DNA from: Nitrospira sp. | GTDB lineage: Bacteria; Nitrospirota; Nitrospiria; Nitrospirales; Nitrospiraceae | Assembly: GCA_021323395.1 (NCBI GenBank) | Contig: JAJONL010000004.1 | Coordinates: 1 to 64,000, forward strand | DNA length: 64,000 nucleotides | Direction of reading: 5' to 3' | Part shown: one piece after another, positions 1 to 64,000 of the stretch | How the letters are laid out: every line of letters starts with the position of its first letter | Position numbering within the stretch: position 1 is the stretch's first letter | Position numbers and translations under genes: made by a program | The notes under the pieces: generated by a model | What the model was told of the DNA's origin: nothing | What the model saw: the letters and a program-made list of their open reading frames with translations, nothing else | Database searches by the model: none

Positions 1-237
1 TTGTCACCGCCTGCGAGCAAAATGATAACCGTTCGCTCGCGCTTCGTGAAATACACCCGGTACCCCGGCCCGTAATCAATCCTCATTTCTGAAACCCCCC
101 TCGCCCACCGGCTTCACATCGCCGGCACTTCCCTCTGCCAGCCGCTCAATTCTCACAAGAACGCGCGCCCGAGCATGAGTATCACGCAGTGCGTCCAACC
201 ACTTTGCAAACCCCTGAGTCTTACGAATCTCGAACAT
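1..237 (-). pseudogene. Frameshifted HigB/RelE-type toxin, 3' end off window
   Basis: Toxin of the phage-derived Gp49-like / HigB killer family (RelE superfamily), expected to inhibit translation. Reading from ATG at 237 gives MFEIRKTQGFAKWLDALRD and then [23 protein letters not shown]. In another frame it continues as [18 protein letters not shown] and [10 protein letters not shown], the usual core of this family. The break falls at a run of six C (95-100 on the plus strand, six G in the gene). Removing one base rejoins the frames as [16 protein letters not shown], so this is either a true frameshift or a homopolymer error. The C-terminus and any HigA-like antitoxin would lie beyond the left edge. 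There is no ribosome binding site, but a strong promoter sits directly upstream. Confidence 0.75.
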
Positions 238-242
238 GACCA

Positions 243-271
243 ACTGTAGCCGCATGGATACAAACTGTCAA
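243..271 (-). promoter_or_regulatory. Sigma-70-type promoter of the toxin gene
   Basis: Minus-strand TTGACA (271-266), 17-base spacer, TACAGT (248-243). Only five bases separate the -10 box from the ATG at 237, so the transcript would be leaderless or nearly so, which agrees with the lack of a Shine-Dalgarno sequence. Confidence 0.6.
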
Positions 272-815
272 TTGCCTGTCGCTTCATAGGCACACCGCCA
301 CTCGAATGTAAGAGATGGGCACTGAGGCTCGCTCTGGCGCCGCATGCCGGTCGGTCGCCAAAGCAGGTGCTGTGACTCCGCTCTTCTATCTTTGAGCAGG
401 AACAGGGCTATCGTCCAGGCAAGGGAATGGGCGGATCGCATAATGTGTTTCTCGCCCGGTTACATGTCCATTAGGACGCCGCGCACTTTCCGGAAGACCT
501 GCTGTTCCGGAAAACGTCGAATCGCGGAACGGTCAGGCTCGCTATGTACCAGGACGACTGTGTGGCGGCCACGGCCGAACGGCCACAATTGCGACCGTTA
601 CGAGCACAAAGCCCAGACCTCGGCCTCGCTGACCGAGTGGAGCATCGGCGATATCCGTAAGTGCATGAACATCGCCTCGTGGCCAACCGAAGACGAAAAG
701 AAGTGGTATCGGCGACTGTGGGTGAACTAACGGCGAAGGAAAGGAGGCTGGTTCAACCACGCCTCCTCAAAATCAAGGCATGGGAGATGGTTGGTCTGCC
801 AAAATTCGCGCACTG
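272..815. other. Stretch without a recognisable gene
   Basis: About 540 bases between the toxin promoter and the DUF3617 gene. The longest ORF (344-730, plus, 128 codons) is rich in Arg and Cys, has no ribosome binding site and shows no family motif. The overlapping ORFs on both strands look equally non-coding. It may be decayed DNA linked to the broken toxin; no inverted repeats marking a mobile element were seen. Confidence 0.5.
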
Positions 816-1259
816 TCATTTGCTCGAGCAGTCTCCCATTCGTTTTCCTTCCACCCGCATCGTGACCAATATGCCGCTGCCGGACGTGGGGGTGGCTTTG
901 CGCAATACTGAGAAGGCGGTACTGGAGACGGTACCCTCCACGCGGGTGATCGCATGAGGTCCCTCGATGTCGTAGCTGACGTTGCCATCATGTATCGACA
1001 CATTCATCACTTTGTTTGATGGCTTGGGCTTGAAGCCATTGGTCACATAATAATTGAAGACGGCATCCGGATGGGCGAGGTGCTCCTCCTTCATGCAGCG
1101 GGTATGGGTGGCCGGCTTGCCCCCCTCTCCATTGCTGGTTTCCGTGACCGCCGTAATTTGGTATTCGCCCGGCTTCAGCGGAATCGACTCCGCCCTCACT
1201 GGCGCAACCCCGAAGGTCATCATACCCATGATTATGCTCACCAGCGTCACCTTATTCAT
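816..1259 (-). CDS. DUF3617-type exported protein
   Basis: Exported protein of 147 residues resembling the DUF3617 family, whose molecular role is unknown. It begins MNKVTLVSIIMGMMTFGVAPVRA, a signal peptide, followed by the family-like opening LKPGEYQITAVTE and a THTRCMKEEHLAHPD segment; a second Cys lies near the C-terminus (MGDCSSK). I chose the ATG at 1259 over the upstream start at 1277 because GGGAGG lies 7-12 bases before it and the signal peptide then starts normally. A TTGACA-N17-CACAAT promoter lies upstream. It is transcribed divergently from the lipoprotein gene at 1527. Confidence 0.75.
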   Translation of the reverse strand: MNKVTLVSIIMGMMTFGVAPVRAESIPLKPGEYQITAVTETSNGEGGKPATHTRCMKEEHLAHPDAVFNYYVTNGFKPKPSNKVMNVSIHDGNVSYDIEGPHAITRVEGTVSSTAFSVLRKATPTSGSGILVTMRVEGKRMGDCSSK

Positions 1260-1359
1260 TCTCAAGCCTCCCTGCACTGCGGACGCGAGACTACCTTAGC
1301 TCTCTAATTCTTTTGCAAGTCGCCCGCTTCATCCTCTGTTCTCGCCGTAGGATTCGCCG

Positions 1360-1388
1360 ATTGTGCGCAGGCACCGAAGGATTGTCAA
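1360..1388 (-). promoter_or_regulatory. Promoter of the DUF3617 gene
   Basis: Minus-strand TTGACA (1388-1383), 17-base spacer, CACAAT (1365-1360), about 100 bases upstream of the ATG at 1259. The -35 box is perfect and the -10 box matches consensus at four of six positions. Confidence 0.45.
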
Positions 1389-1526
1389 TCGCCATTCTGC
1401 AGATTCTACGTCTGTCAGCGGCAGTCTTCCTGCTCGGTATCTCCCCAGCTCATTTTCTTCGGTACTTATGTTATAGTCGCGTGAATCCCCTCTTTCCTTT
1501 TCGCTTCACGAAAGGAGCCTCAGACC

Positions 1527-1916
1527 ATGAATGCTCGTCAGACTCTTGCGGCGCTCGGCGGCTTGTTCATCATGCTGCTGCTCTCCGCCTGCTCCTTCAA
1601 AGCGACCTTCAAGGAAACGACGGATACGACGTCCAACATCACCGGCACGACCTCGGGACGTGTCTGGTGGAACGAAGACGGCCTCTTGAATCCTGAGCAC
1701 AAAGTCGCTGCTTTCACCGCCTACAATACCCAAAATCTGGAGGAAGACTTGGCCCGCGGACAGGGAGAATATTTGGCCTCCCTGCACACACTCATTGAAA
1801 AGTCCGAGTCCCCTTCCTCATACCTGTTCGCCCAGGAGGCCTACATCCGATGGAATCAATCCGGCAGTCGATCACTCGACGAGCTCGTGAGCCGGATGCG
1901 CTTGGCACCGCGCTGA
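1527..1916 (+). CDS. Small lipoprotein, DUF3015-like
   Basis: Lipoprotein of 129 residues. The N-terminus MNARQTLAALGG-LFIMLLLSAC ends in a lipobox (LSAC, Cys near residue 22), so it should be lipid-anchored in the envelope. The segment EHKVAAFTAYNTQNLEEDLARGQGEYLASL resembles the conserved block of DUF3015 proteins (a pattern like N..L..DxAxGxGExL..L); no function is established. The ATG at 1527 is preceded by AAGGAG at good spacing. It is followed after 63 bases by a universal stress protein in the same direction, so the two may be co-transcribed. Confidence 0.75.
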   Translation: MNARQTLAALGGLFIMLLLSACSFKATFKETTDTTSNITGTTSGRVWWNEDGLLNPEHKVAAFTAYNTQNLEEDLARGQGEYLASLHTLIEKSESPSSYLFAQEAYIRWNQSGSRSLDELVSRMRLAPR

Positions 1917-1979
1917 CCGTCGGCTCGTGACTACGCACGCGCGCCGGATACCGACATCACACAGGGAATTCAAATCCTC

Positions 1980-2834
1980 ATGAACGCACAGCAGACTCAT
2001 CGACCCATTCAACGCATTTTCCATCCCACGGATTTTTCGCAGGACAGTCACGTGGCCTTCGCCCATGCGCTGAAAATGGCGCTGGTCCACCGGGCCGAGC
2101 TGACAATCATGCATGTGGATCCCGCCGTGGCGCCGGAAGGATTCGAAGACTTTCCTCGCATTCGTCCCACGCTGGCTTCGTGGGGGCTCCTGCCGGAGTC
2201 CAGCGCCAAGAGCGACGTGGCGCGGCTCGGAATCGGGATCAAGAAGGTCCGGGCCTTGGCCGCCGATCCCAAACAGGCCATCATGCATCATCTCAGGACA
2301 TCGCCGGCCGACCTGATGGTGTTAGCGACCCACCAGCATGAAGGCGGGGCCCGGTGGCTTCATGAGCCGGTCGCAGAGCCGGTCTCGCGTGAGATGGAAG
2401 TCATGACCTTGTTCGTGCCGTCGCACGTGGAAGGGTTCGTCTCACTCAAAACCGGCGAGACCTCGCTGCATCGGTTGTTACTACCGATCTCGATCGACCC
2501 TCCGTCTCAGCCGGCGATCGAGACGGCAAGCGCTCTCGTTTCGAAGCTCAGTGTTCACCCTGTCACCTTTACCCTGGTGCATGCCGGGGAAAAAACGGGG
2601 ATCAAGGAACTGGTATTGCCGCAGAAGGCGGAGTGGTCCTGGAATCAACTCTTCGGCCAAGGAGATCCGGTGGAGTGGATTCTGGCGGCGGGCGCGGAAT
2701 TCGATGTGGATTTGATCGTGATGACGACCAAGGGACAGGACAGCGTGTTAGATCTCCTGCGCGGCAGCACGACGGAACGTGTCCTGCGCGGCGCGCGCTG
2801 CCCGTTGCTGGCGATACCTGCGCTCCTCATCTAA
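1980..2834 (+). CDS. Tandem universal stress protein (UspA family)
   Basis: Cytoplasmic stress protein of 284 residues with two Usp domains in tandem (about residues 8-145 and 155-284). The first opens with IFHPTDFSQDSHVAFAHAL and AELTIMHVD. The second ends with LIVMTTKG and GSTTERVLRGARCPLLAIP, which matches the G-S-T-x-x-x-V-L ATP-binding tail typical of UspA-type proteins. The first domain lacks a clear version of that tail, so only the C-terminal half is likely to bind ATP. Its partner processes are unknown. It converges on the helicase gene that ends at 2898. Confidence 0.88.
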   Translation: MNAQQTHRPIQRIFHPTDFSQDSHVAFAHALKMALVHRAELTIMHVDPAVAPEGFEDFPRIRPTLASWGLLPESSAKSDVARLGIGIKKVRALAADPKQAIMHHLRTSPADLMVLATHQHEGGARWLHEPVAEPVSREMEVMTLFVPSHVEGFVSLKTGETSLHRLLLPISIDPPSQPAIETASALVSKLSVHPVTFTLVHAGEKTGIKELVLPQKAEWSWNQLFGQGDPVEWILAAGAEFDVDLIVMTTKGQDSVLDLLRGSTTERVLRGARCPLLAIPALLI

Positions 2835-2897
2835 TCGCACCATCGTTTTGACGAGTGATGTTTTGCCTACGACGGCGGACACGTCTCCAAGAGCGCG

Positions 2898-5800
2898 TTA
2901 TCCTCGCACCCTTCCCACCTCGACTACCGTTGGCGCATCGCGGTCGATCGATTCTCTGCTCGTCACGGTGCGACTGACCATGCCGTCACGAAACACCACG
3001 AAGTTCGACGGCACGGCGGCGATGCGGGGACCCGGCAAAATCACTCCCGCGAGATTCAGCGGATCGGCGGCTGAAATTTTGATGTCCTGTTGACTGTCGG
3101 GCCGTTTCTTGAGCGCGCGCAGCGACTCAAGCGCGTCGGGCAACGCAAACTGCTCGCCGGTAAAACCAGATACAAAGCGGCCGCCGCGCAATTCCCCTCT
3201 CGATTCCATACGCCGGTAACAGACCAGCAGATCCCGCCAGGAGGACACCAGCGACTCGCGCAGCAGCAGGTCGCGAAACACTATCCCATACCGTTGCAAG
3301 AGTTGCCGCGCGACGCTCTCAGTAGAGCCGACAGCCGATAGCTGACAGCTCTCAGCGGGTCTCAGCAGTGACCAGCGCCCGCCCACATGGCGCGGGCGGC
3401 AGCTCCGCCCCCGTCCCTCGGCCCGTCGCCGCCGTGGATCGATGAGGGCGCGCAGATTGTCGAACCCATCGGCCGTCACCAACCCAGCCGCCACCAATTC
3501 CCATAATCCATCTTCCACCTCGGACGCCAAGAGGCGCGTAACATGCAGCAGCTCACTAAAAAAACTGGCGCCACGCTCCTGCAACCCACGCCGGACCGCT
3601 TGGGCCGAGGCGCCGAGGCGTGCGTTGATATCCACATGCTGCATCCCCTCGCCGGCGGCGGCCAGTAACGTCTCGGCATCCTCGCGAGCGAACAAACTCA
3701 CCGGCGCGACTCGAGTCGGCACGACCCGCCGCCCAGGCAGCGGAGTCAGCTCCTGCATCAAGCGAGGATGTGGGGTCAACCGGCCCCACATGACCGCTCC
3801 GCTCAAACACAGCCGATCGAGCCATTCCGGCGCATACTTGGCCAAGCGGATCCGCAAGATCTGAGACTCCCACGCCGAGGCGGCCGCCTCAAATCCACCG
3901 AGTTGCTTGATGACGTCAAGAAGTCCCGCCTCACCATGCAGGCGCGCGCCCGGCGAAGCATGTTGCCATTGAAAGAGAAACCGCATGAACTCCGCGGCCG
4001 AGACCGGCTCGATCTCCTTGCGCAGGCGACCGATCGTCAACCGGTGAATCCTGGCCAACAATCGGCGGTGACACCATTCGATCTCGTCGTTCGTCGGTCG
4101 TGAAGCGTGATTCGTAAAGCGGCCTCGCAGGAGGTGACCTTGCGATTCGAGTCTGAGGAACGTTGCCTGGAGGTCTTGTTCGGAAAGATGCAGGGTCTGC
4201 GAGAGGTCCGCGGCTGTGGTTGGCCCGATACTTTCCATCCAGCCCAAGACCATTCGATCGAGGGCTTCCTCGCGTTCCAGGGATTCGACCGGTGCCGCGG
4301 CGGAATGGTCCGGATCGATCCGGTCATCGGGAAAGAGCACCTGAACAATATGACGAAATTCAGCCGGCGCCCAACCCAGCGGTCTGCCGGCCCGCCACAG
4401 CGTCACCAGCCGACCGGCGGCTGTCAGGGCCGGCGCCCATTGTTCCCACTCCGGCCTGTGATCGCATGGCACCCATCCTAACGACAGGAGTGCATCATGG
4501 AACTCGTCGGCATCGCGCACGACCGGCCAGGATTCTTCGACGACCTGGTCGATCGCCGATTGGTCCAACGCACCCATACCCCCCGCCAAGTCAGGCGGCA
4601 GAGTGCGACGCATTTCCACGGCCCGTGCCCGGCGTTCTTCCAGCGGAGCATCATCGAGATAGGCGTAGGGATTGGCATTCAAGATTTCATGGCAAAACGC
4701 GGAGGGCATGGGCGTATCCACGGCCACACAGGTGATCGCGCCCCTGTCGATCTTCTGCAACACCGTGATGAGGCCTTCGAGATCCATCGCCTCGGTGAGG
4801 CAATCTCTGATCGTCTCCTGCGCGAGCGGATGGTCCGGTATCTGTCGCGCGGTCCGCTCCCCGTGAAAATTATCCTGGCAGGCGAGCGCGTCGGGGAAAA
4901 CCGCTGCCAACAGGTCTTCGGCTCGCATGCGCTGGATCTGCGGCGCCACCCGTTTGCCGTTAACGAAGCGTAACAATGCCAAGGCTCGCGTGGCGTTCCA
5001 ACGCCAGCGTGTCATGAACATCGGCGCCTGCAGCACGGCCTGCGTCAGCACCTCCTGCACGGTCTTGGGGTTCAGGAAGGCAAACACCGTATCGAGCGGG
5101 AAACTGTGCCGCTCTCCCAATGATAAGACGATGCCTTCGTCCGTGGCCGCCGCCTGCAACTCAAAATCGAAGGTCACGCAAAACCGCTTCCGCAAGGCCA
5201 GTCCCCAGGCCCGATTTACCCGACCGCCGAACGGCGCATGGATGACGAGTTGCATCCCGCCGCTTTCGTCGAAGAATCGTTCCGCCACAATGGTCTGCTG
5301 AGTCGGGACGGTGCCTAAGACCGCCTTGCCCGCCAATACATATTCCACGGCCTGCTGCGCCCCGCGCTGGTCGAGGCTGCATTCCTGTTTCAGCCACTGC
5401 ACCGGTGGGGCGTAGGGCGTCAGAGACGCAGGTTCGGTATCGAGACGACGATCGATATCCGCTTTGAGACGGGCGACCTCAGCCGACAAATCCGCTGTAC
5501 GGGACGGTCCCTCCCCGCGCCAAAACGGAATGGTCGGCGGAGCCCCCTGCGCATCTTCCACTCGCATCTTGCCGGTTTCGACGCCTCTGATCCGCCAGGA
5601 GGTATTGCCCAGTAAAATGATATCTCCGGCCAAACTCTCCACGGCGAAATCTTCATCCACCGACCCCACGACCGTCCCGTCCGGTTCCGCAATCACGACA
5701 TAGTTCGCCGTATCTGGAATGGCGCCGCCGGAGGTGATGGCCGCCAATCGTGCCCCGCGACGGCCCCGGATGTGATGATTGATGCGATCATGATGGAGAT

Positions 5801-7202
5801 AGGCTCGGCCACGACCTCGACTCGTGACGTATCCCTCCGCCAGCATCTTGAGGACGGCGTCGAACGTCTCCCGGCTCAATTCACGATACGGCATGGCCCG
5901 GCGGCAGAGGTCGAACAGCTCTGCTTCCCCCCAAGGCTGGGTGGCGGCCGCGGCCACGATTTGCTGAGACAAGACATCCAGTGGAGCGGGTGGTATTTGG
6001 ATGCGATCCAGCAGTCCGGCCCTGATCGACCTGATCAGCGCGGCACATTCGATCAATTCATCCCGCGTCGTGGCGAAGAGCCGGCCTTTGGGGGTGGCGT
6101 GGACCCAATGACCCGCCCGGCCCATGCGCTGGAGACAGGTCGCGATCGAACGCGGGGACCCAATTTGACAGGCGAGGTCCACTGTCCCCACGTCGATGCC
6201 GAGTTCGAGCGATGCCGTGGCGACGACCACGCGGACCGCTCCATTTTTCAGGCGGTCCTCCGCCGATAAGCGGATTTGCCGGGACAGACTACCGTGATGG
6301 GCGGCAACTACCCCTTCTCCCAAATGGCGCAGTCGCTCTTCCAAATAATGCGACACCCGCTCCGCGAGCCGACGCGTGTTCACGAACACCAGGGTCGATC
6401 GGTGGGCCTCGACCAAGGCGGCAAGGCGGTCGTACACGTCGCTCCAAATGGCATTGGTGGCGACGGCCCCGAGTTCGTCCTTCGGTACCTCGACGGCGAG
6501 GTCCATGTCCCGGCGATGACCGACATCGATCACCTGAGGCAAAGGGCGCTCGCCCACGAGAAACTCCGCGACCGTCTCGATCGGCCGCTGGGTGGCGGAG
6601 AGACCGATTCGTTGTACGGCACAGCCGGTGAGGGCCGTCACCCGTTCCAACGAGAGGGCCAGATGGGCCCCGCGCTTGTTCGGTGCGACGGCATGAATTT
6701 CATCCACGATGACCGTGCGCACCGTCTTCAACATCGCCCGGCTTTTCTCCGCCGTCAGCAAGATAAACAGAGACTCGGGGGTGGTAATGAGGATATGGGG
6801 CGGGCGTCGAAGCATCTGTTGCCGCTCCGTCATCGGCGTATCGCCGGTGCGCACCACGACCCGCAACTCGGGCAACAACAGGCCGGCGGTCAAGGCGAGC
6901 TGGCCGATCTCGGTCAGCGGATGCTGGAGATTTTTCTGAACGTCGTTGCTCAGCGCCTTGAGAGGCGAAACATACAAGACCTGGGTTTCGTCTCGAAGGT
7001 CACAGTCGACGGCCTGTTGGAACAGCCGGTCGATACAGGAGAGGAAGGCGGCCAGGGTCTTGCCCGACCCGGTGGGCGCGGCGATCAAAACATCACGTCC
7101 GGATTGAATGGCGGGCCATGCCTGCAGCTGGACGTCGGTCGCGCAGGCGAAGCGTGTCGCAAACCAGTCGGCGATGATGGGATGGAACGGCAAGGCGGAC
7201 AT
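2898..7202 (-). CDS. lhr: Lhr-type DEAD/DEAH-box large helicase
   Basis: Large superfamily 2 ATP-dependent helicase of the Lhr family, linked to DNA repair and nucleic-acid remodelling. From the chosen start (MSALPFHPIIADWF) it has 1434 residues. Motifs: Walker A APTGSGKT (about 42-49), DEIH (167-170), SAT (202-204), VFVNTRR, TASLELGIDVG and the motif VI-like QRMGRAGH (358-365), followed by the long Lhr winged-helix and C-terminal region. The ORF track begins 29 codons upstream at 7289, but those codons are low-complexity Arg/Ala/Ser and family similarity starts at MSAL. Near the C-terminus the coding sequence holds a heptamer repeat (3327-3354) encoding part of AESCQLSAVGST, which looks like an insertion tolerated in frame. 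Confidence 0.92.
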   Translation of the reverse strand: MSALPFHPIIADWFATRFACATDVQLQAWPAIQSGRDVLIAAPTGSGKTLAAFLSCIDRLFQQAVDCDLRDETQVLYVSPLKALSNDVQKNLQHPLTEIGQLALTAGLLLPELRVVVRTGDTPMTERQQMLRRPPHILITTPESLFILLTAEKSRAMLKTVRTVIVDEIHAVAPNKRGAHLALSLERVTALTGCAVQRIGLSATQRPIETVAEFLVGERPLPQVIDVGHRRDMDLAVEVPKDELGAVATNAIWSDVYDRLAALVEAHRSTLVFVNTRRLAERVSHYLEERLRHLGEGVVAAHHGSLSRQIRLSAEDRLKNGAVRVVVATASLELGIDVGTVDLACQIGSPRSIATCLQRMGRAGHWVHATPKGRLFATTRDELIECAALIRSIRAGLLDRIQIPPAPLDVLSQQIVAAAATQPWGEAELFDLCRRAMPYRELSRETFDAVLKMLAEGYVTSRGRGRAYLHHDRINHHIRGRRGARLAAITSGGAIPDTANYVVIAEPDGTVVGSVDEDFAVESLAGDIILLGNTSWRIRGVETGKMRVEDAQGAPPTIPFWRGEGPSRTADLSAEVARLKADIDRRLDTEPASLTPYAPPVQWLKQECSLDQRGAQQAVEYVLAGKAVLGTVPTQQTIVAERFFDESGGMQLVIHAPFGGRVNRAWGLALRKRFCVTFDFELQAAATDEGIVLSLGERHSFPLDTVFAFLNPKTVQEVLTQAVLQAPMFMTRWRWNATRALALLRFVNGKRVAPQIQRMRAEDLLAAVFPDALACQDNFHGERTARQIPDHPLAQETIRDCLTEAMDLEGLITVLQKIDRGAITCVAVDTPMPSAFCHEILNANPYAYLDDAPLEERRARAVEMRRTLPPDLAGGMGALDQSAIDQVVEESWPVVRDADEFHDALLSLGWVPCDHRPEWEQWAPALTAAGRLVTLWRAGRPLGWAPAEFRHIVQVLFPDDRIDPDHSAAAPVESLEREEALDRMVLGWMESIGPTTAADLSQTLHLSEQDLQATFLRLESQGHLLRGRFTNHASRPTNDEIEWCHRRLLARIHRLTIGRLRKEIEPVSAAEFMRFLFQWQHASPGARLHGEAGLLDVIKQLGGFEAAASAWESQILRIRLAKYAPEWLDRLCLSGAVMWGRLTPHPRLMQELTPLPGRRVVPTRVAPVSLFAREDAETLLAAAGEGMQHVDINARLGASAQAVRRGLQERGASFFSELLHVTRLLASEVEDGLWELVAAGLVTADGFDNLRALIDPRRRRAEGRGRSCRPRHVGGRWSLLRPAESCQLSAVGSTESVARQLLQRYGIVFRDLLLRESLVSSWRDLLVCYRRMESRGELRGGRFVSGFTGEQFALPDALESLRALKKRPDSQQDIKISAADPLNLAGVILPGPRIAAVPSNFVVFRDGMVSRTVTSRESIDRDAPTVVEVGRVRG
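3327..3354. repeat. Tandem heptamer repeat inside lhr
   Basis: Four consecutive seven-base units: GCCGACA, GCCGATA, GCTGACA, GCTCTCA. They lie inside the reading frame of lhr near its 3' end, in a stretch (SLLRPAESCQLSAVGSTESV) that does not look like conserved helicase sequence. Degenerate GCTGAYA-type heptamers are usually found between genes. Confidence 0.6.
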
Positions 7203-7298
7203 ACGAAATGATCGTAACACACCGGGAGAGCACAAAAAATGTGCACTCGCCCTCGATCTCGCCTCAGCCGGGGGCCGCTCACGGGCCAACGCCGTGTA

Positions 7299-7499
7299 CT
7301 AGGTACCGTACCGTTTCAAAATATTGTAAGACAGGCGGCACTCGTTGCAATAGTCGCTTGAGAACTGTATTTGCGAAGACGATACGACATGCCGCGAAAG
7401 GTAGCTGGGAAAATCCACCCAGCCCGCCCCGCCCCTTGCCGACAACCCCTCATCGCATACCCGCCGACACAACCCACACATCGGTATGACTCGGACCAT
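7299..7499 (-). CDS. Small CxxC/CxxC putative zinc-binding protein
   Basis: Small protein of 66 residues beginning MVRVIPMCGLCRRVCDEG. It has CGLC near residue 8 and CNEC about 45 residues later, framing WVDFPSYLSRHV. This pattern resembles the short Cys module that ends many PAS/GAF sensor proteins and receiver proteins (C..C..IRDDxGxW..IExYI......SHxICP.C). Here it stands alone, probably as a zinc-binding unit. I chose the ATG at 7499, which has AGAGGA eight bases upstream; the longer ORF from 7610 adds unlikely sequence. It lies just downstream of the stand-alone receiver gene, so the two may form one signalling unit. Confidence 0.6.
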   Translation of the reverse strand: MVRVIPMCGLCRRVCDEGLSARGGAGWVDFPSYLSRHVVSSSQIQFSSDYCNECRLSYNILKRYGT

Positions 7500-7548
7500 C
7501 GTCGATGTCCTCTTGCGTGAAGCAGGTTCACGACCACCAGCCGGGTGA

Positions 7549-7968
7549 TCATTTCTTCTTCTTGCTGGGAACCTTCTTTTGAATATCGTCAGGACAGCAC
7601 ACTCGTTCACCCCGCAATACCCGGTTGAGATAATGCCCCAGGTCGACCGTGCGCTGTTTCACGAGATACCCCATCGCTCCCACTTCGAAGGCCGCAGCGG
7701 CATAGGCTGGATCCTCATGGGACGAAAAAAATACCACCTTGGTGCTCACGACCGTCTCTTGGAGCTGTCGGGCGACCGACAAGCCTTCGAGAAACGACAA
7801 AGAAAAATCCAGGATGACCAAGTCTGGAACAAGGTTTTTTACCGTCAGGGCTAACGCTTCGCCCTCCGTTTCGGAGGCAATCACCTCGAATTGCGACTCC
7901 AGGAGGATTTCTAGAAAGGCCAGCATGGCCCGAGAGGAATCACCGATCACAACCCGTGGACGAGACAT
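7549..7968 (-). CDS. Stand-alone response-regulator receiver domain
   Basis: Single-domain receiver protein (139 residues) with no DNA-binding output. The predicted phospho-acceptor is Asp54 in LVILDFSLSF, and the conserved Lys is at about 104 (GYLVKQ). The usual N-terminal acidic pair is reduced to one Asp (VIGDSS), which may weaken Mg2+ binding. The C-terminus is a basic tail (KKVPSKKKK). The start is set at MSRPRVVIG; the alternative ATG at 7980 has GGAG almost touching it, too close for normal initiation. The layout resembles CheY-like or NarL-receiver-only proteins that act by protein contact. The NarL-type pair on the same strand lies 170 bases upstream. Confidence 0.85.
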   Translation of the reverse strand: MSRPRVVIGDSSRAMLAFLEILLESQFEVIASETEGEALALTVKNLVPDLVILDFSLSFLEGLSVARQLQETVVSTKVVFFSSHEDPAYAAAAFEVGAMGYLVKQRTVDLGHYLNRVLRGERVCCPDDIQKKVPSKKKK

Positions 7969-8138
7969 GTGTTTTCCCATACTCCTACGAATGACTGCTT
8001 AGAAAAGTGTGGAGTGATCGTAGGCAAGTGAAGGGAAAACCACACGCGTAATAACACGGGTTAGAGCGGGTAAAATATACCTGATACTTAGCTGGTAAAC
8101 GATCAGGATGAACGAACGGAAGGCTGAATGGCGGTGTC

Positions 8139-8783
8139 CTATGAGTGCCCGGTCAACCCCTGCGCCAACGCGTATTTTACGAGTTCTACCGTCGTGTGCA
8201 GGTTGAGTTGTTCCATAATTTGGCCCTTATGGAACTCGACCGTCCGGGGAGAAATCTTGAGAGTGCCGGCGATATCCTTTACCGTGTGGCCCTCTGCCAG
8301 AAGCTGAAGAACCTCACGCTGACGGGTCGTCAATTCAGGCCCCGATGGCGTCCCGCCGTCGACCCCGCGCAGCATGCCTTCGACCACTTCTTTGGTGACG
8401 AGGGGGGTGACGTAGAAATTGCCGCTTCGCACGGCGCGCATGGCCTGCCCCAATTCTTCCCCTACGCAGCGCTTGAGCAGGTAGGCGGACGCGCCGGCTT
8501 CGAACGCCGCCCGCACATAGGCCGGATCGGCATGCATGGTGATAAAGATGACCTTCACTTGAGGATATTTGACCTTCAAGACCCGAGCCGCATCAATCCC
8601 GTTCAGCACCGGCATGGAAATATCCAGAATGACGATGTCCGGTTTTACGTGGGGAATCGCCTCCAGGAGAGCACGTCCATCCCCTACGGTTCCAACCAGC
8701 TCGCATTGTTCATCGAGGAGCCGCCGAAACCCCTCCAGAACCAGCGTGTGGTCATCTGCCAGCAGCACCCGCGGCAACGTCAT
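8139..8783 (-). CDS. NarL/FixJ-family response regulator
   Basis: DNA-binding response regulator of 214 residues. The receiver domain (1-125) has the acidic pair ADDH (10-11), phospho-acceptor Asp54 (IVILDISMP) and Lys at about 104 (AYLLKR). The LuxR-type helix-turn-helix lies at about 145-205 (LTTRQREVLQLLAEG, then ISPRTVEFHKGQIMEQL). The start is the ATG at 8783, which overlaps the kinase stop codon as ATGA, so translation is coupled to the kinase; the ORF track's earlier start lies inside the kinase gene. It should be phosphorylated by that kinase. Target genes cannot be read from the sequence. Confidence 0.93.
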   Translation of the reverse strand: MTLPRVLLADDHTLVLEGFRRLLDEQCELVGTVGDGRALLEAIPHVKPDIVILDISMPVLNGIDAARVLKVKYPQVKVIFITMHADPAYVRAAFEAGASAYLLKRCVGEELGQAMRAVRSGNFYVTPLVTKEVVEGMLRGVDGGTPSGPELTTRQREVLQLLAEGHTVKDIAGTLKISPRTVEFHKGQIMEQLNLHTTVELVKYALAQGLTGHS

Positions 8784-9880
8784 ATCGCGACCCGTACCAA
8801 GGGGACATACATCGACACGGTCGTCCCCTTCCCCGGCAGGGAATCCACTTCGCAAGAGCCCTGCACCGCCAACAGCCGCTCCCGCATATTCAGCAGTCCC
8901 AATCCCCCCGCCGTGCGGCTGATAGCGGTCTGATCAAACCCCATTCCATCGTCACGCACCATGACAGCCACCCCCTCCTCTTCAACGGTTACCTCCACCT
9001 CGACCCTGGTGGCCTTCGCATGGCGCGCAATATTCGAGAGGCACTCCTGGACGACTCGATACAATGCTGTCGCGGCGGTCTTGTCGAGCGTATGGTCAAG
9101 TGGCTGATGCACAAAGAGTGTCTTCACTCCCGACCGGCTCGAAAAATCATCCAGCAACCGCTGCAAGGCCGCCTTCAACCCCAGGTCGTCCAGGATCGAG
9201 GGATGGAACCGGTACGCCATGTACCGCACGTCGTCCGAAAGCTCTTCCAGCCCCGTGAGCACATTGCGGATTGCCTCTTGCACGTGGACCGACAGCGGGT
9301 CCAGCCGACGGTCGATACCCTGTAGGTCCAGCATGAGCAGTGCCAACCGTTGGTTCACATCATCGTGCAGGTCCTGCGCGATCCGCCGGCGCTCCTCCTC
9401 CTGCGCGGTCAAGATTCGGCCGGTCAGGGTATGGAGCTGGTCCTCATTTCGCTCGACGGCCTGCCGGCTGGCGGCAAGATCCGCAGTGCGTTCCTCCACA
9501 CGCCGCTCCAGTTGTTCGTTGACTTCTTTCAGCAGCCACTCAGTGCGGCGGCGCTGATACACGAAGGCGACCGGGGCCCACACACCGAACAGACTGAGGA
9601 GGTGGTTCGACCATTCAAACCACGCAGGCAGACCGGGCACGCGCGGGCTGAATGGCGCCGCAATGAAGGTCAGGAGCGAACAGGCGGTCGCCGTCACGAT
9701 CGGCAAGCGTCTGTAGCGGCTGGCGGCTGACAGAAACACCACGGCGCTATATAACACCGCATCGGCCACTCCAAGCGGCACCAGGAGATCCAGCACGAAA
9801 AAGAAGCAGGCTAAAACGGCCGCCAGCCCGACCATGAGGTTTTGGCGACGATGCGCGATCACCTCTGCTGATCCACTCAT
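8780..9880 (-). CDS. Membrane sensor histidine kinase, HisKA_3 (NarX/DegS-like)
   Basis: Sensor kinase of 366 residues for the regulator just downstream. Residues 14-107 hold about four hydrophobic segments (MVGLAAVLACFFFVLDLLVP; AVLYSAVVFLSA; IVTATACSLLTFIAA; LLSLFGVWAPVAFVY) with almost no periplasmic loop, so it probably senses within or near the membrane. A coiled coil (about 115-160) precedes the dimerisation box RRRIAQDLHDDVNQRL with phospho-His172. The HATPase domain shows VVQECLSNIARHA, DDGMGFD and GGLGLLNMRER. The start MSGSAEVIAH is preferred because GGGGA precedes it; longer versions would overlap the promoter area of the divergent SDR gene. Confidence 0.92.
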   Translation of the reverse strand: MSGSAEVIAHRRQNLMVGLAAVLACFFFVLDLLVPLGVADAVLYSAVVFLSAASRYRRLPIVTATACSLLTFIAAPFSPRVPGLPAWFEWSNHLLSLFGVWAPVAFVYQRRRTEWLLKEVNEQLERRVEERTADLAASRQAVERNEDQLHTLTGRILTAQEEERRRIAQDLHDDVNQRLALLMLDLQGIDRRLDPLSVHVQEAIRNVLTGLEELSDDVRYMAYRFHPSILDDLGLKAALQRLLDDFSSRSGVKTLFVHQPLDHTLDKTAATALYRVVQECLSNIARHAKATRVEVEVTVEEEGVAVMVRDDGMGFDQTAISRTAGGLGLLNMRERLLAVQGSCEVDSLPGKGTTVSMYVPLVRVAI

Positions 9881-10022
9881 GTGGTTCCCCGTCTCTTCCT
9901 GCCCATGCGTGAGCAGGCCGTAGAGGCGGGATTCTAGCATGCGTCTCACTCCGGTGACCAGGAGCGGGACCGTCGCGGTCCACATGGGACAAGCCCGAGG
10001 GCAGTTCGTGTATGATGCATCG

Positions 10023-10871
10023 ATGGCCAGCCTTCGCCGCCTCATGATCCTGGGATCCGGTTACACCGGCCGATGGATCTATCAGTTGGCCACCCAACGG
10101 TCCATGTCGGTCCTGGCCAGCAGCCGGCGGCCAGAGCTCCATCTGTCGTACGTCGAGCCGAACGCCCGCCTTCGTTTCAGCCTGGACGATCCGGCGACGT
10201 GGCCGTCCCTGGCACCGGACGTCGATCTGATCTGGACATTTCCAGCCGCGCCCCTGGAACAGGTCCAAGCCTTTGCCGACCATTCCTGCGGCCCTTCTCA
10301 AAGACTGGTGGTGTTGGGAAGTACGTCGGCGTACGACCAGGACAGGGGCCAGGCAGGCGGCAGTGCTCCCTGGATTGATGAGACCAGTTCGATCAATACC
10401 GACCTGCCCCGAGTCCAAGGAGAGGAATACTTACGAACATCTCACGGCGCCACCGTTCTACGCGTGGCCGGCATCTATGGGCCGGATCGTAATCCGCTGG
10501 AGTGGATCAGACAAGGCCGGGTCGGCTCGACAGCCAAGTTCGTCAATCTCGTTCATGTCGAAGATCTAGCCCTGGTTTGCCTTCTGGCCCTGCAAGAGGG
10601 GAATGCCGGAGAAACCTACAATGTGAGTGACGGTCACCCACGACGCTGGGCGGAGATCTGCGCTGAGGTATCCAGACGCTGGGGAATTGTCAGCCCGCGT
10701 TCTTCTGATTCACCGGAGGTCGGGAAGCGGATTGTGACTCGAAAACTTGTCGATCACGTCGCGCCGGTGTTTCGGCACCCAGATCTGTATGAAGCCTTAG
10801 AGGCGCTGCAAGCCCCTGCGCCATCCAGCTTCGGAGAAACCCCTGCTCGAGACGCCCATTCGCTCGGCTGA
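10023..10871 (+). CDS. NAD(P)-dependent SDR epimerase/dehydratase-like protein
   Basis: Extended-SDR protein of 282 residues. The nucleotide-binding loop ILGSGYTGRWIYQL is at the N-terminus (G-x-G-Y-x-G), followed by RVAGIYGPDRNPLEWI and VHVEDLALVCLLAL, typical of the YeeZ/NAD-dependent epimerase group. A Ser/Tyr stretch (VVLGSTSAYDQDRG) is in the place of the catalytic Ser-Tyr region. The substrate is unknown. The start is at ATG 10023 because the nucleotide-binding fold begins immediately after it; the ORF track's extra 28 codons run into the kinase promoter region. Its 3' end overlaps the convergent SGNH hydrolase gene by 75 bases. Confidence 0.85.
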   Translation: MASLRRLMILGSGYTGRWIYQLATQRSMSVLASSRRPELHLSYVEPNARLRFSLDDPATWPSLAPDVDLIWTFPAAPLEQVQAFADHSCGPSQRLVVLGSTSAYDQDRGQAGGSAPWIDETSSINTDLPRVQGEEYLRTSHGATVLRVAGIYGPDRNPLEWIRQGRVGSTAKFVNLVHVEDLALVCLLALQEGNAGETYNVSDGHPRRWAEICAEVSRRWGIVSPRSSDSPEVGKRIVTRKLVDHVAPVFRHPDLYEALEALQAPAPSSFGETPARDAHSLG

Positions 10872-12173
10872 CCGGTTGATGGAAGCCAGGACTTGCTGGT
10901 GAAGCGCTTGCCCGGCCACTCGTTGCCCCTCCGTCGTCCAATGCGTGTCATCAGGCAAGTACGTCAGTACACCAGCGGCGGCAGCGGTTCTGAGCGGCTG
11001 GGTCATATCGACGAAGACGATGTCCTGTGAAATCCCCCCCAGTAGGGACTTCACCTGGTCGGGCAAATCGTTGACCTGCCATGCTCGCATTTGCGGCGTC
11101 GATGGCTCAAAATTTTCCAGCCCCTGATGCACCCGGTAACTGACCGGTGCAAATGCCACCACGAGATGAACGCCCTGGCGCCGACACAGTTCGTGCGCTT
11201 CCTTCAGGATCGATCGTAATCGTTCAAGCCTTAGGCGATCCATGGGCCTGAGAGGTGCAGGCTTTTCCCAGAAGAACATTTCCGTTTGTTTGCCGGTCGC
11301 CTCCTGAAATATGCCCCGGAACTGCAAGTAGGTCTGATGGGGCACGCATCCTTTCGCCACCTTCTTGGACAAGACCAATAGATTGCGGGTCAGCGACCGC
11401 ATCCAATAGGAGTCCTCTAGAGCAGTTATTGTCGGCTCCCGCCGAGCTGATTCATCTTCTGGATCCAACTGCAACAGATCGTTCCCCTCGAAGAACAGCC
11501 ACACGATTGTTTTGGGTCGTAAGGTCAGCGCGTACCGCTTCAGCACGACCAGTTCTTGCTCTGGTCCATATCCGCTGATCCCCATATTGACCACCGGGGC
11601 GCCCAGTGACCGGCTCAAGCCGGTGGTCAATAAACTCGAATTCGGCAACATCGGCGATTCCACGTACGAATCACCGATCACGACGACGTCCGCCTGATCC
11701 CGATCTTCGTCATTTCGAAATCCGTGCTGATCGTAGCGCAGGTCGAACTCGACAGGGGGGTTGGCCGGGAGACAGAGCGCCTCTCCAATATTCCCTCGAA
11801 CGAAAGAGCCTCGCTCTCGATAATGCGCCTCATGCCGGTACCCCAACTCGGGATCGCGAACATAGCCTGGGCGCTCAAACCAGGTCCTTCCCTGAGTACC
11901 CAATAGGGTTTGATAATTGATCCAGCCCACCGCTCCCAGTAATTCAGCCGCCCCGAGCAACGCCACACCCACCAACGTCATGAGAACAAACCTCGCTCGA
12001 ATCTCTTGACGAGGGAGATCAGACAAGAACCCATAGAGACCCCAAGCCAGCAGATACCCGGCAATTACGTTATCCAGCAGATGCCCGGTACTGGTGATTC
12101 CCGTCACCCAGAGCACGGCATATCCGCATAGGAATATAGCCAATGTGATCACCGCTGCCTTATCTCTCAGCAC
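10797..12173 (-). CDS. Membrane-anchored SGNH/GDSL-type hydrolase
   Basis: 458-residue protein. The N-terminus carries about three hydrophobic segments (VITLAIFLCGYAVLWV; VIAGYLLAWGLYGFL; FVLMTLVGVALLGAAELLGAV) and is followed by an SGNH hydrolase domain: block I VVVIGDSYVES (Ser169), a conserved Gly in NMGISGYGPEQE, Asn in WLFFEGNDLLQ, and the C-terminal DTHW (Asp409, His411). Family members cleave or transfer acyl esters, often on cell-surface polysaccharides, so a role in O-acetyl modification of envelope glycans is plausible but not shown. It is convergent with the SDR gene and overlaps its last 75 bases. Confidence 0.85.
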   Translation of the reverse strand: MLRDKAAVITLAIFLCGYAVLWVTGITSTGHLLDNVIAGYLLAWGLYGFLSDLPRQEIRARFVLMTLVGVALLGAAELLGAVGWINYQTLLGTQGRTWFERPGYVRDPELGYRHEAHYRERGSFVRGNIGEALCLPANPPVEFDLRYDQHGFRNDEDRDQADVVVIGDSYVESPMLPNSSLLTTGLSRSLGAPVVNMGISGYGPEQELVVLKRYALTLRPKTIVWLFFEGNDLLQLDPEDESARREPTITALEDSYWMRSLTRNLLVLSKKVAKGCVPHQTYLQFRGIFQEATGKQTEMFFWEKPAPLRPMDRLRLERLRSILKEAHELCRRQGVHLVVAFAPVSYRVHQGLENFEPSTPQMRAWQVNDLPDQVKSLLGGISQDIVFVDMTQPLRTAAAAGVLTYLPDDTHWTTEGQRVAGQALHQQVLASINRSAERMGVSSRGFSEAGWRRGLQRL

Positions 12174-12567
12174 TACGGACCTCCCTGTCGGCTATTTTAT
12201 ACGCCGCGCTTATTCAGCTCGCGCTTCGAAGCCGACATTCTCGTTCCTCAACATTGACCACCCACCCAGCCTGGAGGAGCCCGGAAGAACTTTCGATCAT
12301 TAACGACCAAGGTCCGTCTCTTTACAAGTGTACACCTATACTGGACATTCCCGATTATGTGACTTGTCGGATTGGAGATGCAAGCGGGGATATTCGCAAG
12401 CTGACCTGCGGTCGAGCAAATCCCTCCACATACCTAGCGCGCGAGGAGTGAGGACACCCATCGTCTTCGCCTCTTGTGGCTTGAGACGGGCTGGGAAACA
12501 TGGTACACAGGTCAACGCGGCGTCCAGAGCGGCACTATATATTGCGGGTTTTAATCAAGAGCCATCA
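12174..12567. other. Intergenic region upstream of the XRE-cupin gene
   Basis: Roughly 390 bases between divergent genes. The in-frame ORF extension from 12328 has no ribosome binding site or conserved motif and is judged non-coding. A perfect 8-bp palindrome GTGTACAC occurs near 12328 and an AT-rich TATATATT element lies about 25-30 bases before the ATG at 12568. No terminator was seen. Confidence 0.4.
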
Positions 12568-13065
12568 ATGAGCATCGTACCGAAGAAATCCTCCAGGGGC
12601 CCCAAGCCCTCCCTAGTCAAACCTGAAGTGCACGTCGGCGATATTGTTCGCCATCTGCGAAGAACCCACCACCTCTCAGTACGAACCCTTGCCAACAAGT
12701 TTTTTCGAGCTGTGGATCCGCCGTTGCCGGCCATTATCCGCTCCAACGCACGATCGGTCGTCCAAAGCGAATGGTCCCGTGCAAAAATCGAAGCGCTGGG
12801 ACCGTTCAATCAAGACAGCCAGTTGGAACCCATGGTTGTTACTATCCAACCGGGCGGAAAGAGCGGGCATAAACCGTACGTGCGGCGAGCAGAACAATTG
12901 GCGGTGGTACTCCGGGGAACCGTCGAATTAACGCTCGAGGAGGAGATGCACGACCTCAAGCAGGGTGATGCTGCGGGCATTCCCGCAAACAGTCGGCACT
13001 GCTGGCGGAACAAGAGCAAGAGACCGGCCCAAATTCTCATCGTCACTGCCCACCGAGCCCTCTAA
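12568..13065 (+). CDS. XRE-cupin regulator with truncated helix-turn-helix
   Basis: 165 residues. The N-terminal part HVGDIVRHLRRTHHLSVRTLANK is the first half of an XRE-type HTH. It jumps directly to FFRAVDPPLPAIIRSNARSVVQSEWSRAK, which in family members follows the complete HTH. The central part of the HTH, including the recognition helix (roughly 40 residues by comparison with the family pattern), seems to be missing in frame. The C-terminal cupin domain is intact (LEPMVVTIQPGGKSGHKPYVRRAEQLAVVLRG, LKQGDAAGIPANSRHCWRNKS), so the protein may still bind a ligand but probably not DNA in the usual way. The start MSIVPKK at 12568 has only a weak AAGAG upstream. Confidence 0.7.
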   Translation: MSIVPKKSSRGPKPSLVKPEVHVGDIVRHLRRTHHLSVRTLANKFFRAVDPPLPAIIRSNARSVVQSEWSRAKIEALGPFNQDSQLEPMVVTIQPGGKSGHKPYVRRAEQLAVVLRGTVELTLEEEMHDLKQGDAAGIPANSRHCWRNKSKRPAQILIVTAHRAL

Positions 13066-13234
13066 TCCGGATCTCAGGATCGACACCTAGCAGCAACGTC
13101 AGGCGTCTTCCGGCATTTTCTACACACACTGGATGGCGGACATGCCCATCGGCAGGCTCAAGCCCCGCGACCGTGACCGAAGGACAGGTGCCGGGCAGAA
13201 TGCTTTTCGGGACCGAATAAGTTGCTGGAACTCA

Positions 13235-14728
13235 TCAGGCTCGGAGCAGAGCCATGACACTGAGACAGACGAGCAGATTATTGATGGCATGGCCGATCAT
13301 CCCCGGCCAGAGGCTGCCGGTTCGTTCATAGGCCCACGCCCACACCAACCCACTCCAAAACACACTGAGGAAGCCGATCAGCCCATAGCCATGGGCGAGC
13401 GCAAACAGCGCGGCGCTCAGCATGGCGGCAGGCCACCAGTGAAGCCGTCTCCTAAGCACGCCGAATAGCAGGCCTCGAAAGGCCAGTTCTTCGAACACCG
13501 GCGCAAAGAGCACATATTCCATCAGACTGACTGCGAGAATCGGGGGCGCTCCCCACGCGAGGTCGGCATCAAACCATTCAGTCCAATGACTGACCAAGTT
13601 CAACGGTTCTGCGATCCGCCCCATCACCCATTCGCCGACGAGTCCGGCCGCCACCACCGCAAGGATCACGAGCCCCAAGTGTCCCAGGTGGCGAGGTGCT
13701 ATGTGCAATCCAAACCCCGACCAGAACGTCTGTCGCTGCGGCCTAAGCAAATGGTAATAGGCGAGGGCCAAGAGGGGAAGGTTAGACAGGGGTACAGCCA
13801 GCACCCGCAGTGAAGGGTAGTCGAGTGCGGTATAGAGAAAAGCCACCGTCAGCAGGGCGCCGATGGCACCCCCTCGAAGCAGAACGCTCGCGCCCAATCG
13901 TCCGGCCCACAAGGGAGGAAGCTCAGCGGATCCGATACAGAAGACCGCTCTGCGAGCCTTCCGACTGAGCCACCATCCCAACACCATCAGTCCCACGACC
14001 ATGAGCGTCAGCTCAAGGGCGGCGAAGGCCCGAGCGCCCCACAACAGGTCTGACGTTCGTTGTTGAGAAGATGTCGCGATCGTCTTGAGCAGAGCCCTAT
14101 CCCCCGACCGTTCAGCGATTCGAGTCGCCAGGCTGCTATAAAACCACCCGCTGAGAGGCTGCTCTGCGAGATGCGCCTGCAAATCGAAAGCACGGCCTGG
14201 TGACACATGAGGATCAAGGTAGGCAGCTTGAAGGAACCTTGCAAACACCGGATAGGGTTCGTTCTGCTGCGCCCATCTCCCAACTTTGTGTTGAATCTCC
14301 GCGCTGCGCCCCGCTTCACCTTCTAAAATCGCCAGGTGCACATCCACGAAGGGATCCGGGGATTCTTCGGCCAGTTCACGATACCAGTCGATGGCTTGCG
14401 CGCGATCGTTGGCATCACTCCCCATCGTCATGTCATAGAAAAACTGCTCCCAGATCGGCAGGGTTTTGAGTCCGGCTTCGAGGTCCATCAAACGGCCCAC
14501 CATGTGACTGAGGGCTCGTTCGGCATCGGGCACACGATCGACGCGAGGCACATCGAATGACAACCATGCCACCACGGCAATCGATGCGCAGAGGACCACC
14601 GCGGATAAGAGCGTGATCACCCTCGAGAAACCGGGATCATACTGATAAGGCGGTGGCGGCGCGCCAACCATGGGGATCGGCGTCCGGTCTTCGTTGGCTG
14701 CCGACGGGATCAGTTCGTACGTATCCAT
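13235..14728 (-). CDS. CPBP (CAAX-like) intramembrane metalloprotease
   Basis: 497-residue membrane protein. It has one hydrophobic segment near residue 40-60, a soluble helical region of about 200 residues, then several membrane segments. The three CPBP/Abi motifs are present near the C-terminus: EELAFRGLLFGVLRRR (Glu413-Glu414, Arg418), FALAHG (His446) and HAINN (His480). These residues form the glutamate/histidine metal site of the Rce1-like protease family. Substrates of bacterial members are mostly unknown. The start at 14728 (MDTYELIPSAANED) has GAGGT just upstream; the longer ORF adds 38 codons without support. The long soluble insert is more than the core family needs. Confidence 0.88.
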   Translation of the reverse strand: MDTYELIPSAANEDRTPIPMVGAPPPPYQYDPGFSRVITLLSAVVLCASIAVVAWLSFDVPRVDRVPDAERALSHMVGRLMDLEAGLKTLPIWEQFFYDMTMGSDANDRAQAIDWYRELAEESPDPFVDVHLAILEGEAGRSAEIQHKVGRWAQQNEPYPVFARFLQAAYLDPHVSPGRAFDLQAHLAEQPLSGWFYSSLATRIAERSGDRALLKTIATSSQQRTSDLLWGARAFAALELTLMVVGLMVLGWWLSRKARRAVFCIGSAELPPLWAGRLGASVLLRGGAIGALLTVAFLYTALDYPSLRVLAVPLSNLPLLALAYYHLLRPQRQTFWSGFGLHIAPRHLGHLGLVILAVVAAGLVGEWVMGRIAEPLNLVSHWTEWFDADLAWGAPPILAVSLMEYVLFAPVFEELAFRGLLFGVLRRRLHWWPAAMLSAALFALAHGYGLIGFLSVFWSGLVWAWAYERTGSLWPGMIGHAINNLLVCLSVMALLRA

Positions 14729-14927
14729 GCAGACCTCGCGAGCGCCGGAGTATATACTATCGGCCTTTCGAGAGGCGAAACTGAATGACCGTGCCATGAG
14801 CCGGCAGGACAGGAGTCCGTTCAGAGCGACCGACAATCCCATGGCCGAATCCCATCTGCTTTCGTTATACTAGCCCGCTGGCCAATCGGTAACCTTCGAT
14901 GACGACCATGGGCGATCAACTCCGACG

Positions 14928-16142
14928 ATGAGCACGGCCCAGTACCAGGACTTCATCCCCCCGTCTCGCCTGCTTCTGGGCCCCGGTCCGAGCATGGTGC
15001 ACCCTCGTGTTCTGCACGCGCTGTCGTTGCCGCTGCTGGGGCACCTCGACCCCGTCTTTCTCGGGCTCATGGATGAGATCCAGGCCCTGCTCCGAGCGAC
15101 CTTCCAGACCCAGAATGAATTGACGATCGCGCTGTCCGGGACAGGTTCCGCCGGAATGGAAGCCGTCATCGCGAACCTGATCGAACCTGGCGATCGCGCG
15201 ATCGTAGGCGTGAACGGCATCTTCGGTTCCCGCTTGGCGACCATGGTCGAACGTCATGGCGGTACGGTCCTCCCCATTGAAGTGCCATGGGGAACGACCA
15301 TTCCATTGGAGTTGTTGCGGGACCGGCTCTCTCACTCCGCCCCCGTCAAGGCGGTCGTCCTGGTTCATGCGGAAACGTCGACCGGCGCCCGGCAACCGTT
15401 AGAAGATGCGGGGTCCCTCTGCCGGGACTACGATGCGTTATTGATCGTCGACGCCGTCACCTCGCTTGGCGGCGTTCCGGTTGAGGTCGATGCCTGGGGG
15501 ATCGATGCCTGTTATAGCGGCACGCAAAAGTGCCTGAGTTGTCCGCCCGGTCTTGCGCCGCTCACGCTGAGTTCGCGCGCGGTCCACAGCCTTCAAGAAC
15601 GGACCACTCCTTGCCGTAGTTGGTACTTCGATTTCTCCTTGATTGCCGAGTATTGGGCCGATCGGACCCGCGCGTACCACCATACCGCTCCGATCTCGAT
15701 GCTCTATGGCCTTCGGGAAGCCTTACGGCTGGTGCACGAAGAGGGTCTCTCGGCCAGAATTGCCCGCCATCAGCTCAATAGTGACGCCCTCCTGGCGGGA
15801 CTGCACAAGCTGGATCTGTTGCCCCTGCCCGCCGCCGGCCATCGACTCCCCATGCTTAACTGTGTCACGCTGCCGGATCGGATCGACGAGGCATTGGTGA
15901 GGTCACAGCTTTTGAACAACTATGGCATTGAAATCGGCGGGGGACTGGGGCCTCTACGCGGACGCGTATGGCGCATCGGCCTCATGGGCGAATCCTGTCG
16001 AGAGGCCCATGTCCTGACATTGCTCAATGCATTGGAAGAAATCTTTACCTGCCACGGGTGGCTGACGCACCCTGGTCGCGCGGTGCAAGCGGCCGAGGAA
16101 ACTTATACCGGCTCACAGCGGTCGGCGAGGAGGAGCGCATGA
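14928..16142 (+). CDS. Class V aminotransferase, alanine-glyoxylate/serine-pyruvate type
   Basis: 404-residue PLP enzyme of the alanine-glyoxylate / serine-glyoxylate aminotransferase family. It opens with LLLGPGPSMVHPRVLHAL, typical of the group. The PLP-stacking region is SGTGSAGMEA (70-79), the cofactor Asp is in LLIVDAVTSLGG (about 175), and the Schiff-base Lys is predicted at 201 in SGTQKCLSCPPG. The natural reaction is probably amino transfer from Ala or Ser to glyoxylate, but related members act on other amino donors. It is the first gene of a tight trio: its TGA overlaps the next ATG as ATGA. Confidence 0.9.
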   Translation: MSTAQYQDFIPPSRLLLGPGPSMVHPRVLHALSLPLLGHLDPVFLGLMDEIQALLRATFQTQNELTIALSGTGSAGMEAVIANLIEPGDRAIVGVNGIFGSRLATMVERHGGTVLPIEVPWGTTIPLELLRDRLSHSAPVKAVVLVHAETSTGARQPLEDAGSLCRDYDALLIVDAVTSLGGVPVEVDAWGIDACYSGTQKCLSCPPGLAPLTLSSRAVHSLQERTTPCRSWYFDFSLIAEYWADRTRAYHHTAPISMLYGLREALRLVHEEGLSARIARHQLNSDALLAGLHKLDLLPLPAAGHRLPMLNCVTLPDRIDEALVRSQLLNNYGIEIGGGLGPLRGRVWRIGLMGESCREAHVLTLLNALEEIFTCHGWLTHPGRAVQAAEETYTGSQRSARRSA

Positions 16143-16741
16143 GTCGAAGCGGATTATGGATCGTGGCAGCCGGGGCCGCGGGCTTCGTGGCCGCCATCAC
16201 CTATTGGGTCATCGCCTTGGCGGTAGCTGAATCGCGCAAGGCTGATATGGTGGCGCCAGAACGTGTCACGGGCTTCATTCAAGCCGTGATCGATGCGAAT
16301 CGGGCCAATTACACGCAGAATGTCGTGGACAAGCTGCACAACCAAGGCGTGGTCGAGGCGCTTGAACATTGGAAAGAAGAGAAGGGTCTGCCTCTGCCGG
16401 CCCAATTCCTATTGGAGTCCGGGCGCCTGGTCGCACAGAAAGATCTCAAACTCAGTTTCCGGCTTGCCAGCCTGACACCGATTTATGTGTGGAACGGCCC
16501 CAACAGTGACTTCGAACGGCGTGGATTGGAAGCGGTCATGAAGGTCCCCGCCAAACCCTTCACGGGCTTCTATCAGCAATCAGGGATCCGCTATTTCCAA
16601 GGTATCTACGCCGACCGGGCGGTCTCGGAAAGCTGCGTGTCCTGTCACAACAATCACACCAACAGTCCCCGTCGTGACTATAAGCTCAACGACATCATGG
16701 GGGGCATCATCGTCACCATTCCGATTACCGAAATGCCATGA
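16139..16741 (+). CDS. DUF3365 (Tll0287-like) c-type haem protein
   Basis: 200-residue membrane-anchored protein with an N-terminal hydrophobic segment (LWIVAAGAAGFVAAITYWVIALAVA) and a periplasmic DUF3365 domain. One c-type haem motif is present, CVSCH (166-170). The family includes haem sensor and electron-carrier domains such as Tll0287. The ATG at 16139 overlaps the preceding stop codon and has GGAGGAG just upstream. Its own stop codon overlaps the next start at 16738 in the same way, so three proteins are translationally coupled. A redox or small-ligand sensing role linked to the flanking enzymes is possible but unproven. Confidence 0.87.
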   Translation: MSRSGLWIVAAGAAGFVAAITYWVIALAVAESRKADMVAPERVTGFIQAVIDANRANYTQNVVDKLHNQGVVEALEHWKEEKGLPLPAQFLLESGRLVAQKDLKLSFRLASLTPIYVWNGPNSDFERRGLEAVMKVPAKPFTGFYQQSGIRYFQGIYADRAVSESCVSCHNNHTNSPRRDYKLNDIMGGIIVTIPITEMP

Positions 16742-17946
16742 CCATCGCCATTCGCCCGGTTCGAATTCTTGATGGCCTCGGCCATCGGCTGGAACAAGGC
16801 GCTCTCGTCATCGAGGGAAGCCGTATCGTCGCGGTCGGCTCAGATCGGGACATCCGGCTTCCGAAGGGAACTCAACGAATCGATGGTCGAGGATTGACGG
16901 TTCTGCCGGGGCTCATCGATTGTCACGTCCATTTATGTTTGGGGGCGGAAGCGGATGTCGTCGCTTCGGTAGAGGGCGATTCCTCCACACACACGTTGTT
17001 GAAAGCGGCCGAGTCGGCCCGCCGCACGCTCCAGGCAGGGTTTACCACGGTGCGGGACGTGGGATTTCGCGACCATGCGGTCTTTGCGCTGAAACAGGCC
17101 ATCGAGTCCGGCGTGACCCCAGGGCCCCGCATCCTTGCGGCCGGCCTGGCGATCTGCATGCCGGGCGGTCATGCCCGGTTCATCGGTCGGGAAGCGTCCG
17201 GGGTCGAAGCCGTTCGGACAGCGGTGCGGGATCAGTTGGCCGCCGGCGCCGACGTCATCAAGCTGATCGCTTCCGGAGGCGTGCTCACCCCCGGCACCTC
17301 GCCGGACCAGGCCCAAATGACCATTGAAGAATTGACGGCTGCCGTTGAAGTCGCCGTGGCGCATGGCCGGCATGTGGCCGCGCATGCCCATGGAGCCGGC
17401 GGGATGAAAAATGCACTGCGCGCCGGCGTCCATTCCATCGAACATGCCACGCTCATGGACGACGAAGCCGCTGAGATGATGATTCAACGCGGCGTGTTCA
17501 TGGTGCCGACCTTGTCTGCCCTCGCCACCACCGCGGCTTGCCCGGCCGGTTGCGGCATTCCCGACAGCGCCCGCACCAAGGCCAGGAACATGGTGACGCG
17601 GCATGAAAAGAGCTTCCGCGCGGCCCTGCGACGGCGCATTGCCATTGCGCTCGGGACCGACGCGGGCACGCCGTTCAATCATCATGGTGAGAATGCGCAG
17701 GAATTGGAACGCATGGTTGCGTTAGGGATGGCCCCGATGGAGGCGATCATGACCAGCACCTCAGCCGCGGCGCGATTGTTGGGTCTCGATCAGGACATCG
17801 GCTCGATTGCAGAGGGCAAGCAGGCCGACTTGTTGCTCGTGGAGGGAAATCCGCTCAGGAATATCGGGATGCTGCTCCAACGAGAGCGAATCGTGGGCGT
17901 CATGCAACGCGGACGTTTCGTGGCCGGGGCCCTCGCGAATACCTAG
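16738..17946 (+). CDS. Metal-dependent amidohydrolase (prolidase/imidazolonepropionase-like)
   Basis: 402-residue amidohydrolase-superfamily enzyme. Metal-site residues are visible: HVH (His63, His65) in LIDCHVHLCLG, probable carboxylated Lys175 in VIKLIASGG, HAHG (His216/218), His236 in SIEHATLM, and Asp308 in ALGTDAGTP. The arrangement fits the cytoplasmic Xaa-Pro dipeptidase / imidazolonepropionase-like branch, which hydrolyses amide bonds in dipeptides or cyclic amides. The exact substrate cannot be read. ATG overlaps the stop of the DUF3365 gene. The next gene (dnaJ-type) converges on it with only 20 bases between. Confidence 0.9.
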   Translation: MTIAIRPVRILDGLGHRLEQGALVIEGSRIVAVGSDRDIRLPKGTQRIDGRGLTVLPGLIDCHVHLCLGAEADVVASVEGDSSTHTLLKAAESARRTLQAGFTTVRDVGFRDHAVFALKQAIESGVTPGPRILAAGLAICMPGGHARFIGREASGVEAVRTAVRDQLAAGADVIKLIASGGVLTPGTSPDQAQMTIEELTAAVEVAVAHGRHVAAHAHGAGGMKNALRAGVHSIEHATLMDDEAAEMMIQRGVFMVPTLSALATTAACPAGCGIPDSARTKARNMVTRHEKSFRAALRRRIAIALGTDAGTPFNHHGENAQELERMVALGMAPMEAIMTSTSAAARLLGLDQDIGSIAEGKQADLLLVEGNPLRNIGMLLQRERIVGVMQRGRFVAGALANT

Positions 17947-17966
17947 CCTACGTAGTCCACCCTCCC

Positions 17967-18605
17967 CTATCGTCGTTCGTACAGCAGTTCCAGCGCCATC
18001 ACAAATCCGTTGATCCGTCCCTTTCGAAACGCGTCTTCCAGCCGGCCGCGCAGGGAACGAATACCACCTTCATCACCACGCGCCACTACAGACTGCGACA
18101 CCATCATTTGAAGCGCCACCTCAAGAAGGCGTTGTTTGCGTTTCTCCATGTCAGGGGTGACGAATTCGTCCATCACCTCAGCCGCGCGCGCCTCCACCAT
18201 AGGATGTTTGAATGAGTCATACCCCTGATGCGCCACGGTACGTTCACGCACCGTGGCCAGTTCCGATTTCACCCGCGGTAGCATCGTCATGAGGACGGCA
18301 AACACTTCCTTGCGTCCTTCATCGAAGAGCTTCTTCTCCATTTCCTCGAGAAAGAACGAGGGATCGACGGCTTCATTCCGCGGCTCCTCGCCCCAATGCA
18401 GCCGATCATAGGTCCGCCGGCTCTCGGAATCTCCCAAGACTTCATAGGCAGAGTTGATCTCACGGATTTTTTCTTCTGCCTTGATGTTGTCCGGATTTCG
18501 ATCGGGATGATGCTGGAAAACGAGCTTCCGATAGGCCTTCTTGATGTCGTCATCGGTGACATCGCGCGAGACACCGAGAACGCGATAATAATCCACTCGA
18601 GGCAT
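17967..18605 (-). CDS. DnaJ-domain protein
   Basis: 212-residue J-domain protein. The N-terminal J domain (about 3-67) contains [24 protein letters not shown] and the essential HPD tripeptide (33-35), so it can stimulate a DnaK-type ATPase. There is no Gly/Phe region, zinc finger or canonical DnaJ substrate domain. The rest is a helical domain with no recognised family, ending [12 protein letters not shown]. It is therefore a specialised class III (C) J-protein whose client is unknown. It is transcribed divergently from pxpB. Confidence 0.9.
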
Positions 18606-18646
18606 AATGAAGGCGACTATATCATGCTGGCTTCGTCGCGTTCACC

Positions 18647-18675
18647 TTGACAGCACGCTTTCCCCTCCGTAGCCT
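18647..18675 (+). promoter_or_regulatory. Candidate promoter of the pxpBAC operon
   Basis: TTGACA (18647-18652), 17-base spacer, TAGCCT (18670-18675), about 70 bases before pxpB. The -35 box is perfect and the -10 box weak. The same TTGACA-N17-TAGNCT arrangement precedes the GlcG/HbpS-like gene at 37486. Confidence 0.45.
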
Positions 18676-18746
18676 TACGGGACAACGATTGAAATGGAAA
18701 CCAGCTGCTCGATCACCGGACCAGCGCCGAGAAACCTGTGAGCGTC

Positions 18747-19430
18747 ATGCCGCGCATTGTGCCGTTCACTGAGCAAGGCTTGACGGTCGAATTCGGATCG
18801 ACTATTGATCTCCCTACCAACGACCTGGTCCTGGCTTTTGCCGATGCGGTAGAACGAGCCGCCATTCCAGGCGTCATAGACGTAGTCCCGACCTATCATG
18901 CCGCGACGATCTACTATGATCTGCTTCACACGGATGCGGCAACGGTGACGGCTCAACTTCGTTTGCTCCTGGAGCCCTCCTCCCCCCCGACCGCTCGTTC
19001 AAGCGCCATCCATATGATTCCCGTCTGTTATGGAGAGGAATTGGGGCCCGACTTACTCGACGTCGCTGAGCGGGCCGGGCTCGCGCCCTCAGATGTCATC
19101 ACCCTGCACGCCTCTGTGACCTATCGCGTTTACATGGTGGGATTTAGTCCTGGTTTCCCCTATATGGGCATGGTGCCGGATCGCATCGCAGCTCCTCGCT
19201 TGCCCACGCCGCGCAGGCAGGTGGCCGCAGGATCGGTCGGCATGGCAGGGAACCAGACAGGCATCTATCCCCAGCCCAGCCCCGGTGGCTGGCGTATCAT
19301 TGGACGCACACCGGTCCGCCTGTTTGATCTCAGGAGGCCAAAGCCATGTCTGATCAATGCGGGAGACCAGGTGCAGTTTGTGCCCATCGACATGGAGGAA
19401 TTCAGCAACCTTTCTTTCGACCACCCATGA
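18747..19430 (+). CDS. pxpB: 5-oxoprolinase subunit B (KipI family)
   Basis: 227-residue subunit of the ATP-dependent 5-oxoprolinase PxpABC, which opens 5-oxoproline (pyroglutamate) to glutamate and disposes of a damage product of glutamine and glutathione metabolism. Family motifs: VCYGEELGPDLLDVA, YMVGFSPGFPYMG and SVGMAGNQTGIYPQPSPGGW. An upstream in-frame GTG at 18738 is also possible; the ATG at 18747 (MPRIVPFTEQ) fits the family N-terminus. Its stop codon overlaps the pxpA start as ATGA. Gene order is B-A-C. Confidence 0.93.
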   Translation: MPRIVPFTEQGLTVEFGSTIDLPTNDLVLAFADAVERAAIPGVIDVVPTYHAATIYYDLLHTDAATVTAQLRLLLEPSSPPTARSSAIHMIPVCYGEELGPDLLDVAERAGLAPSDVITLHASVTYRVYMVGFSPGFPYMGMVPDRIAAPRLPTPRRQVAAGSVGMAGNQTGIYPQPSPGGWRIIGRTPVRLFDLRRPKPCLINAGDQVQFVPIDMEEFSNLSFDHP

Positions 19431-20203
19431 AGACCCTTCGCTCCATCGATCTTAATTGTGATCTCGGCGAAGCCATGACGCCGGAGCAGGTGGATCTGGA
19501 AGCGCGCCTCATGGCGTACGTGACGTCCGTGAACATCGCCTGCGGCGTCCATGCGGGAGACGCCATGGTGATGCGTCGGACCGTGCAACTCGCCCGGCAG
19601 CACGATCTCGCCATCGGCGCACACCCCGGCTTGCCGGATAGAGGCATGCGCGGCCGTCGCGAGCAGCCATTGTCCGGGGACATCGTGCGGGAATTGATAC
19701 TGTCGCAGGTCGGCGAGTTGATGGCTATCTGTCAGGGGGAAGGCGTTCGCCTCACGCACGTCAAACCGCATGGAGCGCTGTACAATATGGCCGCCCGCGA
19801 CCGCCGGCTTGCCGACGCCATTGCCGCAACGCTAGGGCAGATCGATCAAAGTTTGATCTTGGTCGGATTAGCCGGATCCGAACTCCTTACCGCCGGGGAC
19901 GCGCAGGGCCTGGCCATCGCGGCCGAAGGATTTGCCGATCGAGCGTACCAAGCGGACGGTCGACTGGTTCCGCGCAATCAGGAGGGCGCCGTGCTCCACG
20001 ATGAATCGACCGTCGTCTCCCGAGCCTACTCGCTTATTCACGATGGCACGATCACGGCCATCGACAGCACGTCGCTCCAGCTCCGTATCGATACCCTTTG
20101 TCTGCATAGCGACACCCCAGGTGCCCTGCGGCTGGCCCATGCGTTGCGAACCATGTGTGACGATGGAAGAATTCCCGTTGTGCGATTGGACCATGCCGTC
20201 TGA
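19427..20203 (+). CDS. pxpA: 5-oxoprolinase subunit A (LamB/YcsF family)
   Basis: 258-residue subunit of the 5-oxoprolinase complex. Conserved blocks include SIDLNCDLGEAM, SVNIACGVHAGDAMVMRRTV, AIGAHPGLPDR and THVKPHGALYN, all characteristic of the YcsF/LamB group. The start at 19427 (MKTLRSIDLNCD) is favoured over the ORF-track start because it overlaps the pxpB stop codon and the family begins there. It overlaps pxpC by 11 bases, so the whole operon is translationally coupled. Confidence 0.95.
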   Translation: MKTLRSIDLNCDLGEAMTPEQVDLEARLMAYVTSVNIACGVHAGDAMVMRRTVQLARQHDLAIGAHPGLPDRGMRGRREQPLSGDIVRELILSQVGELMAICQGEGVRLTHVKPHGALYNMAARDRRLADAIAATLGQIDQSLILVGLAGSELLTAGDAQGLAIAAEGFADRAYQADGRLVPRNQEGAVLHDESTVVSRAYSLIHDGTITAIDSTSLQLRIDTLCLHSDTPGALRLAHALRTMCDDGRIPVVRLDHAV

Positions 20204-21194
20204 TCGCCGTCATATTCATGTTCTGCGCCCCGGCCTCTTCACAACCATTCAAGATCTGGGGCGCCATGGCTTTCAACGCTTTGGCGTCTCGGTCAGCGGC
20301 GCGATGGATCGGTGGGCGCTCAGAGTCGGGAATCGTTTGCTGGGTAACCCTGACGATGCGGCCGGCTTGGAAATCACGATCCAAGGACCGGAACTGCTGT
20401 TCGAACAGGCATTGACTATCGCCATCACCGGCGCAGACCTTTCACCGACCTGTCACGGCGTGATGCTGCCCCTGTGGACGGTGGTCACGATGCCGGCAGG
20501 AAGCCGGTTGCAATTCGGCATACGGCGACAGGGCGTCCGCGCCTATCTTGCCGTTTCGGGAGGACTCGATGGTCCGATGATCCTTGGGAGTCGATCGACC
20601 CATGTGCGCAGCAGCGTGGGAAGTCTCGGAGGCCGCGTACTCAAGAAGGGAGACTGTCTCGACGTAGGCGCAGGATCCACCGCGAGCGCACAATGCGCAG
20701 GCCGTGCCCTTCCGCCGTCGCATCGGCCGCACTATTCCAACTCACCGACGGTGCGCCTCATTCCCGGCCCCCACGTCCATCATTTCACCGACGAGGCACT
20801 CCGGGTGTTGATCGAGCGTCCCTACCGGGTGACCTCCGAAGCCGACCGTATGGGTTATCGGTTACGTGGAGCTGAACTGCGGCAGCGCTCATCAGTCGAC
20901 ATCGTGTCCTATGCCGTGACCTTCGGCGCCCTTCAGATTCCGCCAGATGGGCAACCGATTCTGCTCATGGCAGATAGTCAGACGACCGGAGGTTATGCCA
21001 CACTCGCAACGATGATCGCCTCCGACCATTCTTTGGCGGCGCAGTTGTGCCCAGGCGACAGTCTCTCGTTCGCGCTGACTTCACAGGAGAAGGCCTCTGA
21101 GCTATTTCGGTCCCATCACGTCGAACTGGATCGTCTGCTGCCGCCTACCCCTCTTCGTGACTTCTGGCCGTTCCCTAGGAGTCTGTCCGAGTAA
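20193..21194 (+). CDS. pxpC: 5-oxoprolinase subunit C (KipA family)
   Basis: 333-residue subunit that completes the PxpABC complex. It starts MPSDRRHIHVLRPGLFTTIQD, with the family blocks GVSVSGAMDRWALRVGNRLLGNP, RAYLAVSGGLDGP and ADSQTTGGYATLATM. The ORF track lists a longer frame from 19932, but that part lies inside pxpA; the ATG at 20193 overlaps the pxpA end by 11 bases. The stop codon TAA (21192-21194) lies within the left inverted repeat of the element at 21179-21293, so the end of the protein is partly set by that element. Confidence 0.94.
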   Translation: MPSDRRHIHVLRPGLFTTIQDLGRHGFQRFGVSVSGAMDRWALRVGNRLLGNPDDAAGLEITIQGPELLFEQALTIAITGADLSPTCHGVMLPLWTVVTMPAGSRLQFGIRRQGVRAYLAVSGGLDGPMILGSRSTHVRSSVGSLGGRVLKKGDCLDVGAGSTASAQCAGRALPPSHRPHYSNSPTVRLIPGPHVHHFTDEALRVLIERPYRVTSEADRMGYRLRGAELRQRSSVDIVSYAVTFGALQIPPDGQPILLMADSQTTGGYATLATMIASDHSLAAQLCPGDSLSFALTSQEKASELFRSHHVELDRLLPPTPLRDFWPFPRSLSE

Positions 21195-21293
21195 GCCTTC
21201 GTTGCGAGGCCGCAGGCTCGAAAAAACCGAAAGCGTATTCGCTCTTGGAGTCAGACATCTACCGCAGTAGAATGGCATTACTCGGACAGACTC
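21179..21293. repeat. 115-bp terminal-inverted-repeat element (MITE-like)
   Basis: Perfect 16-bp inverted ends, GAGTCTGTCCGAGTAA (21179-21194) and its exact complement (21278-21293), enclose about 83 bases with no ORF. The left end supplies the last bases and stop codon of pxpC. No obvious target-site duplication is visible. The element could act as a transcription stop or be a non-autonomous transposon relic. Confidence 0.65.
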
Positions 21294-21325
21294 TTCGGGT
21301 GATCGATCATTTCCGTGATGAGTCC

Positions 21326-21353
21326 TTGACAATGCTCTGAAGCGATCTATTAT
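21326..21353 (+). promoter_or_regulatory. Strong promoter of a leaderless small gene
   Basis: TTGACA (21326-21331), 16-base spacer, TATTAT (21348-21353), with only seven bases to the ATG at 21361. Initiation would fall on or next to the start codon, and no Shine-Dalgarno sequence is present. Confidence 0.65.
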
Positions 21354-21360
21354 TATTTCC

Positions 21361-21561
21361 ATGGACAGTATTTTGACTCCCCGACAAATTACCCACGATG
21401 AGAAAAAGGCGGCCGAAGCCGCTTTTGCTGGTCGCCCATTCAATCCGAAATGGTCGGTCGCGGCACGCATCGTCTATGACGGCATCCTCGCCGCGATGGG
21501 AAAAGAGGTTCGAACCGTCGACATGCACGACGAACTCGAGCCGGTTGAGCCATTGGCGTAA
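21361..21561 (+). CDS. Small conserved-looking hypothetical protein
   Basis: 66-residue soluble protein, MDSILTPRQITHDEKKAAEAAF followed by GRPFNPKWSVAARIVYDGILAAMG and an acidic C-terminus. I do not recognise the family. Coding is supported by normal amino-acid composition and a near-consensus promoter placed for a leaderless transcript. It stands alone between the inverted-repeat element and the convergent tRNA nucleotidyltransferase gene. Confidence 0.6.
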   Translation: MDSILTPRQITHDEKKAAEAAFAGRPFNPKWSVAARIVYDGILAAMGKEVRTVDMHDELEPVEPLA

Positions 21562-21661
21562 CCTTCCTCGCCTCTGTACCGAGCGGCGTTGACTCGATCA
21601 CGCCCGGACATCGACAACCACGCGAACGACGATTCAGCCTGCAGGCTCCCATTTCCACGAA

Positions 21662-24334
21662 CTACTGCTGCGTCGCAGCCGAGGCTCGATTGGCAAATTG
21701 CTTGACCAGCTCCCGTTCTTCCGCCTCGCTTGTGATCTCCCCATCCAACCGCGCCTCGGTCAATTGAGCTAAAATCGTGCTGTACAGAGGGCCCGGCGCA
21801 AGACCGTAGGATTTGAGCTCTTTCCCTGTCAAGACAGGTTTGACGGTCCGGTAGGTCGTGAGATAGGCGGCGATCTGCCGCTTCGCCGTTTCCGGCCTGT
21901 TCTTCGCCAGGAGAAATACGAGAGTCTCGTCCGACAGGCTCGACAGCATGCGCACTATCTCGGAAGGACGAAGGCCTGTCCGTTGCCTGAGTTGCCGGCA
22001 GATATTGTGCGTGGTGAACCGTGCCGCCATGATTGCAGATCGCTCCGCTTCCGTGAAGGGGAATCGTGCGAGCACATCCTGGACGGATCGCTCCGGCAAG
22101 ACCTCCGCCAGTGCCATGAGGTAGACGAGCCATCGCCTGATGGTCCGATCGAGGCAGGACAGTCTGTACCAATCCAGTCCCTCCTCCACGTCGATCAAAC
22201 GCCGGTCCAAACGGCTCGACCACACCAGCTTCGAATGTATGAACCGCAAAAGATCGAGATCCGCCAGCCGACGAACGGCATGGCGCGGTGTCCGCTCCGA
22301 AAATAAGAGTCGAAGCTCATCCAGTAATCGCTGGCCGGACAGTCGATGGAATAATTCCATCTTGACCGCGCCTTTGATCAAGGCCAGCGTTTCTTTGCTC
22401 AAATGAAAGCCAAAACGAAGTTCGAACCGAATCGCGCGAAAGACCCGCGTCGGATCCTCTACGAAACTCAGACTATGGAGCACTCGTATAATCTGCTCCT
22501 TGAGATCCCTTTGGCCGCCATAAAAGTCGATCAAGCGGCCGAATGCGTCGGGATTGAGCCTGACCGCGAGCGTATTGATCGTAAAATCCCGACGATAGAG
22601 GTCCTTCTTGATGGAACTCTGCTCGACCGTCGGGAGGGCGGTCGGATATTCGTAATATTCCGTGCGGGCCGTCGCCACGTCCAGTTTAAATCCGTCCAAA
22701 AATCGCAGCACCGCCGTACCAAATCGATCGTGAACGGTCACGGAGGCCTCGTTGTCCTTGGCGAATGCGCGGGCGAAAGTAATCCCGTCGCCTTCCACCA
22801 CCAAATCGACGTCGAGGTTGTCGATGCCGAGCAACAGGTCGCGGACGAACCCTCCGACGACATAGGCGGAATACCCGAGTCGTTCGGCCAGTTCGCCTGC
22901 CGTTCGCAGAACGTTCAACACCGGATGGGGTAACCGGTCACGCAACAGCCCCCCGATTTCACGGCGTCGCACCCCACGCACATGCTCCAAGCCCATCAGC
23001 GATTTTGGTTGAGCATGGGCGGCGAGCACGTCGTCGTGGAGCGCGCGAAGCAAATCGGTTCTTGTAATGACGCCGACGACCTTTTCACCGACCAGCACCG
23101 GCACGAATCGCTGATTCAATTCGATCATCCGGGCTTCGATGTCGTGGAAAGGCGTGTCCGGCCTCGCGCTGTACTGATCGCTCCTGGCGAAGTCGCCAAC
23201 CCGCTGATCGCCCAACTGGTGGAAGAGCGCTCTCTGCACGATTTCCCGTGAAATGATCCCGACATACTGCTCGTTCCGATCGAGGACGGGCAATACATTG
23301 ACTCCACTGGTGGTCATGGTCCGTTCGGCGTCCAAGACCGTCGCATCTGCGCCGACCGATTTGACCGGTTTCGTCATGACATCTTGAGCAAACAGCGAGG
23401 GGCGATATCGTTGCGTCAGGAGTGTTCTCAGTTGCTCCTGAACCTCGACGAGTGTCCGTCCCTTCACACTGGCGGCTGCGGCCACGGCATGCCCGCCGCC
23501 GCCGAATTCGCGCGCGATCCAGGCGACATCGATCTCGGGCCGTCGGCTCCGCCCGATAATTTCGACTTTTTCGTCCAGCGCAATGGCAACGATGACCGCA
23601 TCGAGGCCCTGCAGCTCAGCGAGCCGTTGAACCGCCTCAGCCAGATCACCTCGATAGCGGTCATAGGTGCTCCCGGTCACCAGAATTTTTCGACCCTCGA
23701 GATAGTAGATCTCCCCTGATTGCAGCAGATCATTCAGCAGGGCGATCAAATCGGGATCCAGTGGATGCTGCAGAGTTTCGGCGACGACGTTCAAATCGGC
23801 GCCGGCGCGCAGAACAAAGGCAGCAGCGTCCACGTCACGCGGGGTGGTGGAAGGAAAGAGAAACGATCCTGTTTCCTCGTACAAGCCCAGCGCCAGAATC
23901 GTTGCTTCGGAAGGGGTGATGAAAAGACCGCGCTCTTTGAGCCGCTCGACGAGCAGCGTGGTCGTGGCACCCACCGGTTGCACCTGTCGTTGCATGACCA
24001 TGGGCCATGGAGGTGGTTCCCGCTCTATCTCCTTCTCCTGGATTCCATGGTGGTCGAAGATGTGCACTTCCACATCTGAACGTGTACTGACGACTTTCAA
24101 TGGACCGAGCCGATCCGGATCTTGGACATCCACGAGGATCAATCGTCGCACCTGCTCGAGGGCCACGTCCTTGAGCCGGGTGATGTTCACATCATGCGAC
24201 GCCAGAAAGGTCCGCACCGCTTCCTGGGCCCCCCCAGGAAATACCAGCACGGCGTCAGGATAGAGTTTCCGAGCGGCGACCATCGAGGCCAATCCGTCAA
24301 AATCCGCATTGAGGTGCGTGGTAATGAGGTCCAT
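21662..24334 (-). CDS. DHH-CBS-tRNA nucleotidyltransferase (CCA/A-adding type)
   Basis: 890-residue multidomain protein. Residues 1-300: DHH/DHHA1 phosphoesterase-like domain (HLNADFDGLAS, DHHG at 94-97, GGGGHAVAAAASVKG). Residues 315-435: CBS pair (VMTKPVKSVGADATVLDAERTM; VPVLVGEKVVGVITRTDLL). Residues 470-890: class II nucleotidyltransferase head and RNA-binding region with GGFVRDLLLG (494-503), catalytic DVD (508-510), YRRDFTINTLAVRL and RIFRA-like VFRAIRFELRFGF. Related long proteins add A, or CCA, to tRNA 3' ends in lineages that split these activities; which one applies here is not visible. Nucleotide binding by the CBS pair may regulate it. Confidence 0.92.
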   Translation of the reverse strand: MDLITTHLNADFDGLASMVAARKLYPDAVLVFPGGAQEAVRTFLASHDVNITRLKDVALEQVRRLILVDVQDPDRLGPLKVVSTRSDVEVHIFDHHGIQEKEIEREPPPWPMVMQRQVQPVGATTTLLVERLKERGLFITPSEATILALGLYEETGSFLFPSTTPRDVDAAAFVLRAGADLNVVAETLQHPLDPDLIALLNDLLQSGEIYYLEGRKILVTGSTYDRYRGDLAEAVQRLAELQGLDAVIVAIALDEKVEIIGRSRRPEIDVAWIAREFGGGGHAVAAAASVKGRTLVEVQEQLRTLLTQRYRPSLFAQDVMTKPVKSVGADATVLDAERTMTTSGVNVLPVLDRNEQYVGIISREIVQRALFHQLGDQRVGDFARSDQYSARPDTPFHDIEARMIELNQRFVPVLVGEKVVGVITRTDLLRALHDDVLAAHAQPKSLMGLEHVRGVRRREIGGLLRDRLPHPVLNVLRTAGELAERLGYSAYVVGGFVRDLLLGIDNLDVDLVVEGDGITFARAFAKDNEASVTVHDRFGTAVLRFLDGFKLDVATARTEYYEYPTALPTVEQSSIKKDLYRRDFTINTLAVRLNPDAFGRLIDFYGGQRDLKEQIIRVLHSLSFVEDPTRVFRAIRFELRFGFHLSKETLALIKGAVKMELFHRLSGQRLLDELRLLFSERTPRHAVRRLADLDLLRFIHSKLVWSSRLDRRLIDVEEGLDWYRLSCLDRTIRRWLVYLMALAEVLPERSVQDVLARFPFTEAERSAIMAARFTTHNICRQLRQRTGLRPSEIVRMLSSLSDETLVFLLAKNRPETAKRQIAAYLTTYRTVKPVLTGKELKSYGLAPGPLYSTILAQLTEARLDGEITSEAEERELVKQFANRASAATQQ

Positions 24335-24484
24335 GCCGGCATTTTAGCAGGATCGATCGAGTCGATTCAGTCTACCCGCTGAAGAGCAACCAACGACGCG
24401 GCACAGGCCGACCATGAAATGACGGTTTTGAGGGGCCCGGGTAGACGTTCCCGACCAGCAGGAGCCAGCAGAGAGAAATGTCGG

Positions 24485-25189
24485 TCAGCGAATATCTTGA
24501 AAGAAGATCCGAGGAAGGTAGGGAAACTTAAACTCCACATGTAGGATGATGAGCAGGACGCGCAGGAAACTTCTCCCAATACCCATCTGAAGGAACTTTC
24601 TGGCATCCGTCACAACCGGCGGAGACAGGAGCAGCGGAGTCGTCACCTGTAACAACTTTTCACAAAACACTACGTCTTCCAGGATGGGCTGGACAGGAAA
24701 TCCGCCAAGCTTCTCAAATAAGGATTTTCGCACGAACAACGCTTGATCGCCGTAAATGATACGGCTTCTGGTGCAGCGGAAGTTGTCGAGCCAGGAGATC
24801 ATCCGGAGTCGCCAGTCTGAACCAGAAAACTGGTGACGAAATCCGCCGGCCTGTATGGGGAGATCCGGTTCCATGGCATTGAGCCGGCTCAACGCCTGCG
24901 CCGGCAGCACGGTATCGGCATGGAGAAACAGCAGCCACTCGCCGCCTGCCGCGCCCGCGCCCGCGTTCATTTGCGAGGCCCGTCCTTTCGGCGCGTTGAT
25001 CAGGATGAGCGGACTGGAATCAGCGCCTTGCGGAGCGAGCAAAAATCGCCGGACCACCTCGCAGGTCCCGTCGCTGCTGCCGCCATCCACAACAATGATC
25101 TCATAGTCACCCGTTTGCGTGAGCACCTGTCTGAGTGTGTCTGGCAGCGCCCGCTCTTCGTTGTAGGCGGGAATCACCACGGAGATCAT
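24485..25189 (-). CDS. TIGR04283-type family 2 glycosyltransferase
   Basis: 234-residue GT-A glycosyltransferase. Start at ATG 25189 (MISVVIPAYNEERALPDTL), overlapping the stop codon of the broken ferritin-like gene as ATGA. Motifs: IIVVDGGSSDGT, APKGRASQMNAGA and LLFLHADTVLP, which are characteristic of the 'rSAM/selenodomain-associated transferase 2' (TIGR04283) group, annotated in databases as an arsenosugar-biosynthesis glycosyltransferase. The acceptor is unknown here. It is the last gene of a minus-strand run with a radical SAM protein and a DUF547 lipoprotein, a context that recurs with this family. Confidence 0.85.
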   Translation of the reverse strand: MISVVIPAYNEERALPDTLRQVLTQTGDYEIIVVDGGSSDGTCEVVRRFLLAPQGADSSPLILINAPKGRASQMNAGAGAAGGEWLLFLHADTVLPAQALSRLNAMEPDLPIQAGGFRHQFSGSDWRLRMISWLDNFRCTRSRIIYGDQALFVRKSLFEKLGGFPVQPILEDVVFCEKLLQVTTPLLLSPPVVTDARKFLQMGIGRSFLRVLLIILHVEFKFPYLPRIFFQDIR

Positions 25190-25715
25190 GGCAACAACCA
25201 ACTCGGAAGAAAGGTGCGAACATCAGCCGCCCAAGCCGAGGCATCCTCATCGATCGTCCCAAAAAGATCGCCGAGGGTCAGCACCATCGATTCCGTTAGA
25301 GCCAGATAGTCTTGCGTGCGCCGGCGGAGCCCATCCAACTCCGCCTTCCCCTCAGCCATCGCCTGCTGCAACAGGCGCAGCCCGAACCCATGATGGGCCT
25401 CCTCCTGACGGAGAAGAATCAGACGCAGCCGACGCCCCGATCCAGCGATTGGTTGAGAAGTCGGCGATAGGCGTCAAGGGCGGGCAGGAATGGAGAATCA
25501 CCCAGGTGACGGGGGGCGAGCCATCCGATGGCTCCGCGGAACACCATGGCATGCATCGCTTCCTGCCGGGCTTGCGTCGCCAGAAAACGCTGCGCCTTTG
25601 GGTCCGGCGCCAGGGCGGCCTGCTTGTGTGCGCAGGCATTGGCCAACTGTTCCCCATATTCGAGAAAGGCCAGCAGCCGAGCGATCGGCACCCGTTCGTC
25701 TGGAAGGATCACCAT
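25186..25715 (-). pseudogene. Broken ferritin-like domain protein
   Basis: Two ORF pieces form one disrupted ferritin-like protein. The first (MVILPDERVPIARLLAFLEYGE ... RFLATQARQEAMHAMVFRG) carries an ExxH helix and ends at SLDRGVGCV plus a stop at 25419. In the next frame the sequence continues LRLILLRQEEAHHGFGLRLLQ, the second ExxH helix, and runs to LPSWLLP. The frames meet around 25425-25455, and the linker is shorter than usual between two diiron helices, so a deletion with frame loss is likely. Function in intact relatives is probably a diiron oxidase or binding protein. It lies between DUF547 and GT2 in an operon-like run. Confidence 0.7.
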
Positions 25716-25723
25716 GTCATGAA

Positions 25724-26500
25724 TTACCAGGGTTGAGGCGACGGCCCATTCAAACTCCAATCGTACTCGAGAAATTCCACCCTATAATCGGCGGCAAACA
25801 GATCCTGTTTCAACGATGCGTCCTGGACGTACTCCCGCACGAAATTCAGCACTGATCCGGAGCGGGCGGCGAAATCCTCTGCGAACCATTTGAAGATCAT
25901 CGAGAGGGAGGCCACTTTCTTCGACCGGTCGAACCGATTACGGGATGGGTCATTGACGAACTCACTGGTGGCTCGATGCAGTTGTTGGTCCAGTTGCTGC
26001 CCCTCATACGCCCACGATTGGAGTTTCGGACAGGATGCCGAAGCACAGACGATGGCGAAATGCATCCGTGGCTCATGGAACTGGGCGATCAGGATCTCCC
26101 GTTCCAAATCATAAAGATTGACGCTCTGTCCGCCGACCTGGTACTCCCGTGCGATGAAGTACCGATACCGGCCGAACAGGGTCGCCGGTGAATAGCGATC
26201 CAAGATGCCCTTCACCGCGAACGCATTGTAGGCGTTGATCCAAAATGCCAGACGATTCTCTGCCGACAAACGATTAGGATCCATCCGATCCAGCAGAGCC
26301 AGATAGGACGAGAGCTGCCCCTGCGGATGGATGGCGGGATAGTCAACGACGCCGTCCTGAACATGCATGCGTAACAAGCCCTGCCAGTCCTCGTGGGAAA
26401 ATTGGCCTGGAGGGACCGGGTTCGCTGGACTGAAGGAGGTTGGAACGGTCGTACAACCCATGGCCACAAGGATGAGAAGGCCGATCAGAGTGCGACGCAT
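25724..26500 (-). CDS. DUF547 lipoprotein
   Basis: 258-residue exported lipoprotein. The start at 26500 (MRRTLIGLLILVAMGC) gives a signal peptide with lipobox VAMGC and has AAAGG six bases upstream; the ORF-track start at 26515 is a TTG. The DUF547 domain includes RLAFWINAYNAFAVKGIL, FAIVCASASCPKLQ and REYVQDASL. The family has a papain-like core with Cys and His (here Cys in CASASCP), but no proven enzyme activity. It sits between a radical SAM gene (upstream) and the broken ferritin-like gene (downstream), a neighbourhood common for DUF547. Confidence 0.9.
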   Translation of the reverse strand: MRRTLIGLLILVAMGCTTVPTSFSPANPVPPGQFSHEDWQGLLRMHVQDGVVDYPAIHPQGQLSSYLALLDRMDPNRLSAENRLAFWINAYNAFAVKGILDRYSPATLFGRYRYFIAREYQVGGQSVNLYDLEREILIAQFHEPRMHFAIVCASASCPKLQSWAYEGQQLDQQLHRATSEFVNDPSRNRFDRSKKVASLSMIFKWFAEDFAARSGSVLNFVREYVQDASLKQDLFAADYRVEFLEYDWSLNGPSPQPW

Positions 26501-26515
26501 CAGAGGCCTTTCCAA

Positions 26516-27514
26516 TCAGAGGGAGACGGGTGTTCGCCAAGCCGTCATCGGATGCCGCAGGACCGACCCTACCATTCGTCCATCGAGGCGGATACAGGTG
26601 GAACAATCGGAGCAGCGTTGAATTTCAGCTCGATCGAAGCGACTGAGGATCTCCGGGAAGGATGATTCAAGGAGATTCCCCACGGATGGGAATGCCAAAC
26701 AAGGCGCCACATTCCCGGATGCATCAATCGCGACACTGTAGCGTCCCGCATCGCAAGGTTCAAGCCGTCGGCCGCTGAGCCATGCCACATTGTCTTTGGT
26801 AAATTGTCGGAAGTACCCGGTGGGGATCAGGTCCTCATCCAGCAGCCGTTCGAACACGCGAACGGCTGCCGAGCGGTCGTACACCAATCCTGGATCCTCT
26901 TTGCCGTAAATCCCCACCTTCCAGTGATAGGCGCCGACGACTGGAATAAACCCTCGCGATCCGGCAAATCGCACGACCTCTGGTACGTCATCGCGATTCA
27001 CTTCGTTCACAATACAGGTGAGAAATTTCGGGAACGCATAGCGATCGAGGAGGTCAAGTCCGGACAGTACCTGCAGCAGCTGATCAGCCCCTCGAATTTG
27101 ACGATATCGAGCCCGATCAAGCGTGTCCAGGCTGATCGACAAGGGAAGGCGCAGTGAGGCAAACCTCGCCACGAGGTCCTTCGTCAGCCTCGTTCCGTTG
27201 GTAATCACACTCACATGCAATCCGAGAGAAGTCAGATCCTCCAGCACATCGACCAGGTCGCAACGCAGGAGGGGCTCTCCACCCTGGAGAAGAACAAACC
27301 GAATGCCTTCGGCGTAGAGGCGCTCAAATACCGAACGAATCTCTTTCCGGCTGAGTTCGTACCGTCCTTGGTTGAGGGGCAGATCGCAATAGCCGCAGGC
27401 TGAGTTGCAGCGCAGGGTGACCTGAAAGGTGACCAACACCGGCTTCCGTAGCAAGAGGTTTGTGAGCGGCTTGGCTCGATCGCAAATTACCGTAAACAGC
27501 TGTTTCGAAGTCAC
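26516..27514 (-). CDS. Radical SAM protein with SPASM-like C-terminus
   Basis: About 332 residues. The radical SAM motif CNSACGYC (C36, C40, C43 from the GTG start) binds the 4Fe-4S cluster used with S-adenosylmethionine. QGGEPLLR and SVITNGTRL follow as in PqqE/HpnH-like enzymes. The C-terminus holds further cysteines (EPCDAGRYSVAIDASGNVAPC, CSDCSTC) resembling a SPASM/Twitch auxiliary cluster site. I favour the GTG at 27514, with AGGGGA upstream, over the TTG at 27541. It lacks the DUF3641 region expected of ArsS, so the substrate is open; operon partners are DUF547, a ferritin-like remnant and a GT2. Confidence 0.88.
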   Translation of the reverse strand: MTSKQLFTVICDRAKPLTNLLLRKPVLVTFQVTLRCNSACGYCDLPLNQGRYELSRKEIRSVFERLYAEGIRFVLLQGGEPLLRCDLVDVLEDLTSLGLHVSVITNGTRLTKDLVARFASLRLPLSISLDTLDRARYRQIRGADQLLQVLSGLDLLDRYAFPKFLTCIVNEVNRDDVPEVVRFAGSRGFIPVVGAYHWKVGIYGKEDPGLVYDRSAAVRVFERLLDEDLIPTGYFRQFTKDNVAWLSGRRLEPCDAGRYSVAIDASGNVAPCLAFPSVGNLLESSFPEILSRFDRAEIQRCSDCSTCIRLDGRMVGSVLRHPMTAWRTPVSL

Positions 27515-27711
27515 TGAGCATCCCCTGGCGCCGATGGCCAAATTTGAACGGGACTTGTCATTTTTTCCTGTTCTCGTCGCTCTTCTTCAGCATAACGCGA
27601 TGCAACCGGCACAATCCGATCGATTCTGCATGCCTCACGCCTGCATTTCAGGCATACGGCTTGCTGAACGGTTCACCGATATCCAGCTGTCTGATCGCAA
27701 GGAGGAACGTT

Positions 27712-28119
27712 ATGAACCCGCAAGCCCAGCCTTCAATACACACAATGGCCGCCGCTATCCTGGCAGCCTTGACGTTGTTCGTCGCGCCTGCATCGGCGAA
27801 AGAGAGGTCCGCGAAGCACACGAAACAAGGGACCACTACCTCGGCGGCCGCTGCCGCCTCTTTGCTGGGATCTGTTCCGGAATCCTCTCCTTCCGCCAAG
27901 CCAGGTCAGCACGACACCAAGCCAGGGGTGGCTTGGAAGACCGTCGGGGGCACCGTCAAAACCATACAGGGGGAGACGTACCTGGTTGAAGACTATGACG
28001 GCAATCAAATGAAGGTGCGCGTCGGACAGGGCACCAAACACCTGCGAGGCAATAAGAAGGTGGGCGACACCATTCGAGCTGAAATTACCCACGGTGGCTT
28101 CGCAAACTCAATTCAATAA
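27712..28119 (+). CDS. Small exported beta-rich protein
   Basis: 135 residues with a signal peptide (TMAAAILAALTLFVAPASA), a low-complexity Lys/Thr/Ala/Ser linker and a C-terminal beta segment TVGGTVKTIQGETYLVEDYDGNQMKVRVGQGTKHL, like a small OB/SH3-type fold found in exported proteins with 'G.V..I.G..Y.V.D.xG' repeats. The start at 27712 follows AAGGAGGAACGTT, an excellent ribosome binding site; the longer ORF from 27544 is not used. Its function is unknown. A hairpin terminator follows at 28164. Confidence 0.75.
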   Translation: MNPQAQPSIHTMAAAILAALTLFVAPASAKERSAKHTKQGTTTSAAAAASLLGSVPESSPSAKPGQHDTKPGVAWKTVGGTVKTIQGETYLVEDYDGNQMKVRVGQGTKHLRGNKKVGDTIRAEITHGGFANSIQ

Positions 28120-28163
28120 CCCACTGATTTTGCGCACCCACATCAGATCATTGGTGTCTGTAA

Positions 28164-28187
28164 GGGGTCGACTTGCAGGTCGGCCCC
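28164..28187 (+). terminator. Hairpin after the small exported protein gene
   Basis: GGGGTCGAC, six-base loop TTGCAG, GTCGGCCCC: a nine-pair GC-rich stem (one G-T pair). It is followed by TCCGCCTTCGC rather than a strong U-run, so termination efficiency is uncertain. It lies between convergent genes and could serve both. Confidence 0.55.
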
Positions 28188-28209
28188 TCCGCCTTCGCTC
28201 GACCTCAGC

Positions 28210-28947
28210 TCAACGAGATGCCCGAACGAACACAATATCGCCGTAATAGGCCACGGCGTGCTCCTTCGTGTTGTCCGTGTCGCTCATGATCGCGACACCA
28301 TTGACCGCAGGAGGTTCCTCTCCAAAGGCCAGCCGATAATCTGCGTAGACATTTCGTTCCTCTTCGACCCAAGTACCGACGGCGTGAGGCCCGCTCTCCA
28401 CCACGATCATCTTGGCGAAGTCGGTGAACGCATTGTCTACGATCGTGCCGATCGGACTCGTGCCATCCCAAATATAGTTGAGCGCCCCGATGGGGATATT
28501 GCCGAACAATGCCTGCCCGGCCTTGTACTTGAGTTTTCTTCCAAAGCGAACCTTATCCGGCTCATAGGCGAACGTAATGTAGAGCCTTGCTGGATAGTCG
28601 TCGCCGGCTTTGCTGTTGACATCGCCCTTTCGCAGCAGGTTCTCCACCTTCCACCGCCAGCGCACGATTGGATATTCATGCAGGTCGATCGTCACGTCTT
28701 TGGTCAAACCTGAGGCGGACGCCTCGCTGACTGCCTTGACCACAAATGTGGATCCGTCCTTCACCACCTCATATTGTGTGTGTCGTTCAACCTTTTTAAA
28801 GGTCAGCGGCTTCCATCCCTCCGGCAACACGCTCCCCTCGGTCGCCGCGGAGAACCTTCCGACCTCCAACAGCATTGGTCCTTGCGCCAGACCGGCCGCC
28901 GCGGTGCCGAACAGGAACGTGAAGAGGGTAACCCAGAGAGGCGACAT
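28210..28947 (-). CDS. DUF3047 exported protein
   Basis: 245-residue protein with an N-terminal signal peptide (LWVTLFTFLFGTAAAGLAQ) and a DUF3047 domain: LLEVGRFSAATEGSVLPEGWKPL, YPIVRWRWKVENLL, DDYPARLYITFAYEPDK and ALNYIWDGTSPIG, then VVESG and WVEEERNVYADYRLAFGEEPP. The family is periplasmic and of unknown function. The ATG at 28947 (MSPLWVTLF) has GAGGGACGG upstream; the ORF-track start (TTG at 28971) overlaps the MerA-like gene. It follows that gene with eight bases between stop and start, so they are probably co-transcribed. Confidence 0.88.
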   Translation of the reverse strand: MSPLWVTLFTFLFGTAAAGLAQGPMLLEVGRFSAATEGSVLPEGWKPLTFKKVERHTQYEVVKDGSTFVVKAVSEASASGLTKDVTIDLHEYPIVRWRWKVENLLRKGDVNSKAGDDYPARLYITFAYEPDKVRFGRKLKYKAGQALFGNIPIGALNYIWDGTSPIGTIVDNAFTDFAKMIVVESGPHAVGTWVEEERNVYADYRLAFGEEPPAVNGVAIMSDTDNTKEHAVAYYGDIVFVRASR

Positions 28948-28955
28948 CCCGTCCC

Positions 28956-30509
28956 TCACCGTCTCAACCAAGCAAAAAGCCGGGTCAGCATTGTTTTAGT
29001 CCGCGCAGTAAAATGTGCTTTGCGCCAGAGGTTGACGACCTTCTTATTGACTTCCGCTTGGGTCGGATAGGGATGAATGGTGGCGGCGATGGTTTTGACG
29101 CCGGCGCCAGCTTTCATCAGAACCGAGAACTCGTTGATCATGTCCCCGGCGTGTGAGGCGACGATCGTGGCCCCGAGAATCTTATCGGTCCCCTTCTGGA
29201 TGTGGACCCGGGCAAATCCCTCCTCTTCGCCGTCAAGGATGGCTCGATCTACTTCGTCGAGTTTGTAGGTATAGGTCTCCACCTCCAGCCCCTTCTTCGT
29301 AGCCTCTGCTTCATACAGCCCGACATGGGCAACTTCCGGCTCGGTGAATGTACACCAGGGCATGATTAAGGATTCCGTGCTGGCATATCCCAGCCCAAAA
29401 GGATGCGGGAAGAGAGCATTTTGAATGACGATCTGCGCCATGGCATCCGCGGCATGGGTGAACTTGTATCGGGAACAGATGTCGCCGGCGGCATAGATGC
29501 GCGGATTGGTGGTCTGAAGCCGGTGATTGACTATAACGCCGGATTTGTCATGCTCAACTCCGACAGTCTCCAGGCCAAGTCCCTGGACGTTCGGTGTCCG
29601 CCCGACGCCTACCAGAATTTCGTCGACGACCACGTCGTGCTGCTGCGCATGCGAATTAACCGAAAGCCGCTTATCATTGGTGTTTCTCATGATCCTCAGA
29701 TCCTTCCCGCAACAGAGGAGTGTGACCCCGTCGCGGACCATGGACTGCTGGACGATCTCGGCCGCATCCTGATCTTCATTGGGCATAATGCCATGCATCG
29801 CTTCGATGAGGTACACCCGGCTCCCGAAACGGGCAAACGCCTGCGCCAACTCACATCCGATCGGTCCCGCACCGATGACGGCGATCCGAGAGGGTCGTTC
29901 AGTCAAGGAGAACACTGTTTCGTTCGTGAGATAACCGGCCTCTTCCAGCCCGGAGATGGCGGGAGCAGCGGCTCTGGCGCCGGTACAGATTGCCGCCTTC
30001 AGGAACGTCAGCGTCCGATTCCCGGCTGGTCCCTCCACCGCCACTTTATCCTGCCCGGCGAATCGTGCTTGGCCGATGTAGACATCGACACCCAGAGATT
30101 TGTACCGATGGGCAGAATCGTTACGGCTGATCCTGGCGCGTAACTTTCGCATGCGGGTCATGGCTTCGCCGAAATCGTATTTTACGCCCGACGGAATATG
30201 CAGCCCGAACTCCTCAGCATGCCGAATCTCCGCCCACGCATTGGCCGCACGAATCAGTCCCTTAGAGGGAACACAACCCACATTCAGGCAATCTCCTCCC
30301 ATGAGATGACGTTCGATAAGCGCCACCTTTGCGCCGACGCTTGCCGCAATCACCGCAGTGATCAGCCCTGCCGTGCCTGCCCCGATCACGACGATGTTGT
30401 AACGCCCGTGGGGCTCCGGATTCACCCAGGCAGAGGGATGCACGTTGGCGAGCAGTTCGCGGTTGTATTCGTCATTCGGTAGCACCAAACTCTCGACCTC
30501 GGCATTCAT
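28956..30509 (-). CDS. MerA-like FAD/NAD(P)H disulfide oxidoreductase
   Basis: 517-residue flavoprotein of the class I pyridine nucleotide-disulfide oxidoreductase family. FAD motif VVIGAGTAGLITA (43-48), redox pair GGDCLNVGCVPSK (Cys74, Cys79), NAD motif AVIGAGPIGCELAQAF, FAD-binding TTNPRIYAAGDI and the dimer motif HPYPTQAE. It resembles the 'mercuric reductase-like' enzymes that travel with TVP38/TMEM64 proteins. It lacks the N-terminal HMA domain and the C-terminal vicinal cysteines of true MerA, so mercury reduction is unlikely. The C-terminus ends TKTMLTRLFAWLRR. Substrate unknown. Confidence 0.9.
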   Translation of the reverse strand: MNAEVESLVLPNDEYNRELLANVHPSAWVNPEPHGRYNIVVIGAGTAGLITAVIAASVGAKVALIERHLMGGDCLNVGCVPSKGLIRAANAWAEIRHAEEFGLHIPSGVKYDFGEAMTRMRKLRARISRNDSAHRYKSLGVDVYIGQARFAGQDKVAVEGPAGNRTLTFLKAAICTGARAAAPAISGLEEAGYLTNETVFSLTERPSRIAVIGAGPIGCELAQAFARFGSRVYLIEAMHGIMPNEDQDAAEIVQQSMVRDGVTLLCCGKDLRIMRNTNDKRLSVNSHAQQHDVVVDEILVGVGRTPNVQGLGLETVGVEHDKSGVIVNHRLQTTNPRIYAAGDICSRYKFTHAADAMAQIVIQNALFPHPFGLGYASTESLIMPWCTFTEPEVAHVGLYEAEATKKGLEVETYTYKLDEVDRAILDGEEEGFARVHIQKGTDKILGATIVASHAGDMINEFSVLMKAGAGVKTIAATIHPYPTQAEVNKKVVNLWRKAHFTARTKTMLTRLFAWLRR

Positions 30510-30593
30510 CGGGATGTGTATTCCCTGTACTGAGTGAAAACCGTCGCGCCCGGACCAGTGTTCATTGGATCTCGAAGATGCTCACCATGCTGT

Positions 30594-31331
30594 TTAGACA
30601 GACCTGCCGGCGAATTTCTTATAGAGGACGGGGACCAGAGCTAAAAGCCCCAGCAGGGTAAATGCCGTCAACACATTGGCCGAGGCGATTTCCCTGATCG
30701 AATTAATCGTACCAAGCTGTCGGCCGGCATAGGCAAACACAAAACTGCCGGGAATGATACCCAGCGATGTTGCCGCCATGTAGGTCCCGACGCTGACCCT
30801 GGTCAGTCCCGACACCATATTGACCAGGAAAAATGGAAACAGCGGAATCAACCGCAGGGTCATGAGATAACTGAAGGCGTTCTTGGCAAAACCCTCTTGA
30901 ATGGGACCCAGCCGGCTCCCGAATTTCTGCTCGACCCAGTCCCTCAGAAGATACCGAGCCACTAGAAACGCCAGCGTCGCGCCGACCGTCGCGCCGACAT
31001 TGACATACAGCGTGCCCAACACGCTGCCGAACAGAAACCCTCCGGCGAGGGTCATGATCGCCCCACCTGGTAGGGACAACCCGACGACCGCGCAATACCC
31101 GATTACAAAGATAACCACAGCGCTTGAATAGTTGGCCGCCGTGAACGCGAGCAGATGGTCGCGATTGGCCTTCAGCCCATCTAGCGAGAGAAAAGCGCCA
31201 AGATCAAAGTAAAAAAATACCGCGATCCCCAGACCGACTGCCAGCCCCAACAAGAGCTTGCCGAGACCGGCATGTTTCTGCGATGTGGATGACTGTATTG
31301 ATGTGGTCATTGTATCCTGGATCGGCATCAT
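30594..31331 (-). CDS. TVP38/TMEM64 (DedA-like, VTT-domain) membrane protein
   Basis: About 245 residues, polytopic. The VTT/SNARE-associated domain is visible: LPGGAIMTLAGGFLFGSVLGTLYVNVGATVGATLAFLVARYLLRDWVEQKFG, then MTLRLIPLFPFFLVNMVSGL. DedA-superfamily proteins move lipids across membranes, and members next to flavoproteins are common in Nitrospira and cyanobacteria. The start is uncertain among 31355, 31331 and 31328; 31331 has AGGCGAG upstream. It lies 85 bases upstream of the MerA-like gene, in the same direction, so the two probably form one transcription unit. Confidence 0.9.
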   Translation of the reverse strand: MMPIQDTMTTSIQSSTSQKHAGLGKLLLGLAVGLGIAVFFYFDLGAFLSLDGLKANRDHLLAFTAANYSSAVVIFVIGYCAVVGLSLPGGAIMTLAGGFLFGSVLGTLYVNVGATVGATLAFLVARYLLRDWVEQKFGSRLGPIQEGFAKNAFSYLMTLRLIPLFPFFLVNMVSGLTRVSVGTYMAATSLGIIPGSFVFAYAGRQLGTINSIREIASANVLTAFTLLGLLALVPVLYKKFAGRSV

Positions 31332-31607
31332 GTTGTTTTCTCGCCTATGTGTCAATCTCTTCCCTCACTCCCAAAGACCACATCCGTCGCTCGAACGAAA
31401 TAGGGAAACTTACAAGAAGAGGTGCCCGTTTGCGTTACACAAGATGGTGACGGAACGAAAACCTGAGGAACCGACTTCCCCAAACGGTCGAGCAGGCGCT
31501 CCGGCTCATCTGATCTCCACCCATTCATGCCCGGGTTGCTCAAGAACTGAGTGCGTCCATCCGAAAGATCTATTGAAGCTGGGGCCTGAGAGGAGGTAAT
31601 CTCTTAA

Positions 31608-31805
31608 ATGGACGCATTACTCGAACTCCTGGACATTGTTATGCCGACGATGCAAACTGTTCCACAGCAGTTCCACGCTTCACAGGCGATCTGCGAGACC
31701 ACCTCTCATGTATGGATGCGACCCTGCCCTCAATGTTCCTCCCACCTTCGAAAGAAATCACCGGAAGAATCCTGGCGTTGTGGTTGCGGTTGGAAAACGG
31801 ACTAA
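31608..31805 (+). CDS. Small CxxC/CxC zinc-ribbon-like protein
   Basis: 65-residue protein with a C-terminal ribbon MRPCPQCSSHLRKK then WRCGCGWKTD. The CPQC and CGCGW pairs suggest one Zn2+ site. The N-terminus MDALLELLDIVMP is helical. AGGAGG lies 11 bases before the ATG, a slightly long but workable spacing. I do not recognise the family. The ORF overlaps the next candidate's longer frame, but not its preferred start. Confidence 0.5.
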   Translation: MDALLELLDIVMPTMQTVPQQFHASQAICETTSHVWMRPCPQCSSHLRKKSPEESWRCGCGWKTD

Positions 31806-31834
31806 GTGGTACAATTGGAAGTATGGGGGGTGAA

Positions 31835-31987
31835 ATGATGGGGCCTCTCTCGATGCAGGACATGAAGGGTGGGTTTTTCCTCATTGCCAGTTTTGTGCTG
31901 CTGGCAACGATTTGCGCCATTGCGGCGTTGGGCACGCTGATGCGTCCGCAACGCTGGTGCGAACGAGAGACCAGACTTCACGTCTGA
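31835..31987 (+). CDS. Very small single-span membrane protein
   Basis: 50 residues from ATG 31835: MMGPLSMQDMKGG followed by one hydrophobic span, FFLIASFVLLATICAIAALGTLM, and a basic Arg/His tail. GGGGGGTG lies just upstream. It is 30 bases after the zinc-ribbon gene and might be co-expressed. No family is recognised; coding status is tentative, and the longer ORF (31712) is not supported. Confidence 0.4.
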   Translation: MMGPLSMQDMKGGFFLIASFVLLATICAIAALGTLMRPQRWCERETRLHV

Positions 31988-32216
31988 GCCTCCGCCCAGA
32001 AATTCACCGGCTGGCTGGCCAAGTCTATCTTCGTCTTTTCACATTCAGCTCGAACATCTATCCTCCCCGCCCAAAGCTACCCATCTCTCACGACCCTCGC
32101 AAATAGAGAACTCACGGCGGCTTTCATGTGCCTTTGAATCACGCCGTTCATCTCTTCTCACGACAACCTTGTAAGATCATGGTCTCTTGTCCTACTCTGT
32201 GTTGAGGAGGCCGGCT

Positions 32217-32861
32217 ATGGATCAAAATGATCGTTTGACAAAAGCCAAGGAGAATTGGGCAAAGGCTCGCCGGGGGGGAGAAGAACGCGAGGTGTTCTAT
32301 GAAGGAGACGATCGGCTTCCTCCCGGTCAGCACCTGGTGGAAACCTGGCCCGTGTTGGACCTCGGCCAAAAACCCGATATTCCGCTCAATGAATGGTCCC
32401 TCACGATCGGGGGCGCCGTATCCTCTCCTGTGACCTGGAACTGGACCGATTTTCTGGCGCAGCCTCAATTCAAAGACGTCTCCGATTTCCATTGTGTGAC
32501 ATCCTGGAGCCGCTACGACAATGAATGGGAAGGGGTGAGCTTCAAGCACCTGCTGACCGTCGCCCAACCGCTTCCTTTCGCCAAATTTGTACTGTTCAAA
32601 TCGTACGACGACTACACCACCAATCTGCCGCTCGAGGCCTGTAACGATGAAGGCGTGCTTCTCACCTCCAAATGGAACGGTCGCCCCCTCACCAAAGACC
32701 ATGGCGGCCCCGTCCGCATGATCGTCCCCAAGCGTTATGCCTGGAAAGGCGCCAAGTGGATCAAAGAAATTACCTTCTCAGAGCGAGACGAGAAGGGCTT
32801 CTGGGAAGTACGTGGCTACTCCAACAGCGCATTCCCCTGGAAAAACGATCGCTACGGGTGA
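32217..32861 (+). CDS. YedY/sulfite-oxidase-like molybdopterin protein
   Basis: 214 residues with an oxidoreductase molybdopterin-binding (SUOX) domain: PLNEWSLTIGGAVSSPVTWNWTDFL, SDFHCVTSWSRYDNEWEGV with Cys93 as the molybdenum ligand, PLTKDHGGPVRMIVPKRYAWKGAKWI. It has no Tat or Sec signal, so it should be cytoplasmic, unlike MsrP/YedY. ATG 32217 follows GAGGAGG at good spacing. A cytoplasmic partner is not seen. It ends 28 bases before an enolase-superfamily gene, possibly in one operon. Confidence 0.87.
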   Translation: MDQNDRLTKAKENWAKARRGGEEREVFYEGDDRLPPGQHLVETWPVLDLGQKPDIPLNEWSLTIGGAVSSPVTWNWTDFLAQPQFKDVSDFHCVTSWSRYDNEWEGVSFKHLLTVAQPLPFAKFVLFKSYDDYTTNLPLEACNDEGVLLTSKWNGRPLTKDHGGPVRMIVPKRYAWKGAKWIKEITFSERDEKGFWEVRGYSNSAFPWKNDRYG

Positions 32862-32889
32862 GCCGTCAATTTCGACCACGACGACCTCT

Positions 32890-33990
32890 GTGATCGCCAA
32901 CCCCATTCAGCGTATTGAGATCTGGCCGATCGATGTTCCGATCACAGATCCGTTCGTCGTCGCCACCGGCTCTCGGGTGACGGCACAGAACCTGTTCATG
33001 CGAGTTACGTTGCGAGATGGGACCAGCGGTTATGGGGAAGCCGCGCCCTTTCCGGAGGTCGGCGGTGAGGACAGAACATCCTGCCTCGCGACAGCCACGA
33101 CCCTAGGTCCCTTTCTGATCGGACAATCCACCGGTGACTACCAGGCCATCGCTGACCAGCTTCGCGAAGAGGCTCCCTGCTTTCCTGCCGCTCGTTGCGG
33201 CTTGGAAACGGCCCTGCTCGACGCCCATGCTCGGTCGCTCCGCATCCCTCTCTGGCAACTCTGGGGATCGGCCGATGTCCGGGATCGAGAAACCGACATC
33301 ACTATTCCCATCTGCGATCTGGATAAGACCCTGGACCTTGCTCGTGGCTGGTACGCCAAAGGGTTTCGGCTTTTCAAAATGAAAGTTGGAAAGGATGTCG
33401 AGGAAGATATTCGCCGATTGGAAACGGTACACCATGCATTACCGAATATCGGATTTATTGGAGACGGCAATCAGGGCTTTTCCCGAGAAGATTGCATCCG
33501 CTTCGTCAACGGCGTCCAAAGGTTTGGAGGACGTTTAGTGCTCCTGGAACAACCGGTTATCCGCGAGGATCTTGAAGGTCTTCAGGCGATTCGCCACCTG
33601 ACCGGTGTTCCCGTGGCGGCTGATGAATCGGTCCGGTCACTGAACGATGCCCGCCGGATCGTTGAACTCCAGGCCGCCGACTACATCAACATCAAAATCA
33701 TGAAAACCGGGGTCATGGAAGCGCTCCGGATCGCAGCATTCGCCCGTTCAGCCGGACTGCGCCTAATGATCGGCGGTATGGTGGAAACCCGTATTGCGAT
33801 GGGCTGTTCCTTTAGCCTGGTGCTGGGGCATGGAGGATTCGACGTACTGGACCTCGATACGCCCTTGTTGCTTTCTACGGACCCCATTCAGGGCGGCTAT
33901 CACTATAGTGGCCCCCTACTGCACCCTTGGCATGAACCAGGCCTCGCCATGCAGTCGTCTTGTCCATCAACCTGCACAGTGATCCAATAA
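32890..33990 (+). CDS. Enolase-superfamily dipeptide epimerase-like enzyme
   Basis: About 366 residues from GTG 32890 (VIANPIQRIEIWPIDVPI). The muconate-lactonising/dipeptide-epimerase branch is indicated by the KxK pair FKMKVG (Lys163, Lys165), metal ligands Asp192 (GDGNQ), Glu220 (LLEQP) and Asp245 (VAADESV), and Lys269 (NIKIMKTG). Members epimerise L-Ala-D/L-Glu or related dipeptides, often for peptidoglycan recycling, or act on other acids. The ORF track extends into the upstream gene; that part is out of context. Exact substrate unknown. Confidence 0.87.
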   Translation: MIANPIQRIEIWPIDVPITDPFVVATGSRVTAQNLFMRVTLRDGTSGYGEAAPFPEVGGEDRTSCLATATTLGPFLIGQSTGDYQAIADQLREEAPCFPAARCGLETALLDAHARSLRIPLWQLWGSADVRDRETDITIPICDLDKTLDLARGWYAKGFRLFKMKVGKDVEEDIRRLETVHHALPNIGFIGDGNQGFSREDCIRFVNGVQRFGGRLVLLEQPVIREDLEGLQAIRHLTGVPVAADESVRSLNDARRIVELQAADYINIKIMKTGVMEALRIAAFARSAGLRLMIGGMVETRIAMGCSFSLVLGHGGFDVLDLDTPLLLSTDPIQGGYHYSGPLLHPWHEPGLAMQSSCPSTCTVIQ

Positions 33991-34166
33991 TCGAACACTG
34001 GCCGCCGTCAACCCTGCTCTCTTCTGTCGGCAACTCGCTGCAGTTTTCCCGAAATCTTTTGCCGTTTTGTCGCTTTTCTGAAAAATTAATCTGGAACAAC
34101 ATGTCTCGCTTGATCGGACGAGTGATTGAGACTCTCGGCACTGCACGTATCTGTGAGGAATCTCCC

Positions 34167-34991
34167 ATGCAATCGACCATAAGCCGAACCTACGCTGCCG
34201 GTTCGCTCCTGAATATCAGACGACTCGCTCTCCCCTGGATCATCACGGGCACGGTCCTGACGCTAGGAGGCTGCGTCTCACAACAGACGTACGAAAGTGC
34301 CAGGGAGGAGGCGAAGACGCAGGCGAATGAACTGTCCCAGGTCCAGGCTGAGATCCAAAGCCTCGCACAACAACGGGATGAAACGCATGCTGCTAATCAG
34401 CGTGACGAGCGCGCACTCGGTATTCTGAATAGCGAGTTAAAGAGTATGCGAGCCTCATTAGAGGAAATCAGGAAAAGCCACCAGGCCAAACTGGCGGCCA
34501 TCCGGCACAGTATTGCTGCATTACGTGCTCAGCACCAGGCCATGCTGAAAGAAATTTCCGAGACCGAACGGTACGAAAAACAGTTAGAAGCGCTGACCGC
34601 CCGGCATGAACAAGCCATGGCAACCATACCTACCGGCCCGGAGGCGCCTGTGACCACCGTGAACGGCCTTCAGCAGGAGCCGCGTATGGTCGCCATCATC
34701 ACCCCTCAATTGCCTCCGCAAGGACTTTCACCTGCCGTTTCTCCCACACCGGCGGCCTCTCCGCTCGACGGTTCCGCATTGTCGGGCCTGAATCCATCGA
34801 TGGCCACATCACAAACCACATCAACGATGGCAGCGGCCGCAACACCTGCAAGCGTCCCCGCGACGCCCGCACCGGTGGCCGCCGCCTCGGCGTCGCCCAC
34901 CGCCGGCATTCCTCCCGGTCCACAGAACGAATCGTGGTTTTCGAGCATGACTGGATGGCTGACGTCGATGTTCGATTGGCTCTGGTCCTAG
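34167..34991 (+). CDS. Coiled-coil lipoprotein
   Basis: 274 residues. Signal peptide and lipobox LTLGGC (Cys36), then a long coiled coil (about 40-170; SQVQAEIQSLAQQRDETHAAN ... AIRHSIAALRAQHQAMLKEI), then a Pro/Ala/Ser/Thr-rich low-complexity region and a short hydrophobic/aromatic tail ending WLTSMFDWLWS. ATG 34167 has GAGGA eight bases upstream; the longer ORF from 33960 runs through the previous gene. Role unknown; the build suits an envelope-spanning or cell-surface structural part. Confidence 0.8.
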   Translation: MQSTISRTYAAGSLLNIRRLALPWIITGTVLTLGGCVSQQTYESAREEAKTQANELSQVQAEIQSLAQQRDETHAANQRDERALGILNSELKSMRASLEEIRKSHQAKLAAIRHSIAALRAQHQAMLKEISETERYEKQLEALTARHEQAMATIPTGPEAPVTTVNGLQQEPRMVAIITPQLPPQGLSPAVSPTPAASPLDGSALSGLNPSMATSQTTSTMAAAATPASVPATPAPVAAASASPTAGIPPGPQNESWFSSMTGWLTSMFDWLWS

Positions 34992-35093
34992 GACCACCTG
35001 CCGTCGCACCGGCCATCGTTCCACATCTTCACACCATATCATCGCCATCGGCCGCTCCAAGGTTGGGACGGAGTCTTGGGTCGCATCGATCGT

Positions 35094-35285
35094 CTAACTC
35101 TCTTCCTCACATTTCTTACAATTTAACTCGATGCCGAGAAAAGACCGTCGCCCTTCCTCTGTCAATACCCAAGGCCGGCTGATCATAGGTGGTTGATGCC
35201 GCACATGCTGCCCATGGCCGCAGCGCAGATCCGCTACCCAATGCCCTTCGTCATCTTGGTGAAACCCGACGATGCTCTGCTGCAT
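35094..35285 (-). CDS. DUF3565 small protein
   Basis: 63 residues, MQQSIVGFHQDDEGHWVADL then CGHGQHVRHQPPMISRPWVLTEEGR and a C-terminal CKKC. The whole length matches the DUF3565 pattern (C-G-H, HxRH, CxxC), a likely metal-binding protein of unknown role. ATG 35285 has GAGG upstream; the ORF-track start at 35291 is a GTG six bases earlier. Confidence 0.88.
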   Translation of the reverse strand: MQQSIVGFHQDDEGHWVADLRCGHGQHVRHQPPMISRPWVLTEEGRRSFLGIELNCKKCEEES

Positions 35286-35442
35286 GACCACCTCGCGGAT
35301 TCGACTCGCATGAACCGTCCACAGAAGGGATGTTCCGCGGTACCCTTCATCAGGTGAGCCGCGCCACGGAGCTTACTTCTGAAAAGACTGTGCTACACTG
35401 CCAGCCCGGTCACAGGGTAGCATGTTTGTGAGGAGGTCGCGG

Positions 35443-36342
35443 ATGACAAAATCGGGGTATCGTATCGGAGTCGTGGGTGTAGGACGCATGGGGGCCAATA
35501 TGGCCAGGAGGCTTCATGAGCTCAAGTATCCAATTGTGGCCATACACGATGTCGCCCCCCATCAAGCCGGAAGTCTAGCCAAAGAACTAGGCTGTGAAGC
35601 CGCCTCCACCCCGGCGCGCCTGGCGGGCCTCGCCAACACAGTGCTGACGGTTGTGTCTGATGACGGGGCAATGCGCCAGATCTACTCGACTGGAGGACCG
35701 GACAGTCTCCTGCGTCAGGCTTCAAACTGCCTGTTCATCAATTGCGCCACTCTTTCGCCGGACGTTCACATCGAGATCCAACTCCTCATCGAGCAGGAAG
35801 GCGGACACTGCCTCGAAGCCTGTATGGCCAGTAGCATCACGCAAGCTCGCCAAGGAACGCTGTACCTGATGTGCGGTGGCAGACCGGAGGTGTTCGAACG
35901 CGCAAAATCTTTGCTCGAAGACCTGAGTGCGCACCTGCGCTACATAGGACCGGCCGGCGAAGCCGCCAAGGTGAAGGCGCTCGTCAACATGGTGATGAAC
36001 GCCAATACGGCGGCATTGGCGGAAGGGCTAGGGTTGGGTGCGGCACTAGGCCTGGACCTCACCATGTTGCGCGAAGTCTTTTCTCAGACCGGCGCCAACT
36101 CTCGCGTGCTGGAGACTGACGGCGAAGATATGCAACAACGCGCCCATGACTGTTACTTTTCGGCTGCCCATGCGGCCAAGGATTCTGGAATCGCCTTGGC
36201 CTTGGCTCAGCAAGCCGGCCTGGATTTGCCTCTGGCAAGAGCCACCCACGAACAATACCGACGCCTGGTTGATCGCGGCATGGGCGAATTGGACAAGTCT
36301 GCCGTGGCCGAGTTGACGTTCAAGGACCGATTGAATGGATAG
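35443..36342 (+). CDS. Beta-hydroxyacid dehydrogenase family protein
   Basis: 299 residues. The N-terminal Rossmann fold GVVGVGRMGANMARRL fits 3-hydroxyisobutyrate/glyoxylate reductases, and the catalytic Lys is predicted in AAKVKALVNMVMNANTAALAEGLGLG. Ribosome binding site GAGGAGG with six bases to ATG 35443. Odd: the usual substrate loop DAPVSGG reads LEACMASSITQA, so substrate binding should differ from typical members. A candidate TACACT -10 box lies about 50 bases upstream. Confidence 0.87.
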   Translation: MTKSGYRIGVVGVGRMGANMARRLHELKYPIVAIHDVAPHQAGSLAKELGCEAASTPARLAGLANTVLTVVSDDGAMRQIYSTGGPDSLLRQASNCLFINCATLSPDVHIEIQLLIEQEGGHCLEACMASSITQARQGTLYLMCGGRPEVFERAKSLLEDLSAHLRYIGPAGEAAKVKALVNMVMNANTAALAEGLGLGAALGLDLTMLREVFSQTGANSRVLETDGEDMQQRAHDCYFSAAHAAKDSGIALALAQQAGLDLPLARATHEQYRRLVDRGMGELDKSAVAELTFKDRLNG

Positions 36343-36482
36343 GCCCTGAGGCGCCCTGCCCCATCGTTCGCCTGCCCCACTCGGCAGACAAAGAAGGCAC
36401 GGCTTTCCACCAGGGAACCATGTGATCGCCCTCAGGCCCGCGCTTGTGATCACTCGTCTGAAGCAAGAGTCCTTGAAGAGGG

Positions 36483-36938
36483 TTAGTGTTTTTCAAACGG
36501 CCGTTCCGGCCTCTCTGCTGCTGGAAGGTAGCGCCACCGCTTCTGCCCATCCACATCAAACGAACCGAGAAAGGTGGCCTGGCCGGCCAGTGATTGAAAT
36601 TCAACCAAGCGAACGGTGCAATTGTGTGTATCCACGAGCCGCGCATCATACTGGCCCAGCACGAGGATAACACCAGAGCCCTGGTCATAGAGATTACGCC
36701 GCCCGGCGTAACCCGTGTCGGGGAATAACTCAGCCGTCCCCATGCAACCCTTCGCTCCTTCAACCCGAAGGGCCAGGCGATAACGGGCCAGAACCGGATG
36801 GGTGGCAGTCCGCGTAATGCTCACGCGAATTCCGGATGCGGCCATGTCGACCTCGGCTGGCTCCGGACGATCACTATTGCAGGCCGACAGAAAGAAGATC
36901 AGGCCGGCCATCGTGCAGCCTGATCCTCGCAGCCCCAT
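36483..36938 (-). CDS. Small lipoprotein or exported protein
   Basis: 151 residues from ATG 36938: MGLRGSGCTMAGLIFFLSAC with a possible lipobox LSAC, then a beta-rich domain (RVSITRTATHPVLARYRLAL; GYAGRRNLYDQGSGVILVLGQY; RLVDTHNCTVRLVEF). I do not recognise the family. Translation is coupled to the GlcG/HbpS-like gene upstream (TGATG overlap). Confidence 0.7.
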   Translation of the reverse strand: MGLRGSGCTMAGLIFFLSACNSDRPEPAEVDMAASGIRVSITRTATHPVLARYRLALRVEGAKGCMGTAELFPDTGYAGRRNLYDQGSGVILVLGQYDARLVDTHNCTVRLVEFQSLAGQATFLGSFDVDGQKRWRYLPAAERPERPFEKH

Positions 36939-37486
36939 CACTTGGCGGAGGGCACCTTCGAAGCCGCACCGATGGCATCGAGTCCAGCCTCGGCACAGGC
37001 ATCGTCCAGATGGGTTCCCGGTGCGCCACCCACGCCAATGGCACCGACCACCTCACCCGCAATTTCGATCGGCAAGCCGCCACCGACCATGAGGATGCTC
37101 CCATTCATATCACGCAGCGCTTGCAGGGCAGGCTGCTTGGCGATCATCTCGGCCAAGTCGGTCGTCGCGCGCCGCAGACTGGCAGCGGTATAGGCTTTCT
37201 TACGACTACTATCCACCGTATGCGGCCCTGCGCCATCCGCCCGTAAAAAAGCCCGCAATACACCCGCGCGATCCACGACGGACGCACTGACTCGATAGCC
37301 GTCCTTCTTGCACTGATCAAGAGCCGCCTGCGCGGCCTTGCTCGCCGAGGTCGCCGGCAGGACCGATTCCTTCGGCAAGTCTTCACCCGCGTTGATCACA
37401 CCAGGCCATCCACCTATCAGCAATACTCCTGCGATGACCCCGACATATATCCATTCCCGCCCAGAGACCCGCATTGCCTTCACCAT
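36936..37486 (-). CDS. GlcG/HbpS-like (DUF336) exported protein
   Basis: 182 residues with an N-terminal hydrophobic signal (YVGVIAGVLLIGGWPGVINA) and the DUF336 domain: AAQAALDQCKKDGYRVSASVVDRAGVLRAFLRADGAG, KKAYTAASLRRAT and GGLPIEIAGEVVGAIGVGGAPG. Relatives include haem-binding HbpS and GlcG. Here it is exported and paired with a lipoprotein gene. ATG 37486 has GGAGG six bases upstream. TTGACA-N17-TAGGCT lies upstream as a promoter candidate. The annotated end includes the TGATG overlap with the next gene. Confidence 0.85.
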
Positions 37487-37555
37487 CACCTACCTCCCTT
37501 ATGCTGCCTGACGCAACCTTCTCACTTCCGCATCTAACGACCAAGCCGAGGCGCG

Positions 37556-37584
37556 AGCCTACGGCCAGGGAATCGATCTGTCAA
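37556..37584 (-). promoter_or_regulatory. Candidate promoter of the GlcG/HbpS-like gene
   Basis: Minus-strand TTGACA (37584-37579), 17-base spacer, TAGGCT (37561-37556), about 70 bases upstream of ATG 37486. The -10 box is weak but matches the layout before pxpB. Confidence 0.4.
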
Positions 37585-37674
37585 GACTCGACTAATGAGA
37601 GTCAGACAGATCAGGGGACCGCTATTAGAATAACGCATCATGCCCGAACTCGACCGCAGGAGACATCCGATACG

Positions 37675-37845
37675 ATGGAATATATAAGACAGGCGGTGCA
37701 TCATGGCATCAAGTGCGGCCTTCGCGCCTGGCAAAGCTGGGCCATGGATTTCCTCCTCCAGAGGGTGGGCATTCGGTCAAGACTCCGTGGGCATGCCGGA
37801 TGGACTTCAGAGAGGTTGCGGCAAGCAGGATTGGAAACCAGCTGA
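37675..37845 (+). CDS. Possible small basic protein
   Basis: 56 codons: MEYIRQAVHHGIKCGLRAWQ then MDFLLQRVGIRSRLRGH and a C-terminal ERLRQAGLETS. AGGAGA precedes the ATG at a workable distance. No family is recognised. It is the only plausible gene in the 37.5-37.85 kb gap, which otherwise appears empty; weak evidence. Confidence 0.3.
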   Translation: MEYIRQAVHHGIKCGLRAWQSWAMDFLLQRVGIRSRLRGHAGWTSERLRQAGLETS

Positions 37846-37852
37846 AAATCGA

Positions 37853-38341
37853 TCAGTAGTGGGCGATAGGATGGACGACCGAATTGAGGGCGCCGGGACT
37901 ATGCAACTCCTCAATCCAGACCTTGGCCTGCGCGACATAGAACGTGTAGTCGCTTTCCGGATAACTTGACACCACGGCGTGCAGCAGTTGTTCGGCTTCC
38001 TGGTCTCGACCAGCATTCAGACTCGTCCGAGCCGCCTGGAGAGTACAGGAAGCAGCCAAAGCCTTGGGGTCGACGGTAGTCCGCACCGGTTGCTTGGTCA
38101 CGAATCGATCGAGCGTTTTGGGAACATCTGGGGCAGGCACGACATGGGTATCAGCGGATTGTTGTAATTGCTTCGCGGCCGACAAGACCGTTTCGACATC
38201 GCCGCTCGATTGACAATGCCGATATAAATCCCACATCGACATGACAGAAGCGGACGTTGGAAGGGACGTCTGAGCAGACGATTGGAACCACTGGCAGCCG
38301 GCCAGAAGCACACTCACAACTATGAGCATCGCAAATTTCAC
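37853..38341 (-). CDS. Hypothetical lipoprotein
   Basis: 162 residues with signal peptide and lipobox LLAGC (MKFAMLIVVSVLLAGCQWF). The rest is helical and TPR-like (CTLQAARTSLNAGRDQEAEQLLHAVVSSYP), without a definite family. A TTGACA box lies about 50-60 bases upstream on the minus strand, with only a weak -10. It may assist an envelope process. Confidence 0.75.
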   Translation of the reverse strand: MKFAMLIVVSVLLAGCQWFQSSAQTSLPTSASVMSMWDLYRHCQSSGDVETVLSAAKQLQQSADTHVVPAPDVPKTLDRFVTKQPVRTTVDPKALAASCTLQAARTSLNAGRDQEAEQLLHAVVSSYPESDYTFYVAQAKVWIEELHSPGALNSVVHPIAHY

Positions 38342-38496
38342 GCGCAGTATGTCCTGTGGTCCTTCTTATCCTTACCGGATCGTTTCTCTCCCTGTCAATC
38401 TTTCTGAGCGCGCACTGGACAAAAGATCTTCGCCGGTGCACGTCGAGACACCACGAGAGCGACATTGTTCGAAGATGACACAGATGCGGAGATGAC

Positions 38497-40482
38497 TCAC
38501 CCAGTGGCGAGCTCCTTTTCGTGGGCTGTTCCGATGTCTTCGATCAACGCGCGTAACGGTTCTGCGACTGACCAAGCCTGGGCGCAACAGCCGCGAGCGT
38601 CATGCGGTTTCTGACCGTCGAAAATTTCCGACACCTGTCCTAAGCAGACCTCATCGAGATGGAAGAGCAATCCATCGAGAAACCCCCTCGCCTCAGACCG
38701 TACCGACGCACGCGCGCCATAGGTCTTCACCCAAGCCGTAACGAACGCCCCGAGCAGAAACGGCCACACGGTGCCCTGGTGGTAGGCGGCATCTCGCTCA
38801 GTCACTGTCCCCCGATAGCAGGAACGAAATCGGATATCCTCCGGCGCCAACGTGCGTAACCCGACCGGGGTGAGCAATCGTTCTTTGATGAGCTGGAGTA
38901 TTTGTCGAGCGTGCGGGGCCGAGACCAATTGATCATCCAGCGTCAACGCATAGATCTGGTTGGGACGGAGCGAGGCGTCATCCCCGGTCTGTCCGTCGAC
39001 CACATCGAACAGGTACCCTCCGGTCTGGTACCAGAACCGAGCACGGAATGATTCAATGGCGCGCAGGCGATCGTGAAGACATTGCGCCGCATAGTCGGGC
39101 TCGCTGAACTGCAGGGCTAATTCCCTCGCCACTGCCAGCGCCCGCACCCACAGAGCCTGGACCTCCACCGGCTTGCCCTGCCGGGGTGTGACCGCCCAGT
39201 CGCCGATTTTGACATCCATCCAGGTGAGCTGCGCCCCGTCAGCCGCACTCATGATCATCCCGTCGTCATCCATCCGGATTCCGAACCTCGTCCCGCGACG
39301 ATAGCCCTCCAGAATCTGTTTGATCGCCGGCCAGGCTATGTGGCGTACGCCGGTAAGGTCTCGACTGTAATGAAGATAGCGCCCGACGGCGTGGACGAAC
39401 CACAACGAGGCATCGATCGTATTGTAATCGGGCGGCTCCCCTCTATCGGGAAATCGATTCGGCACCATGCCTTGCGATATCTGTGCGGCGAACGCTTCGA
39501 TTACCTGCCGTGCCATGTCATAACGGCCGGTCACCAAACAGAGTCCCGGCAAGGCCACGAAACTGTCCCGTCCCCAGTCTGTAAACCAAGGATATCCGGC
39601 TATCACGGTCTGCCGATCCCCACGTTTCACAAGGTAGGCATCAGTGGCAGCCCAGAGCCTGCGTGTCAATCGGTCACCCGTCGGCACGGCTTGTAATCTC
39701 CCCTCGCGGCGGCGACGCTCCTGAGTCATCAACTGCCCGACATCCAGAGAGAGAAGATTCTCGGTGGACAAGACTAGCTCTGCCGCCGATCCAGGCATGA
39801 GTGAGAATGCCCATTCGCCGGGTGACCACCAATCTTCTATAGGATCCAGTCCTCGCTCCTGTTCGGTCCGATACTGCACATCGCGATACCAATCCGGCCC
39901 GTGCTGATAGTGTCCGTTGTGGAAAGCATGCACCGCAGGCAAACTTACGTAGGGCTGCCAGGTCACCCGACCTTCTTCTATGGCGGCATGGTTATGGAGG
40001 TCGGCGTTCTCATGGTGGTTCGCATGGTAATCTCGACACGAGAGCATCGGCCTCACGCGCAAGAGCACCCCAGACGATCCCTGGCCGACCAGTCTCCATC
40101 GGACCACGACCATATCGCGCCCATGAGGACAGAACAGCTCTCGTTCAACCTGCATGCCGTAGGCCGCATAGCGCCAAGTCGGCCAAGGGTCCGCAGAAAA
40201 CCCCTCGCAATACCGGTAGCCATCCGGATGCACGGCGCCGCGATACAGATTCGTCGAGAGCGGGAAAGCGTGATCACCGGCCTCCACCCATTCCTCAAGG
40301 TGATTCACCAGGACCACGCGATCGACCGGCGGATGTCTGGCCACCAGCAGCAAGGCGTGGTAGCGACGCGTATTCGCTCCCGCGACGGTTCCTGAGGCAT
40401 AGCCTCCCCGCCCATTCGTCTCCAGCCATTCAAGCGCGAGCGCTCGTTCAAGGTCCTGGCAGCGTAGGGAATCGACCGTCAA
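38497..40482 (-). CDS. Glycogen-debranching-type alpha-glucosidase (GDE_C)
   Basis: 661 residues related to amylo-alpha-1,6-glucosidase/glycogen debranching enzymes. The N-terminal domain carries LEWLETNGRGGYASGTVAGANTRRYHALL, a hallmark of the bacterial family; the catalytic (alpha/alpha)6 barrel shows GYPWFTDWGRDSFVALPGLCL and DYNTIDASLWFVHAVGRYL, then RPNQIYALTL and YHQGTVWPFLLG. The start is a TTG at 40482 with GGGAG upstream, three bases after the stop of the GH63-like gene. It could trim alpha-1,6 branches of glycogen or process a related glucan. No signal peptide, so cytoplasmic. Confidence 0.9.
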   Translation of the reverse strand: MTVDSLRCQDLERALALEWLETNGRGGYASGTVAGANTRRYHALLLVARHPPVDRVVLVNHLEEWVEAGDHAFPLSTNLYRGAVHPDGYRYCEGFSADPWPTWRYAAYGMQVERELFCPHGRDMVVVRWRLVGQGSSGVLLRVRPMLSCRDYHANHHENADLHNHAAIEEGRVTWQPYVSLPAVHAFHNGHYQHGPDWYRDVQYRTEQERGLDPIEDWWSPGEWAFSLMPGSAAELVLSTENLLSLDVGQLMTQERRRREGRLQAVPTGDRLTRRLWAATDAYLVKRGDRQTVIAGYPWFTDWGRDSFVALPGLCLVTGRYDMARQVIEAFAAQISQGMVPNRFPDRGEPPDYNTIDASLWFVHAVGRYLHYSRDLTGVRHIAWPAIKQILEGYRRGTRFGIRMDDDGMIMSAADGAQLTWMDVKIGDWAVTPRQGKPVEVQALWVRALAVARELALQFSEPDYAAQCLHDRLRAIESFRARFWYQTGGYLFDVVDGQTGDDASLRPNQIYALTLDDQLVSAPHARQILQLIKERLLTPVGLRTLAPEDIRFRSCYRGTVTERDAAYHQGTVWPFLLGAFVTAWVKTYGARASVRSEARGFLDGLLFHLDEVCLGQVSEIFDGQKPHDARGCCAQAWSVAEPLRALIEDIGTAHEKELATG

Positions 40483-40485
40483 TAC

Positions 40486-43161
40486 CTACTCTCCCGACTG
40501 CTGAATCAATTTGGCCACGAGACCGGTCCATCCGGTCTGGTGGCCGGCGCCGATGCCGGCTCCGTTGTCGCCATGGAAATATTCATAGAACAGCACGAGG
40601 TCGCGCCAGTGCGGATCCTGTTGAAACTTCTCCGTTCCACCATAGACCGGACGCCTGCCGTCCGGGCCGCGTAGAAAGGTATGGGTCAGGCGGCGTGACA
40701 ACTCGGCCGCCACTTCGGCCAGGTTCAGTTTCTTCCCGGATCCCGTGGGATATTCCACGGTAAAGGTATCGCCCAAGAAGTAGTGAAACTTCTGCAGGGA
40801 TTCGATCAGTAGATAATTCACCGGAAACCATATGGGCCCTCGCCAATTCGAATTGCCTCCGAAGAGACCGGTGGTGGACTCAGCCGGTTGGTACTCGACG
40901 CGATAGTCCATCCCCACCGAGGAGAACACGTAAGGGTGATCCTTGTGGTAGCGAGACAAGGCCCTCACGCCATGATGTGACAAGAATTCGTTTTCATCCA
41001 ACATGTACCGCAGCACCTTGGTCAGCCGACGGCGGTTCACGAGCGACAAGAATCGACGCACCCCTCCATCGTGCGAGTGGGTTTCGACGTGGAGGCTGAA
41101 GTCGGGCCGGTTTTCAAGGAACCATTGCATGCGGTGCTTGAAGCGCGGCAGCTGATCGATCAGTTCGGAATCCAACGTCTCCACGGCAAACAACGGAATC
41201 AGCCCGACCATCGATCGAAGTTTCAAGGGAAACGTCTTTCCATCAGGCAAATGGAGCACATCATAATAAAAGCCGTCCTCCTTGTTCCACAATTCGATCT
41301 GCTCATTGCCGATGTTGTTCATCGCCCGGCAGATGTAGACGAAATGCTCGAAAAATTTACTCGCCACATCCTCATACGCGCGGTCTTCCCGCGCCAGTTC
41401 GAGCGCGATGGACAACATGTTGAGGCAATACATCCCCATCCAACTGGTCGCGTCGGACTGCTCGATGTGCCCGCCGGTCGGGAGGGGTTTGCTCCGGTCG
41501 AAGACGCCGATATTGTCCAAGCCGAGGAACCCGCCTTGGAAAATATTCTTTCCCTCGGCATCCTTCCGATTCACCCACCAGGTGAAGTTCAACAGGAGCT
41601 TGTGAAACACGCGTTCCAGGAACAGGCGGTCTCCGACGCCTTTGCGTTTCTTTTCGATCTTATAGACGCGCCAGGCCGCCCAGGCATGCACCGGCGGATT
41701 GACATCCCCCAATGCCCATTCATAGGCCGGGATCTGCCCGTTGGGATGCATGTACCATTCACGCAGCATCAGCACGAGCTGATCCTTGGCAAATCGTGAA
41801 TCCACGAGTGCGATCGGCAGGCAGTGGAATGCGAGGTCCCAGGCTGCGTACCAAGGGTATTCCCACTTATCCGGCATGGAAATGACATCCGCATTGTAGA
41901 GATGCGTCCAGTCGCTATTCCTTCCGCGCAGTCGTTCCGGAGGCGGCTCCGGTCCGGAAGGATCCCCCTTGAGCCAGCGATCGACATCATAATAATAGAA
42001 TTGTTTATTCCACAGCAGGCCGGCGAAGGCTTGTCGCTGCACCATGCGCGCATCCTCAGACACATCAGCAGGCGCCAGTCCCGCATAAAACTCATCGGCC
42101 TCCTTGATCCGTTCTGCGAAGACGGCATCGAATGTCGTGGGATCCAGCCCCCCTTCGATCGATCCATTGGTGAACCGCACTCGAATGGTCACGGGCTGTC
42201 CCGGCATTGCCGAAAGCACATAATGGGCCGCGGCCTTCGATCCGATGTGGCTGGGATTCACGGCTGACTTATCACCGCGGACTACGTAGTCATTGATGCC
42301 GTCCTTCACATACTGCGCCCCGTCCGCATCGCCATAGAGACGGCGCCGATTGGTTTCGTTTTCCGTAAACAGCAGGTCCGGCGCGCCTTCGCACAACAGC
42401 CGACGCAAGCCGTAATATTCGTGATCAAACTCAACCACGCTCGCGCCGGTAGTCGACTCGCCTTTCCGCATCCGCGGGCGACGCTCATCCAGCCCCCACG
42501 ACCAGGTGTTTCGGAACCAGATGGTGGGTAACAGCGTCAGTTCGGCCGGCTCCGGCCCGCGGTTGATCACGTGAATACGGAGCAGCAGGTCCTCAGGCGT
42601 CGCCTTGGCATATTCCACCGACACATCGAAGTACCGGTTGTCGTCGAAGATGCCAGTATCGAGCAATTCGAATTCGGGATCGGTCCGGCTTCGACGGCGG
42701 TTCTCTTCGACCAATCGTTCGTAGGGAAAGGCCGCCTGAGGATATTTGTAGAGAAACTTCATGTAGGAATGGGTCGGCGTGGAGTCGAGGTAAAAGTAAT
42801 ATTCTTTGGGATCTTCCCCGTGGTTCCCTTCATTCCCCGTGAGGCCGAACAGGCGTTCTTTGAGAATAGGATCTCGACCGTTCCAAAGAGCCAGCGCAAG
42901 GCAGATGAACTGATGCCGATCGCAAATTCCGGCGAGGCCGTCTTCGTTCCAGCGATAGGCTTTCGAGCGGGCATGGTCGTGCGGGACCGCTTCCCAGGCC
43001 GTTCCATAGGGGCTGTAATCTTCCCGGACCGTTCCCCAGGCACGCTCACTGACATAGGGACCCCAACGTTTCCAATGTTCCCGGCGCAGGTCATCTTCAT
43101 CGAGACGTCGTTGCTCCGCCGATTGAGACGGCACAGGTTTTCCTCTCGGGACGGTCGACAT
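40486..43161 (-). CDS. GH63-like glucosidase (MGH1 type)
   Basis: 891 residues of the large GH63-related glucosidase family (N-terminal beta domain and C-terminal (alpha/alpha)6 barrel). Conserved-looking blocks: [67 protein letters not shown] and [18 protein letters not shown]. Relatives hydrolyse mannosyl- or glucosyl-glycerate or other alpha-glucosides. ATG 43161 follows AGGAGA; the ORF-track start at 43188 lacks support. It is immediately upstream of the debranching-type gene, so both should be translated from one message. Confidence 0.88.
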
Positions 43162-43414
43162 CGAGTCTCTCCTGGTTGGACAGGGCACAGGTGGCTTAAA
43201 CAGGCGCCAGCATGCACCGCGCCCCTGAAAGATTCAACTGAGATTGAAGAGAATGTTTCGAGGGTTTCCAGGAAATGTCGCGCCAGGGAAGAAGAACTTG
43301 CTCACAACCGATGCGCACAGAATTGGAAGACTGAACCGAAATAAGAGTTGACGGGAACCCACATGAGGAAGAGGAAGACAGGAATGAACCAGGTCTCAGC
43401 GGAACGGAAGCCGG

Positions 43415-43600
43415 CTAACTCCAGACGACGGCTTCTTGATTCATGAGGTAATCGATCACCTCTATGCTGTCACGCAACTGCAGTTGCGCCTGCTCCGACA
43501 TGGGCAACACCGCACCTAAGAGCTTGCCGGATTCCAGCTCTGCCAAGTTCGGGATCCCGTCGGTGCTGCGCTTCTCAAGATCGAATCGAAAACTGGCCAT
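43415..43600 (-). CDS. Small hypothetical protein
   Basis: 61 residues, MASFRFDLEKRSTDGIPNL then LESGKLLGAVLPMSEQAQ and an ending of NQEAVVWS. Start ATG 43600 is preceded by GGAGG at ideal spacing, so translation is likely. No family is recognised. It is upstream of the glycosidase pair, separated by about 250 bases that hold no clear gene. Confidence 0.6.
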   Translation of the reverse strand: MASFRFDLEKRSTDGIPNLAELESGKLLGAVLPMSEQAQLQLRDSIEVIDYLMNQEAVVWS

Positions 43601-43764
43601 GTGGTACCTCCAATGCCTTGTCGGTCGTGGTACAGCAATTCTTGAGCCACTCCGGAAGAATTCAAATGCACCGCGCACAATGAAGCATAGCATACGAAGT
43701 GCTACGGCCGGACAGCCGACTAACCGCTCAATTTATTCTTGCTTTACCGTCGAGTCTGGCGAGC

Positions 43765-44802
43765 CTAGTGTGACTCGGCAAGCGGAGGCAGGGCGCCGAG
43801 ATAGGAAAATTCCCCGATTTTGACGAGCGCCGTATCGGCTCGGAGGCGGAAATCATCGCTCGCGGTGTCAACGAACCGTGGGTCGACCGTCAAATCGGAA
43901 TCGGGCTTCAGTTCAGGAGCCGGCTGGCGAGGGGGGCCAGGCCGAAGATAGTTGGATTCAGAGTTCTGCATCGCATTGTAGGACAATGCCACATGGCTCG
44001 AAGGACCCACGACGAATCCATACCGGTTGAGACTCACGATGTTGCCGGACGCTTCATTCTGTGACGTTCCCAAAAACGCCGCACCTCCGCCGTTTTTCAC
44101 GAGTGTATTGCCGACCAGCACGGCGCGCGACTGATCATTGACGATCACCGCCTCGAACAGGCTCCTTGTAATGATGTTCCGTTCAAGGCGAACGCTGGAT
44201 TTGCCCGCCACGCTGACCCCATGGTCGTTATCATGGATGAAGTTGTCTCGCAGCACCGCCTGAGAATTCGCAAACTGCACGCCGGTGGTTTCACTGCCGC
44301 CGATGATGCAGTTCTCAATGCGAACATCCTCGACTTGCTGGGTGAACAACATGCCCTTCACCCGCACGTGATGCAGTAGGATGCCGTGACCATTGAACAT
44401 CCCCATCGCATGTCCGCCATGCTCGTTGATGGTGAAACCCGAAATCTCAATATCCGTCGCCCCATAGGGCCATTTGCCGACATGGAACACCCCCACCCGT
44501 TCTCGTCCCAGGAGGGTCACCTGATCCATACCTGCGCCGATGAGGCGAATCTTTTCTTTGCTGTGGATGGTCACATCTTCAGCATAGGCTCCCGGCTTGA
44601 TGAAAATGGTGTCGCCCTTCTTCGCCGCATCCACCGCTTCCTGGATGGAGCGGTATCGGCCGGACCCGTCCAGCGCGACCACGATCTGCTGGGCATCGGT
44701 TCGAGCCGCCTCGTCGGCCCATAGGGGCGAATGACCCGTGACCCCGAGCAACAGGCACAGGATGACGATGTTCAATAACCATTGCATAGCAGGAATGGTC
44801 AT
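43765..44802 (-). CDS. Exported right-handed beta-helix (NosD-like) protein
   Basis: About 345 residues, exported by a signal peptide (QWLLNIVILCLLLGVTGHSPLWA). The mature part opens YRSIQEAVDAAKKGDTIFIKPGAY and continues with parallel-beta-helix coils (EISGFTINEHGGHAMGMFNG, RIENCIIGGSETTGVQFANS, LRDNFIHDNDHGVSVAGKSS). It resembles pectinesterase/NosD-like folds that bind or modify polymers; catalytic residues cannot be named. The start could be 44814, 44802 or 44787. Confidence 0.85.
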   Translation of the reverse strand: MTIPAMQWLLNIVILCLLLGVTGHSPLWADEAARTDAQQIVVALDGSGRYRSIQEAVDAAKKGDTIFIKPGAYAEDVTIHSKEKIRLIGAGMDQVTLLGRERVGVFHVGKWPYGATDIEISGFTINEHGGHAMGMFNGHGILLHHVRVKGMLFTQQVEDVRIENCIIGGSETTGVQFANSQAVLRDNFIHDNDHGVSVAGKSSVRLERNIITRSLFEAVIVNDQSRAVLVGNTLVKNGGGAAFLGTSQNEASGNIVSLNRYGFVVGPSSHVALSYNAMQNSESNYLRPGPPRQPAPELKPDSDLTVDPRFVDTASDDFRLRADTALVKIGEFSYLGALPPLAESH

Positions 44803-44873
44803 ACCGCCGGGCATGACGAGAAGTCAATCGGCCACGTTGCTGGAGCAGGCACCCCGTGGTATCTTCCCACCCT

Positions 44874-45476
44874 ATGATTCTCGTGGGCCTCACCGGCGGA
44901 GTCGCGACCGGCAAGAGCACGGTCGCCAAGATGTTCGAACAATGCGGCGCCTATACCATCGATGCCGATCTGCTCGCCCACGCGGTCGTTCAACCAGGCA
45001 AACCAGCCTGGCGGGCCATCGTCGCAGCGTTCGGCAAAACCCTCCTCAACCCCGATCACACCGTCAATCGCCACGCCCTCGGCGCCATAGTTTTTCGAAA
45101 CCCATCCAAGTTGCGCCACCTTGAGCGAATCATCCATCCCCGCGTTGCGCGTGAGCAAGCCAAACTGACCAGACAAGCCGCTCACCAGGACCCAAAGGCC
45201 GTCGTCGTCTACGACGTCCCACTGCTGTTCGAAGCCGGGATCGACAGACGGGTGCGGAAAACCGTGGTCGTGACCGCTGATCGCGAAACCCAAATCACCC
45301 GCCTTAAAAAACGTAACGGCTTCACCCGCGCAGACGCCATCCGACGCATTCGCTGTCAAATGCCTCTTCAAGAAAAGGCCGCAGCCGCCGACTATGTCCT
45401 TGACGGCACCGCCCCCCGTTCTCGATTGCAGACCCACGTGAAACGCCTCTATCGCGAATTCCGGTCCCTCGCATAG
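44874..45476 (+). CDS. coaE: Dephospho-CoA kinase
   Basis: 200 residues. Last step of CoA synthesis: phosphorylation of dephospho-CoA. P-loop LTGGVATGKSTVA is at the N-terminus and DADLLAHAVVQPG follows, with HPRVAREQ and VVYDVPLLFEAG later, all family features. ATG 44874 (MILVGLTGG) is chosen over the GTG at 44856 since the fold starts there. It is 43 bases before trxB. Confidence 0.95.
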   Translation: MILVGLTGGVATGKSTVAKMFEQCGAYTIDADLLAHAVVQPGKPAWRAIVAAFGKTLLNPDHTVNRHALGAIVFRNPSKLRHLERIIHPRVAREQAKLTRQAAHQDPKAVVVYDVPLLFEAGIDRRVRKTVVVTADRETQITRLKKRNGFTRADAIRRIRCQMPLQEKAAAADYVLDGTAPRSRLQTHVKRLYREFRSLA

Positions 45477-45519
45477 CGGCCGCTTTTCCCTCGCCGCTTC
45501 CATGTGTTAGCATCAGTTC

Positions 45520-46446
45520 ATGCAACATCTTGTCATCATCGGGTCCGGCCCGGCGGGACTCACCGCCGCGCTCTATGCCGCGCGGGCCAACCTGTCACCG
45601 TTGCTCATCGAAGGCTGGCAATCCGGAGGACAGTTGACCACGACGACCGAGGTCGAAAACTTCCCAGGCTTTTCCAAGGGCATCATGGGCCCTGAATTGA
45701 TGAAGGAAATGCGCGCTCAGGCGGAACGATTCGGCACGAAATTTTTGACCGGCGACGTCTCGGCCGTCGATCTCAAGGGAAAACCATTTCGTCTGACCAT
45801 CGATGGGGAACAACTGGTGGAAACGGCTGCCCTGATCATCGCCACCGGCGCGTCGCCTATTCGCCTCGGACTGCCGAACGAAGCCCGACTCACGGGACAT
45901 GGGGTCTCGACCTGCGCCACCTGTGATGGGTATTTTTTCCGCGGCAAGGAGCTGATCGTCGTCGGCGGTGGAGACAGCGCGGTGGAAGAAGCCATCTTCC
46001 TGACCAAATTCGCTCGCCTGGTGACCCTGGTCCACCGGCGGGACAAGCTGCGGGCCTCCAAAATCATGCAGGACCGTGCGATGAAAAACGAAAAGATTGC
46101 CTTCGCATGGAATTCGGTCGTCGACAATATTCTTGGGCAAGACGTGGTCACCGGGGTCCGGCTTAAGAACATCGTGACGGGGGCTTCGACCGACTTGCCC
46201 TGTGACGGGGTGTTCGTCGCCATCGGGCACCGTCCCAATACGCCTCTCTTCGCTGGCCAACTCGATTTGGATTCGGAGGGTTATATCCGCACCTTCCAAG
46301 GGACCGCGACCAGCGTTGCGGGCGTCTTTGCCGCCGGCGACGTCCAAGACAAGGAGTACCGACAAGCCGTGACCGCCGCCGGTTCCGGCTGCATGGCCGC
46401 CATCGACGCCGAGCGGTTTCTTGAATCAGTTCATCATTCCGTCTAA
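45520..46446 (+). CDS. trxB: Thioredoxin reductase
   Basis: 308-residue FAD/NADPH enzyme that reduces thioredoxin. FAD motif IIGSGPAGLTAALYAARA (8-20), active-site STCATCDGYFF (Cys132 and Cys135), NADPH motif VVGGGDSAVEEA and FAD-binding AAGDVQDKEYRQA. Its 3' end from about 46400 is repeated in altered form at 46562-46612, so the gene end took part in a tandem duplication. A TGTTAGCAT element, common before genes in this window, lies just upstream. Confidence 0.96.
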   Translation: MQHLVIIGSGPAGLTAALYAARANLSPLLIEGWQSGGQLTTTTEVENFPGFSKGIMGPELMKEMRAQAERFGTKFLTGDVSAVDLKGKPFRLTIDGEQLVETAALIIATGASPIRLGLPNEARLTGHGVSTCATCDGYFFRGKELIVVGGGDSAVEEAIFLTKFARLVTLVHRRDKLRASKIMQDRAMKNEKIAFAWNSVVDNILGQDVVTGVRLKNIVTGASTDLPCDGVFVAIGHRPNTPLFAGQLDLDSEGYIRTFQGTATSVAGVFAAGDVQDKEYRQAVTAAGSGCMAAIDAERFLESVHHSV

Positions 46447-46750
46447 CTCCTCCACAGAATGCTCAAAATGAGCCTCCAACGAAGCCGCAGGCGAGACACA
46501 TACCGGAAGCGTACCCGCAGGGATACGTTGAGGATTTTGGTGGGTTGAGAACAATATTGGCGGCCATTGACGGCAAGCACTTTCTTGAATCAGTTCATCA
46601 TTCCATCTAACTCATCCTCAGGATGCTCAAAATGGTCGTCCAACGAGGCCGCAGACGAAACAAAACCGGAGACGTACCCTTGCGGTACGTTGAGGATTTT
46701 GGTGAGTTGAGAACGAAGTTGACGGCCATTTTCAGCATCCTCTAACCACC
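46395..46750. repeat. Tandem duplication spanning trxB end and intergenic element
   Basis: Two copies, offset by about 164 bases, of a unit made of the trxB 3' end (TTTCTTGAATCAGTTCATCATTCC) plus the palindromic intergenic element. Copy 1 is functional trxB; copy 2 begins near 46562 and has no upstream trxB sequence. The copies differ at many positions, so the event is not very recent. The region fills the trxB-thiI gap of 305 bases; no gene is seen in it. Confidence 0.7.
46620..46741. repeat. 122-bp palindromic intergenic element
   Basis: Imperfect 19-bp inverted ends, AGGATGCTCAAAATGGTCG and the complement of CGGCCATTTTCAGCATCCT, enclose a stem ACGTACC / GGTACGT with loop CTTGC (46672-46690). 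A second, incomplete copy is at 46456-46568 (left end AGAATGCTCAAAATGAGCC). It resembles a repeat I associate with Nitrospira intergenic regions. Confidence 0.65.
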
Positions 46751-46751
46751 C

Positions 46752-47930
46752 ATGCGCTGCGCGATCGTCCACTACCACGAACTCGCCCTCAAAGGCCGTA
46801 ACCGCGATTTCTTTGAACAACGGCTTGTCCGCAATCTGCGGCTGGCGCTGAGAGATTTGCAGATCCGGCGAGTCGAGTCCCTGCAGGGACGCATCCGGAT
46901 TACGATCCCCGACCAGATATCCACTGATGCGGTCGCGGAGCGCTTACGTCGGACCTGCGGCGTCGCCAACTTCCTCTTGACCGAATCCGTGCCGCTGAAT
47001 TTGAAGCATCCTGACCTATTGGAGCTCAAGCAGAGGGCGGAACGATTGGTCGCGCTAGAAGATTTTCAGACATTTCGTGTGACGGCCAAACGGGCGGACA
47101 AACGGCTCCCGCTGACCTCCATGGATGTCGAACGCGACATCGGGGGATACCTCTGTGAGGTCACGGGGAAAACCGTCAAACTGAAACAACCGGACCTTAC
47201 CCTCTATATCGAGCTGCTCTCGCACGAAGCTCATGTGGCCGCAAGAAAAATATCGGGGCCCGGAGGCATGCCGGTGGGAACGAGCGGGAAAGTGGCCTGC
47301 CTGCTCTCCGGCGGAATCGACTCTCCTGTCGCGGCCTACCGCATGATTAAACGCGGCTGCAAAGCAGTCTTCGTACACTTTTCAGGTCATCCGCTGGTCA
47401 GCCGGGCCTCGGAGGAAAAGGTACAGGAACTGGTCCAGTTGCTGACGGCCTATCAATATCATTCACAACTGTACATCGTGCCGTTCGGTGAGATTCAACG
47501 CGACATCGTTGCAAATGCCCCGGCGCCCTTCCGGGTGGTGTTGTACCGGCGGATCATGGTGCGCATTGCGGAAGAATTGGCGCGGCGTGAGGGCTGCTGG
47601 GCCCTCGTCACCGGCGATAGTCTCGGGCAGGTCGCGTCACAAACAGCGGAGAACCTCTCGGTGGTCGAGGAAGCGGCGGAACTCCCACTCCTCCGCCCGC
47701 TCATCGGCATGGATAAAATTGAGATTACCGAACAGGCGCAACAGCTCGGCAGTTTCACCACCTCGATTGAGCCGGATCAGGATTGCTGCAAGCTCTTCGT
47801 GCCGCTACACCCCAGTACCAGAACCAAGCCGGCAGATATCCATCGGATCGAACGAGGATTGGAAATCAGCACGTTCGTCAAGCAAGGGCTGGACAAGACC
47901 GAGCTGTCCACCTTCACTTTCCCTTCGTAA
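46752..47930 (+). CDS. thiI: tRNA 4-thiouridine synthase / thiamine thiazole sulfurtransferase
   Basis: 392 residues: N-terminal ferredoxin-like and THUMP domains (about 1-170), then a PP-loop with SGGIDSPVAAYR (186-192). It adenylates U8 of tRNA before sulfur insertion and can supply sulfur for thiamine. The C-terminal rhodanese domain found in the E. coli protein is absent, as in many bacteria; another sulfurtransferase must then supply the persulfide. It converges with the SRPBCC gene, overlapping by 17 bases. Confidence 0.94.
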   Translation: MRCAIVHYHELALKGRNRDFFEQRLVRNLRLALRDLQIRRVESLQGRIRITIPDQISTDAVAERLRRTCGVANFLLTESVPLNLKHPDLLELKQRAERLVALEDFQTFRVTAKRADKRLPLTSMDVERDIGGYLCEVTGKTVKLKQPDLTLYIELLSHEAHVAARKISGPGGMPVGTSGKVACLLSGGIDSPVAAYRMIKRGCKAVFVHFSGHPLVSRASEEKVQELVQLLTAYQYHSQLYIVPFGEIQRDIVANAPAPFRVVLYRRIMVRIAEELARREGCWALVTGDSLGQVASQTAENLSVVEEAAELPLLRPLIGMDKIEITEQAQQLGSFTTSIEPDQDCCKLFVPLHPSTRTKPADIHRIERGLEISTFVKQGLDKTELSTFTFPS

Positions 47931-48507
47931 TCCGATCCAGTGCCTTTTCCCTGACGATACGGAAGTGTGCATTGAGTTCCCGCTCCATGGCCACGGCCAC
48001 CAACCAATCGGGCACTATCGTTTCCACCTCGATCAACAGTTCGAATTCCGCCCTCGTCTGATTCCCGTCACCTGCCGGCAGCAACTTCCAGACTCGATGG
48101 TAACGCTTAAAATCGCCGTCCATGAGGTCCGTGACGAGCCCGCCACCGGGCAAACTCTGTGACTCACAGAGCAGTCGCTGCTCACCGGGCAAGAGCGCAT
48201 GGGAAATGTAGAGGTCTGTGATCACCCGACCTGCATGGTCCTCAAGATTCGCCAATCGCATCCGGGTCTCAAATAGCTGGGGCCAATTGCGATAGTCTGA
48301 CAAGATGGATTGCAGGAGGGCCGGACTGCCCGGGAATAATAACGAGGCAATCGCGCGAACCCCGCCGCCGGGATCCGGCTTGACCACAAGCGCCTTGAGC
48401 GACGGGGCCGAGACGGGATCTTCGGCCCTTGCAACATTCACGGAAGATGACATCAGCCCCATCATGCAGGCGAATGACAGCGGGAGAAGAACGACAGATC
48501 GTGGCAT
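47914..48507 (-). CDS. Exported SRPBCC (START-like) protein
   Basis: About 197 residues from ATG 48507 (MPRSVVLLPLSFACMMGLMSSSVNVARA, signal peptide). The mature domain, VKPDPGGGVRAIASLLFPGSPALLQSILSDYRNWPQLF, followed by FELLIEVETIVPDWLVAVAM, fits the SRPBCC/START lipid-pocket fold. The upstream 37 codons in the ORF track are not supported. A ligand is not known. A TATAAT box lies upstream at about 48663-48668. Confidence 0.78.
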   Translation of the reverse strand: MPRSVVLLPLSFACMMGLMSSSVNVARAEDPVSAPSLKALVVKPDPGGGVRAIASLLFPGSPALLQSILSDYRNWPQLFETRMRLANLEDHAGRVITDLYISHALLPGEQRLLCESQSLPGGGLVTDLMDGDFKRYHRVWKLLPAGDGNQTRAEFELLIEVETIVPDWLVAVAMERELNAHFRIVREKALDRITKGK

Positions 48508-48662
48508 GGCGGTTTCACAAGAAGCAAAGGCATCGGTAAATCGAATGTCCGGGCGCATCCTGATTGAAGACAGGGCCCGCACCAACATCGCCTCCATCCA
48601 CAAAGCCACGCAAACCATACGTGGGCAAGCGCATCAGGATGACCTCCGGCCATGATGTACAG

Positions 48663-48668
48663 ATTATA
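48663..48668 (-). promoter_or_regulatory. Possible -10 box (TATAAT)
   Basis: Minus-strand TATAAT (ATTATA on plus) about 155 bases upstream of the SRPBCC start. No convincing -35 box at 16-18 bases, so only tentative. Confidence 0.3.
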
Positions 48669-48762
48669 CTGAGCGGGTCGTGGTAGTGCGAGAACGGCGA
48701 GAAGGAAATGTTTGCAAAGTGACAAGACGGACAAGCGAGATTGAGACGCGAGCCTCGATCGG

Positions 48763-49533
48763 CTACACACCGATTCGAGGCGCTGCACGAAACACCATCA
48801 CCACCCCGGACGAGCCACCCTTGTCATCTTGAATCACGGTCACCGTCTCATCGATTCGATGCTCATCCCCTTGGCGACCGATCAACAGGAACGGGCGTTG
48901 TGCCAGGTCTGACGATTTCCCCATCGCAAGAGCGCGCAAAGCCGGATTCAGAACCGGTCTCTTGCTCTCGGCATCCCAAAGCACCACAATCTCTTCGACC
49001 GGCCTGCCGATGGCCTCCGACTGTAACCACCCGGTCAAACGTTCTGCAGCCGGATTGAGCATCGTGACCTTCCCCTGTGGATCGACCGTCATGACGGCGT
49101 CTCCCATCGACTGCACCACCGTGTTCAGCCAGCGCCCTCGCTGTTCCGCCATCCTCGATACTCGATGCCGAAAGAGGGCCAACTCCACCGCCGCGCGCAA
49201 ATCGCTGCTCACAAACGGCTTAATCAAATACGCCAGCGGCAGCGTCGCTCTCGCCCGTTCGAGCGTCTCCTCATCCGAGAAGGCCGTCAGATAAATCACC
49301 GGAATGGCGTACCGCAACTGGATCGTTCCGGCCGCTTCGATGCCATCCATCGGTCCCTTCAATTTGATGTCCATCAGGATCAAGTCCGGTCGGTATTCAC
49401 CTGCCAGCTGAATCGCCTCGGTCCCGGTAGACACGACCCCGACGACCGAATAACCGAGCGAACGCAGCTGCCGCCGGATGGCTTCGGCCACCACCACCTC
49501 ATCGTCGACGATCAGAATCTTTGCGTTCATCAT
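48763..49533 (-). CDS. Receiver-PAS response regulator without DNA-binding domain
   Basis: 256 residues. Receiver domain 1-120 with LIVDDEVVVAEAIRR, predicted phospho-Asp in LILMDIKLKGPMDGIEAA, and Lys in YLIKPFV. A PAS domain follows (about 130-256; RGRWLNTVVQSMGDAVMTVD, then LNPAAERLTGWL). It has neither kinase nor HTH, so it must signal by protein contact or be a sensor-modulated output. No partner gene is adjacent. Confidence 0.88.
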   Translation of the reverse strand: MMNAKILIVDDEVVVAEAIRRQLRSLGYSVVGVVSTGTEAIQLAGEYRPDLILMDIKLKGPMDGIEAAGTIQLRYAIPVIYLTAFSDEETLERARATLPLAYLIKPFVSSDLRAAVELALFRHRVSRMAEQRGRWLNTVVQSMGDAVMTVDPQGKVTMLNPAAERLTGWLQSEAIGRPVEEIVVLWDAESKRPVLNPALRALAMGKSSDLAQRPFLLIGRQGDEHRIDETVTVIQDDKGGSSGVVMVFRAAPRIGV

Positions 49534-49869
49534 GCCGTAACCAGAGACACTACCCCGGCGGATGACTGTGTGGGTGTCATCCAGAATACCTTCCGGCTGG
49601 TACGAAACAAGGTGCCCATGCTCCCAGAGTCACATTACGCACCTGTCGACACGGTCCTCATCCGGAGAAAGTAACGCAACTAACATGCCACCCCAGGCCA
49701 TCAGTATTGTCGTCATGTTATGAAACAGGAGGCCCATGTGCGGCCATACAGCGCCGGTGGTTTTTGCACAATGCCTGGACAGAAATAGAGGACAGGAAGT
49801 GGAAGGAGCCGGTTCGCCCCAACCACTACGGCTGTGTTAGCATGCCACTTTTCAAAGGAGCACATTCGG
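49534..49869. other. Intergenic region before the Cys-rich exported protein
   Basis: 336 bases. A 34-codon ORF after ACAGGAGGCCC near 49737 (MCGHTAPVVFAQCL) is possible but has no further support. TGTTAGCAT, also seen before trxB, lies about 30 bases upstream of ATG 49870. Confidence 0.35.
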
Positions 49870-50244
49870 ATGCACTGGTTCATACGTCTGTTGATGATCG
49901 CGCTGCTAGGCACGACCTTCGCGCTCGGTCTCATGTCAGAAACAGGTCAGGCCCAGTCGCCCCCTGATTCCTCCGCGACGACCGAGCAATCATGCAGTTT
50001 TGGGATGGCAAAGGGTGATCCGAGCCACCGGTGCCAAGTGCCGATCCCCGCCGGCTGCGTGATCGCCCACTTTCCCGGCACCAAGAAACCCTGGACGACC
50101 GTCTCCAAGGCAGGCCGGACATTCTGCACATTCGAAGAAAAAACGACCGATTGGAAGACTCGCATTACCGGCCAATGCACGCGCTGCGATTCCAACCAGT
50201 GCACCGGGCAGTTTATGGTGCGGTTCGATTGTTCCAAGCCGTAA
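49870..50244 (+). CDS. Exported Cys-rich protein
   Basis: 124 residues, signal peptide (MHWFIRLLMIALLGTTFALGLMSETGQA) and about six cysteines in the mature part (EQSCSFGMAKG, RCQVPIPAGCVIAHF, TFCTFEEK, GQCTRCDSNQC, VRFDCSKP), suggesting disulfides. AAGGAG precedes ATG 49870. No family known. Its stop codon TAA shares its last base with the queG ATG, so translation of queG is coupled to it, an unusual pairing of an exported protein and a tRNA-modifying enzyme. Confidence 0.75.
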   Translation: MHWFIRLLMIALLGTTFALGLMSETGQAQSPPDSSATTEQSCSFGMAKGDPSHRCQVPIPAGCVIAHFPGTKKPWTTVSKAGRTFCTFEEKTTDWKTRITGQCTRCDSNQCTGQFMVRFDCSKP

Positions 50245-51269
50245 TGTCCGCCCAGATGACAACCGCCATCAAGCAAGCCGCCCGCGAGCTCGGCTTCGAT
50301 GTCGTGGGTATCAGCGCCTTGCCGTTAGGGCCAGCCTACTCGCCGGCCCACGATCACAACTTTCCTACCAACGATCTCATCGGCAGATTGAATGAGTGGC
50401 TTCGACGCGGGTTCCACGCCACTATGGCCTGGATGGCCCGTGACCCGGAACGCCGTGCCGACCCAACCCTGGTACTGCCGGGCTGCCGTTCCATCATTTC
50501 CGTCGGCATGAACTACTACACGGAGCAGCGAGCAGACGAACGTCCAGGAAACGGCCGCATCGCCCGCTATGCTTGGGGCCGTGACTACCATCACATCCTC
50601 GGAGACCGGCTCAGCCAACTGGTCGAGCGCATCGCCACCTTGGCTCCTGACAGCCGCCATCGCGCCTATGTCGACACGGGTCCCGTCATGGAAAAGGCTT
50701 GGGCCCAGCAGGCAGGTTTAGGCTGGATCGGCAAACATTCCAATGTGGTCTCCGCGCAATTCGGCTCGTGGCTATTGTTGGGAGAAATCTTGACGACCTT
50801 AGAACTAGAGCCGGATGAGGCAGGCACAGACCTCTGTGGAACCTGTACCCTTTGTCTGCAAGCCTGCCCGACCGGCGCGATCACCGAACCGTACGTCGTG
50901 GACGCCGGACGCTGCATTTCCTATCTCACCATTGAACTTCGCGGAGCCGAACCACCGCTCGCCAATGATCTTCGTCGAGGGCTCGGCAATCGGATCTTTG
51001 GCTGTGACGATTGTCTAGACATCTGTCCCTACAACCTGCAAGCGGAACCGACCAGCGAGCCAGGCTTCCAGCCCACCTCGCTTACCAGGGCGCCTTCGCT
51101 GCTGGCCATCGCAAGGATGACCGAAGGGGCTTTCACCACCACGTTCAAAGAGAGTCCCATCCGTCGCGCCAAATATCTCGGGCTTCAACGCAATGTGTCC
51201 TGGGCAATGGGCAACGAATGCACTTGTACCGATAGCGTCCCACCTCCATCGAAGGCCGATCCGTCGTAA
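50244..51269 (+). CDS. queG: Epoxyqueuosine reductase
   Basis: 341 residues. Catalyses the final step of queuosine formation in tRNA by reducing epoxyqueuosine, using cobalamin and two 4Fe-4S clusters. Family motifs: GFDVVGISALPLGPAY, YVDTGPVMEKAWAQQAGLGWIGKHSN and the ferredoxin-like cluster motifs CGTCTLCLQACP and CDDCLDICP. The start is ATG 50244 (MSAQMTTAIKQ), with an in-frame ATG 12 bases later; the ORF track start lies in the upstream gene. Confidence 0.95.
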   Translation: MSAQMTTAIKQAARELGFDVVGISALPLGPAYSPAHDHNFPTNDLIGRLNEWLRRGFHATMAWMARDPERRADPTLVLPGCRSIISVGMNYYTEQRADERPGNGRIARYAWGRDYHHILGDRLSQLVERIATLAPDSRHRAYVDTGPVMEKAWAQQAGLGWIGKHSNVVSAQFGSWLLLGEILTTLELEPDEAGTDLCGTCTLCLQACPTGAITEPYVVDAGRCISYLTIELRGAEPPLANDLRRGLGNRIFGCDDCLDICPYNLQAEPTSEPGFQPTSLTRAPSLLAIARMTEGAFTTTFKESPIRRAKYLGLQRNVSWAMGNECTCTDSVPPPSKADPS

Positions 51270-51361
51270 TCCACCCACTGTTCCTCCCCTGCCGATAGTG
51301 ATAGGCTACGGGCTCATATCCTCCCGTTCCAGGTGAACCTCAGTCAATCGGTGACGACGCC

Positions 51362-52747
51362 ATGCATGCACCAACCCTGTTGATCGTAGAAGATGAAGAA
51401 CGGATGCGGCGGCTCTTCGAGCTGGTGTTGAAGCCGGTCGGCTATGAGCTGCTGTTTGCCCGCTCCGGCGCTGAAGCGATCAGCCTCATCCAGGACCATG
51501 GCAGCTTTGACATGATCATCACAGATCTCCAACTGGGCGGTCTGTCCGGAATGGACGTATTGGAAGCAGCGAGAGAGCAGCTGCCGGATGTGCCGGTCCT
51601 CATCGTGACCGGATACGGAACCGTGAAATCGGCCGTCGAGGCCGTGCAGAAGGGCGCCTACGATTACATTTCCAAACCCGTCGACAATGAAGAGCTGAAA
51701 ATCGTCATTGCCCGCGCGCTGCAAGTCCGACAACTTGCTCAAGACAATCGGACCTTGCGAGCAGGGCTGCACGAACAGTTTGGCTTCGACCGGATGATCA
51801 GCGTCTCCAAACAGATGGAACTCGTGAAGCGCCTCGCCCAGGAGGTTGCTCAAACCGACGCCACCGTGCTGGTTACGGGAGAAAGCGGCACCGGCAAGGA
51901 CCTCCTCGCCCGCGCCATTCATCTCGTCAGTCCACGTTCTCAGGGACCCATGGTGGCCCTCAACTGCGCCGGCATTCCCGAACACCTGCTGGAATCCGAA
52001 CTGTTCGGGTATGAAAAAGGGGCCTTCACCGACGCCAAGAAATCCAAGCCGGGACGTTTTCAACTGGCCGATCGCGGCACGCTGTTCCTGGATGAGATCG
52101 GCGAGTTGAGCTTAATGGCCCAAGCCAAACTCCTGCGTGTCCTTGAGGAACATGTGGTGGAACCGCTGGGCGGCGTGCGGAGCCTCAAGGTCGATCTTCG
52201 TGTCATCGCCGCCACGAACCAGGAATTGCCAGACCTGATCAAGACCGGCCGCTTCAGGTTAGATCTCTACTATCGCCTCAACGTGTACCAGCTCCGGATG
52301 CCGGCGCTCCGCGAGCGGCCCGAGGATATCGAACCGATCCTGGTTCAATTCCTGGACCGGGCCCGCAAGGAACGCGGCAGTCGCATCAGGCGGGTCTCCG
52401 GCGAGGCAATGGTCATCATGAAACACTATGCCTGGCCCGGCAATGTGCGTGAACTCCACAATGTGGTGGAATGGTTGACCATCACCTGCAAGCAGGAAGA
52501 GATTGCGCCCGAACATCTACCGCCTTCGCTGAAGGCCCCTGCCCCGCGCCAAGCCGAGACATCTGCGGACATGCCTTCCCTTCTCTCTCTAGGGCTTTCA
52601 GTGGAAGAAGTTGAAAAGGCGATGCTGCAGGAAGCGCTGCGGAAAACCGGCGGCAACGTCTCGGAAGCCAGCCGCCTGCTCAAAATCACACGCAACACGC
52701 TCCGGTATCGAATGGCCAAACATAACCTGTCGCAGCCTCCAGGCTGA
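51362..52747 (+). CDS. NtrC-family sigma-54 response regulator
   Basis: 461 residues: receiver (phospho-Asp55 in MIITDLQLGG, Lys105 in ISKPVD), AAA+ activator domain with Walker A GESGTGKD (173-180) and GSRIRR region, and a Fis-type HTH at the C-terminus (ALRKTGGNVSEASRLLKITRNTLRYRM). It activates sigma-54 promoters. The sigma-54-contact loop reads GAFTDA (220-225) instead of GAFTGA, a variant that also occurs in natural activators. Its TGA overlaps the kinase ATG. Confidence 0.93.
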   Translation: MHAPTLLIVEDEERMRRLFELVLKPVGYELLFARSGAEAISLIQDHGSFDMIITDLQLGGLSGMDVLEAAREQLPDVPVLIVTGYGTVKSAVEAVQKGAYDYISKPVDNEELKIVIARALQVRQLAQDNRTLRAGLHEQFGFDRMISVSKQMELVKRLAQEVAQTDATVLVTGESGTGKDLLARAIHLVSPRSQGPMVALNCAGIPEHLLESELFGYEKGAFTDAKKSKPGRFQLADRGTLFLDEIGELSLMAQAKLLRVLEEHVVEPLGGVRSLKVDLRVIAATNQELPDLIKTGRFRLDLYYRLNVYQLRMPALRERPEDIEPILVQFLDRARKERGSRIRRVSGEAMVIMKHYAWPGNVRELHNVVEWLTITCKQEEIAPEHLPPSLKAPAPRQAETSADMPSLLSLGLSVEEVEKAMLQEALRKTGGNVSEASRLLKITRNTLRYRMAKHNLSQPPG

Positions 52748-54696
52748 TGCGCCCAGCACGACGAGCCGGCGGACTCCAGAGGAAGTTGTTCGTCGCGCTG
52801 CTCATTGTCGGCATCGTGCCCGGTATCGCGGCGCTCTGGACCACCTATTACTTCAGCACCGCCAGCCTCAAACAAGCCATCGGTGAAAGTTTCCAGGAGA
52901 TTGCCCGCTCGACCGCGATTCGCCTGGCCACCGCGGTCGACAATGAAATCGATCGGGCCATCAGGCTGGCGCTTGTTCCCGTGCATGTCAGACAACCGGT
53001 CATGCGGGCGAACGAGCGAGCGAATCGGACCTTCGAGGCGGCTCCGCGCAACCCATCGTCTGCCGCATCGAAGCGAGGAGAGGACACGTCGTCTTCCACT
53101 GCGGCCACCGTCCGTTACCTTAAAGAATGGGCGCGCGAGTCCGGTCATTATGTGCGTGTCACTGTGGCCGACCAACAGGGCGCGGTCGTGGCCTCGACCG
53201 ACCCACTCCTGCCGCCACAGCAGACCGAGCAAGTGTGGTGGCGCGAAGCGATGCGCGCGGTCCCCGGCACATACTACATCAGCAGCCTAGGGCCGGATGC
53301 GCAGGCCAACGACATGACCTTTCAGGTCGCGGTGCCTATTCTCGATGACGTCCAGGGCACTCCCATCGGTGCGGTCGAGCTCGTGATTCGTCGCAACGTC
53401 CTCACTCAAATGATTCTTCCGATTCATATCGGCAATACCGGTCACGGCATGCTCTTGGATACGCAAGGGACTCCCCTGATCTGCCCGGTGCTACCGCCGA
53501 CCGCCCATTTGATTCCGCACACTCTACTGAGCAGGCTGACAATGGATCATCCCCTGTGGCTGGTGGCAGAGGATGACGCGCATGGCGGCCGCGCGGCGAT
53601 CGTGGGCGCCGCCCCGGTCCGGTTCAGCCATCAGTTGACGGCTTCCAGCCTCGGAGGCGACCGGTGGTACGCGTTCATCCGGCAAGCGCCAGAGGAAACT
53701 TACGCTCCGATCTATTCGCTTCTGGTCACGGTGGGGATGATCGGCTTCGGACTCGTCTTCGTCCTCTCTGCCTTCGGTTTTGTCGTCGGCTACCGTTTCG
53801 TCAAACCGCTCAAGACGCTCCAGCGCGAAGCAGAAGGACTTCGCCACACTCTCACGATGCCGCCGCAGGGCGGCAGCCGTCCGCACATCATTCCTACCCT
53901 ACGCGTGGATGCCCGCAAGGGAGATGAGATAGAAGACCTGGCCACAAGTTTTGCAGCCATGCGGGAGGTGTTGGAAGAAAATCTGCGGACGATCCGATCA
54001 CAACAGCATGAGCTAATCAGGCAGGAGAAACTTGCGTCAGTGGGACAACTCCTTGCCGCCCTGGCCCACGACTTGCGCAATCCTCTCGGGGTCATTCGCA
54101 GCAGCGCCCAAGTGGTGCTCGACGGGCCCCCAGAAGAGCGCATCCGTCAGGAGATGGCGCGCTACATCATCGACGAGGTCGACAAACTCTCGCACCGCAT
54201 TCATGACTTCCTTCGTTACGCCAGACAAAAACCGCCTGATCAACAGGTCGTCGCCGCGGAAGAGGTGATGCGAGCGGCACAACGGCAGTGGGAAGCGCAA
54301 GGCGGACATGAACATATTCGTGTGGAGCAGCGCTTCGGTCAGAACCTTCACTCGATTCGGGTCGATCCGGAGCAGGTCAAGGAGGCCTTGATGAATCTCC
54401 TGATCAATGCGCGGGAAGCCATGCTGGAAGGCGGGACATTGACCCTGACGACTCGGAGGGGCACGCAGGGCGATGTGGAACTTGAAGTGACCGACAGCGG
54501 GAGCGGCATCGCCGCTGATCACCTGTCGCGAATCTTCGAGCCCTTCTTCACCACCAAGGAGTACGGGACCGGTCTCGGCCTGACGAACGTCAAACGTCTG
54601 GTCGAAGATAATGGAGGCAGCCTCGCGGTGACGAGCCGATTAGGAGAAGGAACATCGTGCACGCTGCGCTTTCGCCCGGTTACGTGGAGCCCCTGA
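52747..54696 (+). CDS. Cache-HAMP sensor histidine kinase
   Basis: 649 residues, partner of the NtrC-type regulator just upstream (TGATG overlap). N-terminal membrane span (KLFVALLIVGIVPGIAALWTTYYF), large periplasmic Cache-like domain (about 45-330), second membrane span (LVTVGMIGFGLVFVLSAFGFVVGY), HAMP, HisKA with phospho-His441 (ALAHDLRNPLGVI), then HATPase (LMNLLINAREAM, DSGSGI, GTGLGLTNVKRL). The periplasmic domain should bind a small ligand; the identity is unknown. It lies next to the exported protease/FGE operon, which may be under the pair's control. Confidence 0.94.
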   Translation: MRPARRAGGLQRKLFVALLIVGIVPGIAALWTTYYFSTASLKQAIGESFQEIARSTAIRLATAVDNEIDRAIRLALVPVHVRQPVMRANERANRTFEAAPRNPSSAASKRGEDTSSSTAATVRYLKEWARESGHYVRVTVADQQGAVVASTDPLLPPQQTEQVWWREAMRAVPGTYYISSLGPDAQANDMTFQVAVPILDDVQGTPIGAVELVIRRNVLTQMILPIHIGNTGHGMLLDTQGTPLICPVLPPTAHLIPHTLLSRLTMDHPLWLVAEDDAHGGRAAIVGAAPVRFSHQLTASSLGGDRWYAFIRQAPEETYAPIYSLLVTVGMIGFGLVFVLSAFGFVVGYRFVKPLKTLQREAEGLRHTLTMPPQGGSRPHIIPTLRVDARKGDEIEDLATSFAAMREVLEENLRTIRSQQHELIRQEKLASVGQLLAALAHDLRNPLGVIRSSAQVVLDGPPEERIRQEMARYIIDEVDKLSHRIHDFLRYARQKPPDQQVVAAEEVMRAAQRQWEAQGGHEHIRVEQRFGQNLHSIRVDPEQVKEALMNLLINAREAMLEGGTLTLTTRRGTQGDVELEVTDSGSGIAADHLSRIFEPFFTTKEYGTGLGLTNVKRLVEDNGGSLAVTSRLGEGTSCTLRFRPVTWSP

Positions 54697-54763
54697 GCTT
54701 CACCACGCGCGGAATAAAACGTGTCACGCGTGTGAACGCCGCCGTATTCATGAATCATTCCGC

Positions 54764-56380
54764 CTAAGGTACGTCATTCGCGCAGCGGAATCCCAGCGTC
54801 GGTCCCCAGTAAGTCATTTCGTCCCACGCTCGATAGCCGGCCCGCAATTCGATCGGTCGTTCGATCCAACTCCCGCCGCGCAACACGCGAAACGTTCCGC
54901 GCAAGGGGCCTTGGGGGTCGCGGGAAGGTGACGTGCGGTAAAAGTCTTCCGCGTACCAGTCTTTCACCCATTCCGACACGACGCCGATCATGCCCGATAC
55001 ACCATAGGGAGACGTGGCGGTCCATGACGTTCCGGCAGGATCGACGCCATTGGCGGAGTCCTTTCCGTCACTCATCTTCAGTCTGCTTCTGTGAATGACT
55101 TCATCACTGTTGCCCCAGGGGTAGCGCCGCCCATCGATTCCGCGCGCCGCCTTTTCCCATTCGGCTTCGGTGGGCAGTCGTTTCCCGATCCAGTGACAAT
55201 AGCCTCGAGCCTGTGTCCAAGTGACATTGGTCACGGGTTGTTGGCTCTGCTGCGGGTCATCGAAAGCCTCTCGCACCTTCGGTGGCAGACACCCTTGGGC
55301 TTCGACACAGCTCCGGTACTGGCCATTGGTCACCCCCTGTTGATCGATCCAAAAAGAGCTCATATACAGGCGATGGAGGGGGCGGGCATCGGGAAGGCCA
55401 TCTTCCATTCCCATGAGAAACTCACCGCCTGGAATCAGCGCCATTCCCGCGGGAGGCGTCACACCTTGATCGACCAGCCGTTTCAGTTCTTCTCGTTGAC
55501 CGAGTTGGAGTTGAGCATTCACACGGTCGATCTCGTCATCGACGAATACGGGGGACGCCTCCTTCGCACGGGCCGGGAGCGCTGGGGTGTGGGCCACCGA
55601 GGGATGGCCGCTTCGGATGCCGTCCGAGGGGGAATGATGCGCGGCGGGCTGGTTGATGGTCGCTGCCGCCTCCGACATGCGGACCGTCTCGATCCGCACG
55701 GACGTGCGCGTCAATTCCGTCACGAAATCGCCATTTGCCTTCCCCTTTCTGGGCTCCTTTCGCGCCTTGCCCAGAGAAGAGAAATCAAAGTCCGGAATGT
55801 TGGCCAACAAGGGCGTGGCGTAACTGATCGGAACAGCAAACGCCATACCTTCCGGTACAATCCCGGACGGATGGGTAAACTTGGTCGTGAGAATGCCCAC
55901 GACCTCACCCCGCCGGTTAAACAGCGGCCCGCCGCTATTGCCGGGGTTCACCGCTGCATCCACCTGAAACACCCGCTGCACGCCTTTGGCGCGCACCGCG
56001 GACACATGCCCGCGGGTGACGGTGATTTCGCGTAACCCGAATTGAAATCCGACGGCAATGACCTCTTGATCCAGTTTCACGGCGCCGGCGTACCCGAGCG
56101 GCGCCTCGGAAAGACCAACCGTTTCTACCTTTAACAAAGCAAGGTCATGTTCGGCATCGACACTGACCACCACGGCCGGCACCCTGAATTCTCCGGATGT
56201 CACGATCGTGATACGTTTGGCGTTCGCCACCACATGGTGAGCCGTCAGGAGGTATCCATCGTGATGGACGATCACGCCGCTGCCGGCGGGCCTTTCTACC
56301 GGCACCGGCTGGCGTTCATCCGCCTGTGCTATCGGGACAGTCGCGAACCATAGGGCCAGCAAGACTCGAGAAATTTTCAT
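54764..56380 (-). CDS. Trypsin-like protease fused to a formylglycine-generating-type domain
   Basis: 538 residues with signal peptide (MKISRVLLALWFATVPIAQA). The N-terminal S1C (HtrA-like) protease has the triad His49 (TAHHVV), Asp79 (AEHDLALLK) and Ser149 (NPGNSGGPLF). A linker of about 130 residues leads to a FGE-sulfatase/SUMF1-type domain (315-538; GMALIPGGEFLMGMEDG, PVTNVTWTQARGYCHWIGKRLPTEAEWEKAARG, FRVLRGGSWIERPIELRAGYR). No PDZ domain. The FGE family oxidises Cys to formylglycine; here copper/Cys active residues need checking. It overlaps the DUF3365 gene by ATGA. Confidence 0.88.
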   Translation of the reverse strand: MKISRVLLALWFATVPIAQADERQPVPVERPAGSGVIVHHDGYLLTAHHVVANAKRITIVTSGEFRVPAVVVSVDAEHDLALLKVETVGLSEAPLGYAGAVKLDQEVIAVGFQFGLREITVTRGHVSAVRAKGVQRVFQVDAAVNPGNSGGPLFNRRGEVVGILTTKFTHPSGIVPEGMAFAVPISYATPLLANIPDFDFSSLGKARKEPRKGKANGDFVTELTRTSVRIETVRMSEAAATINQPAAHHSPSDGIRSGHPSVAHTPALPARAKEASPVFVDDEIDRVNAQLQLGQREELKRLVDQGVTPPAGMALIPGGEFLMGMEDGLPDARPLHRLYMSSFWIDQQGVTNGQYRSCVEAQGCLPPKVREAFDDPQQSQQPVTNVTWTQARGYCHWIGKRLPTEAEWEKAARGIDGRRYPWGNSDEVIHRSRLKMSDGKDSANGVDPAGTSWTATSPYGVSGMIGVVSEWVKDWYAEDFYRTSPSRDPQGPLRGTFRVLRGGSWIERPIELRAGYRAWDEMTYWGPTLGFRCANDVP

Positions 56381-57159
56381 TTCGTGACCGGCAGCAGCAC
56401 GCTAATGGCCCCCGCGCTTTGCCCCAACACGAGGCCTTCCCGCGGATAACCTGTTCGATCGAGACTCCCCTTAGGGCCGCCATGGCAATCAAGACAGTGC
56501 CTCGTCGCATACAGCGGAAACATGAGACGCAAGGCGGAACTGTTGGAGGCCATTTCACTGATGACCTTTTCACGGGGGTAGGCGGAATCGGCAAAGGCTT
56601 CCAGCGCGGTCTGTTCGTAGAGATCCGGCCGGTTGGCTGGGTTCCGTGGCGTCAAGGCCGTTTGTTTCAATCGCACGCCGGTTTTGGCGGTAAACCGCGT
56701 CGCAACACGGGAACCGAAGACGGCCGGAATAAATCCTTTAAAGCCGGTCCCTTGACGGTTCACCTCTCTTTGAGATTCCTCAATCACCCCCTTACTCACA
56801 CCGACGAGCTCTTTGAGAAGACGCTTACTACGCTGCGGCAGCGTGATGGTCTCGATGTCTTGCAAATCGATGCCGGCGCGACCTCGAAACATGTCCAGCA
56901 GTTGTCGTTCGAAGACTTCCGGGGTGAAACCCTTCTCGGCCCTCGATGGATCGTCCAGCAAGGTTTGGTTGTCATTGACGACCGCGCGGCCTGAGTCGAG
57001 CAAAATGGCCAGCAGACGGGCTGTCTGCTCGGTTTCGAGGATGGTATGGAAAGGCATTGCGGAATGTTCGGAGGATTCAGCGCTCAAGGCGGGAACCGCA
57101 CAGACAAGCCAGCCTCCGACCGTCAGACAGGCCATCATCCGCGGGAGATGACGTCGCAT
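56377..57159 (-). CDS. DUF3365 c-type haem exported protein
   Basis: 260 residues, signal peptide (CLTVGGWLVCAVPALSA) and DUF3365 domain with one c-type haem site CLDCH (222-226). The mature protein contains FTPEVFERQLLDMFRG, RVATRFTAKTGVRLKQTALTPRNPANRPD and YPREGLVLGQSAGAISVLLP. It is the second DUF3365 protein of this window. Its stop overlaps the protease-FGE start, so the two are made together; it may act as a redox or gas sensor for that protein. Confidence 0.87.
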   Translation of the reverse strand: MRRHLPRMMACLTVGGWLVCAVPALSAESSEHSAMPFHTILETEQTARLLAILLDSGRAVVNDNQTLLDDPSRAEKGFTPEVFERQLLDMFRGRAGIDLQDIETITLPQRSKRLLKELVGVSKGVIEESQREVNRQGTGFKGFIPAVFGSRVATRFTAKTGVRLKQTALTPRNPANRPDLYEQTALEAFADSAYPREKVISEMASNSSALRLMFPLYATRHCLDCHGGPKGSLDRTGYPREGLVLGQSAGAISVLLPVTK

Positions 57160-57298
57160 AGGCCGCCCTCATGCGTGCGTTTTGCAGGCTCTCGGGACCG
57201 CATGCCCTCTGCCGACTGAACGATAGCGGAAGGCATGCGCCTCGAAAATGGTACGAGCCCCCCCTGACGAAGTCAAGATGAGAGAGCGACCAGGCCTC

Positions 57299-57811
57299 TC
57301 ACCGATTCTGGTGAATGTCGATCATCACATTATCCGCATCCAACTCGATTGTCACCGGCATCCCTTCCTGAAACACCGACAGCTTGCTTCCGGCCAGCGA
57401 ATCGACTTCATAGCGCTCGAATCCCTCCGGCGTCGAGATCTGGATCTCGCCCCAAAAGGGATCTGCGTATTGAATCCGACCGGCGAGCACCTTGTGATTC
57501 TCGAACAATACGCCGCCCGGTCTCGACGCATCGAGCAATACATTTCCTGAATCGATCAGTAGCCACACCTCATCACCGATTCGGGCATCATGCAGGCCAA
57601 CGCGGTCCGCCTTGTTTGGACTGATCGTCCGCAATTGCATCCCATTGGGCAATTTGACAAACAACAGCCCACTTTCAATCTTGGCAATCTGACCGCTCAA
57701 TGCCACATGCGCTCCGAGCGTAAGACCATCCGAAGGATCTTCTGCCCAGCTCAACCCCATGGGGCAGAACAATCCTATCGCACCGACGACAATGCATGTT
57801 TTCCACCTCAT
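57299..57811 (-). CDS. Exported hypothetical protein
   Basis: 170 residues. Signal peptide (CIVVGAIGLFCPMGLSWA), then a beta-rich domain (ALSGQIAKIESGLLFVKLPNG; KADRVGLHDARIGDEVWLLI; SVFQEGMPVTIEL). GGAGA lies at good distance before ATG 57811. Fold may be an OB or SH3-like barrel; no family recognised. It follows two more small exported protein genes in the same direction. Confidence 0.75.
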   Translation of the reverse strand: MRWKTCIVVGAIGLFCPMGLSWAEDPSDGLTLGAHVALSGQIAKIESGLLFVKLPNGMQLRTISPNKADRVGLHDARIGDEVWLLIDSGNVLLDASRPGGVLFENHKVLAGRIQYADPFWGEIQISTPEGFERYEVDSLAGSKLSVFQEGMPVTIELDADNVMIDIHQNR

Positions 57812-57851
57812 GGTCGTCTCCTTTCACAGCTTCTGAGCCCTGTCATCCCGA

Positions 57852-58247
57852 TCAGTAGCCTCCTTCGCTGCTTGCCCCTGGGACCGGTGGAACCGTGATG
57901 CCGTATTCCTGAATCGGCGTCACCATCACGGCGAAGTTGAACAATTCGTCGGCGGCGACATCATGAATCCCTTGATCGCGGGCCCGAAGCATCTTGAACC
58001 ACTTCCCCATTTCGGTTTTGACCATTTTCGTATCACCGCGGCCCACCGCCTCTTTCACCGTCTGCAGGCGCTGGCTATAGGGCTCCCAATTCGAACCGGG
58101 ATAGCTGGTCTTGTAGAAATTAAGTGAGGTATTGATGTCGTCGATCCATGATTGTTGCGCAAACGCGGTCCCTAGGAGCAGGCTCGAACCGATGCATAAC
58201 CCGAAACACAACGCGCGGAAGCCCTGTCCTCTCTTCGGAGTATTCAT
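57852..58247 (-). CDS. Exported small helical protein
   Basis: 131 residues with signal peptide (ALCFGLCIGSSLLLGTAFA), then QSWIDDINTSLNFYKTSYPG and KEAVGRGDTKMVKTEMGKWFKML. Mostly helical. GGGAGG precedes ATG 58247. Family not recognised; the build recalls small periplasmic binding or stress proteins. Co-oriented with the genes on either side. Confidence 0.7.
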   Translation of the reverse strand: MNTPKRGQGFRALCFGLCIGSSLLLGTAFAQQSWIDDINTSLNFYKTSYPGSNWEPYSQRLQTVKEAVGRGDTKMVKTEMGKWFKMLRARDQGIHDVAADELFNFAVMVTPIQEYGITVPPVPGASSEGGY

Positions 58248-58291
58248 GGTGTGCCTCCCTCTCCTCAGGTGAAATGATCCCGACAGATGGT

Positions 58292-58621
58292 TCAAAAGGA
58301 GACCGCTGACTTACTATCCGATTCTCGAGCATTTTCCGCATCGGTTGCGTCCGGCGTCTTCAGCATGGTCGTGTCCATGTCGCCGGATGGACCGGTTTCC
58401 GGCATGACCATCTGACGATCAAATCCCCTGTCCAACTCGCCCAGCGCCGGCTCGTTAGATGTCACCCCTCCCTCCGGGATCGCCTCCTTCTGCGGCGCGG
58501 AAGGGCCGATCATCTGATCCGAGTGTATGACTTGCCCCTGCACCACAGCGGTGACACACAATCCCAGTGCCAACCCAGTCGCGAAAACCAGCATAGCCTT
58601 TTCCCCCCGGTTGATGGTCAT
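58292..58621 (-). CDS. Small exported or membrane-anchored protein
   Basis: 109 residues: one N-terminal hydrophobic segment (AMLVFATGLALGLCVTAVVQG) then a polar, probably disordered tail (IPEGGVTSNEPALGELD ... DATDAENARESDSKSAVSF). GGAGGAGG lies just before ATG 58621. It is 44 bases upstream of the helical exported protein gene and likely in its operon. No family recognised. Confidence 0.65.
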   Translation of the reverse strand: MTINRGEKAMLVFATGLALGLCVTAVVQGQVIHSDQMIGPSAPQKEAIPEGGVTSNEPALGELDRGFDRQMVMPETGPSGDMDTTMLKTPDATDAENARESDSKSAVSF

Positions 58622-58769
58622 GATGCCTCCTCCTCCCATGACAAATGGACCTATCGCAGCAGTATCGAACGTCGCACCGCACACTGTACTGGAAGGGATT
58701 GGTACAGGCCCATTGCCTGGAGGATGGATTTTGTCTCCACCCTCCGAGTGAGAGAAGACGCCTGTGGAA

Positions 58770-59411
58770 TTAGCTGTCGCCCAGGTACGTAAGGACGGCT
58801 TCTACCCGGCCGCTCACTTTCAACTTTTGATAGATGTGATGCAGATGGGTTTTCACCGTATCGAGGGACACGCACAGCTGATCAGCGATGTCTTTGTTGC
58901 TCCCTCCGGCCGCCGCGCAGGCCAGGATTTCCCGTTCCCGATCGGTCAGCAGGGCCAGCCCATGGACCTCAGGCTCCGTTTTATTCACCAGGGCCACCGC
59001 CTTCCGGGCAAAACCATCCGGCATGAACGCCGACCGGACTGGCTCCCCCTCGAACGTGGCGCGAATGATTCGCAAGAACTCCTGGTGGTCCGCGTCTTTC
59101 AAGATGTATCCGCAGGCTCCCGCCCGCACGGCCGCCACGATGCGAGCGTCGTCATCATGGACCGAGAGCATCAATACCTTGCTCGCCGGCGCGCAGCTTC
59201 GGATCAAGCGGGTGGCGGTGATGCCATCCAGTCGGGGCATGTCCACATCCATCAGCACGATACTGGGTTTTCGTTCCACGGCAAGGTCGAAGGCTTGCCG
59301 GCCGTCCATGGCCTCTCCGACCACGACGAGATCCCGCTCGTGTTCCAGCAACATGCGCAGGCTCTGCCGGAACAATCGTTGGTCTTCGGCAATTAGGATG
59401 GTGATGGGCAT
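58770..59411 (-). CDS. NarL/LuxR-family response regulator
   Basis: 213 residues. Receiver domain with LIAEDQRLF, predicted phospho-Asp in SIVLMDVDMPRLDG and Lys in GYILKDADH; C-terminal LuxR HTH (LLTDREREILACAAAGGSNKDIADQLCVSLDTVKTHLHHIYQKL). It overlaps the end of the kinase gene by 19 bases, so they act as a pair. Target genes are unknown; the small exported protein genes downstream are candidates by position. Confidence 0.93.
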   Translation of the reverse strand: MPITILIAEDQRLFRQSLRMLLEHERDLVVVGEAMDGRQAFDLAVERKPSIVLMDVDMPRLDGITATRLIRSCAPASKVLMLSVHDDDARIVAAVRAGACGYILKDADHQEFLRIIRATFEGEPVRSAFMPDGFARKAVALVNKTEPEVHGLALLTDREREILACAAAGGSNKDIADQLCVSLDTVKTHLHHIYQKLKVSGRVEAVLTYLGDS

Positions 59412-61699
59412 AGCCGCTCCCGCCTCACCGGCAACGTCACCGTAAATTTCGCGCCACCCTCGGGACGATTCGCCGCTGCGATCTGTCCGCCGTGAGCTTC
59501 GACTACCAGGTGACAGAAGTGCAACCCGAGGCCACGACCGATCCTATAGTCCTGCCCGTCCTTCTTCCTAAAAAACATTTCAAACAGATGCGGCAAGTCA
59601 TCCGGCGCAATCCCAGGCCCTTCGTCTTCGATGTGAATCGTCACCATGGGACAGTGAGCCGGTTGCATCTGATCTTCTGTCGACAACGACTCGTCGCCCT
59701 CGACCTGCACCGCGATCATGATCGTACCCTGTGGCGGCGAGTACTTCAGCGCGTTGTGGATCAGATTGATCAGCACCCGTTGTAGTCGGCGCCCATCTCC
59801 CATGATCCACAGATCATCGGCCTGCACCTGAAGATGGAACTGCACCTCCTGCGCCTCGGCCTCCGAGCGGAAGAGCCGCAGCACTTCCTTAAGCAGCAGG
59901 CTCGGTGAGACTGGCGACGTGCTGAGCGGAAGACCCGAATAACTTTCCTGATAGACATCCAGCATGTCATTGATCATGCCCAGCAGCAGGTCGGTGGTGA
60001 AACGCAGATCCGCAAGACAGCGACGCGGTTGGGCCTGTTCCATCTCCGGGCAGCGGCCCAGCCATTCCAGCGTCTTCTTGATCCCGGCCAGCGGATTGCG
60101 GATATCGTGGGCAAACATCGAAGCGAATTGACTCAACGACGCCAATCGCTCGGACCGGAGCAATTGGCGTTCGAGTTCCTTTTGCTCGGTCAGATCGCTG
60201 AGTTGCATGATGACCGATTCCACGCGTCCGGACTTCATGACCGGCACAAAATCAATGTCCATCGTCAGATCGCCGGCGGCCGGCGTAGGGACGCGCATAA
60301 GCCCAACCGGCACATCCGCGCCGCTCCGCAGCGCCAGCTGCAGCCGCTCCAACAGGCGCGGCCGCTCGGAGTCAGCCACGAGGCCGGACACCGGTTGATG
60401 GACGATGGTAGTTGCCGGCCGGCCCAGCATACTCTCACCTCGTCGATTGACGGCTTGGATGACGCCGGCGGGATCAATCAGAATTTTGCTATCGACCGAG
60501 TGATTCCAAAGCAGACGATAATGTTCCTCGGAGGTAGCCAGAGCGAGGTTCGCCTGCTCCAGGCGGTGGACATACTGAGCGTTGGCTTGCGAGGCCTGCT
60601 CCAGTCGTTGAGAGAGGTCATCGAAACTGGAAGCGAGAGCATCGATCTCGACAATCCCGCAGGGTTGTGCCGGCGCAAGGGCGACAGTGGGCGTGGAAGA
60701 CCTAGCGCTGCCGAGCCGATCGATGCGCTGAATCAGCGTGCCCAGAGGACGCACGATTCGGCGCGCGAGTCGCCAACGCAGCCACACGATAAATCCAATC
60801 GCTCCCACCCAGAATGCCGCAAGTTTCCCGACCAGAGCTAACAACGGCTCAAACGTCTCCCCCGGATCCTGCTGCACCAGGATAGACCAGGTGCCCGCCT
60901 GAATGACCGGCGGGGGGAGAACCACCGGAGCGACACCCACGATGCCTTTCTTGCCGCCATGCGTGTCGAGCGCAGGCTGAACCCATCGTGCGGAACGATC
61001 CTTTTCGGACTGCGCCGTGATGGCAGTGAACGGGGTATGCCGGCTTGGAGGCAACAGGGAACAGGCGAGCACCAACCCATCGTCGGCCACCAGCATCATG
61101 TGACCCGTTCGGCCGATGCGACTTTCGAGAATCGAGGCTAAGATTCGATCCGTCCCGATGATCACTTTCAACACACCTCGCACCGGTTCATTCGTTTCCC
61201 GTACCGGTACCGCCACCTCCCAATAACCGTGCCCCTCCTGATCGACCGTGAACGGTCCCGCCCAGGGACGACCCTCCCGGAAAACTATAGGCCACCAAGG
61301 TTGCTGCACATAGAAAGTTCGCGCGGAGTCACTCCTTCGACCTCCGACCAGTTGCCCATCCGCCCGCACGATAGCCAGAGACTGAAAATAGCGACGCTGC
61401 TCCTCACGCCATCGCTCGAGATGCACCGAGGCCGGCCCAACCGGGGCCGTTTCGCCCACGGACGCACGAATGTCCGGAAGGGCGCTGAGTCGTTGCGTCC
61501 ATTCGATTTCCTTGGCGAGCAACAACGCGGCTTTATCCGCACTTTGACGGGCTATTTCTTGGAAGGTGATACCGACGGTCGTTTGGAGAGACTGTTTGGC
61601 ATGCCAGTAGGCATAGGCGAGGCCCACTGTGCCCGAGAGAACCCCGACCGAGAGCACAGACAGGGTGATCAATCTCTGGAGGCTGACCCGCGGATTCAT
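59393..61699 (-). CDS. Cache/HAMP/PAS sensor histidine kinase
   Basis: 768 residues from ATG 61699 (MNPRVSLQRLITL), the ORF-track start being 61723. Membrane spans near residues 10-30 and around 300 (LVGKLAAFWVGAIGFIVWL) frame a periplasmic dCache domain. Then HAMP, a coiled coil, a PAS domain (EEHYRLLWNHSVDSKILIDPAGVIQAVNRRGESMLG), HisKA with phospho-His531 (FAHDIRNPLAGIKK) and HATPase (LINLIHNALKYSPPQGTI, IEDEGPGIA, GRGLGLHFCHLVVEAHGG). Domain build suggests it senses an extracellular ligand plus an internal signal, and passes phosphate to the NarL-type regulator. Confidence 0.94.
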   Translation of the reverse strand: MNPRVSLQRLITLSVLSVGVLSGTVGLAYAYWHAKQSLQTTVGITFQEIARQSADKAALLLAKEIEWTQRLSALPDIRASVGETAPVGPASVHLERWREEQRRYFQSLAIVRADGQLVGGRRSDSARTFYVQQPWWPIVFREGRPWAGPFTVDQEGHGYWEVAVPVRETNEPVRGVLKVIIGTDRILASILESRIGRTGHMMLVADDGLVLACSLLPPSRHTPFTAITAQSEKDRSARWVQPALDTHGGKKGIVGVAPVVLPPPVIQAGTWSILVQQDPGETFEPLLALVGKLAAFWVGAIGFIVWLRWRLARRIVRPLGTLIQRIDRLGSARSSTPTVALAPAQPCGIVEIDALASSFDDLSQRLEQASQANAQYVHRLEQANLALATSEEHYRLLWNHSVDSKILIDPAGVIQAVNRRGESMLGRPATTIVHQPVSGLVADSERPRLLERLQLALRSGADVPVGLMRVPTPAAGDLTMDIDFVPVMKSGRVESVIMQLSDLTEQKELERQLLRSERLASLSQFASMFAHDIRNPLAGIKKTLEWLGRCPEMEQAQPRRCLADLRFTTDLLLGMINDMLDVYQESYSGLPLSTSPVSPSLLLKEVLRLFRSEAEAQEVQFHLQVQADDLWIMGDGRRLQRVLINLIHNALKYSPPQGTIMIAVQVEGDESLSTEDQMQPAHCPMVTIHIEDEGPGIAPDDLPHLFEMFFRKKDGQDYRIGRGLGLHFCHLVVEAHGGQIAAANRPEGGAKFTVTLPVRRERLCPSPS

Positions 61700-61723
61700 A
61701 ACGGCAGGCCAATAGCCAAACAT

Positions 61724-61931
61724 CGATGCGACGAGTAGATCCTGCCGGCGGAATCTCGCTACTCCGCCTGAGTGATCGCCGCATCACGGATCACATTACG
61801 TCATGCTTCACATGCTACCCTCAGCCTGGTACCGCTTTCAGCGTACAAAATTTCCGGCCGAACCTAGTCCCGTCTTGAGCAGGGTTCATCATCCCGGATG
61901 TAGTCATCCACGAGTTTCCATTTTGCCCGAA
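61724..61931. other. Intergenic region between the kinase and mutS2
   Basis: About 210 bases, no clear gene or hairpin seen. It holds the kinase promoter in principle; no convincing -35/-10 pair found. Confidence 0.3.
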
Positions 61932-64000
61932 TCATCGTAACTCCACAATGGTGACCCCGTCGCCTCCCTCGGCGCGATCGCCCGGTCTGAATTTCACGAC
62001 GTAGGGCGAGGCCTTCAGATACTCCCGCAACGCCGCCTTGAGCCGGCCGGTCCCATGCCCGTGAATGATGCGCACAAAAGGACTGCCGCCCAGAATCGCA
62101 CGATCGAGCCCGCCCACCACGACATCCAACGCGTCATCCGCCGTCCGGCCGCGCACATCGAACGTTTCCTGAATATCGGCGGGCGCGAGCATGTCGGCGC
62201 TTCGCCTTGTTTGGGATGTCGTGGTCTTGTTCAATTCGCCGCGAGCTGGTTGCGCTGAGCGCGCGATCCCTGCCAAATTTGCTATGTGAGCCAGGAGTTC
62301 TCCCTCGCCCACCTTCAGACGCACTCGTTTTTTCCCCTGGGGGCTTTCGAGCAATGTCCCCGTCATACCCAGCCCAATGACCTCCACGGCATCTCCGACC
62401 GACAGGTGCTCCACAGGAATCGGCCCATCCGGCTCCGCTACGTGGCGTCTGATCTCCTGTTCCAGTGCGACAAGCCGGACTTTGGTTTCCTTCGCCTTGA
62501 GCAATTTTTGATCGCGCTTCAAGTCATCGAGCGTGGCTTGAACCTCGGCGCGGGCTCGCTGAAATTCTTGAGACAGCTTCTTCTTGAGCCCTCGTCGCTC
62601 GTCCCGTTCGGAGTTCTGCACGAAGGTCAGCAATTCTTGCGCTTCGCGCCGAGTCTGTTCGGCAGCCTGCTTCGCCAGGCCGGCGGCGTTCAAGTCCTCG
62701 TTCAGTCGCCGCTGTCTGTCTTGCAAATCATTTAAGAGTGTTTCTAGCACCCTCGTGTCGCCCTGCAGTCGCGCACGGGCATCCTGCAGGAGCGACGGCT
62801 CCATTCCAAGACGCCCGGCAATCTCGATCGCCGCGGACCCGCCCGGTTGCCCAAGGATAAGACGATATGTTGGAGAGAGGGTATCCAGATTGAATTCGAC
62901 GCTCGCATTGGCAAAGCCCGCTGTCTCTTGCGCCAAGCCTTTCAAGAGGCTGTAGTGCGTCGTGATCACCACCTTGACGCCGGCCGCCGACAGCCGACAG
63001 AGGAGCGCGCTCGCCAGCGCCGCGCCTTCGGCGGGATCGGTGGATGTGACCGGCTCATCCAGCAGGACCAGCGCTCGTCCAGGATGAACGGGGCTATCCC
63101 TTACGTCCGGCTCCGGCCCAGCCGAAATCTCCCGAAGAAGCTGCACCATCTGGGTGATATGGGCAGAAAAGCTGGAGAGGTCCCGCGCCAGATCTTGCGC
63201 ATCGCCGATATCGGCATAGACGGACGGAAAGATGGCCATCTCCGAATCAGGCGCACAGGGCAGATGCAAACCGCAGCGCGCCATCAGGGCAAACAATCCC
63301 AGCAACTTCAAGGTGACGGTCTTGCCGCCGGTGTTGGGACCGGAAATGATGAGGACCCGCACCGTCTCATCGAGTGCCACGTCATTCGGCACCACCTGCT
63401 CTTTGGTCAGGACGAGGAACGGGTGTCGTGCCTGCTTGAGCACAATGCGGCCTTCGTCATTGAGGCGGGGCGAAATGGCGTGTAGCCGTTGGCTCAGTCC
63501 CGCCTTCGCTGAAATCCCATCCAGTCGTCCCAGAAGAGTGACCGTATCCGTCAACTCATGAGTGTGGGGGGCGATCATGGCGGACAGCTCTCGCAAAATT
63601 CTTCGCACTTCGCGCTCCACCTCGAGATCCACCACCTTGATGGAATTATTGAGATCCACTAGTTCACGAGGTTCCAGAAACACCGTGGCGCCGCTCGCCG
63701 ACACATCGTGCACAATGCCGGGAATTTTCCCCTGCATGTCGGTCTTAATCGGGACCACGTAACGGCCCTCGCGTTGCGCGAAATAGTCCTCCTGTAGAAC
63801 ACCCTCGTACCGGCGAGAGTGCAGAATCTGATCGAGACGATGCCGCATGTGCTGTTTGAGGTCCTTGGCACTTTGCATCAATCGATGCAGTTCCGGGCTG
63901 GCCGACTCCCGTACGGAGCCGTCTCGATCGATGGCGCCATTCAGGGCAGTCAGCAGTCGACGATAGTCGGTGACCGGCCCGCATTGTGCGGCCATGGCGC
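61932..64000 (-). CDS. mutS2: MutS2 endonuclease/ATPase, N-terminus off window
   Basis: Nearly the last 689 codons of a MutS2 protein; the reading frame runs past the right edge, so the start is not in this window. Visible features: core clamp/lever (GKIPGIVHDVSASGATVFLEP), ATPase with Walker A ISGPNTGGKTVTLK and Walker B-like VLLDEPVTSTDP, a coiled-coil arm and the C-terminal Smr domain (FDVRGRTADDALDVVVGGLDRAI, RIIHGHGTGRLK). MutS2 acts on branched DNA and on collided ribosomes in some species. No mismatch-recognition domain is expected, as in the family. Confidence 0.93.
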   Translation of the reverse strand, partial: AMAAQCGPVTDYRRLLTALNGAIDRDGSVRESASPELHRLMQSAKDLKQHMRHRLDQILHSRRYEGVLQEDYFAQREGRYVVPIKTDMQGKIPGIVHDVSASGATVFLEPRELVDLNNSIKVVDLEVEREVRRILRELSAMIAPHTHELTDTVTLLGRLDGISAKAGLSQRLHAISPRLNDEGRIVLKQARHPFLVLTKEQVVPNDVALDETVRVLIISGPNTGGKTVTLKLLGLFALMARCGLHLPCAPDSEMAIFPSVYADIGDAQDLARDLSSFSAHITQMVQLLREISAGPEPDVRDSPVHPGRALVLLDEPVTSTDPAEGAALASALLCRLSAAGVKVVITTHYSLLKGLAQETAGFANASVEFNLDTLSPTYRLILGQPGGSAAIEIAGRLGMEPSLLQDARARLQGDTRVLETLLNDLQDRQRRLNEDLNAAGLAKQAAEQTRREAQELLTFVQNSERDERRGLKKKLSQEFQRARAEVQATLDDLKRDQKLLKAKETKVRLVALEQEIRRHVAEPDGPIPVEHLSVGDAVEVIGLGMTGTLLESPQGKKRVRLKVGEGELLAHIANLAGIARSAQPARGELNKTTTSQTRRSADMLAPADIQETFDVRGRTADDALDVVVGGLDRAILGGSPFVRIIHGHGTGRLKAALREYLKASPYVVKFRPGDRAEGGDGVTIVELR

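Follow-up and report, generated by a model that had tools for sequence, protein, structure and literature searches.

Conserved linkage of radical SAM, DUF547, ferritin-like and glycosyltransferase genes in Nitrospira, apart from the arsenosugar genes of the same genome

In this work we describe a run of four genes in a 64,000-nucleotide stretch of Nitrospira sp. DNA (the window), which encode a radical SAM enzyme, a DUF547 protein, a ferritin-like protein and a family 2 glycosyltransferase (GT2). The gene set is tightly linked, recurs across phyla, carries recognisable folds and cofactor motifs, and is separate from the arsenosugar genes of its own genome. Its recurrence in nitrite-oxidising bacteria, and in rearranged form in unrelated bacteria, suggests that these genes probably belong to one undescribed pathway with a sugar-bearing product. 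The observation of the run, made in a first-pass annotation, stands; the arsenosugar link that was considered for it fails, and the operon appears to be part of a wider undescribed module. We found no paper in the open-access literature that describes this gene set.

The four genes lie at the coordinates first reported for them (Table 1), all on the minus strand and in the order radical SAM, DUF547, ferritin-like and glycosyltransferase. Their spacing is operon-like, with a gap of 15 nt between the radical SAM and DUF547 genes, a gap of about 8 nt between the DUF547 and ferritin-like genes, and an ATGA overlap of the ferritin-like and glycosyltransferase genes. Upstream on the same strand follow, in the order of transcription, genes for a VTT-domain protein, an FAD-dependent oxidoreductase and a DUF3047 protein. 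The ferritin-like gene of the run is present but not intact, as described below.

Table 1. Coordinates of the operon, its neighbours and the deletion in the window
Feature	Position	Strand	Basis or remark
GT2 glycosyltransferase, TIGR04283-like, operon-specific clade	24485..25189	-	profile score, tree
Broken ferritin-like di-iron oxygenase gene	25186..25715	-	reading frames, DNA alignment, profile
Junction of 106-nt deletion, frameshift	25430..25438	-	DNA alignment with L083 and L079
DUF547 protein, lipoprotein-type signal (VAMGC)	25724..26500	-	Pfam match
Radical SAM enzyme, 332 aa, GTG start	26516..27514	-	Radical_SAM match and conserved Cys
Divergent secreted protein	27709..28119	+	between DUF3047 and radical SAM genes; without Pfam match
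DUF3047 secreted protein, next gene upstream in operon direction	28210..28971	-	Pfam, 263 bits
FAD-dependent pyridine nucleotide-disulphide oxidoreductase	28956..30509	-	NF004991, 775 bits; overlaps DUF3047
VTT-domain (TVP38/DedA-like) membrane protein	30594..31355	-	domain match

The DUF547 and ferritin-like genes stand beside the radical SAM gene in all 30 of the 30 best relatives. Named genomes were also scanned, which gave 80 loci; most of these are from Nitrospira, one is from Nitrospinota and four are from alphaproteobacterial MAGs (55-58%). Among the 66 strong radical SAM loci, which include loci cut by contig ends, a same-strand neighbour within 5 kb was found for DUF547 in 58, for the ferritin-like protein in 59, for the glycosyltransferase in 58 and for DUF3047 in 29; the FAD and VTT genes were found in fewer. 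The radical SAM, ferritin-like and glycosyltransferase genes occur together in about 59 Nitrospirales and Nitrospinota loci, nearly all of which have an adjoining DUF547 gene. The VTT and FAD genes are frequent but looser neighbours and lie several kb away in many loci, and the gene for the divergent secreted protein is kept beside the radical SAM gene in most Nitrospira loci. The comparison across Nitrospirota, proposed as a check when the run was first noticed, therefore shows a conserved linkage: with the conserved relatives and the recurrence in nearly 60 named loci, the four-gene arrangement is not due to chance.

The strongest evidence that these families may serve one process is their reassortment in Alphaproteobacteria. 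Of 376 alphaproteobacteria sampled, 3 have the radical SAM enzyme and 13 the di-iron protein, the latter with 9 strong matches. At ten AurF-like loci from this class the glycosyltransferase gene is adjacent in eight, a DUF3047 gene is close in seven and a DUF547 gene in six, so that DUF3047 too recurs with the ferritin-like and glycosyltransferase pair. The ends of the genes in these clusters often overlap, their outer neighbours vary, and gene order and orientation differ. Most of the alphaproteobacterial versions have no radical SAM gene. In the four MAGs that do, this gene is found alone or beside DUF547 or DUF3047 genes (DUF547 at locus L139, both at L141), and in three of the four the ferritin-like and glycosyltransferase pair is located elsewhere in the genome. 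In G398, G399 and G400 the di-iron protein is encoded directly upstream of a TIGR04283 glycosyltransferase, apart from the radical SAM gene. The G400 protein is 24% identical to the Nitrospira ferritin-like protein (BLAST E 8e-8), and all three alphaproteobacterial di-iron proteins tested pass the AurF cut-off, one of them barely. A search of a plasmid collection with the AurF-like protein gave only distant actinobacterial ferritin-like/RNR matches. Since the radical SAM enzyme is mostly absent from Alphaproteobacteria and adjacency of DUF547 and DUF3047 is not universal there, the minimal gene set is unsure.

The radical SAM enzyme matches Radical_SAM with 80.7 bits and has a SPASM-type C-terminus (SPASM, 29.6 bits). 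Its invariant cysteines are those of the CxxxCxxC motif (C36/C40/C43) together with C254, C272, C301 and C307, and the latter four would fit a single auxiliary cluster as is typical of twitch or half-SPASM domains. Relatives of 59-81% identity were found in 48 of 396 Nitrospirota genomes, which belong to the family of the window genome (the home family) and one neighbouring family. In a PDB sequence profile search the nearest solved relatives were tetraether synthase (Tes, the best match), SkfB, cytosylglucuronate decarboxylase and PqqE, all at superfamily level. Distant homologues (28% identity) in Lachnospiraceae, Clostridiales and Elusimicrobia stand directly after UbiA-family genes, and one of these neighbours scores above the cut-off for decaprenyl-phosphate phosphoribosyltransferase. 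This gives a hint towards polyprenyl-linked sugar chemistry, although the link between the enzyme and lipid-bound sugars depends on that 28% identity. No paper on decaprenyl-phosphate phosphoribosyltransferase together with a radical SAM enzyme was found in the open-access literature.

The ferritin-like gene is broken in the window. The 113-aa open reading frame at 25419-25760 covers only the N-terminal half of the protein, and the C-terminal half is in another frame. A DNA alignment with the close intact relatives L083 and L079 shows the window to be collinear with them except for exactly 106 nt that are missing at about 25434. The deletion shifts the frame and removes profile positions 95-129, including the conserved helix-3 Glu of the di-iron site; accordingly, a profile search of the window's genome finds the gene only once and in two pieces, which cover profile positions 1-94 and 130-211. 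This may be a true loss or an assembly error, and unless it is the latter, the di-iron step has probably been lost in this genome. The gene is intact in most relatives, but L093, L117 and L118 also look broken, and with the window's copy this suggests that the di-iron gene may be dispensable.

Intact relatives of the ferritin-like protein have about 210-235 aa and the ligand pattern E, ExxH, E, ExxH, with conserved residues E22, E52-H55, E108 and E140-H143 in the alignment. The ligand spacing in aldehyde-deformylating oxygenase (ADO) resembles the spacing of these residues. For an intact relative a helix bundle is predicted (pLDDT 91), which in the PDB is closest in fold to aldehyde-deformylating oxygenases (TM about 0.8) and R2lox. 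The intact proteins are thus predicted to be ferritin-like di-iron oxygenases of the ADO/AurF/R2lox type that bind metal and activate O2, whereas the window's broken copy, which has no helix 3, falls outside this type. No Pfam family scores above its cut-off for the Nitrospira ferritin-like protein.

Both DUF proteins are recognised with confidence, at 99 bits for DUF547 and 263 bits for DUF3047 against Pfam gathering scores of 27 in each case, and both have export signals by sequence. DUF547 has the invariant motifs W.NAYNA-like and CAS..CP. A DUF547 relative gave a confident model (pLDDT 88), for which no PDB fold match was found, and PDB sequence searches with the di-iron protein, DUF547 and DUF3047 returned no useful homologue. 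No paper on DUF547 together with DUF3047 was found in the open-access literature.

The first-pass annotation had placed the run near arsenosugar-type clusters, with the reservations that its radical SAM protein lacks the ArsS signature and that there is no ArsM in the window. The reservations were correct: DUF3641 is absent from the operon enzyme and present in the real ArsS of the genome (184.5 bits), the two being only 25% identical over part of the core, and no Methyltransf_11 match was found on the window's contig (C81). The resemblance to arsenosugar-type clusters did not survive. A look for arsM elsewhere in the genome found ArsM and ArsS (450 bits) side by side on contig C197, with a second ArsM nearby, so that the adjacent ArsM-ArsS pair of an arsenosugar operon is there and not on C81; contig C179 carries a second, canonical TIGR04283 gene with a DUF2064 (CofC-like) gene after it. 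The operon glycosyltransferase does score above the cut-off of TIGR04283, the NCBIfam arsenosugar biosynthesis glycosyltransferase model (209 bits against 182), which would favour a variant pathway in which it works on the sugar of an arsenosugar, by adding or trimming it, and the radical SAM enzyme stands in for ArsS. In a 43-row tree, however, the operon glycosyltransferases form their own clade (100/100), which includes the rows L102 and L119 that our script had labelled as 'other', and the ArsS-adjacent glycosyltransferases group apart from them with the canonical DUF2064-type enzymes (95/91). ArsS is moreover present in nearly every genome of the home family, whether or not the operon radical SAM gene occurs. 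In the same family, at least two TIGR04283 copies are found in all 46 genomes with a near-complete radical SAM gene and in 23 of the 61 genomes that lack one (Fisher P 4e-13, with the related genomes not being independent). On the basis of genome content, the ArsS domain test and the glycosyltransferase tree we reject an arsenosugar variant, to which we give only a very slight chance. Given the copy numbers, the tree and the separate ArsM-ArsS pair, 'arsenosugar biosynthesis glycosyltransferase' should not be read as a function here. TIGR04283 genes carry this annotation across bacteria, and the name is misleading for the whole operon clade; we found no paper in the open-access literature that mentions TIGR04283.

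Another possibility is a RiPP pathway, in which the radical SAM enzyme, the di-iron protein and the glycosyltransferase would modify a ribosomal peptide, either a copper-binding one of the bufferin type or a cofactor resembling mycofactocin. In the Nitrospirales family f2 (L131, L126, L133 and L138) the radical SAM, ferritin-like and glycosyltransferase block comes directly after three genes, which encode a Cys-rich precursor, a maturase of the DUF692 family and a DUF2063 protein. At L131 both bufferin hallmarks are present, a BufA2-type precursor (70.8 bits, cut-off 60) and the MNIO maturase BufB (343 bits, cut-off 310), and in the Nitrospinota locus L121 the block is flanked by a DUF2063 gene and a DoxX/MauE-like gene. 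The bufferin operon thus seems to be extended by radical SAM, di-iron and glycosyltransferase genes in some Nitrospirales; the main text of a paper on the MNIO landscape mentions neither glycosyltransferase, ferritin nor Nitrospira (PMC12452194). The f2 and L121 glycosyltransferases form one clade, however, so this adjacency may be a single event. In the home family, true DUF692/MNIO genes are equally frequent with and without the radical SAM gene (5 of 15 against 5 of 14 genomes), and a true MNIO gene, and with it BufB, is missing from the window genome, where there is only a remote partial match of 53 bits. We therefore reject bufferin as a constant partner in this family. No precursor or RRE gene was found beside the Nitrospira operon and no buf genes near the alphaproteobacterial loci examined. 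The glycosyltransferase resembles MftF weakly (34.5 bits against a cut-off of 280) and the MftC score is also far below its own (59 against 265), which led us to reject a mycofactocin-like system. On balance we regard a RiPP pathway as unlikely.

We consider it equally improbable that the genes serve fatty-aldehyde, hydrocarbon or lipid-tail chemistry, with the ADO-like protein and a Tes-like radical SAM enzyme acting on lipid tails and the glycosyltransferase completing a glycolipid. The best fold match of the di-iron protein and the best PDB sequence match of the radical SAM profile both point this way, but these resemblances are at superfamily level (16-19% identity; core domain only), the operon has no acyl-ACP reductase, and the alphaproteobacterial di-iron proteins match AurF, of an N-oxygenase family. 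It is also conceivable, if improbable to nearly the same degree as an arsenosugar variant, that unrelated housekeeping genes were simply kept together by inherited synteny. Most of the loci are indeed from one order, and the spacing of the VTT and FAD genes drifts. The fact that the same families also cluster in Alphaproteobacteria, where their order and orientation are different, starts and stops overlap and the flanking genes vary, speaks against it.

We think there is somewhat less than an even chance that DUF3047, DUF547, the ADO/AurF-like di-iron oxygenase and the GT2 enzyme, with or without the twitch-type radical SAM enzyme, form a single undescribed biosynthetic or tailoring module. 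In such a module the cytoplasmic GT2 enzyme would transfer a sugar to an acceptor, and the di-iron protein would oxidise the acceptor with O2. In Nitrospirales the radical SAM enzyme might contribute a radical reaction, either on the sugar or on the acceptor. The exported DUF547 lipoprotein and the DUF3047 protein could come into play once the product has been exported, acting on it or together with it, and the VTT protein might move a lipid-linked intermediate. The product is probably glycosylated and envelope-linked; the chemistry, the order of steps and the substrates we infer from the protein families. As originally suggested, the product may also be another small metabolite that carries a sugar; a lipid-linked or peptide product is equally possible. 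More tentatively, the genes may define a new cross-phylum pathway in which the di-iron oxygenase and GT2 enzyme, joined in Nitrospirales by the radical SAM enzyme, make an oxygen-dependent glycoconjugate that DUF547 and DUF3047 handle outside the inner membrane. If true, this would be the first functional context for these two families. The gene set in any case ties DUF547 and DUF3047, whose function is unassigned, to a di-iron oxygenase and a glycosyltransferase, which is testable in culturable Alphaproteobacteria, and it points to an undescribed product in uncultured nitrite oxidisers.

The operon shares features with several known systems. With arsenosugar biosynthesis (ArsM-ArsS with TIGR04283/TIGR04282) it has in common a TIGR04283-class glycosyltransferase and a radical SAM enzyme, but the latter is MoaA/SPASM-type without DUF3641 and the former comes from another clade. 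Some Nitrospirales and a single Nitrospinota genome have the bufferin cluster (BufA2-BufB-DUF2063) directly upstream of the block, whereas the window operon has no buf genes beside it and its genome no BufB-grade gene. As in the mycofactocin system (MftC, MftF), a radical SAM enzyme with an auxiliary cluster is combined with an MftF-like glycosyltransferase, but without adjacent MftA/MftB and with additional di-iron, DUF547 and DUF3047 parts. Prokaryotic viperin (pVip) resembles the radical SAM core (64 bits in PADLOC), but the NCBIfam viperin model scores 52.6 against a cut-off of 180 and no kinase partner was seen; a role in anti-phage defence was rejected, as nothing beyond this core match was found. 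Finally, the intact ferritin-like relatives share the helix-bundle fold and the E, ExxH, E, ExxH pattern with ADO, AurF and R2lox, while the Nitrospira protein is only 16-19% identical to these and is linked to a glycosyltransferase.

The secreted protein encoded divergently from the twitch-type radical SAM gene adjoins that gene in most Nitrospira loci and is conserved at 39-79%, with no Pfam match to the window's copy. The DUF547 lipoprotein of a close relative gave a confident AlphaFold model (pLDDT 88), which was without a match in the PDB by Foldseek (best E 0.67), and its fold apparently lacks a solved representative. In three further Nitrospira MAGs (L093, L117, L118) the ferritin-like gene also seems shortened or frameshifted, through either decay or assembly errors.

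Feature coordinates
Feature	Location	Strand	Remark
Secreted protein	window 27709-28119	+	divergent from radical SAM gene
Modelled DUF547 lipoprotein	L083:11004-11765
Two ArsM-like methyltransferase genes	L059:8989-9813 and L059:4529-5716
Second radical SAM copy region	L122:3666-7457		Nitrospira MGR_bin213
Bufferin operon with radical SAM, ferritin-like and glycosyltransferase genes	L131:8060-12412
Radical SAM, ferritin-like and glycosyltransferase block	L121:22-4360		Nitrospinota

Nitrospira MGR_bin213 carries an extra radical SAM copy (63%) overlapping a divergent TIGR04283 glycosyltransferase gene; a reductase gene follows the pair, two acyl-carrier-protein-like genes lie close by, and the region is possibly a sister cluster. 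Immediately 5' of a distant radical SAM homologue (28%), four loci (L153, L156, L157, L158) have a UbiA-family, decaprenyl-phosphate phosphoribosyltransferase-like gene, and in L153 and L157 an epimerase-like gene then comes after the homologue. Nitrospira-like radical SAM contigs are also assigned to Verrucomicrobiota (L082), Nitrosospira (L116) and Eremiobacterota (L137) MAGs. The first two look like mis-binning; the third, a 214-kb contig with the radical SAM gene alone, may represent a real transfer.

Roughly 3 kb separates a pair of genes for ArsM-like methyltransferases in the window genome, and one of the pair adjoins ArsS. In four loci of a second Nitrospirales family (L131, L126, L133, L138), the radical SAM, ferritin-like and glycosyltransferase genes directly continue a bufferin operon (the precursor BufA2, its maturase BufB, and DUF2063), and the Nitrospinota block is flanked by DUF2063 on one side and a DoxX/MauE-like gene on the other.

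Follow-up and report, generated by a model that had tools for sequence, protein, structure and literature searches.

A conserved Nitrospira gene cassette linking an HtrA-like protease/FGE-like fusion to a c-type haem protein

The stretch of Nitrospira DNA analysed here (64,000 nucleotides, hereafter the window) contains a cassette, one conserved gene string encoding four exported proteins, among them an HtrA-like protease fused to a formylglycine-generating enzyme (FGE)-like domain and a c-type haem protein; in the focal genus, the cassette also comprises a dCache histidine kinase and a NarL-type response regulator. All four proteins, the fusion included, carry putative export signals, which were read by eye from the N-termini. 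From this arrangement we infer the function of a haem-sensing, two-component-regulated module of periplasmic proteolysis, a reading to which we give a probability of about 0.45. The kinase/regulator pair would turn on the gene string, and the haem protein would respond to redox state or to a small ligand, for example NO, and would gate or direct the fusion's proteolysis by making contact with it. The FGE-like domain would recruit either the substrate or the haem partner. Under nitrosative or oxidative conditions, envelope proteins, either damaged ones or specific ones, would in this way be removed or processed. The layout of the fusion and its haem partner is as follows:

54764..56380, minus strand: HtrA-like protease/FGE-like fusion protein, 538 aa, predicted exported (Pfam Trypsin_2 and FGE-sulfatase; 28 orthologues aligned)
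55892..56284, minus strand: trypsin-like (HtrA-type) protease domain, residues 33-163, triad H49, D79, S149 (Pfam, HtrA/Do-family models, alignment)
55451..55789, minus strand: low-conservation linker, residues 198-310, where PDZ domains would sit (no domain match; variable in the alignment)
54779..55450, minus strand: FGE-sulfatase-fold domain, residues 311-534, lacking the catalytic Cys pair, with the family-specific loop GWDEMTYWGPTLGFR (Pfam, PDB comparison, orthologue alignment)
56377..57159, minus strand: stand-alone sCache_heme (DUF3365/Tll0287) c-type haem protein, 260 aa, predicted exported (Pfam; best Foldseek match Tll0287, 5b82)
56482..56496, minus strand: haem c attachment motif CLDCH, residues 222-226 (C-L-x-C-H invariant in 16 orthologues)

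An initial annotation, made from the sequence alone, had described an exported trypsin-like protease with a complete catalytic triad, joined to an FGE-type domain and devoid of a PDZ domain, and this description stands. Behind a signal peptide ending in ..AQA, Pfam assigns residues 33-163 to Trypsin_2 (E 3e-33) and residues 311-534 to FGE-sulfatase (PF03781, E 1e-52, above the cut-off); it finds no PDZ domain, residues 198-310 being free of any domain up to the start of the FGE part. H49, D79 and S149 are invariant in 28 of 28 aligned orthologues that are 59-83% identical, which excludes an assembly artefact or chance as the source of the fusion and of its pairing with the haem protein. Models of the HtrA/Do family match at residues 26-195 only, the best Do-family score being 147 against a cut-off of 416, and the MamE model reaches 108 bits (cut-off 800) on the protease part only. 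Like DegP, DegQ and DegS, the fusion presents an exported trypsin-type domain with the triad and a GNSGG motif; unlike them, it has no PDZ domain, a linker of about 110 residues and an FGE-like C-terminal domain. The AlphaFold2 (AF2) model of the fusion (pLDDT 38) is too low in confidence for a reading of fold or pocket.

The fusion shares the FGE-sulfatase fold with FGE/SUMF1 and its non-catalytic kin (SUMF2, GldK/PorK and the variable proteins of diversity-generating retroelements, DGR), and PDB matches of the FGE part comprise FGE, SUMF2, EgtB, PorK and a Treponema variable protein. It departs from FGE/SUMF1 at the active site. In a comparison with the S. coelicolor and human enzymes, the copper-Cys motif SYLCHDSYCNR of S. 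coelicolor FGE becomes SW.ERP-.ELR, and in 28 of 28 orthologues the first catalytic Cys position is occupied by Glu, Gln, Asp or others, with the second deleted. A likely structural pair (C395, C533) is kept and another pair (C358, C364) is invariant among the fusion orthologues. The fetched loci gave 86 distinct FGE-type sequences, and in a pattern test not one of them had a Cys pair in the copper-site segment, so that its absence is ordinary for bacterial FGE-like domains. What sets the fusion family apart from the rest of the 86 is a near-invariant loop, W-D-x-M-x-Y-W-G-P (here WDEMTYWGP), located just N-terminal of GFRC.

Judged by these residues, the FGE part is no enzyme that generates formylglycine, and the active FGE or maturation function first proposed for it is not supported, the Cu/Cys site being missing in every orthologue. 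Since that site is lost throughout, a binding role is the economical reading, and by analogy with non-catalytic FGE-fold proteins the domain is most likely a binding module. The same evidence bears on a maturation or assembly factor, for instance for periplasmic cytochromes or nitrite oxidoreductase, whose protease would process a precursor that the FGE-like part modifies or holds. We consider such a factor very unlikely: sequence matches to FGE-superfamily enzymes (FGE, EgtB, PvdO) and to assembly parts (GldK/PorK) speak for it, and the absence of the Cu/Cys site in all orthologues speaks against it.

FGE/SUMF1-type domains form a large, expanded paralogous family in the source genome, with 19 matches at different places, several of them close together (e.g. 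on contigs C26, C56 and C118); the paralogues that were examined have no catalytic Cys pair. Among 131 FGE-containing ORFs of the fetched loci, a sample biased towards close FGE relatives, HtrA fusions are confined to the cassette genes.

The proposal that the fusion is coupled to a DUF3365 c-type haem partner was borne out. The TGA stop of the haem gene overlaps the ATG of the fusion by 4 bp (ATGA), the product matches Tll0287-like/DUF3365 (PF11845) with an E-value of 9e-21 in Pfam, and C222-L-x-C225-H226 is found in 16 of 16 orthologues; the protein encoded here has one CXXCH. An AF2 model (pLDDT 74) has Tll0287 (5b82) as its best PDB match, with a Foldseek probability of 1.00, an E-value of 4e-3 and a modest TM-score; on this model, the protein has a Cache fold. 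In the PDB, a profile of the protein matched only Tll0287, and phmmer returned no match. The likeness to Tll0287 and other sCache_heme proteins thus extends to the CXXCH motif, the Cache fold match and the stand-alone architecture (PMC12889525), while the protein differs by a longer N-terminal helical part, a gene fixed beside a protease gene and the residue aligned with the distal Cys: in a hand-extended profile alignment, the distal Cys68 of Tll0287 (FKAVC, precursor numbering) aligns with an invariant Ala146. Orthologues with a clear start have no Cys outside CXXCH beyond the signal peptide. As the distal Cys is also absent at that place in Nitrospira haem-protein paralogues without a protease neighbour, its absence is a trait not specific to the cassette.

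A haem domain lacking the distal Cys of Tll0287 makes sensing of redox state or of a small ligand (NO) plausible. A 2026 preprint on this family (PMC12889525) describes tight NO binding by a member that lacks the axial Cys, and redox-protein behaviour for a stand-alone member with Cys ligation; NO still dissociated quickly from a C59A mutant of this second protein, so that a missing Cys alone is no proof of NO sensing. The haem protein of the cassette is a stand-alone exported protein, without the TM/HAMP or other signalling-module fusion of the NO-sensing Cluster 2 defined in that study, and the redox roles given there to stand-alone sCache_heme proteins speak against NO sensing here. Elsewhere in Nitrospira, a 656-residue frame (L182:5926-7896; G004 C1:2960000-2975000) begins with an ExeA/TniB-like AAA domain and ends with a Tll0287/DUF3365 haem domain, the two being separated by a probable membrane segment. 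It would be an ATPase bearing a periplasmic haem sensor, and further Nitrospira genomes have frames of about this length.

The remaining cassette genes and the flanking regulators are:

57299..57811, minus strand: 170-aa predicted exported protein without known domain, co-inherited cassette part (strong orthologues in fusion-bearing genomes; conserved order)
57852..58295, minus strand: 147-aa predicted exported protein without known domain, cassette part (co-occurrence, conserved order)
58292..58684, minus strand: 130-aa protein, weakly conserved, ATGA overlap with the next gene, cassette member in the genus (locus comparison)
58770..59411, minus strand: LuxR/NarL-type response regulator whose presence or absence tracks the cassette within the genus (domain match, genome and locus comparison)
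59393..61723, minus strand: dCache-HAMP-PAS histidine kinase, co-directional with the cassette and gone from the locus where the cassette is gone (domain match, locus comparison)
51362..52747, plus strand: NtrC-type sigma-54 activator, convergent, judged a non-member (kept at the locus in five cassette-less genomes)
52747..54696, plus strand: dCache histidine kinase paired with the NtrC-type activator and likewise convergent, judged a non-member (kept at the locus in five cassette-less genomes)

Co-inheritance was assessed in 101 Nitrospirales relatives, and the spread of the fusion also in a 396-genome sample of the phylum, the source genome itself being in 234 contigs. The fusion, the haem gene and the genes at 57299-57811 and 57852-58295 co-occur in the same Nitrospirales genomes (about 35 of 101). 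Full-length fusions, such as that of Nitrospira sp. UBC2 (CP092081.1), are present in about a third of these relatives and, across the phylum sample, are limited to two Nitrospirales families. Essentially every fusion gene whose contig extends far enough has the haem gene immediately upstream. Strong orthologues of the 170-aa protein were found in exactly the 34 genomes that have the fusion and in one more (G010), whose contig breaks off within the haem gene and so does not reach the fusion; those of the 147-aa protein show the same genome pattern. At almost every locus examined, both small genes lie ahead of the haem gene; the order is changed in L089 and L092. The initial annotation did not include these two small exported proteins, although their linkage is as tight as that of the haem gene. 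For the 170-aa protein no Pfam family scores above the cut-off, the only match being a sub-threshold one to TOBE; distant Nitrospira homologues carry its domain twice in tandem.

This distribution also weighs against the maturation reading, since about two thirds of the sampled Nitrospirales, including six congeners, do without the cassette; if those genomes belong to nitrifiers, the cassette is not needed for core nitrite oxidation.

A further explanation, which we regard as possible though doubtful, is a general periplasmic quality-control protease in which the FGE-like domain takes the place of PDZ in binding misfolded proteins, the haem protein being a separate electron carrier or NO scavenger encoded in a shared stress-induced operon. 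The HtrA family provides a precedent, stand-alone sCache_heme proteins have been assigned redox roles (PMC12889525), and gene linkage alone does not imply contact. Against this, the linkage between haem gene and fusion persists where the neighbouring two-component system has been lost, and the two small exported proteins co-vary as well, suggesting one functional unit over a stress regulon.

Two regulatory pairs adjoin the cassette. The NtrC/kinase pair with which the initial annotation had associated the fusion is indeed present, but it is encoded convergently, on the other strand. The whole block is absent from six genomes of the genus; the locus was fetched for five of these, and there the flanking genes remain, in the order mutS2 - CHASE2 cyclase - SH3 - M48 - kinase/NtrC. 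Being kept in cassette-less genomes, the NtrC/kinase pair is a stable neighbour and not a member, and it was rejected as the cassette regulator. A strict scan for sigma-54 promoters, which returned no site of at least 10/12 in the window or in relatives, lends no support to NtrC control either. The NarL-type regulator at 58770-59411 is found in 23 genomes of the genus with the cassette and is absent from the 6 without it. Vanishing with the cassette while the NtrC/kinase pair stays, the kinase/NarL-type pair (58770-61723) is the better candidate, and we infer that it switches on the cassette string. Its linkage to the cassette breaks in some other genera (L087, L088, L091), which leaves the four exported proteins as the minimal unit. 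The 147-aa protein has a second, diverged copy directly after the NarL-type regulator in L086 and in L098, a placement that suggests this protein family as the regulator's target.

The joint presence or absence of kinase/regulator and cassette within the genus would also fit if the exported proteins were accessories of signalling, with the haem Cache protein as a ligand or redox sensor feeding the dCache kinase (59393-61723) and the protease cleaving a signalling partner in the manner of DegS/RseP. We find this quite unlikely, as several genera have the cassette with no such kinase nearby and no anti-sigma factor was seen among the neighbours.

In most congeners, genes for a CHASE2-adenylate cyclase, an SH3-domain protein and an M48 metalloprotease lie between the fusion and the convergent kinase (L080:9534-13097). 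The source genome has cleanly lost this trio, the gap there being 54697-54763; at the threshold used, no orthologue of the CHASE2 cyclase was found in it, and its best M48 match is 32% identical. Kept in cassette-less genomes and missing in the source genome, the trio was rejected as part of the operon.

Trypsin and FGE folds also meet, on separate or fused proteins, in VMAP/STAND systems and DGR targets (PMC10907252, PMC8195603), where trypsin-type effectors and FGE (C-lectin) sensors both have a place. On that ground, and given that the protease domain weakly matches PADLOC defence models with a trypsin component, a conflict/defence or diversity-generating element was considered; we judge it highly improbable. 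Those systems are NTPase-centred, whereas the cassette is haem-linked, has no NTPase and has all four core parts predicted to be exported; no NTPase, EAD or reverse transcriptase gene occurs among the conserved neighbours, and PADLOC gave no match for the haem or small proteins. Nor is the C-terminus of the FGE part hypervariable: across the 28 orthologues it is among the most conserved regions of the fusion.

The closest precedent for HtrA combined with haem c is MamE, a magnetosome HtrA protease functionally coupled to haem c, in which the haem sites have a limited role next to the protease (PMC3971196). Both systems tie an HtrA/trypsin protease to c-type haem in an extracytoplasmic compartment. 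MamE carries its haem in cis, on magnetochrome domains, and has PDZ domains, whereas the cassette has haem in trans, on a Cache-fold protein, and an FGE-like domain without PDZ. That the cassette encodes a protease gated by haem in trans, with the c-haem Cache protein sensing NO or redox state in the periplasm of a nitrite oxidiser and switching the HtrA-FGE protease on or off, the FGE fold having evolved into the recognition domain, seems to us rather unlikely in this precise form; if true, it would be a case of gas- or redox-controlled periplasmic proteolysis outside magnetosomes.

The view that no system of this make-up had been described agrees with our searches of the literature and of libraries; in the literature searched, including that on Nitrospira with FGE/SUMF1 or DUF3365, we found no published Nitrospira HtrA-FGE protein or DUF3365-protease pair. 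The parts of the cassette all belong to known families; what is new, as far as the literature searched goes, is that they are combined and inherited together. Periplasmic proteolysis is switched by misfolded proteins, and the habitat of Nitrospira brings nitrite, NO and oxygen. If our preferred reading is true, a haem c sensor encoded next door would represent a different input to periplasmic proteolysis, and such a system would bear on the protection of exposed envelope enzymes in nitrite oxidisers. Because the block as a whole is naturally present in some members of one genus and absent from others, the idea can be tested by strain comparison.
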